Shown here one piece after another: positions 1 to 64,000 of a DNA stretch of 64,000 bases. The position numbers and the translations under genes are program-made. Below the pieces are notes generated by a model. It did not search any database. It was not told the origin of the DNA and saw only the letters and a program-made list of their open reading frames with translations. The stretch spans positions 1 to 64,000 of the forward strand of contig JAFGCX010000034.1 in assembly GCA_016932415.1 (NCBI GenBank), read 5' to 3'. The stretch is from Candidatus Krumholzibacteriota bacterium (GTDB lineage Bacteria > Krumholzibacteriota > Krumholzibacteriia > Krumholzibacteriales > Krumholzibacteriaceae). The number at the start of each line of letters is the position of its first letter. Position 1 is the first letter of the stretch.

Positions 1-85
1 ATGCCAGAGCTGGTTGAATGGGACGGTCTCGAAAACCGTTGAGCGGGTAACTGCTCCGAGGGTTCGAATCCCTCTCTCTCCGCCA
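1..85 (+). tRNA. tRNA-Ser (anticodon CGA), 5' end cut by window edge
   Basis: The window opens inside a class II tRNA. The anticodon stem (23-27 with 35-39) closes a seven-base loop whose anticodon CGA lies at 30-32 and reads UCG serine codons. A long variable arm follows at about 41-57, as expected for tRNA-Ser. The T arm lies at 58-74, the 3' acceptor strand at 75-81, the discriminator G at 82 and an encoded CCA at 83-85. The acceptor strand implies that about six 5' bases lie before position 1. A tRNA-Ser near the SRP RNA and dnaX is a common arrangement. Confidence 0.95.
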
Positions 86-98
86 GAGAAGTTTATTT

Positions 99-116
99 CG
101 CCGAAAGCGGCGTTTT
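99..116 (+). terminator. weak intrinsic terminator after tRNA-Ser
   Basis: A five-base-pair GC stem (99-103 with 108-112) with a four-base loop is followed directly by TTTT at 113-116. It sits 14 bases after the tRNA-Ser CCA end. The stem and T tract are short, so termination may be partial. A TATACT hexamer at 121-126 could be the -10 element for the next tRNA, but I see no good -35. Confidence 0.4.
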
Positions 117-180
117 GCGCTATACTTGCTCCCGGTACCGTTTCGATCGTCCGGGTAGACGGGAGCGAGACGATAAGGGT

Positions 181-256
181 GGGGATGTAGCTCAGCTGGG
201 AGAGCACCTCGTTCGCAACGAGGGGGTCGGCGGTTCGAATCCGCTCATCTCCACCA
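181..256 (+). tRNA. tRNA-Ala (anticodon CGC)
   Basis: This is a complete 76-base cloverleaf. The acceptor strand 181-187 pairs with 246-252 and includes the G3:U70 wobble pair that defines alanine tRNAs. The anticodon CGC at 214-216 in a TTCGCAA loop reads GCG. The T arm contains TTCGAAT, and CCA is encoded at 254-256. Confidence 0.96.
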
Positions 257-272
257 TCTGTTATATTTCCGG

Positions 273-545
273 GATCGTGCTAGGCGGGGAGGTAGCGGTG
301 CCCTGTACCCGCAATCCGCTATAGCGGGGCTGAATCCCCGATCAAGGGAGTGTACTTTTCGAGCGATCGATGGCGGGAAGTGGTGTTGATGGCCAGGCCC
401 CGCGCAACAGGAACCTGCCAACTCCGTCAGGACCGGAAGGTAGCAGCGGTACGTAGTCATTCCTGTGTGCCGCGGAATAGTCTGACCGGAGTTAACCCCG
501 CCATAAGAGCCGGGGATGCCTCTCGAAATCGGGTGCACGGTCTCT
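273..545 (+). ncRNA. ffs: signal recognition particle RNA, long bacterial type with Alu domain
   Basis: This is the RNA core of the signal recognition particle. The apical helix 8 at 426-447 has the universal features: the GTCAGGACCGGAAGG core with a GGAA tetraloop and the AGCAGC side of the internal loop that binds Ffh. The 5' part (about 275-340, beginning GTGCTAGGCGGGG) matches the Alu-type domain of long bacterial SRP RNAs, and a long helix 5 closes the molecule: 350-355 pairs with 533-538, 357-362 with 523-528 and 371-377 with 496-502. The ends are approximate by a few bases. It lies directly before dnaX, and its receptor gene ftsY is at 39.5 kb. Confidence 0.92.
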
Positions 546-570
546 GAATCTGTTGATTGGTGGATCATCG

Positions 571-2355
571 ATGGCTTATCTCGTACTTGCAAGAAAATGG
601 CGGCCGAGAAAGTTTTCAGACGTTATCGGCCAGGATCATGTCACTGTCACTCTGAAAAAAGCGGTGGAGAAGGAGAGGCTGGCCCACGCCTACCTCTTTT
701 CCGGCCCGAGGGGATGCGGCAAGACCTCGACGGCAAGACTTCTCGCGAAGGTGATCAATTGCGAGGACCGGCAGGGCAATGAACCCTGTGATGAATGTTC
801 CTCGTGCAGGGCGGTAAACGAGGGATCTCATCTCGATATGATAGAGATCGATGGCGCTTCGAACAGGGGAATAGATGAAATAAGGGACCTGAGAGAAAAG
901 ATCGGGTATGCTCCCTCCCAGAGTATTTCCAAGATATATATCATAGATGAAGTCCACATGCTCACTCCCCAGGCGTTCAACGCCCTGTTGAAGACTCTGG
1001 AGGAACCTCCCAGGCATGTATACCTGATATTCGCCACGACCGAGCCGCACAAGGTGCCGGCGACGATACTTTCAAGATGCCAGAGGTTTAATTTTAAAAG
1101 GCTTGAGACAGCCGAGTTGACAGGCCAGCTGGAGAGGATATGCGCCGCGGAGAAGATAAGTGCCGATCCGGAAGCGCTTCTTCTTATATCCCGCCGGGCG
1201 GATGGCAGCATGAGGGACGCCGAGAGCCTTCTTGACCAGTGTATATCGGCGCATGATGAAAAGATCGACCTCGAGATCGTGCGAAGAGTGCTCGGGCTGG
1301 TCGATTCGGGGATCATAACGAGCCTTCTCTCGGCTATCAGCCAGAGAGACAGGAAGGATGCTTTCGGTATCATCGAAGCGGTCACCTCATCGGGGCTCGA
1401 CCTCGAAGAGTTCTTCCTGGCATATCTCGAGGGCTTGCGGAATATGATAATACTAAGCGTCGATGACGATTCGCCGCTCTGGCTTGACCTCACCCCGGAC
1501 GAGATATCTCAGCTGCGCAAAGTGGCAGGCATCTTCAGGACAGAGGACATTCTCTTTCTGTTCAGGTCGGCAAGCCGGGCGTTCAGGGAGATGAAAAACT
1601 CCAGTCAGCCGAGATACCTTCTCGAAGCAGCGATCGCCGAAGCGGCATCCTGGGAATCATCAGTGGAGATATCGGAACTGATCAGAAAGATAGAGGAGAG
1701 CGGCACCGGGAATTCATCCTCTCCGGGCAGCCGCGCGGCCGGGAAAAAGAGATCAGCGGCTCCTTCGAACGAATATGATACCGCCGGAAAATTCGGAGGG
1801 GATGCGGACAGGTCGACTGCCAGCGCCTTTCTGAAAAAGGATGATGCAGGTACCGGTGGTGTTGGGGGAGGCGGCCCGGAGGGTAAAGTATACGCCACTT
1901 TCGACGACAGGAGGGCGACAGATGGCGGATCGGAAGAAAAAGCGCTTTCCGACCTTGGAGGAAAGGAGCAGTGGGAGAGATTCCTCGCTCAGATCAGAGA
2001 GGCGAAACTGACGCTCGGTATCTGGCTGATGTCGGCAAGGGTAGAAGCGGTCGAGGGGGAAAAGATCTATCTTTCTTTCAATTCCCAGAACCGGTTCGCT
2101 TCTGAAATGGTTCATGAGGCTAAAAACAAACGCTATATCGAGTCGCATCTTGAAAGGTTCTATGGCAGAAAATTTGTCATTGATGGGCGTAAAATCGAAA
2201 AAACTGGCGATGTGGCGGAAAGACCTGAAAAGAAAAAAACGAAAAAAGTAAAAAATCCCGTACCGGCCGACAAGGATCTTGAGGATCTTTTTGAAAGAGC
2301 TCCGATGGTCAAGAGGATCGTTGAGGAGTTCAACGGGGATATCTATAAGGAATAA
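571..2355 (+). CDS. dnaX: DNA polymerase III subunit gamma/tau
   Basis: This is the clamp-loader ATPase of the replicative polymerase, 594 residues. The N-terminal AAA+ module has Walker A GPRGCGKT (about 45-52), the zinc module with cysteines at about 64, 73, 76 and 79, Walker B IIDEVHML and the DGSMRDAESLLDQ sensor region. A Gly/Ser-rich charged linker (about 380-460) leads to a tau-like C-terminal domain and a Lys-rich stretch. ATG 571 is chosen because homologues begin at MAYLVLARKWRP; a TTG at 553 would add six residues. There is a weak GGTGG ribosome site at 559-563. It is first in the dnaX-ybaB-recR cluster. The A-rich tract at 2229-2255 is not a convincing frameshift site. Confidence 0.96.
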   Translation: MAYLVLARKWRPRKFSDVIGQDHVTVTLKKAVEKERLAHAYLFSGPRGCGKTSTARLLAKVINCEDRQGNEPCDECSSCRAVNEGSHLDMIEIDGASNRGIDEIRDLREKIGYAPSQSISKIYIIDEVHMLTPQAFNALLKTLEEPPRHVYLIFATTEPHKVPATILSRCQRFNFKRLETAELTGQLERICAAEKISADPEALLLISRRADGSMRDAESLLDQCISAHDEKIDLEIVRRVLGLVDSGIITSLLSAISQRDRKDAFGIIEAVTSSGLDLEEFFLAYLEGLRNMIILSVDDDSPLWLDLTPDEISQLRKVAGIFRTEDILFLFRSASRAFREMKNSSQPRYLLEAAIAEAASWESSVEISELIRKIEESGTGNSSSPGSRAAGKKRSAAPSNEYDTAGKFGGDADRSTASAFLKKDDAGTGGVGGGGPEGKVYATFDDRRATDGGSEEKALSDLGGKEQWERFLAQIREAKLTLGIWLMSARVEAVEGEKIYLSFNSQNRFASEMVHEAKNKRYIESHLERFYGRKFVIDGRKIEKTGDVAERPEKKKTKKVKNPVPADKDLEDLFERAPMVKRIVEEFNGDIYKE

Positions 2356-2370
2356 AAGGAGAAGATCGTA

Positions 2371-2682
2371 ATGAAGGATATTGGAAAACTACTGAAACAG
2401 GCGCAACAGGTCCAGACGAAAATGGCTGAGATGCAGGCCAGGCTCGGCGAAGAGACGATAGAATCCTCTGCCGGCGGGGGTATGGTCAAAGTGACGATGA
2501 ATGGCCGTCACGAGATCGTCTCAGTGACGATCGATCCCGAGGTTGTCGATCCTTCAGATGTCGAAATGCTTGAAGATCTTATTGTTGCGGCTGTCAACGA
2601 GGCGAAGTCACGGATCGACGATATGATCAGCAAGGAAATGAGTTCCCTTACAGGCGGGATGCCTCTTCCAGGATTGTTCTGA
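2371..2682 (+). CDS. ybaB: YbaB/EbfC family nucleoid-associated protein
   Basis: A 103-residue protein of the YbaB/EbfC family, small dimeric DNA-binding proteins that associate with the nucleoid. The sequence shows the family pattern: an N-terminal helix rich in Lys/Gln/Met (MKDIGKLLKQAQQVQTKM), a glycine-rich turn (SSAGGGMVKVTMNG), a beta strand with SVTIDPEVVDP, and a C-terminal helix with MISKEMSSLTGGM. It starts 15 bases after the dnaX stop, behind AAAGGAGA, and precedes recR, the standard dnaX-ybaB-recR order. Its role in recombination or replication is inferred from that conserved neighbourhood. Confidence 0.95.
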   Translation: MKDIGKLLKQAQQVQTKMAEMQARLGEETIESSAGGGMVKVTMNGRHEIVSVTIDPEVVDPSDVEMLEDLIVAAVNEAKSRIDDMISKEMSSLTGGMPLPGLF

Positions 2683-2774
2683 CATATCTCAACGATTCCT
2701 TTTTCGATCTTTTCGCATTTTCCTGCTATTGAATGCTTTAAGGCAAGATTCTTGCTTCACAGGGGGAGAGAGTG

Positions 2775-3374
2775 ATGAATTTTGAGCTTCCACTGCTTCA
2801 GAAGCTGGTAGATCAGTTTAAAAAGCTTCCCGGAGTAGGTGAAAAAACGGCTCGCAGACTTGCATTCGCGATCCTCGATATGAATGACGCGGAGGTAAAG
2901 GATTTTGCCGAGACACTTCAGCAAGTCAAAGAGAAGATTGGATTTTGCAACAGATGCGGAAGTCTCTCCGAAGAAGATATCTGCAGGATCTGCGGCGACC
3001 GATCGAGAGTCGAAGGCGTGTTATGCGTCGTTGAACGGCCGTCCGACATTTACATTCTTGAAAGATCGGGACAATACAGGGGCCGCTACCATGTTTTACA
3101 CGGAGTTCTTTCACCGCTTGATGGAATCGGACCCGGAGAGTTGAACCTCTCGGGCCTGAAGAAAAGAGTCAAAGAGGAAGAGATCAGGGAACTTATCATA
3201 GCAACGAATCCGAGTATAGAGGGAGATACCACATCGCTCTATATTCTGAAGATGTTTGAAGGGATAGACATAAGGATAACGAGACCGGCAAGAGGCATTC
3301 CTCTCGGCAGCACTCTCGAATTCGTCGATAAAGGGACTATTTCGAGAGCGCTGGAAGGACGAGAGCCGATTTGA
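2775..3374 (+). CDS. recR: recombination mediator protein RecR
   Basis: RecR works with RecO and RecF to load RecA on gapped DNA. This 199-residue protein has the expected domains: a helix-hairpin-helix near the N terminus (FKKLPGVGEKTARRLAF), a four-cysteine zinc finger (CNRCGSLSEEDICRICGD, about 57-74) and a Toprim domain with CVVERPSDI and later TNPSIEGDTTSLYI. GTG 2772 and ATG 2775 are adjacent; ATG is preferred, with AGGGGGAG at 2761-2768 as the ribosome site. A 92-base gap after ybaB contains a short GCAAG/CTTGC hairpin. Confidence 0.95.
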   Translation: MNFELPLLQKLVDQFKKLPGVGEKTARRLAFAILDMNDAEVKDFAETLQQVKEKIGFCNRCGSLSEEDICRICGDRSRVEGVLCVVERPSDIYILERSGQYRGRYHVLHGVLSPLDGIGPGELNLSGLKKRVKEEEIRELIIATNPSIEGDTTSLYILKMFEGIDIRITRPARGIPLGSTLEFVDKGTISRALEGREPI

Positions 3375-3421
3375 AGACCCGGTGGTAGTCAATCTCAGGC
3401 AAGGGAAAGAGAGAAAGAGAG

Positions 3422-3922
3422 ATGATCAGAACAAACTGGAAGGTATTCGAGGAGGATTATTACGCTATCAGTACTACCCTCCAGGAATTATTGAGTAATT
3501 CGAATGCTACCAGCGTAATACTGCTCGACAAGACGGGGCAGTTGATCTCGAATGTCGGTGATGAACCTTTATTTGACATGTACAGTTTCGCTTCCCTCTG
3601 CGCGGCTGACTTCGAAGCCAACGCGCAATTGGCGAAGCTTATAGGAGAAAAGGATTTCTCTACCCTGTATCACCAGGGGAGTAACGAGTCGATGTATCTT
3701 GCCAGGGTAGAACAGGATATCATACTTGTGGTCCTGTTCGACAAGAAAACGACTCTTGGCCTGGTAAGGCTCAGGACAAAGAAAGCAGTTGATAACCTTT
3801 CTACCGTTATTCTAAGACTTTATGGCAAGTTGGAATATGAAAATGAAGAGTATTCATCGGACTTCGATGAAGAATTCACAGCCGGAGCTGAACTCGAGAT
3901 AGACAGTCTCTTCTCGGATTAA
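3422..3922 (+). CDS. roadblock/LC7 domain protein (MglB-like)
   Basis: A 166-residue protein with a roadblock/LC7 fold at about 12-115 ([21 protein letters not shown], then [16 protein letters not shown]). Such proteins act as GTPase-activating or scaffold partners of small Ras-like GTPases; MglB regulating MglA in polarity and motility is the known example. Here the next gene, 13 bases downstream, encodes an MglA-like GTPase, so a functional pair is very likely. The C-terminal tail (about 135-166) is strongly acidic and ends DSLFSD, which is not part of the core fold. ATG 3422 follows GAAAGAGAGA. The actual cellular process is unknown. Confidence 0.85.
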
Positions 3923-3935
3923 AGGGGATGGAAAG

Positions 3936-4514
3936 TTGTCTTTAATAAACTATTCGTCGCGCGAAATAAATGTCAAGATAGTCTACTACGGTCCCGGGTT
4001 ATGCGGGAAGACGACCAATATCCAGTATATCTATGAAAAGGTTTCTCCCGACACGAAGGGAAAACTGATAACTCTCGCGACAGAGATGGACAGGACTCTC
4101 TTTTTCGATTTTCTTCCGCTGGAACTCGGTACGGTGAAGGGATTCAAGACGCGTTTCCACCTCTATACAGTCCCGGGACAGGTATATTACGATGCAAGCA
4201 GGAAACTTATACTCAGGGGAGTAGATGGCGTGGTGTTCGTTGCCGATTCGCAGAACAGCCGGTATGACGCGAATATCGAAAGCCTTTACAACCTTCACGA
4301 AAACCTTTCAGAATATAATATAAAGCTCGATGAAGTGCCTTACGCCATCCAGTACAACAAGCGAGACCTTCCAGACGCGATAGGAGTATCAGACCTGGAA
4401 GAAGAGCTGAATCCGAAGCACTTCCCATCTTTCGAAGCGGTCGCCGTAAACGGGACGGGAGTCTTTGATACGTTGAAAGCCGTGGCTAAAGGTGTACTGA
4501 GAAATCTTTCCTGA
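3936..4514 (+). CDS. MglA-like Ras-family GTPase
   Basis: A small GTPase of 192 residues in the gliding protein MglA family. It shows the P loop GPGLCGKT at 19-26, an MglA-type switch region with [10 protein letters not shown], the [13 protein letters not shown] switch II, VFVADSQ, and the guanine-specificity motif NKRD. In MglA the G3 motif is TVPGQ rather than the DxxGQ of Ras, which is the case here. The start is TTG 3936 after AAAGGGGATGG. It is coupled to the upstream roadblock gene. In Myxococcus and Thermus such pairs set cell polarity and the positioning of motility or pili machinery; here the role is inferred only. Confidence 0.92.
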
Positions 4515-4725
4515 TCTTTTTAAGTTGCCGCCCTATTTATTCACTTGTATGCACGGACCAATCCCGGTAACCTTCTCATGTTGGCGCTGAATCTGACGGA
4601 CGGGACCGGATTTCGCCCGATCGGTCCGCCATTACGAACAGGGGGATCGATTGCCGCGCAGATCGGGGCTCTGGAGGTCCCGGGCCTGTTCATTGACAGG
4701 AAAAGTCTGAATATCTGGAGATAAT

Positions 4726-5181
4726 ATGAAAAAATTCGTCGTGACAATTCTGGGCTCTTTTTTTTATACGGGGTTTTTCCCTTTCGCATCAGCTACCTTT
4801 GCCTGCGCGGTGTGGATAGCGGTCTGGCTCTTTGTCCCGGGCGCGAAATACTTCACGCATCCGGTCGTGGTTGTCTTAGCGATACCGGTCGCGATTTATC
4901 TCGCTAACGTTATGGAGGATTACTATGGCCATGACGCGTCGGAGATCGTCGTCGACGAATTTATCGGTATGCAGATAACACTTTTCATGATTCAACCCGC
5001 GTGGAAGGTGGGTATAGCCGCCTTTATCCTTTTCAGAATATTCGATATCATCAAGCCATTCCCCGCGGGACGGGCGGAGAGACTCAAGGGCGGCCTGGGC
5101 GTCGTGGCCGATGATGCTCTTGCGGGAGTCTATTCGTTCATAGCGCTCTTTATCCTCATGAGGTTTTTTGATCTTACCTGA
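4726..5181 (+). CDS. pgpA: phosphatidylglycerophosphatase A
   Basis: A 151-residue membrane enzyme predicted to dephosphorylate phosphatidylglycerophosphate to phosphatidylglycerol, an inner-membrane phospholipid step. Family hallmarks are visible: an N-terminal hydrophobic segment with GSFFYTGFFPFASATFA, the acidic active-site motif HDASEIVVDEFIGM (about 67-80), FRIFDIIKPFPAGR, and the C-terminal DDALAGVYS. Three or four membrane segments fit the family. The ATG at 4726 follows CTGGAGATA. A 211-base gap separates it from the GTPase gene; in it an eight-pair hairpin with one bulge lies at about 4603-4627. Confidence 0.93.
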   Translation: MKKFVVTILGSFFYTGFFPFASATFACAVWIAVWLFVPGAKYFTHPVVVVLAIPVAIYLANVMEDYYGHDASEIVVDEFIGMQITLFMIQPAWKVGIAAFILFRIFDIIKPFPAGRAERLKGGLGVVADDALAGVYSFIALFILMRFFDLT

Positions 5182-5235
5182 TGGGAAAATCGATAACAGC
5201 GATCGAATAAAGCTGAAAAAGGGAAATTAAGCGTA

Positions 5236-6513
5236 ATGAGGATCGAGATAATCACTATAGGAAATGAAGTCCTTCGCAATGAGACATCTGAGAATAATGG
5301 CGCTTATTTATCATCGAGCCTTACGGCGATTGGATCGGAACCTTCAAGGATCACCATACTTCCCGATGACAGAGGGACAATAAGAACAGAACTCGAAGCG
5401 GCATCGAAACGCTCGGATGTCGTGATAGTCACGGGGGGTCTGGGTCCCACCGTCGACGATGTCACCCGCCTGGCGGCGATCGACCTTGCCGGAGGCAGGA
5501 CTGATATCAGTGATGAGATAACAGATTCGATAGCCGAAAAATTCGGCGAACGCCAACAGGCAGTTCCGAAAGGTTATATCGATCTTGCCAGGATCCCCGC
5601 CGGCGCGAAGGTACTTCCAAACAAAGTCGGCGCGGCTCCAGGGCTCGCGATGAAAGCGGGAGAGAGCGAGATATACATGCTTCCAGGAGTACCAGCCGAG
5701 ATGCGTTCGATTTTTCAGGCTTCGGTACTTCCAGGGCTCACCGGACAGGACAATGATATCAAGAGGGTCATCAGTATTTTCGGTATGATGGAGACGACGG
5801 CAGAGGAAATCCTCTCGAGGGTTGTCGACAGCCGGTCGATGGAGAAGATCTCGATAATCGCGGGTCCGGATGGGATAAGGCTCTATCTGCCGTCAAAAAG
5901 TATCGGAGAAGATCAAATTGAGAGGTTGCGCGACGAGTTCGGAAGTTATATTTTTTCGATCGCTTCGGAAAGGTTGGAAGAGGTTGTTCTGCGTATGCTG
6001 GCAAGTTCAGGCGCCACCCTTTCGACAGCCGAATCGTTGACCGGCGGACTTATAGCTTCGACCCTGGTCTCAGTACCGGGAGCGAGTGGATCGTTCATCG
6101 AAGGGTTCATTACCTACTCCAACGATGCCAAGGTCGACAGGTTGGGAGTCGAGCGGTCTCTCATCGAAAGCTTCGGCGCTGTGAGCGAAGAGGTCTGCGT
6201 CTCGATGGCGGAAGGGGCGATCAGGGTTTCGGGATCGGATATGGCTCTCTCGACCACGGGGATAGCAGGTCCGGGAGGCGCGACGGGTCAAAAACCTGTC
6301 GGGCTCTGTTATCTCGGCCTTGCAGCGGGAAGCGATATCTTCTGCCGAGAGATCAGGGTTGCGGGCGACAGGGAGATGGTGAGAAAAAGATGCGTCTGTA
6401 CTGCTCTGGACATGTTGAGGCTGTTTCTTTCCGGAAAAGAAGAAAGACTTGCCGAATACAGAATCGCGACAGATGGCGCAGCGGGTTTTAACGGCGAGAG
6501 CACGGGGAAATAA
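5236..6513 (+). CDS. cinA: CinA family protein: nicotinamide-nucleotide amidase with MoCF-like domain
   Basis: A full-length two-domain CinA of 425 residues. The N-terminal MoCF-biosynthesis-like domain (about 1-170) begins MRIEIITIGNEVL and contains VTGGLGPTVDDVT. The C-terminal domain (about 255-410) holds STAESLTGGLIAS and STTGIAGPGGATGQKPVGL, the pattern of nicotinamide mononucleotide deamidases (PncC), which recycle NMN to nicotinate mononucleotide in the pyridine nucleotide cycle. The pgpA-cinA-recA order seen in many bacteria is loosely kept here with three genes inserted. ATG 5236 is 54 bases after pgpA. Confidence 0.94.
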   Translation: MRIEIITIGNEVLRNETSENNGAYLSSSLTAIGSEPSRITILPDDRGTIRTELEAASKRSDVVIVTGGLGPTVDDVTRLAAIDLAGGRTDISDEITDSIAEKFGERQQAVPKGYIDLARIPAGAKVLPNKVGAAPGLAMKAGESEIYMLPGVPAEMRSIFQASVLPGLTGQDNDIKRVISIFGMMETTAEEILSRVVDSRSMEKISIIAGPDGIRLYLPSKSIGEDQIERLRDEFGSYIFSIASERLEEVVLRMLASSGATLSTAESLTGGLIASTLVSVPGASGSFIEGFITYSNDAKVDRLGVERSLIESFGAVSEEVCVSMAEGAIRVSGSDMALSTTGIAGPGGATGQKPVGLCYLGLAAGSDIFCREIRVAGDREMVRKRCVCTALDMLRLFLSGKEERLAEYRIATDGAAGFNGESTGK

Positions 6514-6517
6514 AAGA

Positions 6518-7576
6518 ATGATAGCAGCGATAACAGGTCTTATGCAATCGGGCAAGAGTACCCTCTTCGCCGCGCTCAGCGGAAGGGAACCGGCGCCTCC
6601 CGGATATGCCGGAGTCACCGAATCTATCGTCAATGTGCCTGACGGGAGATTCGAATGGCTTATAGATTATTATAATCCTGAAAAAGTGACATACGCGACG
6701 ATTGATTGTCTCGATCTTCCCGGATTTGATTTCGATGACGAGAAAGGGCGGTCGATGGCGAGAAAGATCTTTAACCGGGTCAGGCTTGCCGATCTTCTCG
6801 TCCTTGTCGTTCAGGCATATGAGCCGCGGCCGGATATGAAGGAGAATATTCTGCGCGACGTGAATACCCTGCTCACCGAATACCTTCTGTCCGATCTCGA
6901 GATCGTCACCAACCGCGTCGAGAGACTCGAAAAGGAAGTCCTCAAAGCGACGAAATTCCAGGATCAGAAAAAAGAAGAACTCGATATCCAGCGCAGGCTG
7001 CTTACTCACCTGGAGTCGGAAAGACCGGTTTCCGAAGCCTCTCTGCGTCCGCGCGAGATAGAGGTGATTAAGTCGCTCGGCCTGCTCACCATGAAACCGG
7101 CTATGGTCATAATCAATACTGGCGAAGCCGATCCGGCGGGCCATTTCGATCTTTCTTCTTCGATCGGGAGTGGAATTCCAGTAATATCCGTCTGTGCCCG
7201 GCTTGAACAGGAAATATCGCTTCTTGACGAAGCGAGCAGGGCTGAATTTATCAAGGAGCTCGGTCTTGGCGAAAGCGCCTTGTCGGTCTTCGTCGGCACC
7301 GCGTACAAGGCGATGGGACTGATAAGCTTTCTCACCGTCGGGGAGGATGAAGTAAGGGCATGGCCGGTAAGAGAGGGTACGATCGCGCATGACGCGGCAG
7401 GCAAGGTGCACAGCGATATAAAAAGGGGATTTATACGAGCCGAGACGATGGCATATGACGAACTGAAGGGGCTCGGATCGGAAAAAGCGATGAAAGCGGC
7501 GGGAAAGATCAGACTTGAAGGAAAAGACTATATCGTCAGGGATGGGGATATCATCTCTTACCGTTTTAATGTTTAG
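6518..7576 (+). CDS. divergent YchF/OLA1-like GTPase with C-terminal TGS-type domain
   Basis: A 352-residue protein with the architecture of YchF (Obg-like ATPase): P loop GLMQSGKST at 7-15, switch II DLPGFDFDDEKGRSMARK, a coiled-coil insertion (about 125-170), a nucleotide-base motif region INTGEAD, and a C-terminal DUF933/TGS-like domain with VGEDEVRAWPVREGTIAHDAAGKVHSDIKRGF in two parts, and YIVRDGDIISYRFNV at the end. Usual YchF has GLPNVGKST, so the P loop differs and this may be a paralogue. It may bind ribosomes like YchF, which is unproven. ATG 6518 begins four bases after the cinA stop. Confidence 0.85.
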   Translation: MIAAITGLMQSGKSTLFAALSGREPAPPGYAGVTESIVNVPDGRFEWLIDYYNPEKVTYATIDCLDLPGFDFDDEKGRSMARKIFNRVRLADLLVLVVQAYEPRPDMKENILRDVNTLLTEYLLSDLEIVTNRVERLEKEVLKATKFQDQKKEELDIQRRLLTHLESERPVSEASLRPREIEVIKSLGLLTMKPAMVIINTGEADPAGHFDLSSSIGSGIPVISVCARLEQEISLLDEASRAEFIKELGLGESALSVFVGTAYKAMGLISFLTVGEDEVRAWPVREGTIAHDAAGKVHSDIKRGFIRAETMAYDELKGLGSEKAMKAAGKIRLEGKDYIVRDGDIISYRFNV

Positions 7577-7654
7577 TCCCGCCATCGGCAATATCGCCTC
7601 TTGAGCATTGAAATACCGATGGCGCGAGATCGGATGGGCCGGCCTGGAGGAAGA

Positions 7655-8242
7655 ATGATCAGGGTCTTCTACGCAGTCCGAATATCAAACGATGTAAAGG
7701 AGATGGTCACGGCGGCGATCGAAAGATCCTCGCTTTCCGGCGTCCCCTGGAGGTGGATCGATCCAGCCAGCTATCATCTGACGATCCGGTTCATTGGCGA
7801 GACAGACGAAAGGATGATCGCCGCGCTCGGCAGGGCGGGCAGGGCGGCTGCGGCGGATTGCTCTCCTTTCACTGTCAGATTCGGCTCCCTTGGAGGATTT
7901 CCAGATCTTGCAAGGCCGCGAGTCCTTTTTTTCAATGTCGAAGAGGGAGGACAGGAGCTTTCCGGTCTTGCCTCCAACGTGGAGCGGGAGATCGAATACC
8001 TTGGTTTTGAAAGGGATAAAAGGCCTTTCCGTTCTCACCTGACACTTGCGAGGGTAAAACGCCCGATAGATGAACGTATAAGAAGAGGACTGAGCTCGGT
8101 CGAAAAACTTCCTGCGGATGCTGAGCAGATAGTCTCCCGCCTTCTGCTCATGCGAAGCCATCTGGCAAAAACGGGAGCGATTTACGAAGTGTTGGATGAA
8201 TTTCCCATGGGCCCCTCGAAGATTACAAGCGATCATGAATAA
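7655..8242 (+). CDS. thpR: RNA 2',3'-cyclic phosphodiesterase (2'-5' RNA ligase family)
   Basis: A 195-residue member of the 2H phosphoesterase superfamily. The two catalytic HxTx motifs are present: HLTIRFIG (about 44) and HLTLARVK (about 127), spaced as in ThpR, which hydrolyses 2',3'-cyclic phosphate RNA ends. ATG 7655 follows a strong GGAGGAAG site; upstream in-frame codons would add an unsupported leader. thpR is often found near cinA and recA, as here. The last eight bases overlap the start of the following transporter gene, suggesting translational coupling. Confidence 0.92.
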   Translation: MIRVFYAVRISNDVKEMVTAAIERSSLSGVPWRWIDPASYHLTIRFIGETDERMIAALGRAGRAAAADCSPFTVRFGSLGGFPDLARPRVLFFNVEEGGQELSGLASNVEREIEYLGFERDKRPFRSHLTLARVKRPIDERIRRGLSSVEKLPADAEQIVSRLLLMRSHLAKTGAIYEVLDEFPMGPSKITSDHE

Positions 8243-9419
8243 ACCATTCTCTCTGTTCAAAGGAATCAGCAGGAATATTATCGTCCTGGGATTTGTAAGC
8301 CTGTTCACGGATCTCGGCAGCCAGATGGTCTTTCCCCTGATACCTCTCTTTCTCATCACGGTGATAGGGACCGGCGCCTCAATAGTGGGGATCGTCGAAG
8401 GTGTGGCGGAGACGACGGCATCGTTGCTCAAGGTCGTGTCGGGGTCTTATTCAGACAGGATCAAGAAGAGAAAACCTTTTATCCTGTTCGGTTATTCCGT
8501 CTCGACCCTGGCAAAACCGCTTTTCGCTTTTGCCGGGAGCTGGTTTTTCGTCCTTTCGGTAAGGGTCGTAGAGAGGATCGGAAAGGGTCTGAGGAACGCT
8601 CCCAGGGACGCGCTGGTCGCCGAATCGAGCAGCGTCGGGACAAGGGGAAAAGCATATGGTTTTCACAGGGCGATGGACGGTATAGGATCGATAGCGGGGG
8701 CGCTGGTTGCTTATCTGCTTCTCCCCGTTCTCGGTTACAGAAAGATATTTTTTCTTGCTCTCTTTCCCGGGATCGCCGCTGTCCTGCTCATTTCGATGAT
8801 AAACGAGAAGAAGGGCCACCCTGTTTCCGGAAAGATAAATCCATCGCCTGGAGAGAGCTTCAGGGATATGCCGGGTAACCTGAGACTTTTTATCGTCGCG
8901 GCGACGCTTTTCGCTCTCGGCCATTTCGGTTACGCTTTTCTCCTGCTCAAAGCGAAGCAGATTGGACTTGCCGACAACACGGCGATCCTTCTTTATACGC
9001 TCTTCTATTCAGTCTATACGCTTTGCGTAATGCCTTTCGGCATGCTATCGGACAGGATAGGGAGAAAACCGGTCATCCTCGCCGGATATTCTGTTTTCGC
9101 CCTTACTTCAGCCGGATTGATATTTACTTCCAGTCTCGAAGCGATAGTCGTTTTCTTTATCGTCTACGGATTTTTCTACGCGATGATCGACGGCGTCCAG
9201 AGAGCTTACGTGGCTGACCTCGCTCCAGTGGAGTCAAGGGCGACGGCGCTGGGGATCTTCCATGCTTCTATCGGCCTGATAGCTCTTCCCGGCGGATTTC
9301 TCGCTGGTTTTATCTGGGACAGAACCGGTCCGGAAGGGACTTTTCTATACGGCCTGATATCGAGCCTCGTGGCGATCATCCTTTTCCTCTTTGTCAGGGA
9401 TGAAAAGGAAGTAATCTGA
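8235..9419 (+). CDS. major facilitator superfamily transporter
   Basis: A 394-residue MFS protein with about twelve hydrophobic segments. It has the MFS loop 2-3 signature in SGSYSDRIKKRKPFILFGY (about 67-85) and its repeat in FGMLSDRIGRKPVILAGY in the second half, plus the VVERIGKGLRNAPRDALVAESS region typical of a large uncharacterised MFS clade. The substrate cannot be read from the sequence; efflux of small molecules is a guess. ATG 8235 lies inside the end of thpR. The gene is followed by a 187-base regulatory gap before recA. Confidence 0.88.
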   Translation: MNKPFSLFKGISRNIIVLGFVSLFTDLGSQMVFPLIPLFLITVIGTGASIVGIVEGVAETTASLLKVVSGSYSDRIKKRKPFILFGYSVSTLAKPLFAFAGSWFFVLSVRVVERIGKGLRNAPRDALVAESSSVGTRGKAYGFHRAMDGIGSIAGALVAYLLLPVLGYRKIFFLALFPGIAAVLLISMINEKKGHPVSGKINPSPGESFRDMPGNLRLFIVAATLFALGHFGYAFLLLKAKQIGLADNTAILLYTLFYSVYTLCVMPFGMLSDRIGRKPVILAGYSVFALTSAGLIFTSSLEAIVVFFIVYGFFYAMIDGVQRAYVADLAPVESRATALGIFHASIGLIALPGGFLAGFIWDRTGPEGTFLYGLISSLVAIILFLFVRDEKEVI

Positions 9420-9498
9420 AGTCTTCATCAGCTCAGTTTCGCCGATCAGGGACAACGGTCGGATGAATCTCCGCGCCGGAAAAACCGGATGAATTTCA

Positions 9499-9527
9499 TT
9501 GAATAAATATATGCCGGATGATATAAA
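9499..9527 (+). promoter_or_regulatory. sigma70-type promoter for recA-recX
   Basis: TTGAAT (9499-9504) and TATAAA (9522-9527) are separated by 17 bases, a close match to the housekeeping consensus, about 80 bases upstream of recA. The heptamer CGGATGA occurs three times around it (9460, 9486 and 9515), the last inside the spacer, and might be a repressor site. Confidence 0.6.
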
Positions 9528-9606
9528 GACACATTGACCGGTTGTCGTGCGGGGGGAGTAAATCAACTGTATCCGTTTATCCGGGGGATGAAGTGGGAGG
9601 AAGGAA

Positions 9607-10692
9607 TTGAAAAAGACGAAATCCAGCGCCAGGGCAAAACAGGGAAAAAGCCCGGTGGAATCTGATAACAGGGAAAAAGCGATAGAGCTCGCTGTCGACC
9701 AGATCGAGAAACAGTTCGGACAGGGTTCCATCATGCGGCTCGGAGAAGAAGGCGCTATCGCGGAGATAGAGGCTATTCCTACCGGATCCCTCGCGCTCGA
9801 TATCGCGCTTGGTATCGGGGGAGTGCCCAGGGGAAGGGTCATCGAGATCTACGGGCCTGAGGGCTCGGGGAAAACGACGCTTACCTGTTCGATAATCGCC
9901 AACGCGCAACGCATGGGCGGAGTCGCCGCTTTCATTGACGCCGAACATGCTCTCGATATAGGTTACACGAGGAAGATCGGAGTGGATGTCGATAATCTCC
10001 TCATATCGCAGCCAGATACCGGAGAACAGGCTCTCGAGATCGCAGAAGTCCTGATCCGAAGCAACGCCATAGATGTAGTAGTGATCGATTCGGTCGCTGC
10101 TCTCGTCCCTTCGGCGGAGATCGAAGGCCAGATGGGGGATACGCATGTCGGGTTGCAGGCGAGATTGATGTCCCAGGCGCTCAGGAAGATATCGGGCGCC
10201 GTATCGAAGTCAAACACAACGATGATATTCACCAACCAGATCAGGATGAAGATAGGAGTACTGTTCGGAAATCCTGAGACGACTCCCGGCGGAAACGCGC
10301 TGAAATTCTATTCCACTGTCAGGATGGATATAAGGAGGATCGGCCAGATCAAGGACCGTGACGCGATCATCGGTAATAATACAAGGGTAAAAGTGGTCAA
10401 GAACAAGGTCGCCGCTCCTTTCAGGCAGGCTGAATTCGAGATATTATTCGGCGAAGGAATAAGCTATGAGAGTGATCTTATAGAACTCGGCGTCGCGTCG
10501 GGGATATTGACGAAGATGGGAAGCTGGTATTCCTTCGGGGAGACGAGGTTGGGCCAGGGAAAGGATAATACCAGGATATTCATGAAGGAAAACAGCGATA
10601 TCAAGCGAGAGATAGAGGAGAGTGTATGGGCTCATTACGGCGTCGGACGACCCGGCGGACCGGCAAAACCGGAAGGTGATTCGATCGAATAG
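9607..10692 (+). CDS. recA: recombinase RecA
   Basis: RecA drives homologous recombination and the SOS response by forming filaments on single-stranded DNA. The 361-residue protein carries Walker A GPEGSGKT (83-90), the catalytic glutamate region FIDAEHALD, Walker [13 protein letters not shown], loop L1/L2 segments including [28 protein letters not shown] in two blocks, and an acidic C terminus. The N terminus has about 18 extra Lys/Ser-rich residues. The start is TTG 9607 behind GGGAGGAAGG. recX follows with an overlap. Control is probably from the promoter at 9499-9527. Confidence 0.97.
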
Positions 10693-11338
10693 AGAGTCCG
10701 AAGAAGTAGTCGATATCCGCAGGAAAACCGGTAAGCTGAGGGTCCTGATCACATCCGCGGAGCACCGGTATCTTATCCTAGATCAGCCCGGAAACGAGGA
10801 ATATTTCGAGAAAGGGGCCGTTCTGGGCCCGAAGCAGCTTGAGGAGCTTGAATCGAGAGTCGCCCGGGAAGCAGGGCTTGTTCTTGCGTATAATCTTCTG
10901 TCAAGACGCGATCGCAGCGTGATGGAGATAGAGAGAGCCCTCGCTGATGAAAATATAGAAAAACGGGAAGTAATCGATTATATTGTTGAAACTCTGCGGC
11001 GTCATGGCTACCTCAATGACCGCCGCCTGGCCTCGGGTTTCGTGGAGTACAGGAAAAAACACAGACCCGCGGGTCCTGGTCTGATCAGGAAGAAATTGAG
11101 GGAAGCGGGGATCGATGAAGAGATCATCGATATGGAAGTCGAGAGGAATTTCCCGGAAAACGAAGAGAAAAAAACAGCTTTCCAGCTTGCGGAGAAGAAA
11201 CTGGCCTCGATGAGGGGTGTTGAAAGGGAAGCTTCTGTTCGACGGTTGAACGGATTTCTGACAAGAAAGGGATTTTCACGATCGGTCATCAATGAGATCT
11301 GCGCCCGCGTTTTGAAAAAAGAGACTTTTGGAGAATAA
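10676..11338 (+). CDS. recX: regulatory protein RecX
   Basis: RecX limits RecA filament extension. This 220-residue protein has the helical repeats of the family: [46 protein letters not shown] and the later [19 protein letters not shown] segments. GTG 10676, 17 bases before the recA stop and behind GGAAG, is the likely start; an ATG at 10622 would overlap recA by 71 bases. The overlap suggests translational coupling with recA. The first 60 residues ([19 protein letters not shown]) form a small beta-rich extension seen in some RecX proteins. Confidence 0.88.
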
Positions 11339-11340
11339 AT

Positions 11341-14022
11341 ATGAACAGTAATGTCAGGACGGCACATCAGATCAGGAAAGCATACGTCGATTTTTTTCTG
11401 GAAAGAGGACATACGAGAGTCCCGGGCGCTCCACTTGTTCCCAAGGGAGACCCCACCCTGCTCTTTACGTCGGCCGGCATGGTCCAGTTCAAGGATTTCT
11501 ATCTTCAACCGGACAACCTTCCCTATACGAGGGCTGTCTCAGTCCAGAAATGCCTGCGTGCCGGGGATCTTGAAAGTGTTGGAAAGACGCTTCGTCATCA
11601 TACCTTTTTCGAGATGCTGGGAAATTTCAGCTTCGGCGATTATTTCAAGAAAGAAGCGATATCCTGGGCTTGGGAGTTTGTGACGGAGATCCTCCGGATT
11701 CCCGAAGAAAGACTCTATATCAGTATATATGAAGATGATGACGAGGCTTTTGCCCTGTGGAACAAAGATGCCGGAGTACCGGCCGCAAAGATAGTAAGGC
11801 TCGGGAAAAAAGACAACTTCTGGGGCCCTGTCGGCAAGACCGGCGTCTGTGGCCCGTGTTCCGAGATCTATTACGATGCCGGAGAGGAAAAGGGATGCGG
11901 CAGCGATGATTGTGCTCCGGGCTGCGAGTGCGACAGGTATCTTGAATTCTGGAATCTTGTCTTTCCGCAGTTTTTCCTTGAAGAGGACGGGAATCTCCGG
12001 CCGCTGGAAAAACCGGGGATAGATACCGGGGCGGGACTTGAACGGATTGCGATGATCATGCAGGGAGTCGAGGATAATTTCCATACTGACCTGTTCGCTC
12101 CGATCACGAGAGCTGTGGTCGAAAGGCTTCCGGAAGGAAGCGTGGCCTGTCCCGAAGATATGATGGATATAAATATGATCGCCGATCATGCCAGGGCCCT
12201 GACATTCACTATAGCGGAGGGTATATACCCGGCAAACGAGGGACGGGGATATCTCCTGCGAAGAATACTCAGGCGAGCCCTGACCAGGCTGCATCTTTTC
12301 GGAGTAAACGAACCTTTCCTCAACGGGCTTGTCGGGGATATCATTTCGGTGATGAGGGATGATTACCCCGATCTTCAGCAACACTGCGGTGATATTGAAA
12401 AGATAGTGAGATCTGAAGAAGAAAGCTTCTTCAGGACGCTGGAGGATGGCCGGGGAAGATTCAGCTCCATTGTCCTCGAGGTGTCTTCAGAAGGCAGCAG
12501 GGTGATAGACGGACAGCGAGCTTTTCTTCTCTACGATACGTATGGATTTCCCCTCGAGTTGACTGTCGCGCTGGCTGCAAGGGAGGGGATGACGGTCGAT
12601 GAGGAAGGATTTTCGGCGGCAATGAATGAGCAGAGAAAAAGAGCTCAGAAAAGCAGCAGTTTTTCATCCGGGGAATCGGTCATCGTGACGATGACGAATG
12701 TTTCGGAAGGAGAAACTTCGGTTTTTACGGGATACGAAAAGACTGAAGAGGAAGCGGCAGTAAGATCTTTCCGTGAGATCGAAAAAAAGGAACGCGCCGA
12801 TATAACCTGGTCGGATATTTCAGGAAAGGGTTGGGAAATCGTCTTCGACAGGACCCCTTTCTACGCGACATCGGGAGGCCAGATGGCCGATCGCGGAACT
12901 GTCGGGATCGCCGGGCATACTCTTGAAGTGATGGATGTCTTTAAACGGGGCGGAGAAATAATTCATCTGGTCGAGTCCCCCAGGAAAGGATTTGACCTGG
13001 CGAAGGACCTTGAAAAGGGCCACGGCGCCAGGCTGATGATCGATCTGTCCTGGAGAAAAGCGACAGAAGGAAATCATACAACGACTCACCTGCTTCACGC
13101 CGCCTTGAAGAAAATCGTCGGAACCCATGTCGCCCAGGCCGGATCGAGCGTTGACGGGGAGAGGCTGAGATTCGATTTCAGCCACTACCGACCTTTGACA
13201 AGCGAAGAAAAACGTTCTGTCGAGAAGACGGTCAACAGGTGGATCTCTGAAGCTCACCAGGTAAGGACCGAAATAATGTCGTATCAGGAAGCCCTGAAGA
13301 GCGATGTAGTCGCGTTGTTCGACGAAAAATACGGAGATACGGTGAGAGTCGTAAGGACAGGTGATATCTCGGCAGAACTCTGCGGTGGGACTCATATCGA
13401 CAACACTGGCCGAATAGGGTTGTTTCTCATACTTTCCGAGAGCAGCGTCGCGGCAGGCGTAAGAAGGATAGAAGGAGTCACTGGAGAGGCCGCCATAAGA
13501 TATATGCATGAGGTTTTCGATCGCGATGAGTCTGTCGCGGGGTTGTTAAAGGTCTCTCCTTCTGATATGATGGCAAGGGTCTCTTCGATCCTTTCCGAGA
13601 TCGATGAGATGAAAAGGGAGATAAAGAAACTTCAGAGCGGCGAAACGGGCGGAGAGATGGAAAAGATAATCCAGTCGGCTGCCGTTGTTGAAGGGATCCG
13701 TATCGCGTCGGGAAGGATCAATGTCAGGGAGAGCGGGGACCTCAGGAACCAGGCTGATATATTCAGAAGCAGGGTCGCGTCCGGCGTCGGGGTGTTTTCA
13801 TGCCCCCAGAAGGGGAAGATGCAGTTCGTGATCACCGTTACCGACGATCTTCTGAAGAAGGGGATCGAGGCTGGACTTCTTGTTCAGGCGCTCGGAGAGA
13901 TCGCGGGCGGTGGCGGAGGTGGGAAGAAACACCTCGCCCAGCTGGGAACGAAAGAGATGGAGAGCGAAAAAAAGGTTTTTGAAGCACTCCCCGGGGTTGT
14001 TAAAAAACTGCTTTCAGATTAA
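11341..14022 (+). CDS. alaS: alanine--tRNA ligase
   Basis: Full-length alanyl-tRNA synthetase, 893 residues. The class II core begins with IRKAYVDFFLERGH and includes TLLFTSAGMVQFK, HHTFFEMLGNFSFGDYFK and the motif 3 region GAGLERIAMI. The editing domain has its zinc-binding HTTTHLLHAAL and later CGGTHIDNTG signatures, and the C-terminal Ala domain ends with GGGGGGKKHLAQLG. A Cys-rich insertion GCGSDDCAPGCECDRY lies in the aminoacylation domain, a known zinc-like variation. ATG 11341 is two bases after recX, so it belongs to the recA transcript. The cognate tRNA-Ala is at 181-256. Confidence 0.97.
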   Translation: MNSNVRTAHQIRKAYVDFFLERGHTRVPGAPLVPKGDPTLLFTSAGMVQFKDFYLQPDNLPYTRAVSVQKCLRAGDLESVGKTLRHHTFFEMLGNFSFGDYFKKEAISWAWEFVTEILRIPEERLYISIYEDDDEAFALWNKDAGVPAAKIVRLGKKDNFWGPVGKTGVCGPCSEIYYDAGEEKGCGSDDCAPGCECDRYLEFWNLVFPQFFLEEDGNLRPLEKPGIDTGAGLERIAMIMQGVEDNFHTDLFAPITRAVVERLPEGSVACPEDMMDINMIADHARALTFTIAEGIYPANEGRGYLLRRILRRALTRLHLFGVNEPFLNGLVGDIISVMRDDYPDLQQHCGDIEKIVRSEEESFFRTLEDGRGRFSSIVLEVSSEGSRVIDGQRAFLLYDTYGFPLELTVALAAREGMTVDEEGFSAAMNEQRKRAQKSSSFSSGESVIVTMTNVSEGETSVFTGYEKTEEEAAVRSFREIEKKERADITWSDISGKGWEIVFDRTPFYATSGGQMADRGTVGIAGHTLEVMDVFKRGGEIIHLVESPRKGFDLAKDLEKGHGARLMIDLSWRKATEGNHTTTHLLHAALKKIVGTHVAQAGSSVDGERLRFDFSHYRPLTSEEKRSVEKTVNRWISEAHQVRTEIMSYQEALKSDVVALFDEKYGDTVRVVRTGDISAELCGGTHIDNTGRIGLFLILSESSVAAGVRRIEGVTGEAAIRYMHEVFDRDESVAGLLKVSPSDMMARVSSILSEIDEMKREIKKLQSGETGGEMEKIIQSAAVVEGIRIASGRINVRESGDLRNQADIFRSRVASGVGVFSCPQKGKMQFVITVTDDLLKKGIEAGLLVQALGEIAGGGGGGKKHLAQLGTKEMESEKKVFEALPGVVKKLLSD

Positions 14023-14032
14023 GGAAAAAATC

Positions 14033-15499
14033 ATGCGTTATCTGAATCGATATCCCGTTCTGTTTTTAATACTGGTACTGTTGATACCTTCCGTTCCGGC
14101 ATCGACACAGATAACCGGAAAGAATCTTCTGGCGGAATCAACGGGGAACGTGGCGGGAGAAGATGGCCGCGACCAGACGGGTAACCAGGCTCTCGTGTCA
14201 CAGCAGTATCTCGAAAAAGCGATCGATCCCGATGAATACGTACTCGGTCCGAATGATATGATCATTATCAACCTGGTCGGTCCCGATCAAAGATTTTTCA
14301 GGCTTTCGGTCCTGCCGGAAGGATATGTCTTCATTCCCGGGATAGGCGCGCTTGGCGCGGATGGCCTGACGCTGACCGATTTTCGTAAAAAACTCGAAGC
14401 CGAAGCGGACCGTTATTTTCACAATATAAGTGTCTTCTGTTATCTTCTTGTCCCACGGAGATTCAGAGTCTTCGTCACAGGTGAAGTCGGAAAACCTGGA
14501 GCCGTGGAGATCTCGGCAGTGGAAAGAGTATCCGACGCGGTGGAAAAAGCCGGCAGCATACTTACTGATGGGTCCAACAGAGAAGTGATCCTCGAGAGGG
14601 AAGGCAGGAAGATCAAAGTCGATGTCCTGAGGTTCCTGATGATGGGCGAATTTAAAAGCAACCCGTTTCTTTCAAATGGAGACAGGATCCATGTGCCGGT
14701 GGCAAAGAGCCATGTCGTGATCAGGGGAAGCGTCAAAAAACCCGGTGTTTATGAACTTGTCACCGGTGAAACCGTAGACGATATGATAGCACTCGCCGGT
14801 GGCCTTTCGGGAGAGGCCGTCTCAGACACGATCCTTCTCAGCAGGGTCATGGAGGATGGGACTGTTTCCACCTTTGCCATCCCAGAATCGGAATTCGACG
14901 ATGCCCTGCTCCGGGACAGAGATGAGATCAATGTGATGGACGGGATGATCGGGACCAGCCGGGTATATGTCTTTGGAGCCACGACAAAGACCGGTCATTA
15001 TTTTATTACCGAAGGAGAGAGGCTGGCCGAACTGGTAGGCAGGATCGGCAGATTTGACGCTGATGCCGATCTTGGAGCGGCGTCGATCGAACGAAGCGAT
15101 GGCGAGATAATAAGGCTGGACCTTAAGGAATATATTCCACCTTCCTCAAAGACGGGAATATCCCTAAGAGATGGAGATATGCTTCACATCCCGAAGATCA
15201 GTATGATGGTCGCAGTGGGAGGCGAGGTACAGTTACCGGGGAGATTCCCCTATGAAGGGGACTGGACAGTCGCTCAGTATGTCGGTCTGGCCGGTGGGCC
15301 GACGGGGAACGGCAGCATCGACAGGGTCGTGATATATTCACCCGACGGTCGATCGAGAGCCGGGGACAGGAACACCCGCCCGAACAGGGGCGACATAATA
15401 ATCGTGAAACGATCGAAATCAAGCATATTCGGCGGATTCTTCGATATGTTCGTCAGAGTCGGTACCGTCGTCGTGACGATGATAGTATTGACAAGATGA
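14033..15499 (+). CDS. Wza-like polysaccharide export protein with SLBB domains
   Basis: A 488-residue exported protein. An N-terminal signal peptide (about 1-24, LFLILVLLIPSVPAS) precedes a poly-export domain (YVLGPNDMIIINLVGPD, about 62-140) and a series of SLBB repeats (FRVFVTGEVGKPGAVEI; HVVIRGSVKKPGVYELV; VYVFGATTKTGHYFI; VAVGGEVQLPGRFPY). A C-terminal hydrophobic segment (VRVGTVVVTMIVLTR) may anchor it. Such proteins form periplasmic/outer-membrane channels for capsule or exopolysaccharide. ATG 14033 is chosen because the signal peptide starts there. It follows alaS by ten bases and precedes sugar genes. Confidence 0.88.
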   Translation: MRYLNRYPVLFLILVLLIPSVPASTQITGKNLLAESTGNVAGEDGRDQTGNQALVSQQYLEKAIDPDEYVLGPNDMIIINLVGPDQRFFRLSVLPEGYVFIPGIGALGADGLTLTDFRKKLEAEADRYFHNISVFCYLLVPRRFRVFVTGEVGKPGAVEISAVERVSDAVEKAGSILTDGSNREVILEREGRKIKVDVLRFLMMGEFKSNPFLSNGDRIHVPVAKSHVVIRGSVKKPGVYELVTGETVDDMIALAGGLSGEAVSDTILLSRVMEDGTVSTFAIPESEFDDALLRDRDEINVMDGMIGTSRVYVFGATTKTGHYFITEGERLAELVGRIGRFDADADLGAASIERSDGEIIRLDLKEYIPPSSKTGISLRDGDMLHIPKISMMVAVGGEVQLPGRFPYEGDWTVAQYVGLAGGPTGNGSIDRVVIYSPDGRSRAGDRNTRPNRGDIIIVKRSKSSIFGGFFDMFVRVGTVVVTMIVLTR

Positions 15500-15530
15500 A
15501 TTAACCAGTAGGGAGAAACGGTTTATCTGA

Positions 15531-16130
15531 ATGGATGATAATTATTTGAAACAGGTCGTCTTGGAGCTTGACGCTCTGAGAGGGATTCTTGAAGAGTTTC
15601 CCGAAGAGGAAAAGAAAAAAATAGTGAGCATGGCTGAAGTAATGGCTGGCGCGATAAGCAGGGAAAAGGTCGTTTTTACAGCGGGAAACGGAGGCAGCGC
15701 TGCCGATGCGATGCATATTGCGGGAGAACTGGTAGGAAGGTTCCGTAGAAAGAAGATCAAGGGGTATAAGGCTATTTCGCTGACGGTCAATTCATCTGTC
15801 GTCACGGCTCTGGCCAATGATTATTCATATGACGATGTCTTTTCCAAGCAACTGGAGAGTATGGGAAGCGAGGGGGATGTGCTTCTTCTGCTCTCGACCA
15901 GCGGTAATTCTCCAAACGCGGTGAAAGCAGTGGAGATGGCTGACACGCTCGGTATGGTATCGCTTGCCTTCACCGGCGGAGACGGTGGAGTTCTGGCGAA
16001 GATCTCAAAGATCGCGCTGACCGTACCGGATAACGATTTTGCCAGGATTCAGGAAGTGCACATGGTCGCCGGACATATTCTTTGCGGGCTTGTCGAGGAT
16101 ATGCTGGTAAACGGAAAAAACGCGCGATGA
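15531..16130 (+). CDS. gmhA: sedoheptulose 7-phosphate isomerase-like SIS protein
   Basis: A 199-residue SIS-domain phosphosugar isomerase. The match to GmhA is clear: VFTAGNGGSAADAMHIAGELVGRF (about 46-69, in two blocks), VVTALANDYSYDDVFSKQLE and LLLLSTSGNSPNAVKA, with IQEVHMVAGHILC near the C terminus. GmhA converts sedoheptulose 7-phosphate to D-glycero-D-manno-heptose 7-phosphate, the first step to ADP- or GDP-heptose used in surface glycans. The remaining heptose enzymes are not in this window, so the end product is unknown. ATG 15531 is 31 bases after the export gene. Confidence 0.9.
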   Translation: MDDNYLKQVVLELDALRGILEEFPEEEKKKIVSMAEVMAGAISREKVVFTAGNGGSAADAMHIAGELVGRFRRKKIKGYKAISLTVNSSVVTALANDYSYDDVFSKQLESMGSEGDVLLLLSTSGNSPNAVKAVEMADTLGMVSLAFTGGDGGVLAKISKIALTVPDNDFARIQEVHMVAGHILCGLVEDMLVNGKNAR

Positions 16131-16137
16131 GGGTAGT

Positions 16138-17028
16138 ATGAGAACTGTCTGGAATATTATAATTACGATAAGGCCGAAGCAGTGGACTAAAAACCTTCTT
16201 CTCTTTGCCGGCGTCCTCTTCTCAAAATCGTTCACCGATCTTTCCCTCGTATGGAAAAGTTTCACCGGTTTTATGATCTTCTGCGCCCTTTCGGGAGCGA
16301 TCTATATAATCAACGATATCTTCGATCATGACAGGGACAGGGAGCATCCTTCAAAAAAGACCAGGCCGATAGCCTCGGGAGCGCTGGGCCGCGCGACAGC
16401 CTCTTTGACGGCGGCCCTGATGATCTCGGTAGCGCTCCCTTTGTCGTGGATGCTCGGGTTCGAATTTTTCATTTACGCGGTCGGTTTTGTCCTTGTCAAC
16501 GGCCTTTATTCTATCTTGTTAAGGGATGTCGTAATACTTGACGTGATAGCGATCAGTTTCAGTTTTCTTATCAGGGCGGGAGCGGGAGTAGTAGTCCTTC
16601 ATACTGCCATACCAGACCTGGAGTTTTCTCCCTGGCTGTGGATATGTACTCTTTTCCTCTCTCTTTTTCTGGCCATCTGCAAGAGACTCAATGAATTCTC
16701 GAATCTGACCAGCGCGGGCGAGCACAGGCGTTCGTTGAAGGAATATTCCGGACAATTGCTTGACCAGCTCGTCGGGATGTCAGCCACGGCGGCGATGATG
16801 TCTTATTCGATATACACTGTGTGGCCATCCACGGTCTCCAAATTCGGTACTAGAAATCTAGTCTATACGATCCCATTTGTCGTGTTCGGAATAATGCGGT
16901 ACCTCTTTCTTGTCTACAACCGGCACGAGGGAGGTGATCCGTCGGGAGTTCTTCTGACGGAAAAAGCTATAATAATAGATGTTTTTTTATGGTTTGTTAC
17001 GACCCTTGTAATAATCGTGATGGCCTAG
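16138..17028 (+). CDS. UbiA-family prenyltransferase, decaprenyl-phosphate phosphoribosyltransferase-like
   Basis: A 296-residue integral membrane protein with about eight hydrophobic segments. It carries the first Asp-rich UbiA motif NDIFDHDRDREHPSKK (about 59-74), followed by RPIASG, the pattern seen in decaprenyl-phosphate 5-phosphoribose synthases of actinobacteria and their relatives. The second motif is represented by AICKRLNEFS. The likely reaction is transfer of a phosphoribosyl group from PRPP to a polyprenyl phosphate for cell-wall or surface arabinan or riban. It is seven bases after gmhA. Substrate assignment is by family resemblance only. Confidence 0.82.
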   Translation: MRTVWNIIITIRPKQWTKNLLLFAGVLFSKSFTDLSLVWKSFTGFMIFCALSGAIYIINDIFDHDRDREHPSKKTRPIASGALGRATASLTAALMISVALPLSWMLGFEFFIYAVGFVLVNGLYSILLRDVVILDVIAISFSFLIRAGAGVVVLHTAIPDLEFSPWLWICTLFLSLFLAICKRLNEFSNLTSAGEHRRSLKEYSGQLLDQLVGMSATAAMMSYSIYTVWPSTVSKFGTRNLVYTIPFVVFGIMRYLFLVYNRHEGGDPSGVLLTEKAIIIDVFLWFVTTLVIIVMA

Positions 17029-17076
17029 GAAATATCTGAATCGCTTTAAAGATCGATATTAAAGGAGGTTGACGCG

Positions 17077-18153
17077 ATGGCATCGAAGGTCGCGATTCTA
17101 AAGACTGCTCCGGAAACGGTAGTTGACGATTATCATCGCGTGATGGAACTGGCCGATGCCGGAAAATTCCTTTCAGCCGAAAGAGACCTGCTGATAAAAC
17201 TCAATCTGTCCTGGACAAAATATTATCCGGCCTGTTCCAGCCAGCCGTGGCAGCTCGACGGAGTTCTTGGCGATCTTTTCAAGAGGGGATACCGAAAGGA
17301 GCAGATCCACCCGATCGAAAACAAGACGGTGGTGACCAATCCGGGAAAAGGCGCGATCAATAATCTGTGGATGCCGATCCTGGAAAAGAACGGACTCCCC
17401 TTTATCGCTCTTCCCGGCGTCGAATGGGTAAGGTACGAGTTTAAATCCGAATTGCTGAAATTGAACGAGATCTTTCCCGATGGGATAATCATCCCGAAAA
17501 TGTTTGAAGGAAAGGATATCATCCACCTCCCGACCGTAAAGACGCACGGGCATTCCACGACGACCGGAGCGATAAAGAACTCATTCGGAGGCCTTCTTAA
17601 GGAAGTCAGGCATTACGCCCATAAATATATGCATGAAGTCCTTGTCGACCTTATGATGATGCAGAAAGAACTTCACCCGAATATCTTTGCAGTAATGGAC
17701 GGGACTGTATGCGGCGATGGAGCAGGTCCCAGGACGATGGATCTTTTTGAGGGAAATATCATCCTGGCCAGCGGAGATTCGGTCGCGATCGACGCGGTCG
17801 CGGCAAAGATCATGGGTTTCGATCCGATGTCAATCGATTATATACGCTGGGCGACAGAGCGGGGTCTCGGAGAGGGCCGGATCGAGAATATCGAGATCGC
17901 CGGCGAGGACATAGGCCTGCTCAATTTTCATTTCCGGACAAAGAAGAGTTTTGTGATCTGGGGCGACCAGATGCTTCGGAAAGGAAAACTGAGATTCCTC
18001 GAGAAGATCTTCCTGCATTCTCCTCTCGTAGTGTGGGCCCCTATGGCCAGTAATATCTACCACGATTTTTTCTGGTATCCGACGATCGGACGGAGCAAGA
18101 TAAGACAATTCGACAGGACAAAATGGGGCGATCTCTGGAAGACCTACAGGTGA
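17077..18153 (+). CDS. DUF362 domain protein
   Basis: A 358-residue member of the DUF362 family, function unknown. The family core is visible: early LLIKLNLSW, IIHLPTVKTHGHSTTTGAIK (about 149-168) followed by NSFGG, and VMDGTVCGDGAGP with SGDSVAIDAVAAKIMG. No CxxC ferredoxin cluster is present, unlike many DUF362 fusions. The start ATG 17077 has an excellent AAAGGAGG site. It follows the prenyltransferase gene by 48 bases and precedes ispE, so a link to isoprenoid or glycan lipid metabolism is possible but speculative. Confidence 0.8.
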   Translation: MASKVAILKTAPETVVDDYHRVMELADAGKFLSAERDLLIKLNLSWTKYYPACSSQPWQLDGVLGDLFKRGYRKEQIHPIENKTVVTNPGKGAINNLWMPILEKNGLPFIALPGVEWVRYEFKSELLKLNEIFPDGIIIPKMFEGKDIIHLPTVKTHGHSTTTGAIKNSFGGLLKEVRHYAHKYMHEVLVDLMMMQKELHPNIFAVMDGTVCGDGAGPRTMDLFEGNIILASGDSVAIDAVAAKIMGFDPMSIDYIRWATERGLGEGRIENIEIAGEDIGLLNFHFRTKKSFVIWGDQMLRKGKLRFLEKIFLHSPLVVWAPMASNIYHDFFWYPTIGRSKIRQFDRTKWGDLWKTYR

Positions 18154-18208
18154 CCGGCTGTCATCGGGAAAGAGGACAGTTGTCTTCCGGCCCCGGGGAG
18201 GTGCTGTG

Positions 18209-19099
18209 ATGAGTTCTGACGGGGTCTGCTCTGTGCTCGCTTCGGCGAAAATAAATCTATACCTTGAAGTGCTCGGCAGGCGCAATGACGGGTTTCACGA
18301 TATCCTCACTTTTTTTCAGCCGGTTTCCCTTTATGACAGGTTGCGGTTCATAAAAGGGGAAGACAGGATAATCCTCAAAGGAGATGATGAATCGATTCCC
18401 TGGGACGAGAGTAATCTCTGCTGGAAAGCGGCCCGGGCGATCTTTAATAAGGCGGGATATAAGGGTGGCGTGAAGATAGAAGTGAGAAAATCGATTCCAT
18501 CCGGTGCCGGCCTCGGTGGAGGCAGCAGTGACGCCGCGGCGGTTCTTTCAGGTCTTAACGAGATATTTCAATTCGGATTCGGTCATCAGGAGTTGCATCG
18601 TATAGCATATGGTCTCGGGTCGGATGTGCCGTTTTTTCTCGGTGGCGGAGCGGCTGTGGGCAGGGGAAGGGGGGAGATCCTCGAGGCGAGGGAAGGCCTG
18701 GCGGGAGGCTGGATCATTATAGTCAAACCGCCAGTATCGGTTTCCACGCGATGGGCTTATGAAAACATTAAAATACTATTGACAAGGAAAGATGGGGAAG
18801 ATAGACTGAACCATCTGTTGGAGGGATTGAGAGAATTTCCGGATGCTGTTCGCGATACGGTCAACAGCTTTGAGGACCCTGTCGTGTCAAAGTACCCGGA
18901 GATCGGTTCAATACTGAAGCTGTTAAAGGATGAAGGAGCAGTCCTGAGTGCGTTAAGCGGGAGCGGGGCTGCCTGTTTTGGTCTGTTCAGCGATGAAAGC
19001 AGAGTCAGGGAAGTAGAGTGCCTTTTGTTGGGAAAAGGTTACTTTGCAAAGATTACGCAACCTGTGGAGAAGACATTAAGACTCCTTGGAGAGGAGTAG
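18209..19099 (+). CDS. ispE: 4-diphosphocytidyl-2-C-methyl-D-erythritol kinase
   Basis: IspE is the GHMP kinase that phosphorylates CDP-methylerythritol in the MEP isoprenoid pathway. The 296-residue sequence has the substrate motif ASAKINLYLEVLGRRNDGFH (about 11-30), the ATP-binding glycine-rich loop PSGAGLGGGSSDAAAVL (about 97-113) and the C-terminal ALSGSGAACFGLF. GTG 18206 and ATG 18209 are adjacent; ATG is preferred with GGGGAGG upstream. The order ispE-spoVG-prs is common in several phyla. The undecaprenyl lipids used in the 47-64 kb cluster depend on this pathway. Confidence 0.95.
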   Translation: MSSDGVCSVLASAKINLYLEVLGRRNDGFHDILTFFQPVSLYDRLRFIKGEDRIILKGDDESIPWDESNLCWKAARAIFNKAGYKGGVKIEVRKSIPSGAGLGGGSSDAAAVLSGLNEIFQFGFGHQELHRIAYGLGSDVPFFLGGGAAVGRGRGEILEAREGLAGGWIIIVKPPVSVSTRWAYENIKILLTRKDGEDRLNHLLEGLREFPDAVRDTVNSFEDPVVSKYPEIGSILKLLKDEGAVLSALSGSGAACFGLFSDESRVREVECLLLGKGYFAKITQPVEKTLRLLGEE

Positions 19100-19122
19100 A
19101 AAAGGAAATTCAGGGGGGCCAC

Positions 19123-19416
19123 ATGGATATCACCGAGATTAGGGTATCGTTGCGTGACGACAATAAGTTGAAAGCCTTTGCCAGTATTACGCTGGATAAT
19201 TGTTTTGTCATCAGGGGCCTGAAGATTATCGAAGGGGCCAAGGGTGTATTTGTCGCCATGCCTAGCAGGAAACGTCCTGACGGGACTTACCAGGATGTAG
19301 CCCATCCGATCAATAATCAGACGAGAGACTGGATGGAGGAACAGATCGTCGAAGCGTATGAACGGGAAGTCGCTAAAGTCCAGGCAGAGGCCGGACTGGA
19401 GGTCTCTGAACCGTAA
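19123..19416 (+). CDS. spoVG: SpoVG family RNA/DNA-binding regulator
   Basis: A 97-residue SpoVG. It begins MDITEIRVSLRDDNKLKAFA and includes VFVAMPSRKRPDGTYQDVAH, the conserved core. SpoVG proteins bind nucleic acid and act as global post-transcriptional or transcriptional regulators; sporulation is only one context, and nothing in this window points to sporulation. ATG 19123 lies behind CAGGGGGG. It is 23 bases after ispE and is followed by tRNA-Gln and prs, matching the common ispE-spoVG-prs order. Confidence 0.95.
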   Translation: MDITEIRVSLRDDNKLKAFASITLDNCFVIRGLKIIEGAKGVFVAMPSRKRPDGTYQDVAHPINNQTRDWMEEQIVEAYEREVAKVQAEAGLEVSEP

Positions 19417-19442
19417 CAAAGTTATAGATCAATCCGGATTTT

Positions 19443-19513
19443 TGGGGCGTCGTCAAGTGGCAAGACACAGGATTTTGGTTCCTGCATCGGAGGTTCGAAT
19501 CCTCCCGCCCCAG
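19443..19513 (+). tRNA. tRNA-Gln (anticodon TTG)
   Basis: A complete cloverleaf: acceptor 19443-19449 pairs with 19506-19512, the anticodon stem 19468-19472 pairs with 19480-19484, and the loop at 19473-19479 carries TTG at 19475-19477, which reads CAA. The T arm ends at 19505. The discriminator is G 19513, and the next bases are CTA, so CCA is not encoded here, unlike the tRNA-Ser and tRNA-Ala genes at the start of the window. It sits between spoVG and prs. Confidence 0.95.
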
Positions 19514-19527
19514 CTATAAAGGCTGCG

Positions 19528-19551
19528 TGACCGGGAAGGTCATTTTTTTTT
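19528..19551 (+). terminator. intrinsic terminator/attenuator between tRNA-Gln and prs
   Basis: The stem TGACC (19528-19532) pairs with GGTCA (19538-19542) around a five-base loop, and nine T residues follow at 19543-19551. This is a classical intrinsic terminator shape. The T tract ends one base before the prs ribosome site CGGAGGA, leaving no room for a prs promoter after it. Confidence 0.75.
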
Positions 19552-19567
19552 CGGAGGAATTATAGAT

Positions 19568-20503
19568 ATGACTGATATGATTAAATTGCTGTCGGGCAAC
19601 GCGAACCCGGATCTTTCCAGCAGGATCGCCTCGTATCTGAAGACAGACCTCTGCGATGTTGAAGTAGGAAGATTTTCCGATGGAGAGATAAGAGTCAATA
19701 TCAACGAGAATATAAGGGGCAAGGACGTCTTTATTATCCAGCCCACATTTCCTCCGGCGGAAAATCTTATGGAGCTTTTGATCCTTGTCGACGCCTGCTA
19801 CAGGGCATCAGCGAGCAGGATAACAGCGGTCATGCCATATTACGGATATGCCCGCCAGGACAGAAAAGACCAGCCCCGAGTCCCTATCACAGCAAAGCTT
19901 ATCGCTAATCTGATAGAGACGGCCGGCACCAGCAGGGTCCTCGCCCTGGAACTCCATGCTGCCCAGATCCAGGGATTTTTTGATGTTCAGGTTGATAATC
20001 TTTTTGCGGTACCGGTGCTTCTTGAATATATTAGGGGGAAAAATTTAAAGGACCTTACCGTCGTATCACCTGATGTCGGGGGGATAAAGATGGGAAGAGC
20101 CTTCGCGAAACGCCTTGGCGCGGACCTGGCGATCGTCGACAAACGCAGGACGGGAGCTGACGCGTCCGAGGTGATGAACATAATAGGTGAGGTCGATGGC
20201 AGTGATATTATTATCATTGACGATATAATAAGTACTGCCGGGACGATCACCAAGGCGGCGAAGGCTTTGAGAGATGCGGGAGCGGGAAAGATCATAGCCG
20301 CGGCGACCCATCCGGTCTTTTCCGGCGAAGCGATCGAACGGCTTGAGAGTTCCTGCATCGAAGAGGTCGTTGTTACGAATTCGATTCCGCTCAACGGCAA
20401 GGAAAGGTGTAAGAAGATCAAAGTCCTCGATATATCCGCTCTGTTGGGCGAAGCGATCATGAGGATCCATAATGAGGAATCGATCAGTATGTTATTTATC
20501 TAG
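19568..20503 (+). CDS. prs: ribose-phosphate pyrophosphokinase
   Basis: PRPP synthetase makes phosphoribosyl pyrophosphate from ribose 5-phosphate and ATP for nucleotide, histidine and NAD synthesis. The 311-residue protein shows the regulatory/active-site loops: VGRFSDGEIRV, MPYYGYARQDRKD (about 92-104), VVSPDVGGIKMGRAFAKRLG and the PRPP-binding IIIDDIISTAGTITKAA. ATG 19568 follows CGGAGGAA. An intrinsic terminator ends just before the ribosome site, so expression probably depends on read-through. PRPP could also feed the UbiA-type enzyme at 16.1 kb (inference). Confidence 0.97.
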   Translation: MTDMIKLLSGNANPDLSSRIASYLKTDLCDVEVGRFSDGEIRVNINENIRGKDVFIIQPTFPPAENLMELLILVDACYRASASRITAVMPYYGYARQDRKDQPRVPITAKLIANLIETAGTSRVLALELHAAQIQGFFDVQVDNLFAVPVLLEYIRGKNLKDLTVVSPDVGGIKMGRAFAKRLGADLAIVDKRRTGADASEVMNIIGEVDGSDIIIIDDIISTAGTITKAAKALRDAGAGKIIAAATHPVFSGEAIERLESSCIEEVVVTNSIPLNGKERCKKIKVLDISALLGEAIMRIHNEESISMLFI

Positions 20504-20515
20504 TTCGGAGGAAAA

Positions 20516-21199
20516 ATGAAACAGGTAGAATTAAGCGCCCGGGTAAGATCAGATTCGGGCAAGAAAGTAGCACACACTCTGAGGTCGGGCGGAGAGATCC
20601 CCGGTATTTTATACGGACACAAGGAAGAACCCGTGTCACTGGCGATTCCAGCTCACGAATTCTGGACGATACTCCACCATGCCACGACGGAACATCTTAT
20701 TCTGAGCGTGACGGTAGATGGCCTGGAAAAGGGCACCATGCTCACGCTGGTAAAGGCCGTGCAGCATCACCCTGTCACCGGTGATATCCTTCATGTCGAT
20801 CTCCAGAGAATATCAAGTGATGAGAAGATCAAGGTCGGAGTTCCGGTAAACCTGATAGGCATACCGAAGGGCGTCAAGGACTTCGGCGGGATCCTAGACC
20901 ACAGGGCCAGGGAAGTCAGGATCATTTCGACTCCGGCGAATATTCCCGAGTCGATCGATATTGACGTGTCCCATCTTCTTCTCGGCGATTCGATCCACGT
21001 GGAAGATATCATCGGCCAATTCAAGGAACTTGATATCTTCGACGACGATTCGACCCTGATCGCAGCAGTCGCCGCGCCGAAAAAACTTGAACTTGAAGAG
21101 ATCGAAGCAGCGGAAGCGGCTGAAGGTGAGGAAGCAGCGGAAGGGGCTGAAGGCAAGGATTCTGAGTCTGAAGACGCTGACGAGGAAAAGAGCGACTAG
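20516..21199 (+). CDS. rplY: 50S ribosomal protein L25 (general stress protein Ctc family)
   Basis: A 227-residue long-form L25/TL5, binding 5S rRNA. The N-terminal L25 domain (about 1-90) includes RSGGEIPGILYGHKEEP and LVKAVQHHPVTGDILHVDLQ; the TL5 beta domain follows with VGVPVNLIGIPKGVKDFGGIL in two blocks and DSIHVEDI. A C-terminal Glu/Ala-rich tail (about 185-227) is low complexity and acidic. The prs-rplY-pth order is widely conserved. ATG 20516 comes 12 bases after prs, behind CGGAGGA. Confidence 0.95.
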   Translation: MKQVELSARVRSDSGKKVAHTLRSGGEIPGILYGHKEEPVSLAIPAHEFWTILHHATTEHLILSVTVDGLEKGTMLTLVKAVQHHPVTGDILHVDLQRISSDEKIKVGVPVNLIGIPKGVKDFGGILDHRAREVRIISTPANIPESIDIDVSHLLLGDSIHVEDIIGQFKELDIFDDDSTLIAAVAAPKKLELEEIEAAEAAEGEEAAEGAEGKDSESEDADEEKSD

Positions 21200-21205
21200 G
21201 CGGGT

Positions 21206-21781
21206 ATGTCCGATATATCTTTTCTTTGCGGACTTGGAAATCCCGGTGGAAAATACAGATCGACCAGACACAATCTTGGATTCGATACTCTCGATCTTCT
21301 CGCCAGGCGGAGAAAGCTCGAATGGAAGAATCGAAGGGATACGGCGCTTGTTTCAAGATGGAGCGTGGCCGGTCGGGATATCGTCCTCATCAAACCGCTC
21401 ACATATATGAACCTCTCGGCACAGGCGCTCGAGCTTTTCCCCTCGATATCCGGAGAATCCCTTCTGGTCATCTGCGACGATATAAACCTGCCACTGGGCC
21501 GTCTTAGAATAAGGGAAGGCGGGGGAAGCGGAGGCCACAGGGGGCTTGAGTCGATAAGCGGATATCTGGCAACAGACCGGTACCCGCGGCTCAGAATGGG
21601 AGCAGGCCCCTCCCCTGATGGTGAGGAATGGAGCGATTTTGTCCTTTCTCCTTTTACTGCTATTGAAAAACCGCTTGCCGAAAAAATGGTGGAAGAGGGT
21701 GTCGATGCTATCGAGTTCGTGGTACGGGAAGGTATCGAGGCTGCCCAGAGAGAGTTCAACAGGCGAATGGGTGGCCAGTGA
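21206..21781 (+). CDS. pth: peptidyl-tRNA hydrolase
   Basis: Pth releases tRNA from prematurely dropped peptidyl-tRNA. The 191-residue sequence has GLGNPGGKYRSTRHNLGFDTL with the catalytic histidine (split here after residue 30), PLTYMNLSAQALE, VICDDINLPLGRLRIREGG with the catalytic aspartate, and GGHRGLESI. The length matches the family. ATG 21206 is six bases after rplY, so it is co-transcribed with prs and rplY. It ends shortly before the separate promoter of the rpsF operon. Confidence 0.96.
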   Translation: MSDISFLCGLGNPGGKYRSTRHNLGFDTLDLLARRRKLEWKNRRDTALVSRWSVAGRDIVLIKPLTYMNLSAQALELFPSISGESLLVICDDINLPLGRLRIREGGGSGGHRGLESISGYLATDRYPRLRMGAGPSPDGEEWSDFVLSPFTAIEKPLAEKMVEEGVDAIEFVVREGIEAAQREFNRRMGGQ

Positions 21782-21806
21782 GAGCTGGATAAGCTTATTA
21801 TCTGTC

Positions 21807-21835
21807 TTGACTGTGCCGTGCGTCTTTGCTATATT
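21807..21835 (+). promoter_or_regulatory. sigma70-type promoter for rpsF-rpsR-rplI
   Basis: TTGACT (21807-21812) and TATATT (21830-21835) each match the consensus at five of six positions and are separated by exactly 17 bases. Transcription would start near 21842, giving a leader of about 120 bases before rpsF. Confidence 0.65.
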
Positions 21836-21841
21836 GCCAGG

Positions 21842-21963
21842 ACTGAAGGCCTGCCATTCACCAGGTGTTTTTTAAGGCAGGCGATAAAATCAATGATTGA
21901 ATCCCTACTTTCCCACTGAAGAGGAAGGGAAAGTCGAGAACGTCCGAAGGGAGGAACCCGCCA
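21842..21963 (+). promoter_or_regulatory. structured 5' leader of the rpsF operon
   Basis: Two hairpins are visible. The first pairs GCCTGCC (21849-21855) with GGCAGGC (21876-21882), with an inner CACC/GGTG. The second pairs ACTTTCCC (21907-21914) with GGGAAAGT (21927-21934). The GTCCGAAGGGAGG stretch next to the ribosome site is conspicuous. Ribosomal protein S6:S18 complexes are known to bind their own mRNA leaders in many bacteria, so autoregulation is plausible, but I cannot fit the known motif with certainty. Confidence 0.45.
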
Positions 21964-22296
21964 ATGCGTGCCTATGAGTGCGTTTATATCCTTGACCCAT
22001 CTCTTGAAGAAATGGCTGTCAAAGAGAAGACAACCCGTTTCGACGAGATCGTGAAATCCAGGAAAGGTTCGGTCGAGACGATCGATATCTGGGGTAAACG
22101 GAGGCTTGCGTATCCGATCGCCAAGAAATTCGAAGGGACATATGTCCTTATGCGATTTCATGGAAATAATGAGATCCTTGAAGAACTCAACAGGATATAC
22201 AGGTTCGACGATGCCGTTTTACGTCATCTTATCGTCATCGATGAAAATCCGCCGGCTGTAAAAGCTGAAACTGCAACCGACGAGATAATGGAGTAG
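21964..22296 (+). CDS. rpsF: 30S ribosomal protein S6
   Basis: A 110-residue S6, which binds S18 and 16S rRNA in the small-subunit platform. The sequence begins [16 protein letters not shown] and holds the family core [20 protein letters not shown] and [14 protein letters not shown]. The C-terminal tail is short and acidic. It is the first gene of rpsF-rpsR-rplI, behind its own promoter and a structured leader. The start ATG 21964 follows GGGAGGAACCC. Confidence 0.96.
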
Positions 22297-22301
22297 TAAA
22301 A

Positions 22302-22559
22302 ATGGGTGGAAAATCTATAGCAAAGAAGAAGAAAAAAGACAGGAAGACAACGAATAAGCCGTGCCGTTTCTGCGCCGACAAGCTCAGTATCGATTACAAG
22401 GACGATGTGCTTCTGCGCCGGTTTATTACCGACAGGGGGAAGATCTCTCCCAGGAGGATAACCGGTACCTGCGCGCGTCACCAGAGACAGCTTGCGCACG
22501 CTATAAAACGGGCCAGGGCGATCGCGCTCCTGCCGTTCGTAAAGATATATTTCCGATAG
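22302..22559 (+). CDS. rpsR: 30S ribosomal protein S18
   Basis: An 85-residue S18. The basic N terminus ([16 protein letters not shown]) is followed by [28 protein letters not shown] and [16 protein letters not shown]. The CxxC pair plus the later CxxH suggests the zinc-binding (C+) form of S18. It lies five bases after rpsF and 12 bases before rplI, the normal order, although no ssb gene sits between rpsF and rpsR as it does in many bacteria. Confidence 0.96.
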
Positions 22560-22571
22560 GGAGAGTTTGAA

Positions 22572-23015
22572 ATGGAACTATTATTGAAAACCAGCGTTCC
22601 CGGACTCGGAGAGCGTGGAGACATAGTCAAAGTCAAGCCTGGCTACGCGAGAAACTATCTTTTGCCGAAGAAGATGGCCGTGCCTGCTACCGAATCGATG
22701 AAGAGAGTGATTTTACAGGAGAATCGCCTTATCGAGATCAGGGAAGACAAGGTCAAGCGTTCTCTTCAGGAAGTGGCAAAGAAGATGAAGGACCTTTCCT
22801 GTACGATCGTCGTCCAGGCGGGTGAAGAAGACAAGTTATACGGCAGCGTGACCGCCCATGATATCGCTGAAGCGATATCGCAGCAGGGATTCGATGTCGA
22901 TCAGAAGATGGTCATGCTGGAGGACCCGATCAAGATGCTGGGCGTCTATACTGTTGATATACGGATCCATCGAGAGATCGAACTGCCCGTAAAGATCTGG
23001 GTTGTAAAAGAATAG
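22572..23015 (+). CDS. rplI: 50S ribosomal protein L9
   Basis: A 147-residue L9 of typical length. The N-terminal rRNA-binding domain (MELLLKTSVPGLGERGDIVK, then GYARNYLLPKKMAVPAT) is joined by a long charged helix (about 40-75) to the C-terminal domain (KLYGSVTAHDIAEAI, IKMLGVYTVDIRIHREIE). It ends the rpsF-rpsR-rplI operon. The gene after it, a phosphomannomutase, starts 28 bases later at an apparent ATC codon. Confidence 0.96.
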   Translation: MELLLKTSVPGLGERGDIVKVKPGYARNYLLPKKMAVPATESMKRVILQENRLIEIREDKVKRSLQEVAKKMKDLSCTIVVQAGEEDKLYGSVTAHDIAEAISQQGFDVDQKMVMLEDPIKMLGVYTVDIRIHREIELPVKIWVVKE

Positions 23016-23043
23016 GGTATAAGCCGGAGACAGGAGGTCTGTC

Positions 23044-24420
23044 ATCGATATCCCGAAAAATATATTCAGGGAATATGATATAAGGGGCCTGGTCGACAAG
23101 GATCTTACTCCCGATAACGTAAGATTGCTCGGTGGAGCTATCGCGGTGACGTTGCGACGTGAAGATATCGGTACGGCAGTCGTCGGAAGAGATGTACGCC
23201 CCAGTAGCAACAGTTATTTTGATGCGATGACCGACGGGCTTATGAAGGGTGGGATCGATGTTGTCGATATAGGGACAGTTCCCACACCAGTGCTTTATTT
23301 CGCCGCTGAAAGATGGGGCATCAGGGGCGGAGTAATGATAACGGCAAGTCATAATCCAGCAGAATTCAACGGATTCAAAATAATCCGGGGCGACGGATCG
23401 GTATATGGCAAGGATATTCTCGAACTCCACGCGATCATAGAAGCTGGTGGTCTTTACTCGGATGGAAACGGGAAAATGACAAAGAGGGATGCCAACAGCG
23501 AATATATTGAATATCTCGTTTCCAATATCAAGCTGGCAAGGCCTGTCAGGTTCGCCATTGATGGCGGCAACGGGACGTCGGGGATATCGGCTCCGGAGAT
23601 ATTCAGGAGACTCGGTTGTGACCCCGTCGAACTTTTCATGGAGCCGGATGGCACTTTTCCCAACCACCACCCCGATCCTACCGTTGAAAAAAATCTCGTG
23701 GACCTGAAAAAGGCTGTTATCGAGGGTGGTCTTGAACTCGGCATAGGATTCGATGGAGATACCGACAGGATCGGAGTCCTTGATGATAAAGGGAATATCA
23801 TCCGCGGAGACAGCCTCCTGGCGATATACAGCAGAGAAATTCTTGCCGATAATCCAGGTTCGTCGGTTATCTTCGAAGTTAAATGCTCACAGGGACTCGA
23901 AGAGGATATTTTAGCCCATGGCGGAAAACCAATCATGTGGAAAACGGGGCATTCTCTTATAAAAAAGAAGATGAAGGAAGAGGGAGCTCTTCTTGCCGGT
24001 GAGATGAGCGGCCACCAGTTTTTCGCCGACAGGTATTTCGGTTTTGATGACGCGATATACGCTGCGTGCAGGCTTCTCGAAATCGTTTCGAGGAGTGAAG
24101 TCCCTCTCAGTGAAATTTATAAGAGTCTTCCTCAATATATCAATACCCCGGAGATTCGTGTCGATTGCACCGATGAAAGCAAATTCAGAATAGTGAACGA
24201 GATACGGGATTATTTCAGGGCGACGAGGGAAGTCATAGATGTAGATGGCGCCAGGGTAAGATTCGACAAGGGATGGGGTCTGATAAGGGCTTCGAATACT
24301 CAACCTGTGCTGGTCCTGAGGTTCGAAGCGACCGATAAAGAAGCTCTCGATGAGATCCGAAGGGAATTCTTCGCCATACTCGGTAAATATATCGATATTT
24401 CGGGAATTATCGATGGATGA
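23044..24420 (+). CDS. phosphomannomutase/phosphoglucomutase, apparent ATC start
   Basis: A 458-residue alpha-D-phosphohexomutase. All family elements are visible: N-terminal NIFREYDIRG, the phosphoserine loop MITASHNPAEFNGFK, the metal loop GFDGDTDRIGV, the sugar loop AGEMSGHQFF and the C-terminal phosphate loop IRASNTQPVLVLRFEA. It probably interconverts mannose 6- and 1-phosphate, as manC follows. No ATG, GTG or TTG lies between the upstream in-frame stop (23020) and TTG 23125, which would delete the REYDIRG motif. A perfect AGGAGG (23032-23037) stands six bases before ATC 23044, so ATC is the likely start, barring a sequence error. Confidence 0.88.
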   Translation: MDIPKNIFREYDIRGLVDKDLTPDNVRLLGGAIAVTLRREDIGTAVVGRDVRPSSNSYFDAMTDGLMKGGIDVVDIGTVPTPVLYFAAERWGIRGGVMITASHNPAEFNGFKIIRGDGSVYGKDILELHAIIEAGGLYSDGNGKMTKRDANSEYIEYLVSNIKLARPVRFAIDGGNGTSGISAPEIFRRLGCDPVELFMEPDGTFPNHHPDPTVEKNLVDLKKAVIEGGLELGIGFDGDTDRIGVLDDKGNIIRGDSLLAIYSREILADNPGSSVIFEVKCSQGLEEDILAHGGKPIMWKTGHSLIKKKMKEEGALLAGEMSGHQFFADRYFGFDDAIYAACRLLEIVSRSEVPLSEIYKSLPQYINTPEIRVDCTDESKFRIVNEIRDYFRATREVIDVDGARVRFDKGWGLIRASNTQPVLVLRFEATDKEALDEIRREFFAILGKYIDISGIIDG

Positions 24421-24486
24421 TACCGTATAATATCAAGCCTGGTTGAATCATTTCTGTCGCTTTCGATCCTGATTGTGGGGTATATA

Positions 24487-25554
24487 GTGTACGCTGCCAT
24501 CCTTGCAGGAGGAAAAGGTAAACGCTTCTGGCCTTTGAGCAGAGCTGAGAGACCGAAACAGTTTATAGATATATCCGGTTCTGGAACAATGCTGTCAGTT
24601 ACATTTGACAGGGTCTCATCACTGATCGACCCCTCGAAGATATTCGTCCTTACCGTCGAGAGCCAGGTCGATCTGGTCCACCAGCAGCTTCCACTGATAC
24701 CCGAAGCCAATATATTTCCCGAACCTGCCGGAAGAAACACCGCCCCTTCCCTTGCCGTAGCGGCGGCGATGGCCCTGGCAGCGGGAGATGATGAACCTCT
24801 GCTCTGCTGTCCGTCAGATCATATAATAAACGATGCTTCGTCATTTGAAAGAGTCGTCAGGCAAGCTGCCGTGATAGCTTCGAAGCAGGATATTCTGATC
24901 ACTTTCGGAATCAGGCCGGTTTATCCTTCCACGGGATACGGCTATATAGAATCGGGTAGCCCCCTGGATGGTGGAAATGGCGATATCTATTCAGTCAGCA
25001 GATTCCATGAAAAACCGGAAATAGAAAAGGCTCGCGATTATATAAACAGGAGCGGATATTACTGGAACAGCGGGATCTTCATGTGGAGGCCGTCAGTATT
25101 CCTCGACGCTTGGAAAAGGTTTGTCCCTGAGGGAACGGAACCGCTCGAGAGGATCTCCGAAGCGATAGGATCAAACCGGTTCATCGATACAGTCGGCCAT
25201 CAATATCCATTGATGCCGGCGGTATCAGTCGATTACGGGATACTGGAGAAAGCCGATAATGTGGCGGTCATACCCGCCGATCTCGGCTGGAACGACGTCG
25301 GATCATGGGACGCTCTCTATGATATTCTTCCCGCGGACGAAGACGGGAACAGAAGCCCGGGAAAAGTCGAATCGATCGATTCGACGGGCAATCTCTTCTT
25401 TCATCCGGGAGGAACGATCGCGGCTATTGGAGTGAAAGATCTGATAATAGTTGTAGATGGCGATACAGTCATGGTATGCGGCAAGGGAGAAAGCCAGCGC
25501 GTCAGGAGTCTGGTCGAGAAGATGGAAAAAGAAGGAAAAAAGGAGATTCTTTAG
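24487..25554 (+). CDS. manC: mannose-1-phosphate guanylyltransferase
   Basis: A 355-residue nucleotidyltransferase that makes GDP-mannose from mannose 1-phosphate and GTP. It has the signature LAGGKGKRFWPLSR (about 5-18), ERPKQFIDI, the FPEPAGRNTAPSLAVAA region, PSDHII, FHEKPEIEKA, YYWNSGIFMW and ADLGWNDVGSWDAL. It lacks the C-terminal isomerase domain of bifunctional ManC/AlgA. GTG 24487 is preferred because homologues begin just before AILAGG; GTG 24475 would add four residues. With the upstream mutase it forms a GDP-mannose supply module for the glycan genes. Confidence 0.93.
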   Translation: MYAAILAGGKGKRFWPLSRAERPKQFIDISGSGTMLSVTFDRVSSLIDPSKIFVLTVESQVDLVHQQLPLIPEANIFPEPAGRNTAPSLAVAAAMALAAGDDEPLLCCPSDHIINDASSFERVVRQAAVIASKQDILITFGIRPVYPSTGYGYIESGSPLDGGNGDIYSVSRFHEKPEIEKARDYINRSGYYWNSGIFMWRPSVFLDAWKRFVPEGTEPLERISEAIGSNRFIDTVGHQYPLMPAVSVDYGILEKADNVAVIPADLGWNDVGSWDALYDILPADEDGNRSPGKVESIDSTGNLFFHPGGTIAAIGVKDLIIVVDGDTVMVCGKGESQRVRSLVEKMEKEGKKEIL

Positions 25555-25578
25555 GACAGAGAGCAACAGGAGGTCGAA

Positions 25579-26781
25579 ATGACAGGGAAAAAAATACTGT
25601 TGGCAGTATTTTTAATGATACCGGGATTGATTCTCGTATCATGCGGGGAAAAGGACAAACCCCTGCAGATCAATGAAGGCGTTGCCGCCAGGATCGGAGA
25701 CAGGAAATTGACGGAAAGTGAGATCGACGAGATCTTCGAGACCCTGCCCGAAAATCAGAAAGATGATTTCAAAGGACCGAGAGGAAGGGCGAAGTTCGTC
25801 GATATGGTAATAAATGATGAACTGCTCTTCCTTGCCGCGAAAAACATGAATCTCGCGAATGATCCCGAGACGAAGAAACAGATAGAGGTCGTGACGAGGA
25901 AGGTGCTCGTCTCCGCCTATTACAAAAAGCAGATCTTCGATAAAATCGAGATCTCTGATGAAGAGATCGAATCGTATTATAAAGACCATGAAGAAAGGTA
26001 CACAAACAAGGCGATAATAAAAGCCCAGCATATTTTTTCCGTCGACAGCATGAAATGCGTCGCCTGGAAGAAAAGGATCGAAAATGGGGAAAAATTCAGC
26101 GCCATTGCCAAAGCCGAGTCAGAGGACAAATCCTCGGCGGAAGCTTACGGGTCGCTCGGTTATTTCAACACTGACGGTTATGTCAAATTCATCGGTGATT
26201 CAAAGGAGTTCAATGACGCTATTAAAGACCTCGAAACAGGCGAGATGAGCGATGTTATCAAACATAGAAAGGGATATTCGCTCGTTCGCATAAACGATAA
26301 AAAACCGGAATCGTTAAAACCTCTTTCCGAGGTGAGAAAGAGCATAATCGATATAATAAAGCAGGAAAAAGCGAAAGCCTCGATGGAGGTCGAGATAGAG
26401 TCATTGAGAGATAAATTCAAACCGGTAAATTATGCCCAGGAAGTCGTCATCGCGACGACCAGGACTCCCGAGCAGCTCTGGGAGATCGCCCAGGCTGAAG
26501 ACGCCGCGTATACCCGCGTTCTTTATTACAGGGAACTCGTCAACAAATATCCGGAACATAAATATGCCGCGCAGGCGCTTTTTATGATCGGATTCGTCTA
26601 TGGAGAAGAACTGAAGGACCTCACCCAGGCGCAGAGGACGTATAACGAACTCCTGGAAAAATATCCTGATTCTGAAGTCGCCAAATCGGCTGAATGGATG
26701 CTGGAAAATCTTCACAAGGAACATCCTAAATTCGAATCGATTGAAAATGTCCATGAAGAGATGAAGAAGGAAAGCGAGTAG
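25579..26781 (+). CDS. PpiC-type peptidylprolyl isomerase lipoprotein with TPR-like tail
   Basis: A 400-residue lipoprotein: a signal peptide ends in the lipobox LVSC (Cys at about 22). It has a SurA-like N-terminal helical region (VAARIGDRKLTESEIDE, then FVDMVINDELL), a parvulin domain at about 150-235 (AQHIFSVDSMK, LGYFNTDGYV, GEMSDVIKHRKGYSLVRI) and a C-terminal tetratricopeptide-like segment (about 290-385, YYRELVNKYPEHKYAAQALFM). Such proteins help outer-membrane or periplasmic proteins fold. The joined TPR tail is less common and could mediate protein contacts. ATG 25579 follows ACAGGAGG. Confidence 0.88.
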   Translation: MTGKKILLAVFLMIPGLILVSCGEKDKPLQINEGVAARIGDRKLTESEIDEIFETLPENQKDDFKGPRGRAKFVDMVINDELLFLAAKNMNLANDPETKKQIEVVTRKVLVSAYYKKQIFDKIEISDEEIESYYKDHEERYTNKAIIKAQHIFSVDSMKCVAWKKRIENGEKFSAIAKAESEDKSSAEAYGSLGYFNTDGYVKFIGDSKEFNDAIKDLETGEMSDVIKHRKGYSLVRINDKKPESLKPLSEVRKSIIDIIKQEKAKASMEVEIESLRDKFKPVNYAQEVVIATTRTPEQLWEIAQAEDAAYTRVLYYRELVNKYPEHKYAAQALFMIGFVYGEELKDLTQAQRTYNELLEKYPDSEVAKSAEWMLENLHKEHPKFESIENVHEEMKKESE

Positions 26782-26789
26782 AGACCGCG

Positions 26790-27275
26790 ATGGAACTTAT
26801 CCAGGTCTACGTAAGCGCGATAGCGATCGACAAGGAGAGGGAGCATCCCGTCGTCCTTCTCAAGGCGGAGGGTGATGAGGAGATAATGCCGATATGGATA
26901 GGTCCCGCTGAGGCGTCTGCAATTTATACTGCCCTCTCCGGCAGTACTTTTGAAAGACCTATGACGCATGATCTGCTCAAACTGATAGTCGAGGAACTCG
27001 GAGCTGTCGTGAGCGCCATCGAGATAACAGGGATGCAGAAAGACACATACTTCGCGCGGATCATCCTTCAAAGAGGAGAGGAAGTCTTTTATATAGACGC
27101 CAGACCGAGTGATTCGATATCGCTGGCGCTGCGCTGCGGTTCACCGCTTTTCATGGAGAAGGAACTTTTTCATAAATTCAAAAGGGACCTGAAAGTCGGG
27201 AAGAACGCCGGGGAAGAGATCAAAAAACATTTCAGGGAACTCGACCCGGGCGAATTCGGAGATATTGATCTATAG
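26790..27275 (+). CDS. bifunctional nuclease family protein (DUF151)
   Basis: A 161-residue protein with a complete DUF151 domain: VVLLKAEGDEEIMPIWIGPAEA (in two blocks), ERPMTHDLLKLIVEELGA and IDARPSDSISLALRCGSPLFM. Plant and bacterial relatives have been called bifunctional nucleases, with RNase and DNase activity; in bacteria the physiological role is poorly known. It starts at ATG 26790, eight bases after the isomerase gene, and ends just before the carbonic anhydrase-like gene. Confidence 0.9.
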   Translation: MELIQVYVSAIAIDKEREHPVVLLKAEGDEEIMPIWIGPAEASAIYTALSGSTFERPMTHDLLKLIVEELGAVVSAIEITGMQKDTYFARIILQRGEEVFYIDARPSDSISLALRCGSPLFMEKELFHKFKRDLKVGKNAGEEIKKHFRELDPGEFGDIDL

Positions 27276-27285
27276 GAGGAATCTG

Positions 27286-27810
27286 TTGATCGAGCCTTTT
27301 CAGGGGATCAGCCCCGTCATCGGCAGTGATGTATATATAGCCGGCAGCGCGAGCGTAATCGGAGAGGTGACTATCGGCAACCGGTCGAGCGTGTGGCATG
27401 GGGCGGTCGTGAGGGGTGACTGTTGGAAGATCAGCATCGGCGAATCGACGAACATTCAGGATTGCTGCGTCTGTCACGTGACGACTGGAGGTCCGCCGCT
27501 GATAATAGGAGATAATGTGACTGTCGGGCACGGAGCAGTGCTTCACTCCTGCATGATCGGGAACGGATCGTTGATTGGTATGGGCGCGGTAGTCCTCGAC
27601 GGAGCGGAGATCGGAGAGGGATCGATCATAGCGGCTAACAGTGTCGTGCTCGAGAATACCGTCATACCTCCCGGATCGCTGGTCGCCGGTGTTCCCGGGT
27701 CCGTGAAGAAAAAGATCGACGCGGATTCGCGGTCCAGGCTTGTCGAACAGGCGCGGGAATACCATCAACTGGCGTTGTCATATCTGGGATCAGGCAATTT
27801 CTCGCGTTAA
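27286..27810 (+). CDS. gamma carbonic anhydrase-like hexapeptide protein
   Basis: A 174-residue left-handed beta-helix protein. Hexapeptide repeats run through most of it, with the YrdA/gamma-CA landmarks SVWHGAVVRGD, CHVTTGG and VTVGHGAVLHSC, which supply the three metal-binding histidines, and then GMGAVVLDGAEIG and VAGVPGSVKK. It may be a zinc or iron carbonic anhydrase or a related acyl-carrier-like enzyme; activity in this family is often absent. TTG 27286 is chosen because AGGAGGA lies five bases before it. Confidence 0.9.
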   Translation: MIEPFQGISPVIGSDVYIAGSASVIGEVTIGNRSSVWHGAVVRGDCWKISIGESTNIQDCCVCHVTTGGPPLIIGDNVTVGHGAVLHSCMIGNGSLIGMGAVVLDGAEIGEGSIIAANSVVLENTVIPPGSLVAGVPGSVKKKIDADSRSRLVEQAREYHQLALSYLGSGNFSR

Positions 27811-27820
27811 GGATGTCTTT

Positions 27821-29551
27821 ATGAGGATGAGATCTTTATTATTCCTGGTTCTTGTCTACCTTTCATGCGCGTCGGTCCCGCCAGCGGTCCAGACGGAAAA
27901 GTCAGATGATGAGATCAGGGAAGGGCTTCTTACGAAGATAAGGACTTCCGTATTTGAGGAGGATCATAAGGAAATCAGGAAGAAGGGCCTTCTCTATATT
28001 GAAAAATACGGGGGAAGCAGTGAAATACCAGAGGTAAGGATCTGCGTCGGAAAAGCGTCGTTGAATCTCGGGTATCTGACCGAGGCAAGGACAGTCCTTC
28101 TTCCACTCGCCGGTGGAGACGCCTCTCCATCTGACAGAAGAGAGGCACTGCGGCTTCTCGCCCGGGTCGACATGGAAAATGGCAGATATCAGGATGCCGC
28201 CGAAGAACTTCTCGATGCCATAGGCGCCGGGATGAATGATTCGGAATATCAGGAGACAAGGATCCTGCTTGCCCGGATCTCCAGCCTGCTTTCAGAAAGC
28301 CAGCTGGACAAGCTTAGGGTCGACTACGCTTCGATTCCTGGAATCGATATAATACTCGAACAATCACTTTCCTACGCGCTGGCGGGAAGTGATACGTCCC
28401 GGGTCTCATCTCTGAGACGCCAGCTCATTGCCGCCGACTCTCTCAGGGTGATGCCTGACCGCCTGATAACAAGCAGGACCGTACCTGCTTTCGACAGAAA
28501 GATCGAAAAGACGCAGAATGGCGATAGCCGGACGATCGGTCTTCTCTGCCCCATGAGCGGGAGATTCGGCCGTCTTGGAGAGGCATTTCTCTCCGGAGCT
28601 TCGACGGCAATGACTGAAGCCCGGATGATGGGAACAATCGATATAGAGATCGTTGTCGGTGATACAAAGGGGAGCGCCCTGGAAGCCCGCGAATTGACTG
28701 AAAGAATGATCAGGGAAGAAGGAGTGACGTCATTTGTCGGGGGAGTCCTGAGTTCTTCCACTATTGCCGCGGCGCAGGCCGCCCAGTTCAATAAAGTTGT
28801 TCTATACTCTCCAGTCGCTTCCGAAGAAGGTATCGACGGGATCGGAGATCATATCTTCCAGGCGCGGACCAGTTCAGATGCCGAGTTGATCGCTCTCGCG
28901 AGGATCGCCTGTTCGATCATGGGAAAAAGAAGGATCGCCTTCCTTTCAGCCGATGGGCATCGTTCAAGAGAATACGAGGCTCTTTTCCGTGAGTCGGTGG
29001 AACTGCTCGGTGCCTCTCTGGTCGTCTGCGATTATTACGACCAGGGCAATACAGATTTCAAGGTAAATATCGAACGCCTGCGCGGTGCCGATCCCGACGC
29101 GCTGTTCATAGCTTCCGACGTGGAAGACCTGATTCTGATCCTTCCACAGCTGTCATTCTATGAATTCGGCGTCCAGTTGCTCGGAACCAGCGCGTGGAAC
29201 TCGAATAATCTGCTCCGAATGGCAGGTCGGGACATGGAAGGCGCTGTCTTCCCGGCAGTAATCGATCTCAAGGATGATGAAGAGGCATACAGATCTGCTG
29301 CCGCCTTTACGGACAGGCAGGCGGTCGATGTCAATCGATTCGTCATAGGCGGATATATCGGTGTCAGAAAAATGCTGGAAGCCGTCGCGCAAAGCAGGCG
29401 GAATGGAAGTTCCATAAGGGAAGAGATGTCAAAGTCCCTGGAGAATAACCAGCATCAATACATCGAACTCGTCTCGGGAAAAGGGATCCTGTTCTACACG
29501 ATCAGAAATGAAAAAGTCATTGATTACATGACCCTGACGCTCCACAGGTAG
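27821..29551 (+). CDS. LpoA-like lipoprotein: TPR plus type 1 periplasmic-binding fold
   Basis: A 576-residue exported protein with a probable lipoprotein signal (MRMRSLLFLVLVYLSCAS, Cys at about 16). The first half is helical, TPR-like (ALRLLARVDMENGRYQDAAEELL). From about 245 a Leu/Ile/Val-binding-protein-like domain begins (RTIGLLCPMSGRFGRLGEAFLSGA, here split) and continues through SFVGGVLSSSTIAAAQAAQ, a layout shared with the penicillin-binding-protein activator LpoA and with ABC amino acid receptors. No ABC transporter genes are adjacent, which favours an envelope role. ATG 27821 is 10 bases after the previous gene. Confidence 0.78.
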   Translation: MRMRSLLFLVLVYLSCASVPPAVQTEKSDDEIREGLLTKIRTSVFEEDHKEIRKKGLLYIEKYGGSSEIPEVRICVGKASLNLGYLTEARTVLLPLAGGDASPSDRREALRLLARVDMENGRYQDAAEELLDAIGAGMNDSEYQETRILLARISSLLSESQLDKLRVDYASIPGIDIILEQSLSYALAGSDTSRVSSLRRQLIAADSLRVMPDRLITSRTVPAFDRKIEKTQNGDSRTIGLLCPMSGRFGRLGEAFLSGASTAMTEARMMGTIDIEIVVGDTKGSALEARELTERMIREEGVTSFVGGVLSSSTIAAAQAAQFNKVVLYSPVASEEGIDGIGDHIFQARTSSDAELIALARIACSIMGKRRIAFLSADGHRSREYEALFRESVELLGASLVVCDYYDQGNTDFKVNIERLRGADPDALFIASDVEDLILILPQLSFYEFGVQLLGTSAWNSNNLLRMAGRDMEGAVFPAVIDLKDDEEAYRSAAAFTDRQAVDVNRFVIGGYIGVRKMLEAVAQSRRNGSSIREEMSKSLENNQHQYIELVSGKGILFYTIRNEKVIDYMTLTLHR

Positions 29552-29582
29552 AAACAGTCCCGGGTAGGGGCGAAAGAACCGG

Positions 29583-30251
29583 TCAACCTGTCAGTCTGAA
29601 ACTGATGAGAAAACTTATCCAGAACGATCTTGGCGTTCCGTCTTCGATGACAGGTTTGAATTCAAACTGGCGAACAGCTTTGATCGAAGCTTCTTCGAAA
29701 CTTTTCATTCCGAAGACTTTTCTCACATATGCCTCATCGACCAGACCTCTCTCATTGATATATACCTCGACCAGGACATACCCTTCAGATCTCTTTAACA
29801 TCGCGTCCTGAGGATATTCCGGCTGGATCATCCGGAGTATCACATAATCCTGCCTGTAAGGTACATCGGTATGGGAGGGATAGGTGCGGACGTAGTTATC
29901 ATCGATCACTTCGTCGAAGGTGATTTCTTCGATTTCTTTTTCGGGAGCAGTGGAGATCCGGGGGTTTTCTTCCTCAATATCTTCCTCTTCTTCGCTGACC
30001 AGGTCCATTTCGCGAACGACGATGTCGTGGCGTTCCTCGGAAAAGACCTCTGCCTCTATCCCTCTGTCGTCGATGATAGTTATTTCCGGTACAAACCTCT
30101 CTTCTCCTTCGTAACCTACGGAAAATATCCTGTCCACGACTCTGGAACGTTCAGCGCTGAAAAGTAGGAGAAGAAGAGTGATCAGAGCGATCGGGATCGT
30201 CAGGATGAGTCTCTTTGTGAGTTTTCTGTCGTATTCTACTATTTTTCCCAT
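29583..30251 (-). CDS. TonB-family energy transducer
   Basis: A 222-residue protein on the minus strand. A short cytoplasmic start, one membrane helix (about 14-32, LILTIPIALITLLLLLF), an acidic linker (about 85-115, rich in Glu rather than the usual Pro/Lys) and a C-terminal TonB domain (LKRSEGYVLVEVYINERG, VFGMKSFEEASIKAVRQ then FEFKP) are visible. TonB domains pass inner-membrane energy to outer-membrane receptors. The ExbB/ExbD partners are not in this window. It converges with the LpoA-like gene (31-base gap, no obvious terminator). Confidence 0.86.
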   Translation of the reverse strand: MGKIVEYDRKLTKRLILTIPIALITLLLLLFSAERSRVVDRIFSVGYEGEERFVPEITIIDDRGIEAEVFSEERHDIVVREMDLVSEEEEDIEEENPRISTAPEKEIEEITFDEVIDDNYVRTYPSHTDVPYRQDYVILRMIQPEYPQDAMLKRSEGYVLVEVYINERGLVDEAYVRKVFGMKSFEEASIKAVRQFEFKPVIEDGTPRSFWISFLISFRLTG

Positions 30252-30339
30252 TTCCCGGACTACCCAGCCTTTTCTATGAATATCAGCTATGAGGTCTCAA
30301 TAGTCAACCAGTGGCGATATCCCTGATAAGCATATCGGC

Positions 30340-32652
30340 TCATAAATCGACGTCGATCATCGAATTGCCTTCGGTGGCGCCTGGTAACTGTAAATGTCTT
30401 AATATCATCTTTTCATTTCCGGGAAGGATGATAGACAGGATATGGGATCCTTCGTCCAGGAGCCCGTATGAAACGACGCCGTTATCGTCAGTCATCGAGG
30501 TGAAAAGACCGTCGACAGATACGATAGCGCCCCGAACTGGCGATCCGGATCTTGATATGGTTATGTCATGACTGTGAAAAATCGTTGGGTCAGGGGCAAA
30601 AAACCTTGCCAGGCCGGTTACGATGGAGTTGGCCTGCATCTGTCGCCAGAGCTGAGAGGAGAATATCTTTTCCGTCTCTCCGTTCAGCGCGGCATGGATC
30701 TCGCACGCGGGAAGATTGGTCTGCTGGAGAAAGAGATGGGACGACTCCGATATCAGGGGATTTTTAAAAGGTGGAATATTGCCGGACATCTCTTTCAGGC
30801 TGCCAGCTATCCTGCTACCCTTTTCACTTCCCGGGTAATGCAGGAAGAGCGGCTCGTCCGATCCTGCGGGCAATTCTGAACCGAAATAGAGGCCGAGGGC
30901 GAGATCTCCGCGAAACCTGTTTGTCCTTTCGATCCTGTCGTCGAGCGAAAGTGATTCCTCCCCCTCGCGCGTGAGGATGATTTCTGCCCCGGCTGTCGTG
31001 AGGATATCCCTCATCTGTTTGGCGATATCGAGGTTGACAGTCGCTCCCCTGAGCCGCATCGGTCCCAGGCCGGAATCTTCCGTACCTCCCCCGGCAGGAT
31101 CGATCACGATCTTCTTGCCATGAAATATTCCACCAAGGAGGGGTTCAAGAATGACCACAGTCCGACCGGTGTCGCCGGCAGGTGCGATCTCATCAAGCTC
31201 GACCCGGCGATAGCCGGGGGCGGTTATCGTGATCGGACTCGCGGAAAGAGAGGCGGGGATCGACAGAACTCCGGCGGCGCCGGCCGCGCACAGAGTCCCG
31301 TCAGGGAAAAAGGCAGCGGCGTCATCGATATCTTTTCCGCTTGCACGGTCAGTTACTATAAGAGAAAGAGTCATCCGGTCATCGCCAGGGGTGAAAAAGA
31401 GCGTGTCGCAGAGACCGGGGACTTCGAATATAAGTCCTTGGTCGAGAGAACTCCTTGCCGATCTGAATCGGAAGACTCCTTTTTTAGATCTTCCTTTCAG
31501 CACTTTTCCCGATCCCGTCAGTGTCACCTTTAAAGGCTGTCCGTCAGCTACAGGCTCGCCAAACTGATCGAGTATCTTTACGGAAAGCGAGAGATAAGGT
31601 CCTGCCGAATTTTCAAAAGGTAACGCGATTATATGTCTTGCCGGCCTGGTTAATAAGATCTCAAACGGCGTACTGAGGCAGCTGCCGCCAAGGATGCTTC
31701 TCGCGTAAGCCTGAAAACGGTATTTTCCGTTTGGGGCGTCGTAAGGCAGGGCGTATGATATCCTGCCGAGCAAAGGATCCCAGACGGCGGGGACTCTTCT
31801 GCCATTGTCCAGAATGCCGACCGAGGAGGGGTCTACAGGTATCGAGGCGCCAGGGGCCACTGTAAAAGAGATAATCTCCGGTCGACCGATAGTGTCCCCC
31901 GGGAGGTCAACCGGACTGATTACGGGGATGCCCCTGGAGAAATATGATATCAGGCCGAGGAAATACGCTTCCGCTTCAAGTCTCTGTTTTGATGAGATCC
32001 TCAGTTTCTTTTCGATTCCCGGATGCGAGATGTAACTGGCCTCTCCCAGCACAGAGGCCCTGGCGAGAGAATTTCTTAGAACATAGTAGCTTCCAGGTTT
32101 TATTGACGATCCCTCTATTCCGAGGTTTCTAGACAGGTGCGTCTGTATGTCCGTCGCCAGTTCCATCGAAGCGTCAGGATCTGTGGCGCGGTAATAGACT
32201 TCTATGCTGTTCTTTTTTCTGTCGAGAGAAATATTGGAATTATGATGTATCGATAAAAAGACATCCGGGTCGAAGGAGTTGGCGACCCTGGTCCTTTCAG
32301 CGAGATCGTCTCCGAGAGCAAGGGAGCTGTCAGGAAGAAAATCCCGGTCATTCGTCCTTGTCATGACGACATCAACTCCGGCATCGTTGAGAAGTCCCCA
32401 TAAATAGAGGGCGACGCCAAGGTTGACTTCCGCTTCAGTGAGCGAATCGATTCCGGTCGCTCCTTCGAAATATCCTCCATGGCCGGGATCGATAACGATC
32501 TTTCTGCCTGTAAGTACTGTCGCGTCGGCTTTTCCCGGATCCTCGCTCAAACGGAGGTAAAGACGCTCCCATGAAGTCTGTTTCGAAGCACATCCTGAGA
32601 GCAGGATAATGAAGGTCAGTGCGGCTATTCGGCAGGTCCGGGCGCGGTTCAT
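30340..32652 (-). CDS. N-acetylmuramoyl-L-alanine amidase with duplicated, inactive second domain
   Basis: A 770-residue lipoprotein (lipobox LSGC). The first amidase_3 domain (about 45-235) has all zinc and catalytic residues: DPGHGG, the glutamate in SLTEAEVNLG, the histidine in SIHHNS and GEASYISHP. A middle stretch of beta-sandwich-like segments follows. A second amidase-like domain (about 515-690) keeps the fold pattern but reads DPAGGG, RGATVNLDIA and LGLYFGS where the first has H, E and H, so it should not cleave; it may bind peptidoglycan. A carboxypeptidase-regulatory-like beta repeat ends the protein. The start follows AGGAGG; an upstream ATG at 32676 is less likely. Confidence 0.88.
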   Translation of the reverse strand: MNRARTCRIAALTFIILLSGCASKQTSWERLYLRLSEDPGKADATVLTGRKIVIDPGHGGYFEGATGIDSLTEAEVNLGVALYLWGLLNDAGVDVVMTRTNDRDFLPDSSLALGDDLAERTRVANSFDPDVFLSIHHNSNISLDRKKNSIEVYYRATDPDASMELATDIQTHLSRNLGIEGSSIKPGSYYVLRNSLARASVLGEASYISHPGIEKKLRISSKQRLEAEAYFLGLISYFSRGIPVISPVDLPGDTIGRPEIISFTVAPGASIPVDPSSVGILDNGRRVPAVWDPLLGRISYALPYDAPNGKYRFQAYARSILGGSCLSTPFEILLTRPARHIIALPFENSAGPYLSLSVKILDQFGEPVADGQPLKVTLTGSGKVLKGRSKKGVFRFRSARSSLDQGLIFEVPGLCDTLFFTPGDDRMTLSLIVTDRASGKDIDDAAAFFPDGTLCAAGAAGVLSIPASLSASPITITAPGYRRVELDEIAPAGDTGRTVVILEPLLGGIFHGKKIVIDPAGGGTEDSGLGPMRLRGATVNLDIAKQMRDILTTAGAEIILTREGEESLSLDDRIERTNRFRGDLALGLYFGSELPAGSDEPLFLHYPGSEKGSRIAGSLKEMSGNIPPFKNPLISESSHLFLQQTNLPACEIHAALNGETEKIFSSQLWRQMQANSIVTGLARFFAPDPTIFHSHDITISRSGSPVRGAIVSVDGLFTSMTDDNGVVSYGLLDEGSHILSIILPGNEKMILRHLQLPGATEGNSMIDVDL

Positions 32653-32929
32653 CCGATCCTCCTTCTGATCGATCATTTAATGTCCGGTTGCCACGGTGGA
32701 AAATTCACCGGTAGCATTGATGCCGGTCCAAACCGGCCAGTCCGGAATGATCGCAGTTATTTATTGTCTAACATATAGTTGTGTACTCTTCAAGTCTGAT
32801 TTGACGAGATAGTGGAAATCTGTTGAAGATGAAGAATTTCAATAATATCGTCGATTTAACAATATATTGAGATAATAGTTGACGGTTGCCACAATATATG
32901 GTAGAAAATGGCGAGTTTATATTTATTTT
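32653..32929. other. divergent intergenic region between the amidase and selA
   Basis: This 277-base gap separates two divergent genes and turns markedly AT-rich in its right half (32755-32929). It holds a GCCGGT-CCAA-ACCGGC hairpin (32722-32737) and TTGACG hexamers at 32801 and 32879, but neither has a convincing -10 at the right distance. Promoters for both genes should be here. Confidence 0.5.
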
Positions 32930-34366
32930 ATGTCTATTTTTATCAAAACGGAGAAGTTTATCCAGACAAGTCTGAAAAAGCTCCCTTCAGTAGAGAAGGT
33001 CCTCGGCGACGAGCAGGTCTCTTCACTCATCTCGAATTACTCGAGGAATGGTATCACGAGGATCGTCAGAGAGAAGATTGACGCGTATCGCGCGGTATTA
33101 CTGAAGGATACGGCTGAAGACAAGAGCAGCGAAATAATACTCGGTGAGATAGTCACCGCGGTTGCCGAAGAGATCGGATCGATAAGCGCGGTACATCCGA
33201 GAAGGGTCATAAACGCTTCGGGAGTCGTGCTGCACACAAATCTCGGCAGAGCGGTGTTGAGCGAATCGGCCCGATCAGCCCTTGAGTATGTTTCGGCTGG
33301 ATACGTGGATCTTGAGATCGATATGGCCAGCGGACAGAGGACCGAGCGCGACGCAAAGGCGGCGAGGCTTCTCAGTCTTCTTACCGGTTCGGAAAGCGCG
33401 CTGGTAGTGAATAATACAGCCGCGGCAGTGCTTCTTGCCGTAAATACATTCGCCGGTGAGGGAGCTGTCGCAGTCTCCAGGGGAGAACTGGTCGAGATAG
33501 GAGGCAGCTTCAGACTGCCTGAGATACTGTCATCGGCAGCGCGGCAGGTCATCGAGGTAGGTACGACAAACAGGACTCACCCGGGGGATTATAAGGAAGC
33601 GATAGAAAGGGGCGCGACTCTTCTTCTTAAGGTCCATACGAGTAATTACAGGATCCTTGGATATACGGACGATGTGGAACTTGAAAAACTGGTCGAGATC
33701 GGAAGAGCAAACGATATCCCGGTAATGTACGATCAGGGGAGCGGAATACTCTTTCCTTTCGGCAAGGGAGGACCCGAGGGCGAGGCGGACGCTGGCGCGC
33801 TGATCAAAAGCGGTGTGGACATCCTGTGTTTCAGTGCGGACAAGGCTCTCGGTGGACCGCAGGCCGGACTGATAGCAGGCAGGTCGGGACCTGTTGAAAG
33901 ACTGAGGAAAAATCATCTCAGCAGGGCTCTAAGAGTGGATAAACTGACCCTGGCAGCTCTTGAAGCTGTATTGCTCCAGTACTGGACCGGCCGGACCGAC
34001 CAGATCCCGGCGATCAATATGATATTGGAGAGCGTTGAATCGATCGGGAAAAAAGCTGAAAAGTTTTCCGCCGTTTTATCGAAAAAGTTGTCCCCTGGCT
34101 GTAAAGTGACTCTTGTCGAGGGAGAATCATCGATCGGGGGAGGGAGTTTTCCGATAGATCCTCTTCCGACCATACTTGTCAGGATCGAACTGGATCCAGG
34201 TGTGGCGGTAAAGCTTTCGGCGCTGCTTCGCGGGCTTGATCCGGCGATCCTCGTGAGGATCAAGGATGATTCGATATATCTGGATCTCAGGACTGTGACA
34301 GGCGAAGAGGAAGAGATCATCGGGAAGAGCCTGGCAATGGGAATCAAGGAGATTTCAGGGAGGTAG
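32930..34366 (+). CDS. selA: L-seryl-tRNA(Sec) selenium transferase
   Basis: SelA is the PLP enzyme that converts seryl-tRNA(Sec) to selenocysteinyl-tRNA(Sec). The 478-residue protein has the expected order: an N-terminal helical region (LPSVEKVLGDE), RRVINASGVVLHTNLGRAVLS, ALVVNNTAAAVLLAVNTFA, the sequence KVHTSNYRILGYT and the PLP lysine in CFSADKALGGPQAGLI. The usual motif is GDKLLGGPQAG, so Ala replaces Gly before the DK. ATG 32930 is preferred although its ribosome site is poor; TTG 32879 would add 17 residues. No selB or tRNA-Sec is in the window, so the selenocysteine system must continue elsewhere. Confidence 0.92.
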   Translation: MSIFIKTEKFIQTSLKKLPSVEKVLGDEQVSSLISNYSRNGITRIVREKIDAYRAVLLKDTAEDKSSEIILGEIVTAVAEEIGSISAVHPRRVINASGVVLHTNLGRAVLSESARSALEYVSAGYVDLEIDMASGQRTERDAKAARLLSLLTGSESALVVNNTAAAVLLAVNTFAGEGAVAVSRGELVEIGGSFRLPEILSSAARQVIEVGTTNRTHPGDYKEAIERGATLLLKVHTSNYRILGYTDDVELEKLVEIGRANDIPVMYDQGSGILFPFGKGGPEGEADAGALIKSGVDILCFSADKALGGPQAGLIAGRSGPVERLRKNHLSRALRVDKLTLAALEAVLLQYWTGRTDQIPAINMILESVESIGKKAEKFSAVLSKKLSPGCKVTLVEGESSIGGGSFPIDPLPTILVRIELDPGVAVKLSALLRGLDPAILVRIKDDSIYLDLRTVTGEEEEIIGKSLAMGIKEISGR

Positions 34367-34374
34367 TGATTATC

Positions 34375-35874
34375 ATGGGCGATGAAGAGTACGGAAATGT
34401 CGAAGATGGTCTTTCAGGACCCTGTGGTGGAGGCGGTTACTCGATCTTTCTCGATGAGAAAGAGATGTACGCCTTCATGGAGGAGGGAGATTACTCTTCT
34501 TCGCGAAATCTCGACCATTTTCGTAATGTTGAGGAATCTATTGAAAAAAGAATGGTGGAAGGAGAGGGATTCTCCGTCCTTGCCATGTCGATGCTCGAGA
34601 GCCGGATCGCCAGGGATTTTTCGGTCTTGCAGATAGGTCATCTGCTGTCGAAGAACGGTAAAAGGGTGATAATCGTCGACGCGGATTTCCTGAGCCCGGG
34701 GATGAACGGTCTGTCGGGTGATATCGAAGACCATGGATTTCTTGACCTGCTGCTCTATGGAAGCTCTCTTAAATCAGTCATGAAACCGACAGGTATAGAC
34801 GGTGTTCACATAGCCGGTCCAGGATCTTTCCCCGTATCGAGGACGGTGCCGTTTGCCCTGAAGGAGTTTGGAAAGATCAAGGATTACCTGTCGAGCAAAT
34901 CGGATATAGTCATATACTGTTCCACGCTTTATACGGAAGACAAGGCGATAAACCCGCTGAGACAGTACGTGGACAGCGTACTTCTCTGTTGCAGCATAGA
35001 AGAGATGGAAGAAGGGGAACTTCAGAAAGTCCTGAAGGATATCGGGCCTGAATTGCCTTCACCGGACCTGGTCTGTTTCTGCTCTGGAAAGGAAACGGCC
35101 GCCGGCGAAGAGGCAGAGATCGAAGATGAGAAGATAATAGACCTCGAACCTGAATCGGAGATCCTCGACCCCGAATCACCTGACGAGGAGATCAAACCGG
35201 AATTCATAGAGAAATCGGACGAGATCGACTCGGTCTCGAGGAAAGAGAACAGAAGGATAAACGTTCCAAGACTTGCCATCATCATCATCTCGACACTGAT
35301 AGTAATCTTTATCATATGGTGGTTGACGATCGACAAGTCTGTCCAGGAAAAAGAAGGTACAGACAGGATGTCGGAACTTGTCCTTAAACAACAGGACGCG
35401 AGGGAGATGGCGCAGAAGGACGATCAGGAACCGGCCGGGGAAAAGGTCGCCGAAGAAGGGGATAAGGTAGAAACCGGGGCTGTTTCTTCCGGACAGGACG
35501 CCGGGATGTCGACTGAGGGAAGCGGGCTTCAGACCGCGGACGTTCCGGATGATCAAAAACCGGAGACGAGGGTGGATGATTCACCGGATGAAAAGGCCAC
35601 TCCCGGGGAGGTCACGATAGCTCCAGAGGGGACTTATTATTCGGTACATATAGCTTCTTTTCTCGATATCGGTAGAGCAGGGACCGAAAGCGACTATTTC
35701 GAGAAAAAGAATTACGATGTGCGGATAATGGAAGTTGAACTGAAGGGAAGAACATGGTTCAGGGTGTATATAGGTGAATTCAGGACGAAGGAGGAAGCTG
35801 AAGCGATGCGTACGGAGCTTCTCTCCTTCAGAAGGATAGCTGAAGCCAGAGTAATGAATGTGAAATATAACTAG
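34375..35874 (+). CDS. membrane protein with degenerate MinD/ParA-like domain and C-terminal SPOR domain
   Basis: A 499-residue protein of unusual composition. Residues about 55-240 resemble the MinD/ParA fold: KNGKRVIIVDADFLSPGMNGL, GFLDLLLYGSSLKSVM and VDSVLLCCSIEEMEEGELQ, but the Walker A position reads MLESRIARDFSV, so no KGGxGKT loop exists and ATP binding is doubtful. An acidic linker, one membrane helix (about 300-318, LAIIIISTLIVIFIIWW), a charged low-complexity stretch and a SPOR domain (about 420-497, YYSVHIASFLDIGRAGTES) follow. SPOR domains bind denuded septal peptidoglycan, so a role at the division site is likely. ATG 34375 is used. Confidence 0.82.
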   Translation: MGDEEYGNVEDGLSGPCGGGGYSIFLDEKEMYAFMEEGDYSSSRNLDHFRNVEESIEKRMVEGEGFSVLAMSMLESRIARDFSVLQIGHLLSKNGKRVIIVDADFLSPGMNGLSGDIEDHGFLDLLLYGSSLKSVMKPTGIDGVHIAGPGSFPVSRTVPFALKEFGKIKDYLSSKSDIVIYCSTLYTEDKAINPLRQYVDSVLLCCSIEEMEEGELQKVLKDIGPELPSPDLVCFCSGKETAAGEEAEIEDEKIIDLEPESEILDPESPDEEIKPEFIEKSDEIDSVSRKENRRINVPRLAIIIISTLIVIFIIWWLTIDKSVQEKEGTDRMSELVLKQQDAREMAQKDDQEPAGEKVAEEGDKVETGAVSSGQDAGMSTEGSGLQTADVPDDQKPETRVDDSPDEKATPGEVTIAPEGTYYSVHIASFLDIGRAGTESDYFEKKNYDVRIMEVELKGRTWFRVYIGEFRTKEEAEAMRTELLSFRRIAEARVMNVKYN

Positions 35875-35911
35875 GGAAGGTGCAAGACACCGGTCGCGGA
35901 GGTTGATTGAG

Positions 35912-38900
35912 GTGAGTCTGAACAGACTGGAATTGGTGGGGTTCAAATCATTTATGTCTCCCGTCACGCTGGATTTCAATAAAGGAATAACGGCTATTCT
36001 GGGTCCGAATGGATGTGGGAAGACCAATGTGGTCGACGCTGTAAGATGGGTCCTTGGAGAACAAAGCGCCCGTCAGCTTCGAAGCAATAAGATGGAAAAT
36101 GTCATCTTTAACGGAACGCAGCTTCACAAACCGACAGGTTTCGCTACTGTCTCGATGACGATCAATAATGAAAAGGGAGTCTTTCCGATCGACTACGCGG
36201 AGATCACTATCACCAGAAAGGTCTACCGTTCAGGGATAAGTGAGTATTTCATCAATAAGACCCCTTGCAGATTGAAAGATATCAGGGAGCTTTTTGCCGA
36301 TACCGGGACGGGAAGCCATTCATACGCGGTCATCGAGCAGGAGATGGTCGAATACGTATTGAACGATGCTCACGGCGAGCGAAGGAATATGTTCGAAGAA
36401 GCGTCGGGTATCGTCAAGTACAGGATGCGCAGGGAAGAGGCGAAAAGGAAGCTTAAGCTGACTGAAGCAGATCTCGTCCGTCTCGACGATATCCTCGAGG
36501 AACTTGGCAAGAATGTCAGGTCGTTGCGGTATCAGGTCGGAAAGACCAGGCGCTACAGGAAGATCAGCGAAAGAATAAAGGAATGGGGGACTATACAGCT
36601 AAGGAAAAATCTCTCCGCCTTTCTCGCGGAAAAAAGAGCGGCCGAGTCGGAACTTTCGCAGGCTAATGAATTGTCCGCTGAAGGGGGAGATTCTCTCAGC
36701 CAGTTTGAAAGAGAAGTCGAAGAGAAAAAATTCCTCCTAGTAGAGAACGAAAAAAGAAATTCTCAACTCCAGAATGAGCGTTATGAGGTGCGAAGGAAGA
36801 TCCAGGGTTCAGAGGAAAAGATCATCCAATATACCGAGCGCAAGGGTGAAGCGGAAAGGAAGATAGAACGGGCTCTGAGAGAGATCGAGGAAGCGGGCGC
36901 GAGACTCGAAAAGATCTCGGACAGGATATCCGGCGTGATCACAGAACAGAAAGGGACTTCCGAGCAGGCCAGGGAGGAAGAGGATGCTATCAGGGCGCTT
37001 GGTGGAAGATTCGAGGAAATATCTGTCAAGATCGAAAGAATGAAGAATGAACTGATCGATCTGAAACAGACGCAGCTCGATTTCCTTCAGGATAAGGTAA
37101 GGGTCCAGAGCAGTCAGGAACACTATGAAACGGTACTGAAAGAACTTGACGCCAGATCGCTCGAAATGCGAGAGAGAGTGACGGGACTTGAGGCTCAGGT
37201 CGGAGAGGTATCGGCTCTTTTCGGGGAGATGGATCAAAGGTTCAGGCAGCGGCAGGTGTCCCTGGCCGACCTGGAGAAAGAACGAGGTGATCTTTACGAT
37301 CAACTCCAGGGAGTGGACAGGAGGCTGCCTGAAAGAGAATCAGTGTTATCCGAAAAGAAGACGGAACTGGCGAGAATGATCAGCCGTCATGAACTCTATT
37401 CAAGGATGAAAGAAGATTTCGAGGGATTTCCCGGAGGAGCGAGATATCTTCTTAAAAAGGGAGATTTAAGAGTAAAAGGCCCGCTGGCCGAGATGGTGAA
37501 GATCGATGAAAAGTACAGGGTGGCACTGGAAGCCGTCCTGGGTGGACTGAGCGATGGCATAGTGGTCGACGATCTTCCCGGCGCGATGGAGCTGATATCG
37601 GAGATCTCCGAAAAAAGAAGGGGCAGCGTCAGGTTTTTTCTTGAAAAGGCCGATGGATGGGGAATCCCCTCTCCACCCGGGGTTATTCCAGGATTGATAG
37701 GCAGATTGAGCGGTTTTGTGGAAGTGCCGGAATCAAGAAAAAGTATGATAGAAAATCTTCTTGGCGGCACATATCTGTTCGATGATCCGAAGAAAGCGCT
37801 TGAGTTCGTGGAATCGGAGGAGGGGCGGGGGTTCGATGCCGTGACTCTTTCAGGGATATATTTCTGCCGGGGAAAGGGAATCTATTATTCCTGCAATTCT
37901 TCGGAAGAGATATCATTGATCGGGCGTTCAGGGGAAATAGAAAAGATGCAGAGCAATATCGATGGATTGAAAGAGACGGTCGCATCGGAAGAGATACTTT
38001 GCGAAAAGGAAAGAGCTGAGAAAGAAAGGCTGAGAAACCTGCTTGTCGATATTGATCAAAAGATAGTGGCAATGAGAAGCGCTCTTGCCGGAGATCAGGA
38101 GGAACTTCAGAAAGTCGAACGCGATTTCATAATGAAAAAGGAGAAATGTTCACTTTTAATGAAGTCTCTTGACGAGATCGAGAATTCAAGGGTCGAGACG
38201 CTTACGAAGCTTGAGGAACTCAGGCTTTCCATGGCGATGCGTCAGGATAATGGTGATGTCTCGGACTCGAAGAAGATCGAATCGGAGCTTTCCATGCTGA
38301 CCGGACGCAGAAATGAATTGGAAGCGGCTCTTACCGAAAGAAAGGTCAGGCTCGCGTCTCTCAAGGGATCACTGGATAAACATAAAGAAGAGATCCGGGG
38401 ACTGGGCGAGATGGAGAAACAGTTCAGCAGTATAATGCAGCAGAGAAACGAGGAGATAACCACATCGAAAGAAGAACTTGCCCGGCTTGGCGGCGATATC
38501 GAACGGGAACGGGCCGTTGTATCGGCTCTTCTCGAGGAGGAAAGGTCAAGTCAGAAGGATATCGATGAGCTTCGGGATATCCTCGATGATATGCGCGGCG
38601 GGATTTCGCTGATGGAGAAGGATCTCAAGACGAGGCAGGAAGAAAAAGAGAGGATCTTCACAAGGATCAACGACGTGAAGATCAGGCTGAGCACCATAGA
38701 TACAAGAATAAAGGATCTCGTCGAACGCGGGTTCGAGATATATCAGGAGGACCTCGGCTCATATCTTGAAGGCACGGAGATTCCTCTGACCGAGGAAGAA
38801 AAGAATATCACCCGGGAGATGCTCGACAGGGAGAAGAAAAAACTCGAAAGTCTTGGTCCGGTCAATCTTGCTGCTATCGAGGAATACGATGAGAAGAAGA

Positions 38901-39517
38901 ACAGGCTGGATTTTCTTATCGCGCAGAAAGAGGACCTCGATAAGGCTAAAGAAGAGCTGCGCGAAGCTATCAGCCGTATCAACAGCCGCGCCAGGAAACT
39001 TTTCATCGAGACTTTTGACATCGTCAAAGAGTATTTCAGCGAGATCTTCACAGTCCTGTTCGAAGGAGGAGAGGCTTCTCTAGCGCTTGAAGAGGGGACC
39101 GACCCGCTTGAAGCCGAGATAATAATATCAGCCAGGCCTAAAGGTAAGAGGTTTCAGGATATCTCGCTGCTGTCCGGAGGCGAGCGCGCCCTGACGGCAA
39201 TGGCGCTGCTGTTCGCTCTTTACAAGGCCAAACCATCTCCATTCTGTATATTCGACGAAGTTGACGCTCCTCTTGATGATGCCAATATACAGAGGTTCGT
39301 CCGGATGCTTAAAAAGTTCTCGGATGAAACGCAGTTTATCATAATCACCCACAACAAACGTACTATGGAAGCGGCAACCATGCTGTTCGGAGTGACGATG
39401 GAACAGAAGGGTGTCTCCAAGATCGTCTCCGTGGATCTGACCGAGGTAGAATCGGTCCTTCAGAACAGGACAGCTCCCGCCGAGGCGATGGTCGAAGCGC
39501 CGGTTGCTTCCAATTAG
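35912..39517 (+). CDS. smc: chromosome segregation protein SMC
   Basis: A 1201-residue structural-maintenance-of-chromosomes ATPase. The N-terminal half carries LELVGFKSF and Walker A GPNGCGKT (31-38), followed by a Q loop and a long coiled coil (about 170-500), a hinge (about 510-660, AEMVKIDEKYRVALEAVLGG), a second coil (about 680-1010) and the C-terminal head with the ABC signature LLSGGERALTAMALL and Walker B FCIFDEVDAPLDDAN. It condenses and segregates chromosomes with ScpA/ScpB, which are not here. GTG 35912 fits the family start; TTG 35903 would add three residues. The next gene is ftsY, a standard neighbour. Confidence 0.97.
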   Translation: MSLNRLELVGFKSFMSPVTLDFNKGITAILGPNGCGKTNVVDAVRWVLGEQSARQLRSNKMENVIFNGTQLHKPTGFATVSMTINNEKGVFPIDYAEITITRKVYRSGISEYFINKTPCRLKDIRELFADTGTGSHSYAVIEQEMVEYVLNDAHGERRNMFEEASGIVKYRMRREEAKRKLKLTEADLVRLDDILEELGKNVRSLRYQVGKTRRYRKISERIKEWGTIQLRKNLSAFLAEKRAAESELSQANELSAEGGDSLSQFEREVEEKKFLLVENEKRNSQLQNERYEVRRKIQGSEEKIIQYTERKGEAERKIERALREIEEAGARLEKISDRISGVITEQKGTSEQAREEEDAIRALGGRFEEISVKIERMKNELIDLKQTQLDFLQDKVRVQSSQEHYETVLKELDARSLEMRERVTGLEAQVGEVSALFGEMDQRFRQRQVSLADLEKERGDLYDQLQGVDRRLPERESVLSEKKTELARMISRHELYSRMKEDFEGFPGGARYLLKKGDLRVKGPLAEMVKIDEKYRVALEAVLGGLSDGIVVDDLPGAMELISEISEKRRGSVRFFLEKADGWGIPSPPGVIPGLIGRLSGFVEVPESRKSMIENLLGGTYLFDDPKKALEFVESEEGRGFDAVTLSGIYFCRGKGIYYSCNSSEEISLIGRSGEIEKMQSNIDGLKETVASEEILCEKERAEKERLRNLLVDIDQKIVAMRSALAGDQEELQKVERDFIMKKEKCSLLMKSLDEIENSRVETLTKLEELRLSMAMRQDNGDVSDSKKIESELSMLTGRRNELEAALTERKVRLASLKGSLDKHKEEIRGLGEMEKQFSSIMQQRNEEITTSKEELARLGGDIERERAVVSALLEEERSSQKDIDELRDILDDMRGGISLMEKDLKTRQEEKERIFTRINDVKIRLSTIDTRIKDLVERGFEIYQEDLGSYLEGTEIPLTEEEKNITREMLDREKKKLESLGPVNLAAIEEYDEKKNRLDFLIAQKEDLDKAKEELREAISRINSRARKLFIETFDIVKEYFSEIFTVLFEGGEASLALEEGTDPLEAEIIISARPKGKRFQDISLLSGGERALTAMALLFALYKAKPSPFCIFDEVDAPLDDANIQRFVRMLKKFSDETQFIIITHNKRTMEAATMLFGVTMEQKGVSKIVSVDLTEVESVLQNRTAPAEAMVEAPVASN

Positions 39518-39532
39518 GGAAGAAATATCGGG

Positions 39533-40429
39533 ATGAAAAGGATCGTCAGGGGATTGGGAAAGACGAAAGAGCGTCTTTTCGCTCCGCTTAGAAAAATATT
39601 CTCGTCAGGTACTTTAGACGAAAATGCCGCACGGGATCTTGAGGATCTTCTGTTTTCAGCCGATCTCGGGGTCGAAGCTACCGAGAGGATAATAGAAAAA
39701 GTGAAGGAAAAGCAGCGGGCGCAGGGGAGTGGCGCGGAAGATTTCCTCAAAGTCATAAATGACGAACTGATGTCAGAGATCGAAGATGTCCCACCGTATA
39801 CAATCCCTGAAGGATCCCCCAGAGTGATAGTAATGACAGGAGTCAACGGAGTCGGCAAGACTTCGACTATCGGAAAACTCGCAAGCCGTTTCAAAGCTGA
39901 CGGAGAGGACGTCCTGCTGGCTGCCTGCGATACTTTCAGGGCCGCTGCGATAGAACAACTTGAATTATGGGCAAAGAAAACAGGTTCTCCGATAGTCAGG
40001 CAGGAAATGGGGTCGGATCCCGCGGCGGTAGCTTTCGATGCCGTCAACTCAGCCATCGCAAAGGGGATCGGAACTGTTATCATTGATACTGCCGGAAGGC
40101 TTCACACGAAATCAAACCTGATGGAAGAGTTGAAAAAGATATTCCGGGTCATCGGTTCGAGGATGCCGGAGGCCGCGGTCGAGGCCTGGCTCGTAATAGA
40201 CGCCAACTCGGGGCAGAACAGTATCCGACAGGCTGAAGTCTTTGTCGAAGCCCTTCCGGTGACGGCACTCATCCTGACTAAACTTGACAGTACAGCAAAG
40301 GGTGGAGCAGTAATTCCGATACAGAGGGATCTTCGCGTACCTGTCCTCTTCACTGGAGTCGGGGAGGGAGTCCTTGATCTCGAACCGTTTGATTCTCAAT
40401 CATTTATCTCTGCCCTGTTAAGCGAGTGA
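39533..40429 (+). CDS. ftsY: signal recognition particle receptor FtsY
   Basis: A 298-residue SRP GTPase that docks SRP-ribosome complexes at the membrane. The N domain (about 1-85) is followed by the G domain with P loop GVNGVGKT (103-110), DTFRAAAIEQLELWA, the G3 motif DTAGRLHTK and the TKLDSTAKGG motif. The long acidic A domain of E. coli FtsY is missing, as in many other phyla, so membrane binding would rely on the N-terminal basic helix (MKRIVRGLGKTKERL). It follows smc by 15 bases. It acts with the SRP RNA at the start of the window. Confidence 0.96.
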   Translation: MKRIVRGLGKTKERLFAPLRKIFSSGTLDENAARDLEDLLFSADLGVEATERIIEKVKEKQRAQGSGAEDFLKVINDELMSEIEDVPPYTIPEGSPRVIVMTGVNGVGKTSTIGKLASRFKADGEDVLLAACDTFRAAAIEQLELWAKKTGSPIVRQEMGSDPAAVAFDAVNSAIAKGIGTVIIDTAGRLHTKSNLMEELKKIFRVIGSRMPEAAVEAWLVIDANSGQNSIRQAEVFVEALPVTALILTKLDSTAKGGAVIPIQRDLRVPVLFTGVGEGVLDLEPFDSQSFISALLSE

Positions 40430-40591
40430 CCGGTACCGTTCCTGCCACAGCCGCTTGCCGTCCGATCTCCCCGGTCCTCTCCGAAGGCGGGCAGCCAAAA
40501 AAAAATATAAAATCAATCAAGTTGTCGGGTAGTCCATCCGAATATCCTTCATAGACAGAATATGACGTTTCCAGATATCGAGAGGTGGATG

Positions 40592-42061
40592 ATGAAATTG
40601 CGTTTTCATCTTGGATCGATCAGAAGCAGACTGATCTATTCTACATTCGTTATTGTCATGATCATAACGATAATTCATGGGGTATACGAAGAAATTCATT
40701 ACAGGAACATGGCAAACGCTGACCTTGAGACGAAGATGCTCGACATCTCCAATATCATCGCGTTCAATATAGGAGCCAGCCTCGAGTTCAATGACTACGG
40801 GGCGACTCTCGAAACGCTTGAATCCCTGTCGCAGATGAAGGAACTGAAGATGGTGTCGGTCTATGACGACAGCGGTGAACTGGTCACGACCTATGCAAGC
40901 GAGAAAACCGGTGACGGCGGAGTGCCCCTCGAACCGGTACCGGAGAATGACGATGCTCTTCTCAAGAGGAGCAGCGAAGGCCTGTTCATCTACAGGAATG
41001 TCGTAGTCGATGGGAAATCGCTCGGAACGATAGCTCTCAAGGTATCCCTTGAGAGGGTCAACAGCGTGCTCCAGAACAACAGGATATTCAACCTCATAAC
41101 CCTGCTCGTCTATGGAGTCGCGTTGACGATCATTTCCATAATCAGCGGTAATGTACTTATTAAACCGATTCTGAAACTGAGGGATTTCGCGCAGACTCTT
41201 GCCCTTGGTGATTTCACCGTAAGGATGGAGATCGCAAGCGACGACGAGATAGGCGACCTGACGAGTTCGATCAATATCATGGCCAACGATATGAGCCTCG
41301 CGCTCCAGCAGGTGATCGACGCGAGCAGGAAAGTGGCCGATACTTCCTCGCGACTTTCGAGGACTTCCCAGCATGTGACGACAACGACGGAGGAGATCAG
41401 CGTCAATACGCGGCAGATAACACAAAACTCGATAAACGCTGCCAAAGTGACGAAACAGGCGATGGATTCGGCACTGAAAGGTGAAGAAGTAGTCAAAAGG
41501 TCGCTTACCGGGATGAACAAGGTCAGTTCGAAGATAGAAGATTCCACGCAGATGATGAAGGACCTCGGGCACAGCTCGAAGGAGATCGATATCATAATCA
41601 ACGTGATCGATGAAATCGCCGATCAGACAAACCTTCTCGCCCTTAACGCGGCGATCGAGGCTGCCCGCGCGGGGGAGCAGGGTAAGGGATTCTCCGTGGT
41701 CGCCGATGAGATAAGAAAGCTGGCGGAAAAAACTGTAGCCGCTACGAAAGAGATCTCTTCGAAGATAACCACGATCCAGGAGGACGCTCGCCAGATGATA
41801 TCGTCGATGAAAGAAAATGTCGATGAGGTGCAGAAGGGATCCGTCCTTTCCAATGAGGCAGGAGCGGCTCTCAGCGAGATCAGGGATCTTGTCACAGGGA
41901 GCAGCGATATGATACAGCAGATCGCTGATGCCGCCAGTGAACACCTGACAGTCACGGAAAGTATGACAAACAGCGTCGAGGAGACGATGCGCGAAGCGCA
42001 GGAACTTGACCAGATGGCCGAGAGCCTTCAGCAACTCGTCAGCAGATTCAAGATACTGTAG
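40592..42061 (+). CDS. methyl-accepting chemotaxis protein
   Basis: A 489-residue membrane chemoreceptor. TM1 (about 11-31, [19 protein letters not shown]) and TM2 (about 168-192) flank a roughly 130-residue sensing region; a HAMP domain (about 193-245, [21 protein letters not shown]) leads to the signalling domain, whose hairpin tip [20 protein letters not shown] is unmistakable and is followed by [15 protein letters not shown]. There is no CheR/CheB pentapeptide at the C terminus. No che genes are nearby, so it is an orphan receptor in this window. Starts at 40562, 40589 and 40592 are possible; 40592 has the best-spaced GAGAGG. Confidence 0.92.
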
Positions 42062-42072
42062 ATCATACTTAC

Positions 42073-42100
42073 TTGACAGCCGGATTATTTTTCCTATAAT
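42073..42100 (+). promoter_or_regulatory. consensus sigma70-type promoter for the riboflavin operon
   Basis: TTGACA (42073-42078) and TATAAT (42095-42100) both match the housekeeping consensus perfectly, with a 16-base spacer. Transcription should begin near 42107, about 25 bases before the FMN riboswitch. Confidence 0.8.
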
Positions 42101-42107
42101 TGTGATA

Positions 42108-42125
42108 CAGGTAATATTATACCTG
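42108..42125 (+). promoter_or_regulatory. palindrome between rib promoter and riboswitch
   Basis: CAGGTA (42108-42113) and TACCTG (42120-42125) form perfect six-base inverted arms around ATATTA, right at the expected transcription start. It may be a repressor operator or a small hairpin at the mRNA 5' end. Which one is not decided by the sequence. Confidence 0.45.
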
Positions 42126-42130
42126 ATAGA

Positions 42131-42246
42131 CCTTCGGGGCGGGGTGAGATTCCCCACCGGCGGTGACAGTCCGCGAATGGATGTAAAAATCCACTGACCC
42201 GGTGAAATTCCGGGACCGACAGTTAAAGTCTGGATGGGAGAAGGTT
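42131..42246 (+). promoter_or_regulatory. FMN riboswitch (RFN element)
   Basis: The conserved RFN segments appear in order: CTTCGGGGCGGGGTGAGATTC in two blocks, CCCACCGGCGGTGACAGTCC, GACCCGGTGAAATTCCGGGA and CCGACAGTTAAAGTCTGGAT, closing with GGGAGAAGGT, which pairs with ACCTTC at the 5' end (P1). FMN binding should reduce expression of the downstream rib genes. A terminator-like hairpin follows at 42258-42295. Confidence 0.96.
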
Positions 42247-42257
42247 CAGGAACTTCT

Positions 42258-42295
42258 GCGCGCGGATGACCAGCCAGGAGCGGACCGGCGCTTTT
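42258..42295 (+). terminator. probable terminator, expression platform of the FMN riboswitch
   Basis: GCGC (42258-42261) plus CGG (42263-42265) pairs with CCG (42285-42287) plus GCGC (42288-42291), one bulged G, and TTTT follows at 42292-42295. The 3' strand of riboswitch P1 (GAGAAGGTT) can instead pair with AACTTCT at 42251-42257, giving a possible alternative structure. Control by transcription termination is therefore likely. Confidence 0.5.
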
Positions 42296-42339
42296 CTCAT
42301 CATTTCCCCGGTATAAAATTTTCATGGAGCCTGCGGATT

Positions 42340-43464
42340 TTGCACGAAGAAGATATATATATATCCAGGGCGCTCGATCTCGCGGAAAAAGGGATCGGAA
42401 GGACTTTTCCCAACCCTCTTGTCGGAGCGGTGATAGTCCAGGGCGGAGAGATCGTGGGAGAAGGGTTTCACGCGAGGGCGGGAGGACCGCATGCCGAGGT
42501 CGAAGCGATTCTCAGCGCCGGAGAGAAAGCGAGAGGGAGCGATCTCTATCTGAACCTCGAACCGTGCTGCCATTTCGGCAAGACGCCTCCTTGCACCGAT
42601 GCCATTCTCGATGCGGGGATCTCAAGGGTAGTATGCAGTATCCAGGATCCCGATCGCAGGGTCAGCGGGAAGGGGATCGCTCTGCTCCGGGAAAAAGGCA
42701 TCAAGGTCGATACAGGAACGAAGGCTGACGAAGCGCTACAGTTGAATCTTCCATATATACACAAGGCGATAACGGGCAGGCCTTTTATAGTCCTGAAACT
42801 TGCTCTTTCACTCGATGGAGGGCTAAATGCGGCCGATGGAAGATATCTTTCGTCGGACCGCTCAAGGCGGGAAGTCCATCATCTCAGGTCATGGCTGGAA
42901 TCGATCGCGGTGGGAAAAGGTACGTTCGATGCTGACGATCCGATACTTGACAGGAGGATGTTCGACGAAAGCCTTTCCGCGCCGATAAGGATACTGTTCG
43001 ATTCCAGGTTTGCCTTTCCCGCCGGGCATCGGTGGACCGATACTCCCGACCGTCTGCTGATTTACTGTCTTTCAGGCGCTGACAGGAGAAAACGCTCCGA
43101 ATTCTCCGCCAGGGGATTGGAAGTAATCGAACTGCCGGAGAAAGATGGAATGATAGATATCGGGGCATGGATCGAGGATATCTCATCGAGGGAGATCACA
43201 TCCGTTCTCGTCGAGGGAGGAGGCATGCTGGCGACTTCGATGATGAACGAAGGCGCGGTCGACAGGTTGATCCTTTTTCATGCTCCCGTACTGTCGGGAG
43301 AAGATGGAAAGGGATGGTACCGGCACAATGGTGTTCCTGACTGGTTCAACAGGGGAAAATTAAGGCTGCTCAGGCTAGAGAGGTTTGAAGACGATATCAT
43401 GGCTGTTTATGACAGGGAAGAACTTGGTTCATATGGTGATATCGTGAGGGGAGTCGAATCGTAG
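42340..43464 (+). CDS. ribD: riboflavin biosynthesis deaminase/reductase
   Basis: A 374-residue bifunctional RibD. The N-terminal deaminase (about 1-145) has the zinc motifs HAEVEAIL and PCCHFGKTPPCTDAI; the C-terminal reductase (about 148-370) has FIVLKLALSLDGGLNAADG and VLVEGGGMLATSMMNEG. It converts the pyrimidine from GTP breakdown to 5-amino-6-ribitylamino-uracil phosphate. No ATG fits; TTG 42340 (MHEEDIYISRAL) is chosen because it agrees with the family N terminus and lies after the terminator. Next is ribE with no gap. Confidence 0.94.
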   Translation: MHEEDIYISRALDLAEKGIGRTFPNPLVGAVIVQGGEIVGEGFHARAGGPHAEVEAILSAGEKARGSDLYLNLEPCCHFGKTPPCTDAILDAGISRVVCSIQDPDRRVSGKGIALLREKGIKVDTGTKADEALQLNLPYIHKAITGRPFIVLKLALSLDGGLNAADGRYLSSDRSRREVHHLRSWLESIAVGKGTFDADDPILDRRMFDESLSAPIRILFDSRFAFPAGHRWTDTPDRLLIYCLSGADRRKRSEFSARGLEVIELPEKDGMIDIGAWIEDISSREITSVLVEGGGMLATSMMNEGAVDRLILFHAPVLSGEDGKGWYRHNGVPDWFNRGKLRLLRLERFEDDIMAVYDREELGSYGDIVRGVES

Positions 43465-44043
43465 ATGTTTACGGGACTCGTCGAGACGACTGGAAAGGTG
43501 CTTTCTCTTTCGCGAAATTCAAGAGGGGCGAAGATCGTCGTCGAATCAGATATTGAGCACCTGGTCAGGGGAGAGAGTATCGCCATAAACGGAACATGTC
43601 AGACGGTCGCGCTGATAAAAGATGACAGTTTCTCATGCGATATTCTGCCTGAGACGCTTCGAGTGACCAACCTCGGGATGCTTAAACCGGGTCAGCGGGT
43701 AAACCTTGAAAGAGCGATGCGCCCCCACGACCGGCTCGGGGGGCATATTGTCAACGGTCATATAGATGGAACGGGGAAAGTCAGAAGAATATCAAGAAAT
43801 CCGGGTAGTATAGAGATATCGGTGCCACCCGGGATCTCGCGATATCTTGTCGCGAAAGGTTCGGTCGCTGTCGATGGTATCAGCCTTACCATCGGGCCGA
43901 AACCGGGTGAGAAGAGTTTCAAAGTGTTCGTGATACCGCACACATGGGAGAATACGACGCTGGAAGATCTCTCTCCAGGATCAATAGTGAATATCGAGGT
44001 CGATATTCTTGCCAAATATATAGATAAATTATCAGGTAGATAA
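43465..44043 (+). CDS. ribE: riboflavin synthase
   Basis: A 192-residue riboflavin synthase (alpha-chain type) that dismutates two 6,7-dimethyl-8-ribityllumazines into riboflavin. It begins MFTGLVETTGKV and repeats the lumazine-binding fold twice: SIAINGTCQTV in the first half and GSVAVDGISLTIG in the second, with GGHIVNGHIDGTGKV between. ATG 43465 directly abuts the ribD stop codon, so the two are translationally linked. Regulated by the FMN riboswitch at 42131-42246. Confidence 0.96.
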   Translation: MFTGLVETTGKVLSLSRNSRGAKIVVESDIEHLVRGESIAINGTCQTVALIKDDSFSCDILPETLRVTNLGMLKPGQRVNLERAMRPHDRLGGHIVNGHIDGTGKVRRISRNPGSIEISVPPGISRYLVAKGSVAVDGISLTIGPKPGEKSFKVFVIPHTWENTTLEDLSPGSIVNIEVDILAKYIDKLSGR

Positions 44044-44087
44044 CTTTTCGATCAAGGGAAAGACGGCAGAGCAAGGGGTGAGAGACA

Positions 44088-45305
44088 GTGGAAGGATTCA
44101 GTTCGATTGAAGATGCTCTAGAGGACATTCGCGAAGGAAAGATGGTCATTGTAGTCGATGATGAGAGCCGCGAAAACGAGGGCGATATCATCATGGCTGC
44201 CGAAAAAGTAGATGCTGAAAAGATAAATTTTATAGCGAAGCACGCGAGGGGACTGATCTGCGTCGCTCTTCTCGGCAAGCGGCTGGGCGAACTCCGCCTC
44301 GGCATGATGGTTCAGGAGAATACGGCGAGGATGAATACTCCTTTTACCGTCTCCGTAGACGCGATCCACGGCACCACGACCGGCATCTCGGCTTTCGACA
44401 GGGCTGTTACTATCAAAGCCCTGATAGATCCGGGGACGCGACCGGAGGATCTCGCGAGGCCCGGGCATATATTTCCGCTCAGGGCAGTCGATAGCGGAGT
44501 ACTTCGCAGAGCCGGACATACCGAAGCCGCAGTCGATCTGACCAGAATGGCGGGACTACGGCCGGGAGGGCTCCTCTGCGAGATAATGGCCGAGGATGGA
44601 AGTATGGCAAGGGGAGCTGAACTAAGGGATTTTTCAGAAAAATTCGGTCTGAGGATGATCACTATATGCGATCTTATTGAATACAGGCGTAAAAAGGAAA
44701 AACTTATCAAGAGGATCGCCGACGCAAGCCTGCCTACCAGGTACGGGGAATTCAGGCTTTTGGCGTATGAAGGAACGATAGACGGATCGGAATCGGTCGC
44801 GCTGGTGATGGGAGAGCCCTGGAAAGAGGAAAAAGCTCTGGTGCGAGTCCACTCTCAGTGCCTGACCGGAGATGTTTTCCATTCGCTGAGGTGCGATTGC
44901 GGCAATCAGCTTGACGCGGCGATGAAAATGATCGCCGAGCGCGGAAGTGGCGTCCTTTTATATATTCAGCAGGAAGGGCGCGGGATAGGGCTCGTCAACA
45001 AAGTACGGGCGTATGAACTCCAGGACAGGGGCAGGGATACGGTAGAAGCGAATGAAGAGCTGGGATTTCCCGCAGATCTGAGAGATTACGGGACCGGAGC
45101 CCAGATACTCGCCGATCTTGGTTTGCACAAGATAGAGCTTCTTACGAACAATCCCAAGAAGATAATCGGGTTGAAAGCTTATGGTCTTGAGGTAGTCGAA
45201 AGGGTATCGATCGAGACTGTTCCGAACACACGGAACTTCAGGTATCTTTCGACCAAGAGGGAAAAACTGGGCCATCTGTTCAGCGATCTGACAGGGGAAG
45301 AATAA
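44088..45305 (+). CDS. ribBA: bifunctional DHBP synthase/GTP cyclohydrolase II
   Basis: A 405-residue fusion. The N-terminal part (about 1-200) is 3,4-dihydroxy-2-butanone 4-phosphate synthase with [11 protein letters not shown] and [13 protein letters not shown]; the C-terminal part (about 205-405) is GTP cyclohydrolase II with the zinc cysteines in [19 protein letters not shown] and [13 protein letters not shown]. Together they make both precursors for lumazine. The start is GTG 44088 after AAGGGGTGAGAG. It lies 44 bases after ribE. Confidence 0.95.
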
Positions 45306-45342
45306 CTGACTTTTGTACGGGAAAGCATCGAAAGGAGAGGAT

Positions 45343-45813
45343 ATGGCGATCGAGAGAAATGGAAAGTTGATAGGGACCGGCATGAAACTGGCCGTAGTCG
45401 TCGGCAGGTTCAACGAACTGGTAACGGGGCATCTGTTGTCGGGGGCCCTGGATTGCCTGATACGGCATGGCGTAGATGACGGGGATATAGTGATCTACAG
45501 GGTCCCGGGATCATTCGAAGTCCCGCAGGCCGCGAGAAAAGCGGTAGAGACCAAGGTCGACGCTGTTATATGCGTCGGCACCCTGATAAGGGGAGATACT
45601 CCGCATTTCGATATACTGGCCAGCCAGGTCGTCAGGGACCTGTCAAGTGTAGCGATCGAATCGGGAAAACCGGTCACATTCGGCATTATAACTGCCGATA
45701 CGCAGGAGCAGGCTCTTGAAAGAGCCGGTAGTAAAGCGGGAAACAAGGGATGGCAGGCCGCCCTTTCGGCGATCGAGATGGCCAGTCTCTGGAAAGAGAT
45801 CGAGAAGGGATGA
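45343..45813 (+). CDS. ribH: 6,7-dimethyl-8-ribityllumazine synthase
   Basis: A 156-residue lumazine synthase that condenses the RibD and RibB products. VVVGRFNELVTGHLL, the active-site VPGSFEVPQAARK, GTLIRGDTPHFDILA and GIITADTQEQALERAG with NKGWQAALSAIEMA are all family signatures. ATG 45343 is selected because of AAAGGAGAGG just upstream. Its last codon overlaps the nusB start (ATGA), so the two are coupled. Order ribD-ribE-ribBA-ribH-nusB is common. Confidence 0.96.
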   Translation: MAIERNGKLIGTGMKLAVVVGRFNELVTGHLLSGALDCLIRHGVDDGDIVIYRVPGSFEVPQAARKAVETKVDAVICVGTLIRGDTPHFDILASQVVRDLSSVAIESGKPVTFGIITADTQEQALERAGSKAGNKGWQAALSAIEMASLWKEIEKG

Positions 45814-46220
45814 GCCGAAGAAGAAAAGCCAGGGAGATAATCCTTCAAACGCTTTATTCCATCGATATCGCCGAAAGGAAATGGGAAGAAGCGCTCAACG
45901 ACACGGTGACCCGGAGAGGTTCTACCGACGAGACCGTTGAATATGCCAGGCGGGTCCTCGCCAGCATACTGGAATCCAGGGAAAGACTGGATAGTATGAT
46001 AGAGGGATCGCTGGAGAACTGGAAGCTTGAAAGAGTAGCTCTCGTCGACAGGATCATTCTTCAGATAGCTCTTGCCGAACTGATCGATTGTCCGGAAGTG
46101 CCTACCGGAGTGATCATAAATGAGGCGATAGAAATAGCACACAAGTTCAGTTCGAGCAAAGCGGGAAGTTTTGTCAACGGCATTCTGGACAAGCTGGCAA
46201 AGGAGGTCCGCAACGAGTGA
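45810..46220 (+). CDS. nusB: transcription antitermination factor NusB
   Basis: A 136-residue NusB, an all-helical protein that joins NusE/S10 at boxA RNA in ribosomal RNA antitermination. Core landmarks are RRRKAREIILQTLYSIDIAE, LDSMIEGSLENWKLERVALVDRIIL (in two blocks) and PTGVIINEAIEIAHKFSSSKAGSFVNGIL (split). ATG 45810 overlaps ribH by four bases, and its stop overlaps the next gene (GTGA at 46217). Location in a riboflavin operon is usual. Confidence 0.95.
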   Translation: MSRRRKAREIILQTLYSIDIAERKWEEALNDTVTRRGSTDETVEYARRVLASILESRERLDSMIEGSLENWKLERVALVDRIILQIALAELIDCPEVPTGVIINEAIEIAHKFSSSKAGSFVNGILDKLAKEVRNE

Positions 46221-46948
46221 AGCTGTTTGTCTGTGGAGATATTCATGGAAATCTCAGGGCGATAGACGCGGCACTCGCGGTATACAGGAAGAACGCTCCG
46301 TGCCGATTTCTTTTTCTTGGAGACGCCGTAGGGTACGGGGCTCATCCGGACGCCGTCCTCGACCGGGTTCTCGCTCTGCCGGAGTCCATCCTGATCCTTG
46401 GCAATCATGAATGGGCCCTGCTTGACAAGGATGAAAAAACCGTCATGAATCCGGTCGCTGTTGATTCGGTCAAGTGGACCGAAAGAAAGATATTTCCCCG
46501 GTACCGGAACAAGCTTGTAAGAAGATTCCGGATCATGGAAAAGAACAACGATTATATCGCGGCGCATGGTTCTCCAATCGCGCCGAAAGAATGGCATTAT
46601 GTCTTTTCTGAATATGACGCGACGGAAATTTTTTATAAATTTGATTTTAATCTGTGTTTTATCGGGCACACACATATTCCTATGGTGTATACTTTCAGTG
46701 ACGGTGTGATCGATCTTGTTCCAGGAATCCCTTTCAGGCTTCAAGAGGATCAGCGTTATATCATAAATCCCGGAAGTGTAGGGCAGCCCAGGGATGGAGA
46801 TTCCAGGGCGTCTTTTTGTATTTTTGACGAGGAAGACAGAACGGTCACATTGTTCAGGGTCGAATATGATGCGAGGGCCGAAGCTGACGATATTATAAAT
46901 GCCGGCCTTCCGGCGGAGTTGGCCTTAAGACTCATCAGCGGCTACTGA
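46217..46948 (+). CDS. calcineurin-like metallophosphoesterase
   Basis: A 243-residue YfcE/MJ0936-like phosphoesterase. All five metallophosphoesterase motifs are visible: GDIHGN (about 6-11), GDAVGYG, GNHEWA, AAHGSP and GHTHIPM, with INPGSVGQPRDGD at the end. Two metal ions would be bound. The natural substrate is unknown; similar proteins hydrolyse phosphodiesters. The GTG start overlaps the nusB stop, so it is probably the last gene of the riboflavin transcript. Confidence 0.9.
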   Translation: MKLFVCGDIHGNLRAIDAALAVYRKNAPCRFLFLGDAVGYGAHPDAVLDRVLALPESILILGNHEWALLDKDEKTVMNPVAVDSVKWTERKIFPRYRNKLVRRFRIMEKNNDYIAAHGSPIAPKEWHYVFSEYDATEIFYKFDFNLCFIGHTHIPMVYTFSDGVIDLVPGIPFRLQEDQRYIINPGSVGQPRDGDSRASFCIFDEEDRTVTLFRVEYDARAEADDIINAGLPAELALRLISGY

Positions 46949-46968
46949 AAACCGATGGAGCGAAGAGA

Positions 46969-47733
46969 TTGAGATCATCCGATAAAAAGCACTGGAGTGA
47001 CTTCTGGGAGGCGTCCGGCGACGTCGCCGAAGTATACGATAACGAGGGAAGGGTAAGCAGGCATTTCTCGACAGTCGGCGACTACAAGGGCATGAGGATA
47101 CTCGAGGTCGGTGCCGGCACGGGCAGAGATGGAATATACATGGCCCGGGAGGGAGCATCCGTCGTATCTCTCGATTACAGCCTTTCAAGCCTCGGGATGA
47201 TCGGTGGACAGCTCAGCGAGGAGGATGATGTCGCGTTGTGCTGCGCCGACGCTTTCAGGCTTCCTTTCGGGGATGAGACATTCGATCTGGTCTTTCATCA
47301 GGGCCTGCTCGAGCATTTCCGTAATCCAGAAGATATGATGTCGGAACACCGCCGGGTCCTCAAAAAAGGTGGGTATATCCTCGTCGATGTTCCGCAGAGA
47401 TGGCACTACTATACCCTGATCAAACATCTTTTCATACTTATAGGGAAATGGTTTGCCGGGTGGGAAACGGAATTCTCGCCCAGGCAGCTTGAAAGGTTGC
47501 TGATCGACAATTCATTCGAGATAGTCAAGACGTACGGGGAATGGCTCAATCCACCGATCTGGTTCAGGATCCTCAGAAAGGCACTGATGCCCGCGGGGAT
47601 AAAACTCCCGATGTATCCGGCGATATTCACCGCGACAAGGAGGATCTTTTCCGGTCTTCGCGGCAGGATACTCGGCACGCGCATCGCGTTGTATTTTACA
47701 GTGGTGACAGGTTCGATAGCGAGAAAGAAATAA
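46969..47733 (+). CDS. class I SAM-dependent methyltransferase
   Basis: A 254-residue methyltransferase with motif I ILEVGAGTGRDGIYMA (about 44-59), the acidic loop VVSLDYS, CCADAFRLPF and FHQGLLEHFRNPEDMMSEHRRV, as in the ubiE/Coq5-like group. The C-terminal third (about 165-254) is more hydrophobic and basic. TTG 46969 is the start. It opens the glycan cluster, with a GT4 glycosyltransferase 12 bases downstream, so methylation of a sugar or lipid in surface-glycan assembly is plausible. Confidence 0.88.
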   Translation: MRSSDKKHWSDFWEASGDVAEVYDNEGRVSRHFSTVGDYKGMRILEVGAGTGRDGIYMAREGASVVSLDYSLSSLGMIGGQLSEEDDVALCCADAFRLPFGDETFDLVFHQGLLEHFRNPEDMMSEHRRVLKKGGYILVDVPQRWHYYTLIKHLFILIGKWFAGWETEFSPRQLERLLIDNSFEIVKTYGEWLNPPIWFRILRKALMPAGIKLPMYPAIFTATRRIFSGLRGRILGTRIALYFTVVTGSIARKK

Positions 47734-47745
47734 AGAGGAGAGAAT

Positions 47746-48858
47746 GTGAGGATAGTCGCGCTAAACTGGAGAGACCTGAAGCATCCCGAAGCTGGAGGGG
47801 CGGAAGTACATCTGCACGAGATCCTGGCCCATCTGGGCCGGTGGGGTCATGACGTGGTCGAGATCACATCAGGTTTTCCAGGATCGGGCAGAGATGATGA
47901 GATAGATGGAGTAAGGATAATCAGGGGGGGACACTGGTACGACGCAAACTTCGTCCTTCCATTGATAGCGCGCGGATATATAAGCAAAAACCAGGTAGAT
48001 GTCGTCCTTGAAGATATCAACAAGCTGCCTTTTTTCATGCCGCTGTACACAAAGGTCCCCGTGGTCGGCGTGATACCTCATCTTTTCGGTACGACGGTAT
48101 TCAGGGAAGCAAACTGGCTGATAGGGACATATGTGGTCATAATGGAAAAGCTCATACCGGGGATCTTCAAAAATAACAGATTTATGGTCATTAGTCCCAG
48201 CACGGCTGATGATCTTGCCGCGCGGGGCGTCGACCGGGAAAGAATAGACGTGGTCCTGTGCGGTCTCGATCATGACAGGTACCGCGATCTTTCGCTTGAA
48301 CGATTCGACCGCCCGACGATCGTTCATCTGGGAAGGTTGAGAAAGTATAAAAGCGTCGAGGTCGCCATACGGGCGATGAAGACAATAGTAAAGAGAATAC
48401 CTGACGCGAGGCTTGTCATAATAGGAGACGGCCCATACAGGCGGGAGTTGGAGAGAGAGGCCGCGAATATCGGTCTGTCCGGCGCTATCGAGTTCAGGGG
48501 ATATATGGATCCGGGCGCCCTCGTCGAGTATCTCAACAGGGCCCATCTGCTCTTCAATCCCAGTCCGAAAGAAGGTTGGGGGTTGACAGTGGTGGAAGCC
48601 AATGCCTGCGGTCTTCCTGTCGTGGCCAGCGACAGGCCCGGTCTGAGGGACTCGGTCATCGACAGGGCGACCGGATTTCTTGTCCCCTATGCCGATTCTG
48701 ATGCTTTCGCGGGGAAAGCCCTCGAGATCCTGGAGGATGCGGCCCTATGGAAAGAAATGAGCGACAATTCCCTCAGGCGGGTCAAGGAACTGACATGGGA
48801 GCGTTGCGCCAGGGAAACCGAGAATATTCTTCTCGGTCTGACAGACAGGGATCAATAG
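47746..48858 (+). CDS. GT4-family glycosyltransferase
   Basis: A 370-residue GT-B fold glycosyltransferase. N terminus MRIVALNWRDLKHPEAGGAEVHLH (shown split at 20) has the family acceptor-side glycine loop; the donor domain holds VHLGRLRKYKSVEVAIRA, LVIIGDGPYRREL and the EX7E-like NPSPKEGWGLTVVEANACG. It would transfer a sugar from a nucleotide sugar to a lipid or glycan acceptor in the cytoplasm. GTG 47746 is the start. It lies between a methyltransferase and a flippase-like gene. Confidence 0.88.
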   Translation: MRIVALNWRDLKHPEAGGAEVHLHEILAHLGRWGHDVVEITSGFPGSGRDDEIDGVRIIRGGHWYDANFVLPLIARGYISKNQVDVVLEDINKLPFFMPLYTKVPVVGVIPHLFGTTVFREANWLIGTYVVIMEKLIPGIFKNNRFMVISPSTADDLAARGVDRERIDVVLCGLDHDRYRDLSLERFDRPTIVHLGRLRKYKSVEVAIRAMKTIVKRIPDARLVIIGDGPYRRELEREAANIGLSGAIEFRGYMDPGALVEYLNRAHLLFNPSPKEGWGLTVVEANACGLPVVASDRPGLRDSVIDRATGFLVPYADSDAFAGKALEILEDAALWKEMSDNSLRRVKELTWERCARETENILLGLTDRDQ

Positions 48859-48870
48859 CGGGAAAGACGA

Positions 48871-49833
48871 TTGAAGTTAAAAAGATTATCATTTCAACTT
48901 TTGAAAGTGGCGGTGAGCGCCGGACTGATAATATATCTCCTGGGAAGGAAATCCCCGGGAGAACTCGCTGTCTATCTGAAGGATATAGATCCTCTTCTGA
49001 TGGTTCTCGCTGTCCTGATCTTCTTCTCAAGCAGCCTTCTTGGCGCGGTGCAGTGGCATATCCTTCTGAGGGCGGCCGGAGTGGACCTGCCTTTCGGAAA
49101 GACTTTCCGTTTATATTTTACCGGCCTGTTTTTTAATAATTTTCTCCCCGCGAATGTCGGCGGCGACGCGGTCAAGATATTCGATGTCGTCAGGACGGGG
49201 AACGATCCCCATAAGGTGTTTGCCGTTACCCTTCTTGACAGGGTCTTTGGAATAACCGGGTTGTGCCTGCTAGCGCTTGGTGCCTCGATATTTTTATCGG
49301 CCGGTGGTTCAGCCAGTTATGATAAAATCTATATCCTGGTCTTTCTGGCCTGTCTTGTCCCCATATTTCTTCTTGCCCTGAATAAAAGGATCTCCGGATC
49401 GTTCAGAACGATCATGGGAAAGATACAATGGTGGGGTATAGGCGAAAGGATCGACCAGGTTCTCTCTCACCTGGGGGGGCTGATAAATCTCAGATCGATG
49501 TCAATCAGACTTTTAGCGCTGACTCTCCTGATCCAGGCGCTGCGCGTCGCGACGCATATTTTTATCGGCAGATCCCTTGGAATAGATATTTCAACGATGT
49601 CAGCGATACATTTCTTTGTCTTTGTACCCCTGCTCGGCCTGATCATGATCCTGCCAGTCTCTATCAACGGACTTGGTCTGAGGGAAGGGGCGGGTGTCGT
49701 ACTTTTTATGCAGATCGGTATCGGTGAGGAACTGGCGGTACTGATGGAGTTTATAACATATGTGGTGCAGGTGGCAGTCAGCCTGCTTGGCGGTATCTTT
49801 TTTATTTTGAGAAAGAAGGCCAATAACGGATAA
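48871..49833 (+). CDS. lysylphosphatidylglycerol synthase/UPF0104-like membrane protein
   Basis: A 320-residue membrane protein with about eight hydrophobic segments and the LPG_synthase_TM (UPF0104/AglD) pattern: LRAAGVDLPFGKTFRLYF, FFNNFLPANVGGDAVKIF and LLDRVFGITGLCLLAL (about 128-143). Members are linked to lipid translocation or attachment of aminoacyl or sugar groups; the exact job is uncertain. It begins at TTG 48871, 12 bases after the GT4 gene, and is followed by the DUF2723 genes. A flippase or membrane glycan assembly role is suggested by position. Confidence 0.8.
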   Translation: MKLKRLSFQLLKVAVSAGLIIYLLGRKSPGELAVYLKDIDPLLMVLAVLIFFSSSLLGAVQWHILLRAAGVDLPFGKTFRLYFTGLFFNNFLPANVGGDAVKIFDVVRTGNDPHKVFAVTLLDRVFGITGLCLLALGASIFLSAGGSASYDKIYILVFLACLVPIFLLALNKRISGSFRTIMGKIQWWGIGERIDQVLSHLGGLINLRSMSIRLLALTLLIQALRVATHIFIGRSLGIDISTMSAIHFFVFVPLLGLIMILPVSINGLGLREGAGVVLFMQIGIGEELAVLMEFITYVVQVAVSLLGGIFFILRKKANNG

Positions 49834-49907
49834 TGTGGAAAGGGTCCAGGATCAGTTTGCCTGCCGATCTGCCGGACCCCGGCGAGGATATCAAGAAAGG
49901 GTTTTAC

Positions 49908-52475
49908 ATGTCGGAAAAAACGATAAACAGATCGATAGCCACTTTGATCTTCATTATAAGCCTCGCAGTCTACGTGATGACGATGGCTGCCACTACATCA
50001 TTCTGGGATTCAGGCGAATTTATAGCGACTTCCTATACTCTGGGGATTCCCCATTCACCAGGGACTCCGTTATATGTCCTTGTCGGCCGCGTGTTCTGTC
50101 TTCTTCCTCTAGCCCTCTCCGCCGCGCAGAAAGTCAATCTGCTTTCAGCCGTGTCAGCCGCTCTCGGAGTGCTCATGGCTTACCTCGTCATGGTCGAGGT
50201 AGTGAGGTTCATGTACGGAAAGGGAGAGAGCGTTCTTGGAAAGTTCATCAGATTCTCGGGTCCGGTGGCTGGTTCCTTTTTTCTGACTTTTTCCGATACG
50301 TACTGGACCAACGCTTCCGAATCGGAAGTCTATGCCCTGAGCACTTTTGTCATGGGTCTCTGCACCGTCCTCGCGCTCAGATGGCTGAGAGATCCTTCAT
50401 GCGAGATGACTGCCGCTGAAAAAGATGAGATAGTCCGGTCGGCCGAAAAGGCGCAAGGAAAGAAACTTATTGATGAACTCGAAGAAAAGAAGAAAGGGCG
50501 GTCGAGGAATATAATCCTTCTCATAGTTTATCTTCTCTCTCTCGGGATAGGATTTCATCTCGGGACAGTCATGGTCTATGGCGGGATATTCCTCATGCTC
50601 GTGCTGATCAGGGAAAAAGCGTTCAGTAACTACGAACTTATTGTGTTTACATTCGGATTCGGAATCCTGATAGCCGACATGACGCTGCATAAATATTCCG
50701 GCCTGACGGCAGTCCTTCTCGTGATTTTCGCGATCATGGTGATCTGGACAACGATGTCGAAGGGCAGGTTCGCGCTCCACGCGACCATCCTTCTCATCCT
50801 CGGATTATCGGCGCATCTTTTTTTGCTGATCAGGTCTCACATGGATCCGGAACTCGACATGGTCGATCCCGAGAACTGGAGGGCTCTGTACGCGCATCTT
50901 CGAAGGGAACAGTATCCTCCCATAAACGTCATGGTTCGAAAATCTTCGATGCTGTTCCAGTTCGGACAGTTCGGCAGGTATTTCAGGGAACAGTTCCGTC
51001 TCGCGGGAGACCTGTTGCTGGGACCTTTCCACATAGGGAAAGCTTCGATCGTCGTTCCCGTGGCGCTTGGCATATACGGGATCGTCTCCAATTTCGTAAA
51101 GGAACGCAAGACCTGGATCTTGAACTTTACCAATCTTGCCATCAATACCCTCGGACTGATCATTCTGCTTAATTTCAGCGATTCAGAGCCTCGCGAGAGG
51201 GATTATTTCTACGGTCCAGGATTTTATTTTTTCGCCATATTCATCGGTATCGGAGCATCGGCATTTTTGATGATGCTGCTAGAGCAGGTCAAGGAGACCG
51301 GCCGCGACCTCAGAAAACTGATCGTCCCGGCGGGAGTCCTGATAATACTTCTATCCCTTCTTCCAGCGGCTCACCAGTGGCACAGGCACGACCGGTCAAA
51401 TAATTATCTCGCGCGCGACTATGCCTATAACATGCTGGCAAGCCTCGAACCGGACGCGATCCTGGTCACTAACGGAGATAACGACACTTACCCTCTCTGG
51501 TATATACAGAACGTCGAACATTTCAGGACCGACGTAAGGATTGTCAACCGGATGCTGCTTAATACCTCGTGGTACGTGAAGCAGGTCAGAGATCATATTC
51601 CCGGGGCGCCGATCACCTGGACTGACGACCAGATAGACAGCCTTCGGCCGGTACGCAGCGAACGCGACGGGGGTATAATATGGGTCTATAACAGGGTGCT
51701 CGACCACATAATAAAGACAGCAGGCTGGAAGAGGCCGATATATTTCGGTGTCACCGTTCCCCGCGAAGTCTGGGAAAGATACTCTGATTACCTCGAGATG
51801 CAGGGGATGGTAAGGAGACTCGTGCCGGTCAAGGGAAGGTATATGGTCAACGATTTAATGATGGCGCGGAATCTTGCCGATATCTACAGGTGGAAAGGTG
51901 TACTTACCGCGGACGGGAAACATGATTATTCGATCTATAAATCGGAAGATGTCCTGACTATGTACCAGAACTATTCGGTGGCCACGATGCAGCTGGCGAT
52001 GAATTGCGCCATCGCCGATGATTATCCAGGAGCTGTCAGATGGGGCGAGATGACGTTCAATATCAGTCCTTTCTTCGAATGGGGACGTAAGGAACTGGGC
52101 GTATATTATATCAGGAACGGCCAGGCTGAGAAAGCCGTTGATTATTACAAGGACAGGCTGAAGACAGATCCGGGCAATGGAGAATTCTGGGTAGGTATCG
52201 CCGCCGCCTATGAAAGCATGGGACAGATAGAGAATTCGCTGAGCATACTTCGCAGGGGTTCGGCGATGTCTCCAGATCACAAGGATATCTTCAAGCACGG
52301 TTTCCAGATGGCAGCTCTGCTTGGAAAAAGGGATGAAGCCGTTTTTTTCGTCAGTGACTGGATCGAGAGGCATCCCGACGACAGGGAGTTCAAGGCTCTT
52401 TTCGATGATATCGACCGCGTACTGATCGAAGAATTCGGATTCGGAGATGATACCGATTCAACAGGAACGCGATAG
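49908..52475 (+). CDS. DUF2723 membrane protein with C-terminal TPR (first copy)
   Basis: An 855-residue protein of the DUF2723 family, a GT-C-like membrane family common in Bacteroidetes and related phyla. The first loop after TM1 has FWDSGEFIATSYTLGIPHSPG, here reported in two parts, with acidic D and E as in GT-C enzymes. About ten membrane segments precede a soluble segment (NGDNDTYPLWYIQ) and a helical TPR-like tail (about 720-830, GQAEKAVDYYKDRLK). It is likely a glycosyltransferase using a polyprenyl-linked sugar, or another envelope glycan function. ATG 49908 is chosen over upstream TTG/ATG codons. The next gene is a close paralogue. Confidence 0.85.
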   Translation: MSEKTINRSIATLIFIISLAVYVMTMAATTSFWDSGEFIATSYTLGIPHSPGTPLYVLVGRVFCLLPLALSAAQKVNLLSAVSAALGVLMAYLVMVEVVRFMYGKGESVLGKFIRFSGPVAGSFFLTFSDTYWTNASESEVYALSTFVMGLCTVLALRWLRDPSCEMTAAEKDEIVRSAEKAQGKKLIDELEEKKKGRSRNIILLIVYLLSLGIGFHLGTVMVYGGIFLMLVLIREKAFSNYELIVFTFGFGILIADMTLHKYSGLTAVLLVIFAIMVIWTTMSKGRFALHATILLILGLSAHLFLLIRSHMDPELDMVDPENWRALYAHLRREQYPPINVMVRKSSMLFQFGQFGRYFREQFRLAGDLLLGPFHIGKASIVVPVALGIYGIVSNFVKERKTWILNFTNLAINTLGLIILLNFSDSEPRERDYFYGPGFYFFAIFIGIGASAFLMMLLEQVKETGRDLRKLIVPAGVLIILLSLLPAAHQWHRHDRSNNYLARDYAYNMLASLEPDAILVTNGDNDTYPLWYIQNVEHFRTDVRIVNRMLLNTSWYVKQVRDHIPGAPITWTDDQIDSLRPVRSERDGGIIWVYNRVLDHIIKTAGWKRPIYFGVTVPREVWERYSDYLEMQGMVRRLVPVKGRYMVNDLMMARNLADIYRWKGVLTADGKHDYSIYKSEDVLTMYQNYSVATMQLAMNCAIADDYPGAVRWGEMTFNISPFFEWGRKELGVYYIRNGQAEKAVDYYKDRLKTDPGNGEFWVGIAAAYESMGQIENSLSILRRGSAMSPDHKDIFKHGFQMAALLGKRDEAVFFVSDWIERHPDDREFKALFDDIDRVLIEEFGFGDDTDSTGTR

Positions 52476-52581
52476 GAGAATTTTCTTCCAATCTCCCGGT
52501 AATTATTGTTATTCTCTCGGAACGATTGTTCCTGTCGAGAAATCAGAACGTTGATGCACAGATTATGGAAAGGTGACGTAA

Positions 52582-55143
52582 ATGTCGGAGAAACTGATCC
52601 ACCGGTCGCTTGCCGTCCTGATATTCCTGATCAGCCTGACCGTTTATGTGAGGACGATGGCTGTGAGCGTATCATTCTGGGACGCTGGTGAATTTATCGC
52701 GACCTCCTATATTCTCGGCATCCCCCACTCACCGGGGACACCTCTATACGTACTTGTCGGAAGAGTCTTCTGCCTTCTTCCCCTGGCTCTTTCCACCGCG
52801 CAGAAGGTTAATTTTCTGTCAGCACTTTCAGCGTCGCTCGGTATCCTGATGATATACCTGTCGAGCCTCTATGCGATCAGATTCATATTCGGCAAGGCGA
52901 AGACCACCGCGGGGAGGATAGCGAGATACGCTGGACCTGTGACAGGCTCGTTCTTTCTTGCTTTCAGCGATACGTACTGGACGAACGCTTCAGAAGCAGA
53001 GGTATACGCGCTGAGCGCTTTCGTCATGGGTTTTTGCACCATGCTGGCGCTTAAGTGGCTCGGATCCGCTTATGGACAGTTTGGTCCGGGAGACGGGGAC
53101 GGAAGAATCGACGATGCCGCCGCAGGAAGCCTACCTCCTGGACCGGCGGAAAAAAGAAAAAACAATTCAAGGAACACGATCCTGCTGATCATCTATCTTC
53201 TTTCGCTGGGGATTGGATTTCATCTCGGCACTATCCTCGTATACGCCGGTATTTTAATAATGCTCATGATGGTGAAGGAAAAAGCGATAAGCAACGTTGA
53301 ACTCCTCATCTTCACGTTCGGGTTCGGAGTGATGGTCGCTGATATGACTGTGCACAGAAACACGACCATTACGCTGGTACTTCTGGCGATCTTCGCCGTC
53401 CTGGTCGTATGGTCGACCTTGTCAAAGGGAAGATTCGTGCTTTTCGCGACTGGTCTTTTTATCCTTGGTATTTCTGTACATCTTTTTCTGATGATCCGGT
53501 CGGGACTGAATCCTGCAATAGATGAGGTCGATCCGGAGAGCTGGAAATCGCTTTACGCCGTCCTGCGCCGGGAGCAGTATCCTCCGATGAATATTTTCGC
53601 GAGGAAGGCGCCGCTACTCTTTCAGATCGAACATTTTACATCCTATTTCGCGAAACAGTTCAAAGTCACTGGTGATTTTTTCGCCGGTCCGTTCAATCTC
53701 GGTATCCTGTCCGCGTTGATCCCCGTCGGATTAGGCATATTCGGTATCGTCGCCAACTATATCAGAGAGAAAAAAAGCTGGGCGCTGAATTTTACGAACC
53801 TGGTGATAAATTCGGCAGGCCTGATAATCTTCCTGAACTTTACAAATCATGAAGTGAGGGAGCGGGATTATTTTTACGGTGCCGCCTTCTATTTCTTCGC
53901 CATTTTTATTGCTATCGGCGCGACAGCCGTGTTGATGCTGATGTTGGATCAGGCAAAGAAGACCCGGCAGAATCAAGCGCGGTTTGTGGTTCCCGTGGCG
54001 GCATTCCTGATCATCTGTTCGTTGCTTCCTTCTACGCACCAGTGGTACACGCACGACAGGTCGGACGATTTCATAGCGCGCGACTACGCTTATAATATTC
54101 TTTCAGGGCTCGAACCGGACGCCATCATTTTTACCAACGGGGATAACGATACATTTCCTCTATGGTATCTGCAGACGGTCGAGAATGTCAGACCTGACGT
54201 CAGGGTGGCGAACCTGAGCCTCCTGAACACGTCGTGGTACACGAAGCAGATAAGGGACCAGTACCCCACCGTGCCTCTCGATCTGTCAGACGAAGAAATA
54301 GACAGGCTTAAGCCGATCCGCGTCCAGGACGGGATACTATGGAAGAAGGATCTGCTGGTCAATCAGATAATCAGGAATACGAACTGGGCGAGACCGATAT
54401 ATTTCGCCGTCACGGTCCCTGCTGACGTCTGGGACAGGTATTCAGATAATCTTGAGATGCAGGGGATGGTAAGGAGGCTCGTGCCGACGAAAGGCAAGTA
54501 TCTGGTTAACAATATCCAGATGGCCAGGAACCTCGGCGAGATCTTCATGTTCAGAGGGATCTTTACTGAAGACGGGGAGAGGGACGATTCAGTATATAAA
54601 CCGCGTGATGTCGAAAATATGTTCATAAACTTCTCGATCGCGGCGTTCCAGCTGGCTCAGTCGAGTTCGAGAAGCGGGGATGATGAAGAGGCAGTACAGT
54701 GGGCCGAGATGTCGTACAGGTTTTCGCCTGATTTCGAATGGCCCAGGAAATATCTCGGCGTTTATTATATGAAAAACAACCAGTACGAAAAGGCGATAGA
54801 CCATTACAGGAAAGAAATAGAAAGGGATCCTCAAGGCGGAGAGTTCTGGATAAATCTCGCCGCTGTCGAGGAAGAGAGAAACCAGCCAGAAAAAGCGCTG
54901 GAAATCCTCAGGGAAGGTATGGAGAGTGCCGGTTCTTTCAGGGATATTTACGGCCAGGCGTTCAGGATTGCCGCGACTCTCGGCCGGGTCGATGAGGCAA
55001 AAGGATATATAAGGAAATGGATCGATAAATATCCTGACGACGAAGAATTCAAAGCTCTTTACGATGATATAGATATAGTCCTCTTCAACGAATTCGGTAT
55101 CGGTCAAGCGCAAAGCGGCGATTCCGTGGAAGGAGAAGATTGA
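52582..55143 (+). CDS. DUF2723 membrane protein with C-terminal TPR (second copy)
   Basis: An 853-residue protein that aligns with the previous gene along its whole length: MSEKLIHRSLAVLIFLISL, FWDAGEFIATSYILGIPHSP, NGDNDTFPLWYLQ and the QYEKAIDHYRKEI tail. The cytoplasmic Lys/Glu loop after about residue 150 is different, as is the linker. The two are thus an old tandem duplication, not an assembly duplicate, since DNA identity is clearly below 100%. It starts at ATG 52582 after AAAGGTGA. Its stop overlaps the epimerase start. Confidence 0.85.
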   Translation: MSEKLIHRSLAVLIFLISLTVYVRTMAVSVSFWDAGEFIATSYILGIPHSPGTPLYVLVGRVFCLLPLALSTAQKVNFLSALSASLGILMIYLSSLYAIRFIFGKAKTTAGRIARYAGPVTGSFFLAFSDTYWTNASEAEVYALSAFVMGFCTMLALKWLGSAYGQFGPGDGDGRIDDAAAGSLPPGPAEKRKNNSRNTILLIIYLLSLGIGFHLGTILVYAGILIMLMMVKEKAISNVELLIFTFGFGVMVADMTVHRNTTITLVLLAIFAVLVVWSTLSKGRFVLFATGLFILGISVHLFLMIRSGLNPAIDEVDPESWKSLYAVLRREQYPPMNIFARKAPLLFQIEHFTSYFAKQFKVTGDFFAGPFNLGILSALIPVGLGIFGIVANYIREKKSWALNFTNLVINSAGLIIFLNFTNHEVRERDYFYGAAFYFFAIFIAIGATAVLMLMLDQAKKTRQNQARFVVPVAAFLIICSLLPSTHQWYTHDRSDDFIARDYAYNILSGLEPDAIIFTNGDNDTFPLWYLQTVENVRPDVRVANLSLLNTSWYTKQIRDQYPTVPLDLSDEEIDRLKPIRVQDGILWKKDLLVNQIIRNTNWARPIYFAVTVPADVWDRYSDNLEMQGMVRRLVPTKGKYLVNNIQMARNLGEIFMFRGIFTEDGERDDSVYKPRDVENMFINFSIAAFQLAQSSSRSGDDEEAVQWAEMSYRFSPDFEWPRKYLGVYYMKNNQYEKAIDHYRKEIERDPQGGEFWINLAAVEEERNQPEKALEILREGMESAGSFRDIYGQAFRIAATLGRVDEAKGYIRKWIDKYPDDEEFKALYDDIDIVLFNEFGIGQAQSGDSVEGED

Positions 55144-56102
55144 AAGGGAAAGTGGTAGTTACCGGAGCGGCGGGATTCATAGGATCCCACCTCTGTGAAA
55201 GACTTCTCGGCGAAGGATATGAAGTGACCGGTATAGATTCGTTCACTGATTATTACGATCCGGCGAGAAAAAGGGAGAATATCAGCCATTCCCTTTCCAG
55301 AGACGGTTTTGATCTTGTCGAGGATGATTTAAACAGGTGTGACCTGCCGGCACTCTTCGATGGGGCGGCGGCTGTATTCCACCTTGCCGCCCAGGCGGGA
55401 GTCCGGAGAAGCTGGGGGAGCGAATTTTCCTTTTATATTGATTCAAATATCCTCGCTACCCAGAAGGTGCTCGAGGCTATTCGTGAGACCGGAGGCACCA
55501 GGCTCGTCTATTCCAGTTCAAGTTCAGTATACGGAGAGACGGAAGATCTCCCGATGAGCGAACAGCACCGTCTGAGACCGGTCTCTCCCTATGGAGCGAC
55601 AAAGCTCTCCGGAGAAGACCTCTGCGAGCTTTACTCTTTCAATTTCGGGATCTCATTCGTCGCTCTAAGATACTTTACCGTATATGGTCCCAGGCAGAGG
55701 CCCGATATGGCTTTCAGCCGTTTTATCACGGCATCGCTCCAGGGTGGCGAGATCGAGATCTACGGTGACGGCAGGCAGACCAGGGACTTCACTTTCGTCT
55801 CAGACGCGGTCGAGGCGAATATTCTCGCTTCCAGATACGATGGAAAGGAGAAGATATTCAATATCGGGGGAGGGAGCCGAGTCTCCGTCCTCGAAGTACT
55901 TGATATTATCCGCAGGGAGACGGGAAAAGAGGTCAGTACGTTCTTCAAGGACAGAGCGAAGGGTGATGTCCTCGATACATGGGCAGATACTTCAAGAGCT
56001 CTGAATGAACTCGGATTCAAGCCTGAAGTAAAGCTTGAAGAGGGTCTGGCAAGAGAAGTCGAGTGGTACAAGGATCATATCAAAGCCCGGTCGGGGAGGT
56101 AG
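55140..56102 (+). CDS. NAD-dependent epimerase, UDP-glucuronate/UDP-glucose 4-epimerase-like
   Basis: A 320-residue short-chain dehydrogenase-like sugar epimerase. The NAD-binding GAAGFIGSHLCERLL (about 8-22) is followed by FHLAAQAGVR, YSSSSSVYGE and the catalytic YGATKLSGE (Tyr-xxx-Lys). The YYDPARKRENI stretch near residue 45 is typical of UDP-glucuronate 4-epimerases and of GalE-like relatives. It would supply a galactose- or galacturonate-type nucleotide sugar. TTG 55140 overlaps the end of the DUF2723 gene. Exact substrate cannot be resolved by eye. Confidence 0.88.
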   Translation: MKGKVVVTGAAGFIGSHLCERLLGEGYEVTGIDSFTDYYDPARKRENISHSLSRDGFDLVEDDLNRCDLPALFDGAAAVFHLAAQAGVRRSWGSEFSFYIDSNILATQKVLEAIRETGGTRLVYSSSSSVYGETEDLPMSEQHRLRPVSPYGATKLSGEDLCELYSFNFGISFVALRYFTVYGPRQRPDMAFSRFITASLQGGEIEIYGDGRQTRDFTFVSDAVEANILASRYDGKEKIFNIGGGSRVSVLEVLDIIRRETGKEVSTFFKDRAKGDVLDTWADTSRALNELGFKPEVKLEEGLAREVEWYKDHIKARSGR

Positions 56103-56106
56103 GGAT

Positions 56107-57048
56107 TTGGATACTGGCAAAAAACACAATATTTCGGTCGTCATTCCTCTCTATAACGAAGAAGAAAGCATAGAAGAACTTTATTCCCGGCTTGTTTCAG
56201 TACTCGGAAAAGTGTCGGGGGATCTCGAATTGATATTCATTGACGACGGTTCCAACGATGGCTCGTTGAATATCATCCGAAAGCTCCGTGACGGCGATAC
56301 GAGGGTCAAGATAATCAGTTTCAACAGGAATTACGGGAAATCTCCCGCTCTTTCGGAAGGTTTCGAAGCGGCAAAAGGAGATATCGTCGTCACGATCGAT
56401 GCTGATCTGCAGGACAATCCCGACGAGATCCCGGGAATGATCGAAAAACTCGAACTGGGGTACGACCTCATCTCGGGTTGGAAGAAAAACAGGAAAGATC
56501 CGATCACCAAGACCCTTCCTTCAAAAGTCTTCAATTTTTTCGCGGCGATGATAACCGGTATCAAGCTTCACGACATCAATTGCGGGTTGAAGGTCTACAG
56601 GCGTGAAGTGGTAAAGCGGATCGATGTATATGGAGAGTTGCACAGGGTCATCCCGGTCCTGGCCGGCTGGGAAGGCTTCCGGATCGGTGAACACCGCGTC
56701 AGCCATTTCGAAAGAAAGTATGGACGCAGCAAATACGGAATGAAAAGATTTCTAAACGGGATATTCGATCTCACGACAGTGATGTTCATAACCCGCCGGT
56801 CGACTACCCCTCTTCATTTTTTCGGAAGAATAGCGGTTTTTTTCTTCACCGTCGGCGGCCTGATAAATCTATACTTTTTCTTTCAGTGGATCTTTGGAAA
56901 AGGGCTTCACGTGCGTCCGCTTATGGTCGGTGGCCTGATCATGCTTATAATCGCGGTACAGATAGGTTCGATCGGCCTGCTTGCCGAACTCTACTCATCG
57001 AATCTCAAACGCACCTATTCCTATCGCGAGTACCTGATAGATGATTGA
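56107..57048 (+). CDS. GT2 family glycosyltransferase, polyprenol-phosphate type with C-terminal membrane helices
   Basis: A 313-residue protein: a GT2 catalytic domain (SVVIPLYNEEESIEELY, IFIDDGSNDGS, VTIDADLQDNPDEIP, CGLKVYRREV) followed by two membrane helices (about 235-295, VFFFTVGGLINLYFFFQWIF). This is the GtrB/ArnC layout, where a sugar is moved to undecaprenyl phosphate. TTG 56107 is used because GGGAGG lies just before it. The next gene begins eight bases inside its end. It probably provides a lipid-linked sugar for the DUF2723 or YfhO enzymes. Confidence 0.9.
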   Translation: MDTGKKHNISVVIPLYNEEESIEELYSRLVSVLGKVSGDLELIFIDDGSNDGSLNIIRKLRDGDTRVKIISFNRNYGKSPALSEGFEAAKGDIVVTIDADLQDNPDEIPGMIEKLELGYDLISGWKKNRKDPITKTLPSKVFNFFAAMITGIKLHDINCGLKVYRREVVKRIDVYGELHRVIPVLAGWEGFRIGEHRVSHFERKYGRSKYGMKRFLNGIFDLTTVMFITRRSTTPLHFFGRIAVFFFTVGGLINLYFFFQWIFGKGLHVRPLMVGGLIMLIIAVQIGSIGLLAELYSSNLKRTYSYREYLIDD

Positions 57049-58198
57049 CGAACCGGGAAATAAAAGATCGAGAATATGCCTGATCGGACCAGCCCCGCCT
57101 TTCAGGGGCGGAATATCACACTATAACACATGCCTGGCAAGGGAACTTTCAAAAGATCACGATGTACGGATGATCAATTACGCAAGGCTGTATCCGGAAT
57201 TCCTTTTTCCCGGAAAGACACAGTATGATGAGGGATCCGGAGCGCTCGCGGCCGAGTCAGAGCGGATGATAGATTCGATCAATCCACTGACCTGGGTGAG
57301 GACCGGCTTTCATATTGCAGGACTGAGACCAGACGTGACGGTAGTTCAGTGGTGGCACCCTTACTTCGCGCCCGCCCTTGCCAAGATATGCGCGATAATC
57401 AGGATGATGCGCAGGGGGAAGATCGTCTTTGTCTGTCATAATGTACTTCCTCATGAGAGTTCTCCATTCGACCGGATCCTGTCGAGGCTTGCGTTTATCA
57501 GCGCAGATGGTTTCCTGGTCCAGTCCCGCGAGGATCTAGCCAACCTGTCCCTGGTGAAAAAAAATCCGAAAGCGGCATACAATCCGCATCCGATCTACGA
57601 TTTTTTCAGGACAGAAACAATCGATAAATCGGCAGCGAGGGAGCTGGCGGGGCAGGGCGCGGGACCGCTTATTCTTTTTTTCGGTTATATCCGCTCATAC
57701 AAGGGGCTTGAGCATCTGCTCCGGGCGATGCCTGATATACACCGCGCGACGGGAGCGAGATTGCTTGTCGTCGGGGAATTCTATGAGGACAGTGCTCCCT
57801 ATTTTGATCTTGTTTCGAGACTGGGAGTCGCCGATCAGGTGGAATTTGTCGATCGTTATGTCGGAAACGACGAAGTGGGCAGATATTTTATCGCTTCCGA
57901 CCTTGTCGTGTTGCCGTATAATACGGCGACGCAGAGCGGCATAGCCCAGATATCAATCGCGTTCGACCGGCCGATGGTCGTCACATCTGTCGGAGGTCTT
58001 CCCGAGGTTGTTTCCGAAGGAAAGACCGGATTTATCGTTCCTCCGGGAGATCCCGGAGCGATATCAAGGGCTGTGATCCGGTTTTTCAAGGAAGGGTGGG
58101 GAGAGAGGATGGCTCCGAATTTTGAGAAGGAGAAAGAACGGTTTTCGTGGAAAAAGATGGTATCTGTGCTGGAAGGGCTGATCGATGATCTTCGATAG
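57041..58198 (+). CDS. GT4-family glycosyltransferase
   Basis: A 385-residue GT-B glycosyltransferase. The N-terminal region has IGPAPPFRGGISHYNTCLAR and the donor half LFFGYIRSYKGLEHLLRAM, LLVVGEFYED, VLPYNTATQSGIAQISIAF and VVTSVGGLPEVVSEGKTGFIV (shown trimmed). ATG 57041 overlaps the previous stop by eight bases. It belongs to the same transcript as the GT2 gene. The acceptor and donor are unknown. Hydrophobic surface helices suggest membrane association. Confidence 0.88.
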   Translation: MIDEPGNKRSRICLIGPAPPFRGGISHYNTCLARELSKDHDVRMINYARLYPEFLFPGKTQYDEGSGALAAESERMIDSINPLTWVRTGFHIAGLRPDVTVVQWWHPYFAPALAKICAIIRMMRRGKIVFVCHNVLPHESSPFDRILSRLAFISADGFLVQSREDLANLSLVKKNPKAAYNPHPIYDFFRTETIDKSAARELAGQGAGPLILFFGYIRSYKGLEHLLRAMPDIHRATGARLLVVGEFYEDSAPYFDLVSRLGVADQVEFVDRYVGNDEVGRYFIASDLVVLPYNTATQSGIAQISIAFDRPMVVTSVGGLPEVVSEGKTGFIVPPGDPGAISRAVIRFFKEGWGERMAPNFEKEKERFSWKKMVSVLEGLIDDLR

Positions 58199-58213
58199 AA
58201 AAGGACGACCGGT

Positions 58214-59098
58214 TTGAAAGATCAGATTCTTGACGTGATCATACTTAACTGGAACGGCGAGGACGTGATCGGCCAGTGTCTCGAATCGCTTGAAAAGGTG
58301 AAATCTCCACCTCTGAGGATAACTGTCGTCGATAACGCCTCGACTGACTCCTCGGTCGAAATGATCAGGGAGAGGTTTCCCGAAATCGAACTTCTGATCA
58401 ACGACAGCAACCTTCTTTTCGCCGAGGGGAACAATGTAGGGATCAGAAAGGCGATGGAGAGGGGTGGACAGTACATTCTCCTGCTGAACAACGATACGGA
58501 AGTCGATCCCGATTTCGCGCGGAGGATGATGGAAGCTGCCACCGTTCCCGGCATAGGGATCGTGGGACCGAAGATATATTTTTTTGATGACAGCGATCGG
58601 ATCTGGTATGGAGGCGGTGAATTCTTTCCCGGAATCTGGATACCAAAGCACAAGGACCTGAGGAAAAGGGACAGTGATTCAGATGGCAGGAGCGTTGAGA
58701 CCGGGTGGGTGACAGGGTGCGCGATGCTTGTCAGGAGAGAAGTGTTCGAGGATATAGGGCTTCTGGACAGGTCGTACAGGATCTATTGCGAGGATATTGA
58801 TTTTTGCCTGAGAGCAAAAAAGGCCGGATGGAAGTGTTATTATGAAGAGTCAGCCAGAGTATGGCATAAGGTCAGTTCAAGCAGCGGAGGAGGAATGACT
58901 CCCTTCAAGCTGGAAAACCGTATTGCCAGTACTAACAGGCTTTTTATCAGGTTCAGGTCGCTCTGCTGGCGCCTTTTCTTTTTTCCGGCGCATCTGCTTA
59001 TATTCCTGTCGGTTCTGGGAGTACTGCTTGTCACTGGCAGATGGGCGCTTCTCAGGGGGGCCCTCAGGGGCGCGATGAGAGTGGTATCTTTCGATTGA
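58214..59098 (+). CDS. GT2 family glycosyltransferase (rhamnosyltransferase-like)
   Basis: A 294-residue GT2 enzyme: DVIILNWNGEDVIGQCLESL, TVVDNASTDSSVEMI, LLINDSNLLFAEGNNVGIRK, LLLNNDTEVDPDF with a DxD-like acidic pair, GWVTGCAMLVRREVF and RSYRIYCEDIDFCLRAKKAG are standard for rhamnosyl- or other surface-glycan transferases. The C-terminal end has a hydrophobic segment (LFFFPAHLLIFLSVLGVLLV). TTG 58214 is the start. A 220-base gap with a promoter follows, so it may be the last gene of the transcript. Confidence 0.88.
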   Translation: MKDQILDVIILNWNGEDVIGQCLESLEKVKSPPLRITVVDNASTDSSVEMIRERFPEIELLINDSNLLFAEGNNVGIRKAMERGGQYILLLNNDTEVDPDFARRMMEAATVPGIGIVGPKIYFFDDSDRIWYGGGEFFPGIWIPKHKDLRKRDSDSDGRSVETGWVTGCAMLVRREVFEDIGLLDRSYRIYCEDIDFCLRAKKAGWKCYYEESARVWHKVSSSSGGGMTPFKLENRIASTNRLFIRFRSLCWRLFFFPAHLLIFLSVLGVLLVTGRWALLRGALRGAMRVVSFD

Positions 59099-59250
59099 TT
59101 CCGTTGCTTCGGGGACGCGGCCCGCCATGCGTATCTCTTCCTGAATCCGCAAATCATCCGTTCTCCGTGACCGGTTCCGGAACGATCGGTGTCCCGATCC
59201 CGCCACGCCACGCGGGAGAACCGGCAGGTAAAGATGATAGATTTTGAAGG

Positions 59251-59279
59251 TTTACTAGGATAGTGGAAAATGTTATTAT
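59251..59279 (+). promoter_or_regulatory. probable promoter for the YfhO-like gene
   Basis: TTTACT (59251-59256) and TATTAT (59274-59279), separated by 17 bases, resemble the housekeeping promoter. The region is AT-rich. Transcription would begin near 59286, about 33 bases before the TTG start. Confidence 0.45.
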
Positions 59280-59318
59280 TATTGAAATTGTAAAATATAA
59301 CCTTTGAGGAGGCTGTAT

Positions 59319-61790
59319 TTGTCAAAAAATATCAGATCTGGCGATCAGAAGCGGCGCGAGTTTGATCCGGATCAGTTTCTCGATAATGCTGCCGGTTGGC
59401 GAAGGGGTATTCTGGTCGCGCTATTTCTTGTCGTTGTGCTGGCGATCGTCATGCCGGAATTGATCTTTCATGGGGATATTTTTCTTGTTCCCGACACAAA
59501 GGCTCCGATCAGTTTCAGCGAAGTCGGCAGGGAATATCTTGAATCGGGAAAATATCCTTTGTGGAACCCGTATATATTCTGCGGAATGCCGAGTTATCCC
59601 AGCCTGTCGTATACTCCGTATGTCTATCCGATCGCCTATGTGACTTATATTCTTCAAAGATATCTCGGATTCCCCGAGATGACATGGCTGCTGGTCCATT
59701 ACATCCTGGCAGGAATGGGAATATATCTTCTTCTCCGTTCCTTTGGGGTGAGGAGTTCGATCTCGATGCTGGCAGGTGGCCTTTTCATGATCATGCCTAA
59801 TCTTGTCGCGAACGGAGCTAACGGGCATGGTTCCCAGGCGTGCGCGGTCGCATATATGCCCTACGTATTTCTGTTCTGCAGGAATATATTGACCGGCAGA
59901 GGAAGGGTCGTAAACACTGCCTTTCTCGCCATTGCCCTTGGTTTTCAGATGCTGAGGGGGCATGTTCAGATATCGTATTATACATATCTCATCACAGGCC
60001 TTCTTTTTATTATGGAGACGATCCGCCTTGCCCGGACGGGAAAGGGGAAAGAGATCGCGGTGAACTCTGGATTCATTTTCGCGGCGGTCATTCTTTCGGC
60101 AGGTATAGCGGCAGTGCTGATCTTTCCGGTGAGGGAATATGCCGATTATTCGATACGAGGCGGAACAGGCGGGGGGCTGGACTATGATTACGCCACCGGG
60201 TGGAGCCTTCCTCCGAAGGAATTGCTTACCCTAATCTTTCCGTGGGCGTCAGGTTTCGGAAAAATGACATACTGGGGCGGGATGCCTTTTACCGATTATC
60301 CGAATTATCTCGGGATTGTCACTGCGGTCTTTTCGGTTATCGGTTTTTTTATCGTACGCAGCAGATGGAAGTGGTATCTGGCCGTGATCATCATAGTGGC
60401 GACTTTTGTCAGTTTTGGCAGGTTTATGCCGGTCCTGTACGACCCGCTCTTCAGGCTTCTGCCCTTTTTCAATAAATTCCGTGTCCCGGTGATGATCCTG
60501 ATTGTACAGCAACTGGCCGTTACAGTCCTTATGGGACTGGCTATAGAGGAATATCTTCAGCTGGTTGCCAGGGACGAGCTGCCAGCGATCCTTAAAAAAG
60601 AAAGTTTAAAATGGGGCCTTCTCGCGGCGGTCGCCCTCTTTCTCCTCGTCATCGCCGCTTCAGGCAGCATAAAACAGGATCTCGCGGCAAGCGAGGCGAT
60701 AAGAAGCAGGGTCCGTCCAGAGTGGATAATGATGGCAGTCTCAGCCTATTCGTCTGATCTGGTGAGAACTTTATTTTTTCTCGTCGCGACCATAGCCACT
60801 CTCTTTTTCGTATCCTGGAAGAGGCCGAAGGGCTCTCTTGCCATCATCATCCTTTCAGTCCTGTTGCTTTTTGATATTATTTCCGTGGACCGATCGATCG
60901 TGCATCCGGAAAGTACGTGGAACAACAGCGGGTACAGGATCGTCAGACCGGTAACGGCGAGGGAAAGGTACAAGGAACCCGGTGTCATGGCGAAATATCT
61001 AGCCGCGGACACCACTTTTTTCAGGGTCTTTCCCGTTCCCGCTTCAAGGCCTGGAAGCTGGAACCACAGCACTTTCCCTTTCAGCGACAATAGCTATATG
61101 ATGTCGGGGATATTCTCCATGGGGGGATATCACGCAGCCAAGCTCAAAAACTACCAGGATGTGATGGATCTTCTTTTCGCTACATTCAACAGGGGCGTCG
61201 TTCCGAAACAGATATTGAATATGCTCGGAGCGAAGTATTTTCTGTCGATGCATCCGGTCTTCCCGGAAGGATCGGAATATCCTCTGATCTATCAGAAAGA
61301 TAAAAACTACATCTACAGAAATCCAGAGGCTCTTCCCAGGGTCTATTTCGTCGACAGGATCAAGTTGATGACAAAAGAAGACGCGCTCCTTTCGCTGACG
61401 TCGAATGCATTTGATCCCTCACGCGAAGTGATCCTGCAGGCGATGCCCGATGGAGAGATAGATTCAGCCGGAGGAAGCAGAGCCGAGATCACGGCGTATG
61501 ATCTTAACACGATCAATATAGAGGCTCATGTCGAAAAGTCATGTATAATGGTCGTCAGCGAGGTAGACTATCCCGACTGGAAAGTCACCATTGACGGCAG
61601 AGAAGGCGATATCCTGACGGCGAATTACTGTTTAAGAGCGATAGAGCTTCAGCCGGGAGAACATCGGATCGAATTCACATTTGAATCCCCGGTCCTGAAC
61701 AGATCACTGATGCTTTCGATAATCTCCATCGCGATAGCTCTGTCAACCGTTATCATCTCATTTCTCGTCACTGGCAGAAAGGGGGATTGA
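59319..61790 (+). CDS. YfhO family membrane protein
   Basis: An 823-residue multi-spanning protein of the YfhO family (GT-C-like). After a short cytoplasmic tail, TM1 (about 31-50) is followed by LVPDTKAPISFSEVGREYLE, FCGMPSYPSLSYTPYVYPIA, further helices to about 500 and a soluble region ending in WKVTIDGREGDILTANY with a final membrane helix. In Firmicutes YfhO is needed for glycosylation of teichoic or lipoteichoic acid. TTG 59319 follows a perfect GAGGAGG with a six-base spacing. It likely uses the polyprenyl-sugar made by the next gene. Confidence 0.86.
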   Translation: MSKNIRSGDQKRREFDPDQFLDNAAGWRRGILVALFLVVVLAIVMPELIFHGDIFLVPDTKAPISFSEVGREYLESGKYPLWNPYIFCGMPSYPSLSYTPYVYPIAYVTYILQRYLGFPEMTWLLVHYILAGMGIYLLLRSFGVRSSISMLAGGLFMIMPNLVANGANGHGSQACAVAYMPYVFLFCRNILTGRGRVVNTAFLAIALGFQMLRGHVQISYYTYLITGLLFIMETIRLARTGKGKEIAVNSGFIFAAVILSAGIAAVLIFPVREYADYSIRGGTGGGLDYDYATGWSLPPKELLTLIFPWASGFGKMTYWGGMPFTDYPNYLGIVTAVFSVIGFFIVRSRWKWYLAVIIIVATFVSFGRFMPVLYDPLFRLLPFFNKFRVPVMILIVQQLAVTVLMGLAIEEYLQLVARDELPAILKKESLKWGLLAAVALFLLVIAASGSIKQDLAASEAIRSRVRPEWIMMAVSAYSSDLVRTLFFLVATIATLFFVSWKRPKGSLAIIILSVLLLFDIISVDRSIVHPESTWNNSGYRIVRPVTARERYKEPGVMAKYLAADTTFFRVFPVPASRPGSWNHSTFPFSDNSYMMSGIFSMGGYHAAKLKNYQDVMDLLFATFNRGVVPKQILNMLGAKYFLSMHPVFPEGSEYPLIYQKDKNYIYRNPEALPRVYFVDRIKLMTKEDALLSLTSNAFDPSREVILQAMPDGEIDSAGGSRAEITAYDLNTINIEAHVEKSCIMVVSEVDYPDWKVTIDGREGDILTANYCLRAIELQPGEHRIEFTFESPVLNRSLMLSIISIAIALSTVIISFLVTGRKGD

Positions 61791-61791
61791 G

Positions 61792-62508
61792 TTGAAGGCT
61801 CTGGTCGTGATTCCAACATATAACGAGAACGAGAATATCAGAAATATAATCAAAGCCGTTCTGAGTCAGGATGAGGGGGTGGATATTCTCGTCATAGACG
61901 ATAATTCTCCGGATGGTACCGGAGCTATCGTTGATGAACTAATCGTATCGGAACCGAGGATCCATGTCATCCACCGGAAGGGGAAGCTTGGGCTGGGGTC
62001 TGCGTATATAGCCGGATTCAAATGGGCGCTGGCCAATACTGACGCGAAATATATTTTCGAGATGGACGCGGATTTTTCCCATGATCCTGGCGACATAAAA
62101 TTTTTTCTCGAGGCGATCAAGGATAACGATCTCGTCATTGGATCGAGATATCTCAATGGGATCCGGGTCGTAAACTGGCCGCTCAGCAGATTGATCCTCA
62201 GCACCGGAGCGAATATATATACCGGAATCGTTACCGGGCTTCCCCTGAAAGATTCAACCGGCGGGTTCAAATGTTTCCGTCGCGAGACACTGGCCGGCCT
62301 TCCTCTTGATACGATCAGGAGTGACGGCTACTCTTTTCAGATAGAGATGAATTTCTTCTGCTGGAAAAAAGGTTTCAGGATAAGGGAAATACCAATAATA
62401 TTTTCCGACAGGAGAGTCGGCGTTTCGAAGATGTCAAAAAAGATAATATGGGAAGCGGCGTTCATGGTCTGGCGCCTGAGGTTCATGTCCCCGCGGCGAT
62501 GGAAGTAA
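61792..62508 (+). CDS. polyprenol (dolichol)-phosphate mannosyltransferase-like GT2
   Basis: A 238-residue soluble GT2 enzyme like bacterial Ppm/Dpm1: VVIPTYNENENIRNIIKAVL, ILVIDDNSPDGTGAIVDELI, IAGFKWALANTD, FEMDADFSHDPGDIKFFL, VIGSRYLNGIRVVNWPL and DSTGGFKCFRRETL. It moves mannose from GDP-mannose to a polyprenyl phosphate, which agrees with the phosphomannomutase and manC genes at 23-25.5 kb. No C-terminal membrane helices are present. TTG 61792 is one base after the YfhO stop, so the genes are coupled. Confidence 0.9.
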   Translation: MKALVVIPTYNENENIRNIIKAVLSQDEGVDILVIDDNSPDGTGAIVDELIVSEPRIHVIHRKGKLGLGSAYIAGFKWALANTDAKYIFEMDADFSHDPGDIKFFLEAIKDNDLVIGSRYLNGIRVVNWPLSRLILSTGANIYTGIVTGLPLKDSTGGFKCFRRETLAGLPLDTIRSDGYSFQIEMNFFCWKKGFRIREIPIIFSDRRVGVSKMSKKIIWEAAFMVWRLRFMSPRRWK

Positions 62509-64000
62509 ATGGATCTTTCAATAATAATCATTACGCACAACAGCCTTGTCCCGGTCGAAAAGTGTCTGGAATCCCTCGAGGCCTGCCCTCCCTCGGGCAG
62601 CTACGAGACGATCGTCATCGATAACGCCAGCAGTGACGGTTGCGCCGACATGATAGAGGAGTCGTTTCCCAGATGCATGGTGATCAGAAACGAGGAGAAC
62701 AGGGGATACTCCCGCGGGGTCAATCAGGGGATCGATCTTTCGATTTCGGAATTGATACTCATACTCAATCCCGATATCGAGGTGAGAGACGGTTCCATCG
62801 ACAGGCTCGCCCGGTTCATGAACGATAATCGATCGGCAGGTATGGCTGGATCGAAGCTCCTCTATCCCGATGGACGGCTACAATATTCCTGCCGGGCTTT
62901 TTACACAATAAAGGCGCTTTTTTTAAGGCGGACGTTCCTTGGAAGGATCTTTCCGAAGGCGCGCGCTTTGAGAGAACATCTGATGATCGACTATGATCAT
63001 GAGCAGGCGCGCAAAGTCGACTGGCTCATAGGCGCCTGTCTGATGGTCAGGCGGGAAGCGATAGAAAAGGTCGGCAAGATGGATGAAAGGTTTTTTCTCT
63101 ATTTTGAAGATACCGACTGGTGCTACCGGATGAATCAGCACGGATGGGATGTCTATTACATTCCCGATTCGGTGATGACGCACCGGTACGAAAGATCAAG
63201 CGCGAGGTCGGTATTTAAAAAGCCTTTTCTCATGCATCTTCTCAGTCTTCTGCGATATTACGAGAAATGGAATAAAATATTCTACTTTTTCAGGCGGCAC
63301 CGGGGCGCCCTGAAATCAATCATATTCGCCGCGTCCGACCTTGTCGCGGCGAACGCGGGATTCTTCATAGCGTATTATCTGCGTGGTCTGTTCCAGTCCC
63401 TGTTTACAAACAGCCTGTATCCTCTCGACTGGTACGCTTTCTTTATCTACTTCTATAATTTTATCTTCTTTTTCACATTCCTCTTCGGCGGTCTCTACCA
63501 GATCAGGAGGGAGACCGGGGCGGCCCTGGAGTTCTCGAGAGTCGCCAGGTCGGTCTTCGCCTCTTTCGCGATCCTGCTGGGAGCGACATATCTTACCCGG
63601 ATAAGGATATATTCCCGGGCTGTCCTTGGAGGACAGGCGCTGTTGAGCCTTATTCTCGTCTTTGGTTTCAGGAGGATCATCCGGCTTGTTCACAACCAGC
63701 TTGTCAGAGCCTCTTTTGACCTTAAAAGGGTCATCCTGGCAGGTGACGAGGATGAGGTAGAACGGTTCAGGGGACTTGTGCAGGCTGATCCGCATCTGGG
63801 AATCGATGTCGTCGGAGATATTTCCGGTGGACCGGGATCTATCGGAAAGATGGAAGATCTCGAGAGTATAATCGACAGGTTCAAGATACAGGAGGTGCTG
63901 ATACTTCCATCGTATGTCGAGAGGGGCCTGATCTTTCCGTTCCTTTGCATTCATGGTACGCGGATGCTTGAGATAAGAATAGTGTCACCGGTCGCCAGAT
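62509..64000 (+). CDS. GT2 glycosyltransferase fused to polyprenyl glycosylphosphotransferase N-terminal region; 3' end beyond window
   Basis: The frame from ATG 62509 stays open to the right edge (497 codons). Residues 1-240 are a GT2 domain: SIIIITHNSLVPVEKCLESL, ETIVIDNASSDGCADMIEE, LILNPDIEVRDGS, LIGACLMVRREAI and FEDTDWCYRMNQHGW. From about 265 there are four to five hydrophobic helices (KSIIFAASDLVAANAGFFIAY, FFIYFYNFIFFFTFLFGGLY, shown trimmed) and then a CoA-binding-like fold (about 405-497, KRVILAGDEDEVERFRGLV; ILPSYV), the N-terminal half of WbaP/WcaJ-type enzymes. The catalytic sugar-transferase domain should lie beyond 64000. The ATG is directly after the previous stop. Confidence 0.85.
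   Translation, partial: MDLSIIIITHNSLVPVEKCLESLEACPPSGSYETIVIDNASSDGCADMIEESFPRCMVIRNEENRGYSRGVNQGIDLSISELILILNPDIEVRDGSIDRLARFMNDNRSAGMAGSKLLYPDGRLQYSCRAFYTIKALFLRRTFLGRIFPKARALREHLMIDYDHEQARKVDWLIGACLMVRREAIEKVGKMDERFFLYFEDTDWCYRMNQHGWDVYYIPDSVMTHRYERSSARSVFKKPFLMHLLSLLRYYEKWNKIFYFFRRHRGALKSIIFAASDLVAANAGFFIAYYLRGLFQSLFTNSLYPLDWYAFFIYFYNFIFFFTFLFGGLYQIRRETGAALEFSRVARSVFASFAILLGATYLTRIRIYSRAVLGGQALLSLILVFGFRRIIRLVHNQLVRASFDLKRVILAGDEDEVERFRGLVQADPHLGIDVVGDISGGPGSIGKMEDLESIIDRFKIQEVLILPSYVERGLIFPFLCIHGTRMLEIRIVSPVAR

Follow-up and report, generated by a model that had tools for sequence, protein, structure and literature searches.

An AUC start codon kept across nearly all of an order of Candidatus Krumholzibacteriota probably opens a phosphomannomutase/phosphoglucomutase gene

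The gene for a phosphomannomutase/phosphoglucomutase (PMM/PGM, here PMM) in a bacterium of the Candidatus Krumholzibacteriota very probably starts at an ATC codon at position 23044 (probability about 0.88, judged from the comparison of sequences). Positions refer to the window, the 64,000-nucleotide stretch of DNA that was analysed; it belongs to G000, a 3.1 Mb draft genome from a metagenome-type assembly that is about 95% complete. It is reasoned that initiation takes place at this ATC because the frame offers no alternative start, because the third base of the codon follows the pattern of a start codon, and because in one relative the codon has shifted its position and is still found at normal Shine-Dalgarno (SD) spacing. 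The features of the region are as follows.

22572–23015, plus strand: rplI (ribosomal protein bL9), upstream of PMM and in a different frame; named from the gene order pth-rpsF-rpsR-rplI and from its sequence
23020–23022, plus strand: in-frame stop TAA, which excludes starts farther upstream
23032–23037, plus strand: Shine-Dalgarno AGGAGG, 6 bases (TCTGTC) ahead of ATC
23044–23046, plus strand: ATC, probable start codon; among 20 order members, ATC in 16, ATT in 2 and ATG in 2
23044–24420, plus strand: PMM/PGM gene when AUC is taken as its start; 458 aa and a stop codon
23065–23088, plus strand: conserved N-terminal signature FREYDIRG
23125–23127, plus strand: TTG, first canonical in-frame codon, 27 codons past ATC; apparent false start of the mechanical ORF list
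24475–25554, plus strand: manC-like mannose-1-phosphate guanylyltransferase gene, downstream of PMM; named from its N-terminal motif

The product is an alpha-D-phosphohexomutase of the PMM/PGM kind. It has four PGM_PMM Pfam domains, each above the cut-off in a Pfam profile search, and the phosphoserine loop (TASHNP). Bacterial PMM/PGM enzymes provide the closest solved structures (E about 1e-124), and the alignment with them runs from residue 3. The nearest NCBIfam model is PgmG (NF046027), but the score of 497 bits is under the curated cut-off of 600 bits, so the protein is not placed in the PgmG equivalog and the family assignment does not fix its preference for PMM or PGM substrates. The rplI-PMM-manC cluster is conserved in Candidatus Krumholzibacteriota, and the manC-like neighbour is kept in the class. 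The start of the manC-like gene is itself uncertain, with in-frame GTG codons at 24475 and 24490 and no strong SD (24475–24492).

Following the stop at 23020, the sequence reads GCC GGA GAC AGG AGG TCT GTC ATC GAT ATC CCG; the stop leaves seven codons before ATC, and IDIPKNIFREYDIRG comes after the ATC. Direct reading agrees with what an initial annotation had stated about this region: no ATG, GTG or TTG occurs in the PMM frame between the TAA at 23020 and the TTG at 23125, AGGAGG stands six bases before ATC, and the conserved signature is encoded ahead of the TTG. It could be supposed that translation starts at this TTG or another downstream codon and that the upstream frame is untranslated. 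TTG is commonly used as a start in G000, and gene callers would make this choice, as the mechanical ORF list does. Such a start is nevertheless very unlikely, as it would place the SD 80 bases away and remove about 27 residues, including the FREYDIRG strand of domain I, a loss that had been foreseen in the initial annotation; the residues before the TTG show conservation in every homologue as well as in the solved PMM/PGM enzymes. A search for RNA structure in the start region, made by folding the single sequence 23005–23090, found none that stands out (z = -1.6; 12 of 200 shuffles fold equally well).

The real AUC start proposed by the initial annotation is supported by the relatives. In the order, the start could be read in 20 species: 18 have ATC or ATT at the site, including the congener G001 (ATC), and only the pair G002 and G019 has ATG. 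The 86 homologues examined from beyond the order, which belong to other families of the class and to other phyla, all carry ATG, GTG or TTG near the site. The simple alternative that had been offered, a sequencing or assembly error that changed ATG to ATC, gains something from the metagenome-type origin of the window, and all genomes of the order that were used are draft or metagenome assemblies. It is refuted by the ATC or ATT found at the same place in 17 other species from separate assemblies, and its probability is negligible.

As in infC and sigR, the PMM genes of the order keep a near-cognate codon at SD distance (18 of 20 members), and the conserved N-terminus has no usable ATG, GTG or TTG. 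Of the 18 AUC/AUU members, 17 lack a canonical start near the site, the exception being G023, which has a TTG two codons later; in G020 a TTG lies six codons ahead of the AUC/AUU start. All 18 have a purine-rich SD ahead of the start. GGAGG is present in 17 of them versus 39 of 88 canonical-start PMM genes (Fisher p = 6e-5, with the relatedness of the rows partly ignored), and a stronger SD is what is expected if the SD compensates for a poor codon.

The codon does not behave as one for isoleucine. ATA is absent from the PMM start (0 of 18), compared with 30% ATA among the Ile codons of the same genes (P = 0.002), and each of the seven internal invariant Ile columns contains ATA, three to six times. 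The third base at the start thus varies as in a start codon, unlike an Ile codon. In G004 the ATC lies one codon farther upstream and the SD spacing is still normal; what is conserved is therefore the codon at SD distance rather than an aligned residue. The presence of ATC and ATT without ATA would also fit a second, dedicated initiator tRNA with anticodon GAU that reads AUC and AUU. No such tRNA was found in the part of the 40 tRNA hits that was read in the assembly (about 95% complete), where the only tRNA with initiator features has the anticodon CAU, and one relative of a flippase gene described below starts with ATA; a GAU initiator accordingly has a very small chance of being the explanation.

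A different route to the protein would be a frameshift or read-through from rplI, which would make a start codon of its own unnecessary. In all members in which the region is covered, rplI lies directly upstream of PMM. Against this, all three frame relations between the two genes occur; in AUC/AUU members the genes are separated by anything from 24 to 96 bases; there are stop codons in between; and ATC is preceded by a strong SD at the usual distance. Production of PMM from rplI is extremely improbable.

When start types are mapped on a protein tree that leaves out the start region, two changes are needed to explain them (unrooted count), and 0 of 500 shuffles are as low, in a test that ignores part of the relatedness. 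Since every outgroup has a canonical start, this is most naturally read as a single gain close to the base of the order, followed by one reversal to ATG in the G002/G019 pair.

Initiation at the AUC may proceed as follows. The strong SD (AGGAGG, spacing 6) would position AUC in the ribosomal P site, where the ordinary initiator fMet-tRNA (anticodon CAU) would pair with the first two bases, the third being mismatched. We infer that fMet is placed at the AUC, and the protein would then begin with Met (MDIPKNIFREYDIRG). A CAU tRNA with initiator features, read by eye, is encoded at C20:279740 (GGG/CCC anticodon stem, no Watson-Crick pair at 1-72). The poor codon would make initiation slow and expose it to rejection by IF3, and the output of PMM would thereby be held well under that of the upstream ribosomal-protein genes. 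G000 carries an IF3 gene, whose product can be aligned along its length to IF3 proteins of solved structure. A low and IF3-tuned output of PMM, as suggested by the parallel with infC and sigR, is put at close to even odds, slightly on the lower side. The AUC state would have become established early in the history of the order and been retained from then on.

The serious rival to IF3 tuning is that the AUC start is neutral: that it arrived by drift, is compensated by the strong SD and has no role in regulation. The order uses TTG freely, several unrelated genes also have AUC starts, and the codon is dispensable, as two species have reverted to ATG. On the other hand, 18 of 20 species have retained it along long branches although a single base change would restore ATG, and this long retention suggests selection for a weak codon. 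A neutral origin is on balance doubtful, yet it carries considerable weight.

PMM is not the only gene of this kind. When 2.13 Mb (two thirds) of G000 was screened for near-cognate codons that follow a strong SD and have no canonical start nearby, three further convincing genes emerged, every one with ATC; their names are taken from sequence motifs. The acyl-CoA dehydrogenase-like gene (C38:22119 minus; L181:962-2119) has ATC behind GGAGG, and its close homologues in the order have ATC or ATT in 14 of 19 cases; the remaining five carry ATG at the preceding codon. The Wzx-like flippase gene (C8:66327 minus; L262:5017-6327) starts with ATC; in six close homologues the codon is ATC, ATT or ATA, preceded by a strong SD, and nine of ten more distant ones have GTG, TTG or ATG. 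The Wza-like polysaccharide export gene (C20:20708 minus; L225) has ATC ahead of its signal peptide. Its start is ATC or ATT in G000, G001, G009, G010, G011 and G015, of which G001 and G011 are weaker cases with an ATG within three to six codons downstream, and most other members have ATG at or near the site. The comparison with infC drawn in the initial annotation is apt: infC of G000 (C20:41378 minus; L186:800-1378) begins with ATC behind AGGAGGT, and most order members read likewise have ATC or ATT there, preceded by a strong SD.

A murF-like gene 17 kb beyond the window (C34:80839) has ATC and, two codons before it, an ATG, and in G001 it has ATT behind GGAGG; it is a tentative case. A lipid A acyltransferase-like gene on C20 is a further candidate for a near-cognate start. 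The ATC at C35:32687 was judged to be false, a prepilin-like ATG start being present 24 codons downstream.

In raw counts from the screen, ATC is found at five SD-like sites versus 2.0 expected (P = 0.05). This excess is weak because most of the slots are untranslated leaders ahead of true ATG starts; only cases that are isolated and conserved carry information. Isolated starts behind GGAGG in the 2.13 Mb comprise 24 ATG, 13 TTG, 6 GTG and 4 ATC. ATC and GTG are thus of the same order of frequency among them, given small numbers and slightly different count criteria. TTG often serves as the start behind GGAGG in this part of G000. It is proposed, at somewhat less than even odds, that the order regularly uses AUC (with AUU) as a minor start codon, in tens of genes per genome, and that these form an IF3-tuned set including envelope and polysaccharide genes.

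Bacterial AUC and AUU starts documented outside infC are few, to our knowledge. The pcnB gene of E. coli starts at AUU, and proteogenomic work by Baudet in 2010 reportedly revealed non-canonical starts in Deinococcus deserti. These cases are like PMM in that a non-canonical start occurs in genes other than infC; the genes and lineages differ, and we know of no order-wide conservation of either.

A close parallel in conservation and SD is sigR of Streptomyces, which starts with GTC in 32 of 34 species and GTT in two, has a strong AGGAGGTG ribosome-binding site, and for which repression by IF3 has been measured (PMC5472188). sigR shares with PMM a non-canonical start conserved across a lineage together with a strong ribosome-binding site. 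It differs in its codon, in encoding a sigma factor and in being conserved at the level of the genus rather than the order, and the effect of IF3, measured for sigR, is inferred for PMM. infC starts with AUU in E. coli and ATC in Streptomyces (PMC5472188) and thus resembles PMM in having AUC or AUU behind a strong SD. infC, however, encodes IF3 and is autoregulated, whereas PMM is a metabolic enzyme for which such a loop is impossible. In a survey of 36 genome triplets, a single change to AUU was counted among 61,358 ancestral AUG starts, and a change to AUC is not listed (PMC5622118); given this rarity, an order with several stable AUC/AUU cases is unusual.

Starts at AUU, AUC or GUC are already on record for single genes. 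What is new here is the gene and the lineage concerned, how deeply the start is conserved, and the occurrence of several such genes within one order. No earlier report of a PMM with an AUC/AUU-type start was found in the literature searched, and one may still exist. Gene finders limited to ATG, GTG and TTG would shorten PMM and similar genes in the genomes of this order. An order-wide AUC case in a metabolic enzyme, together with the further conserved cases, is natural material on why a poor start codon persists, and the AUC/AUU-start genes of the order are material for asking whether the level of IF3 sets a regulon.
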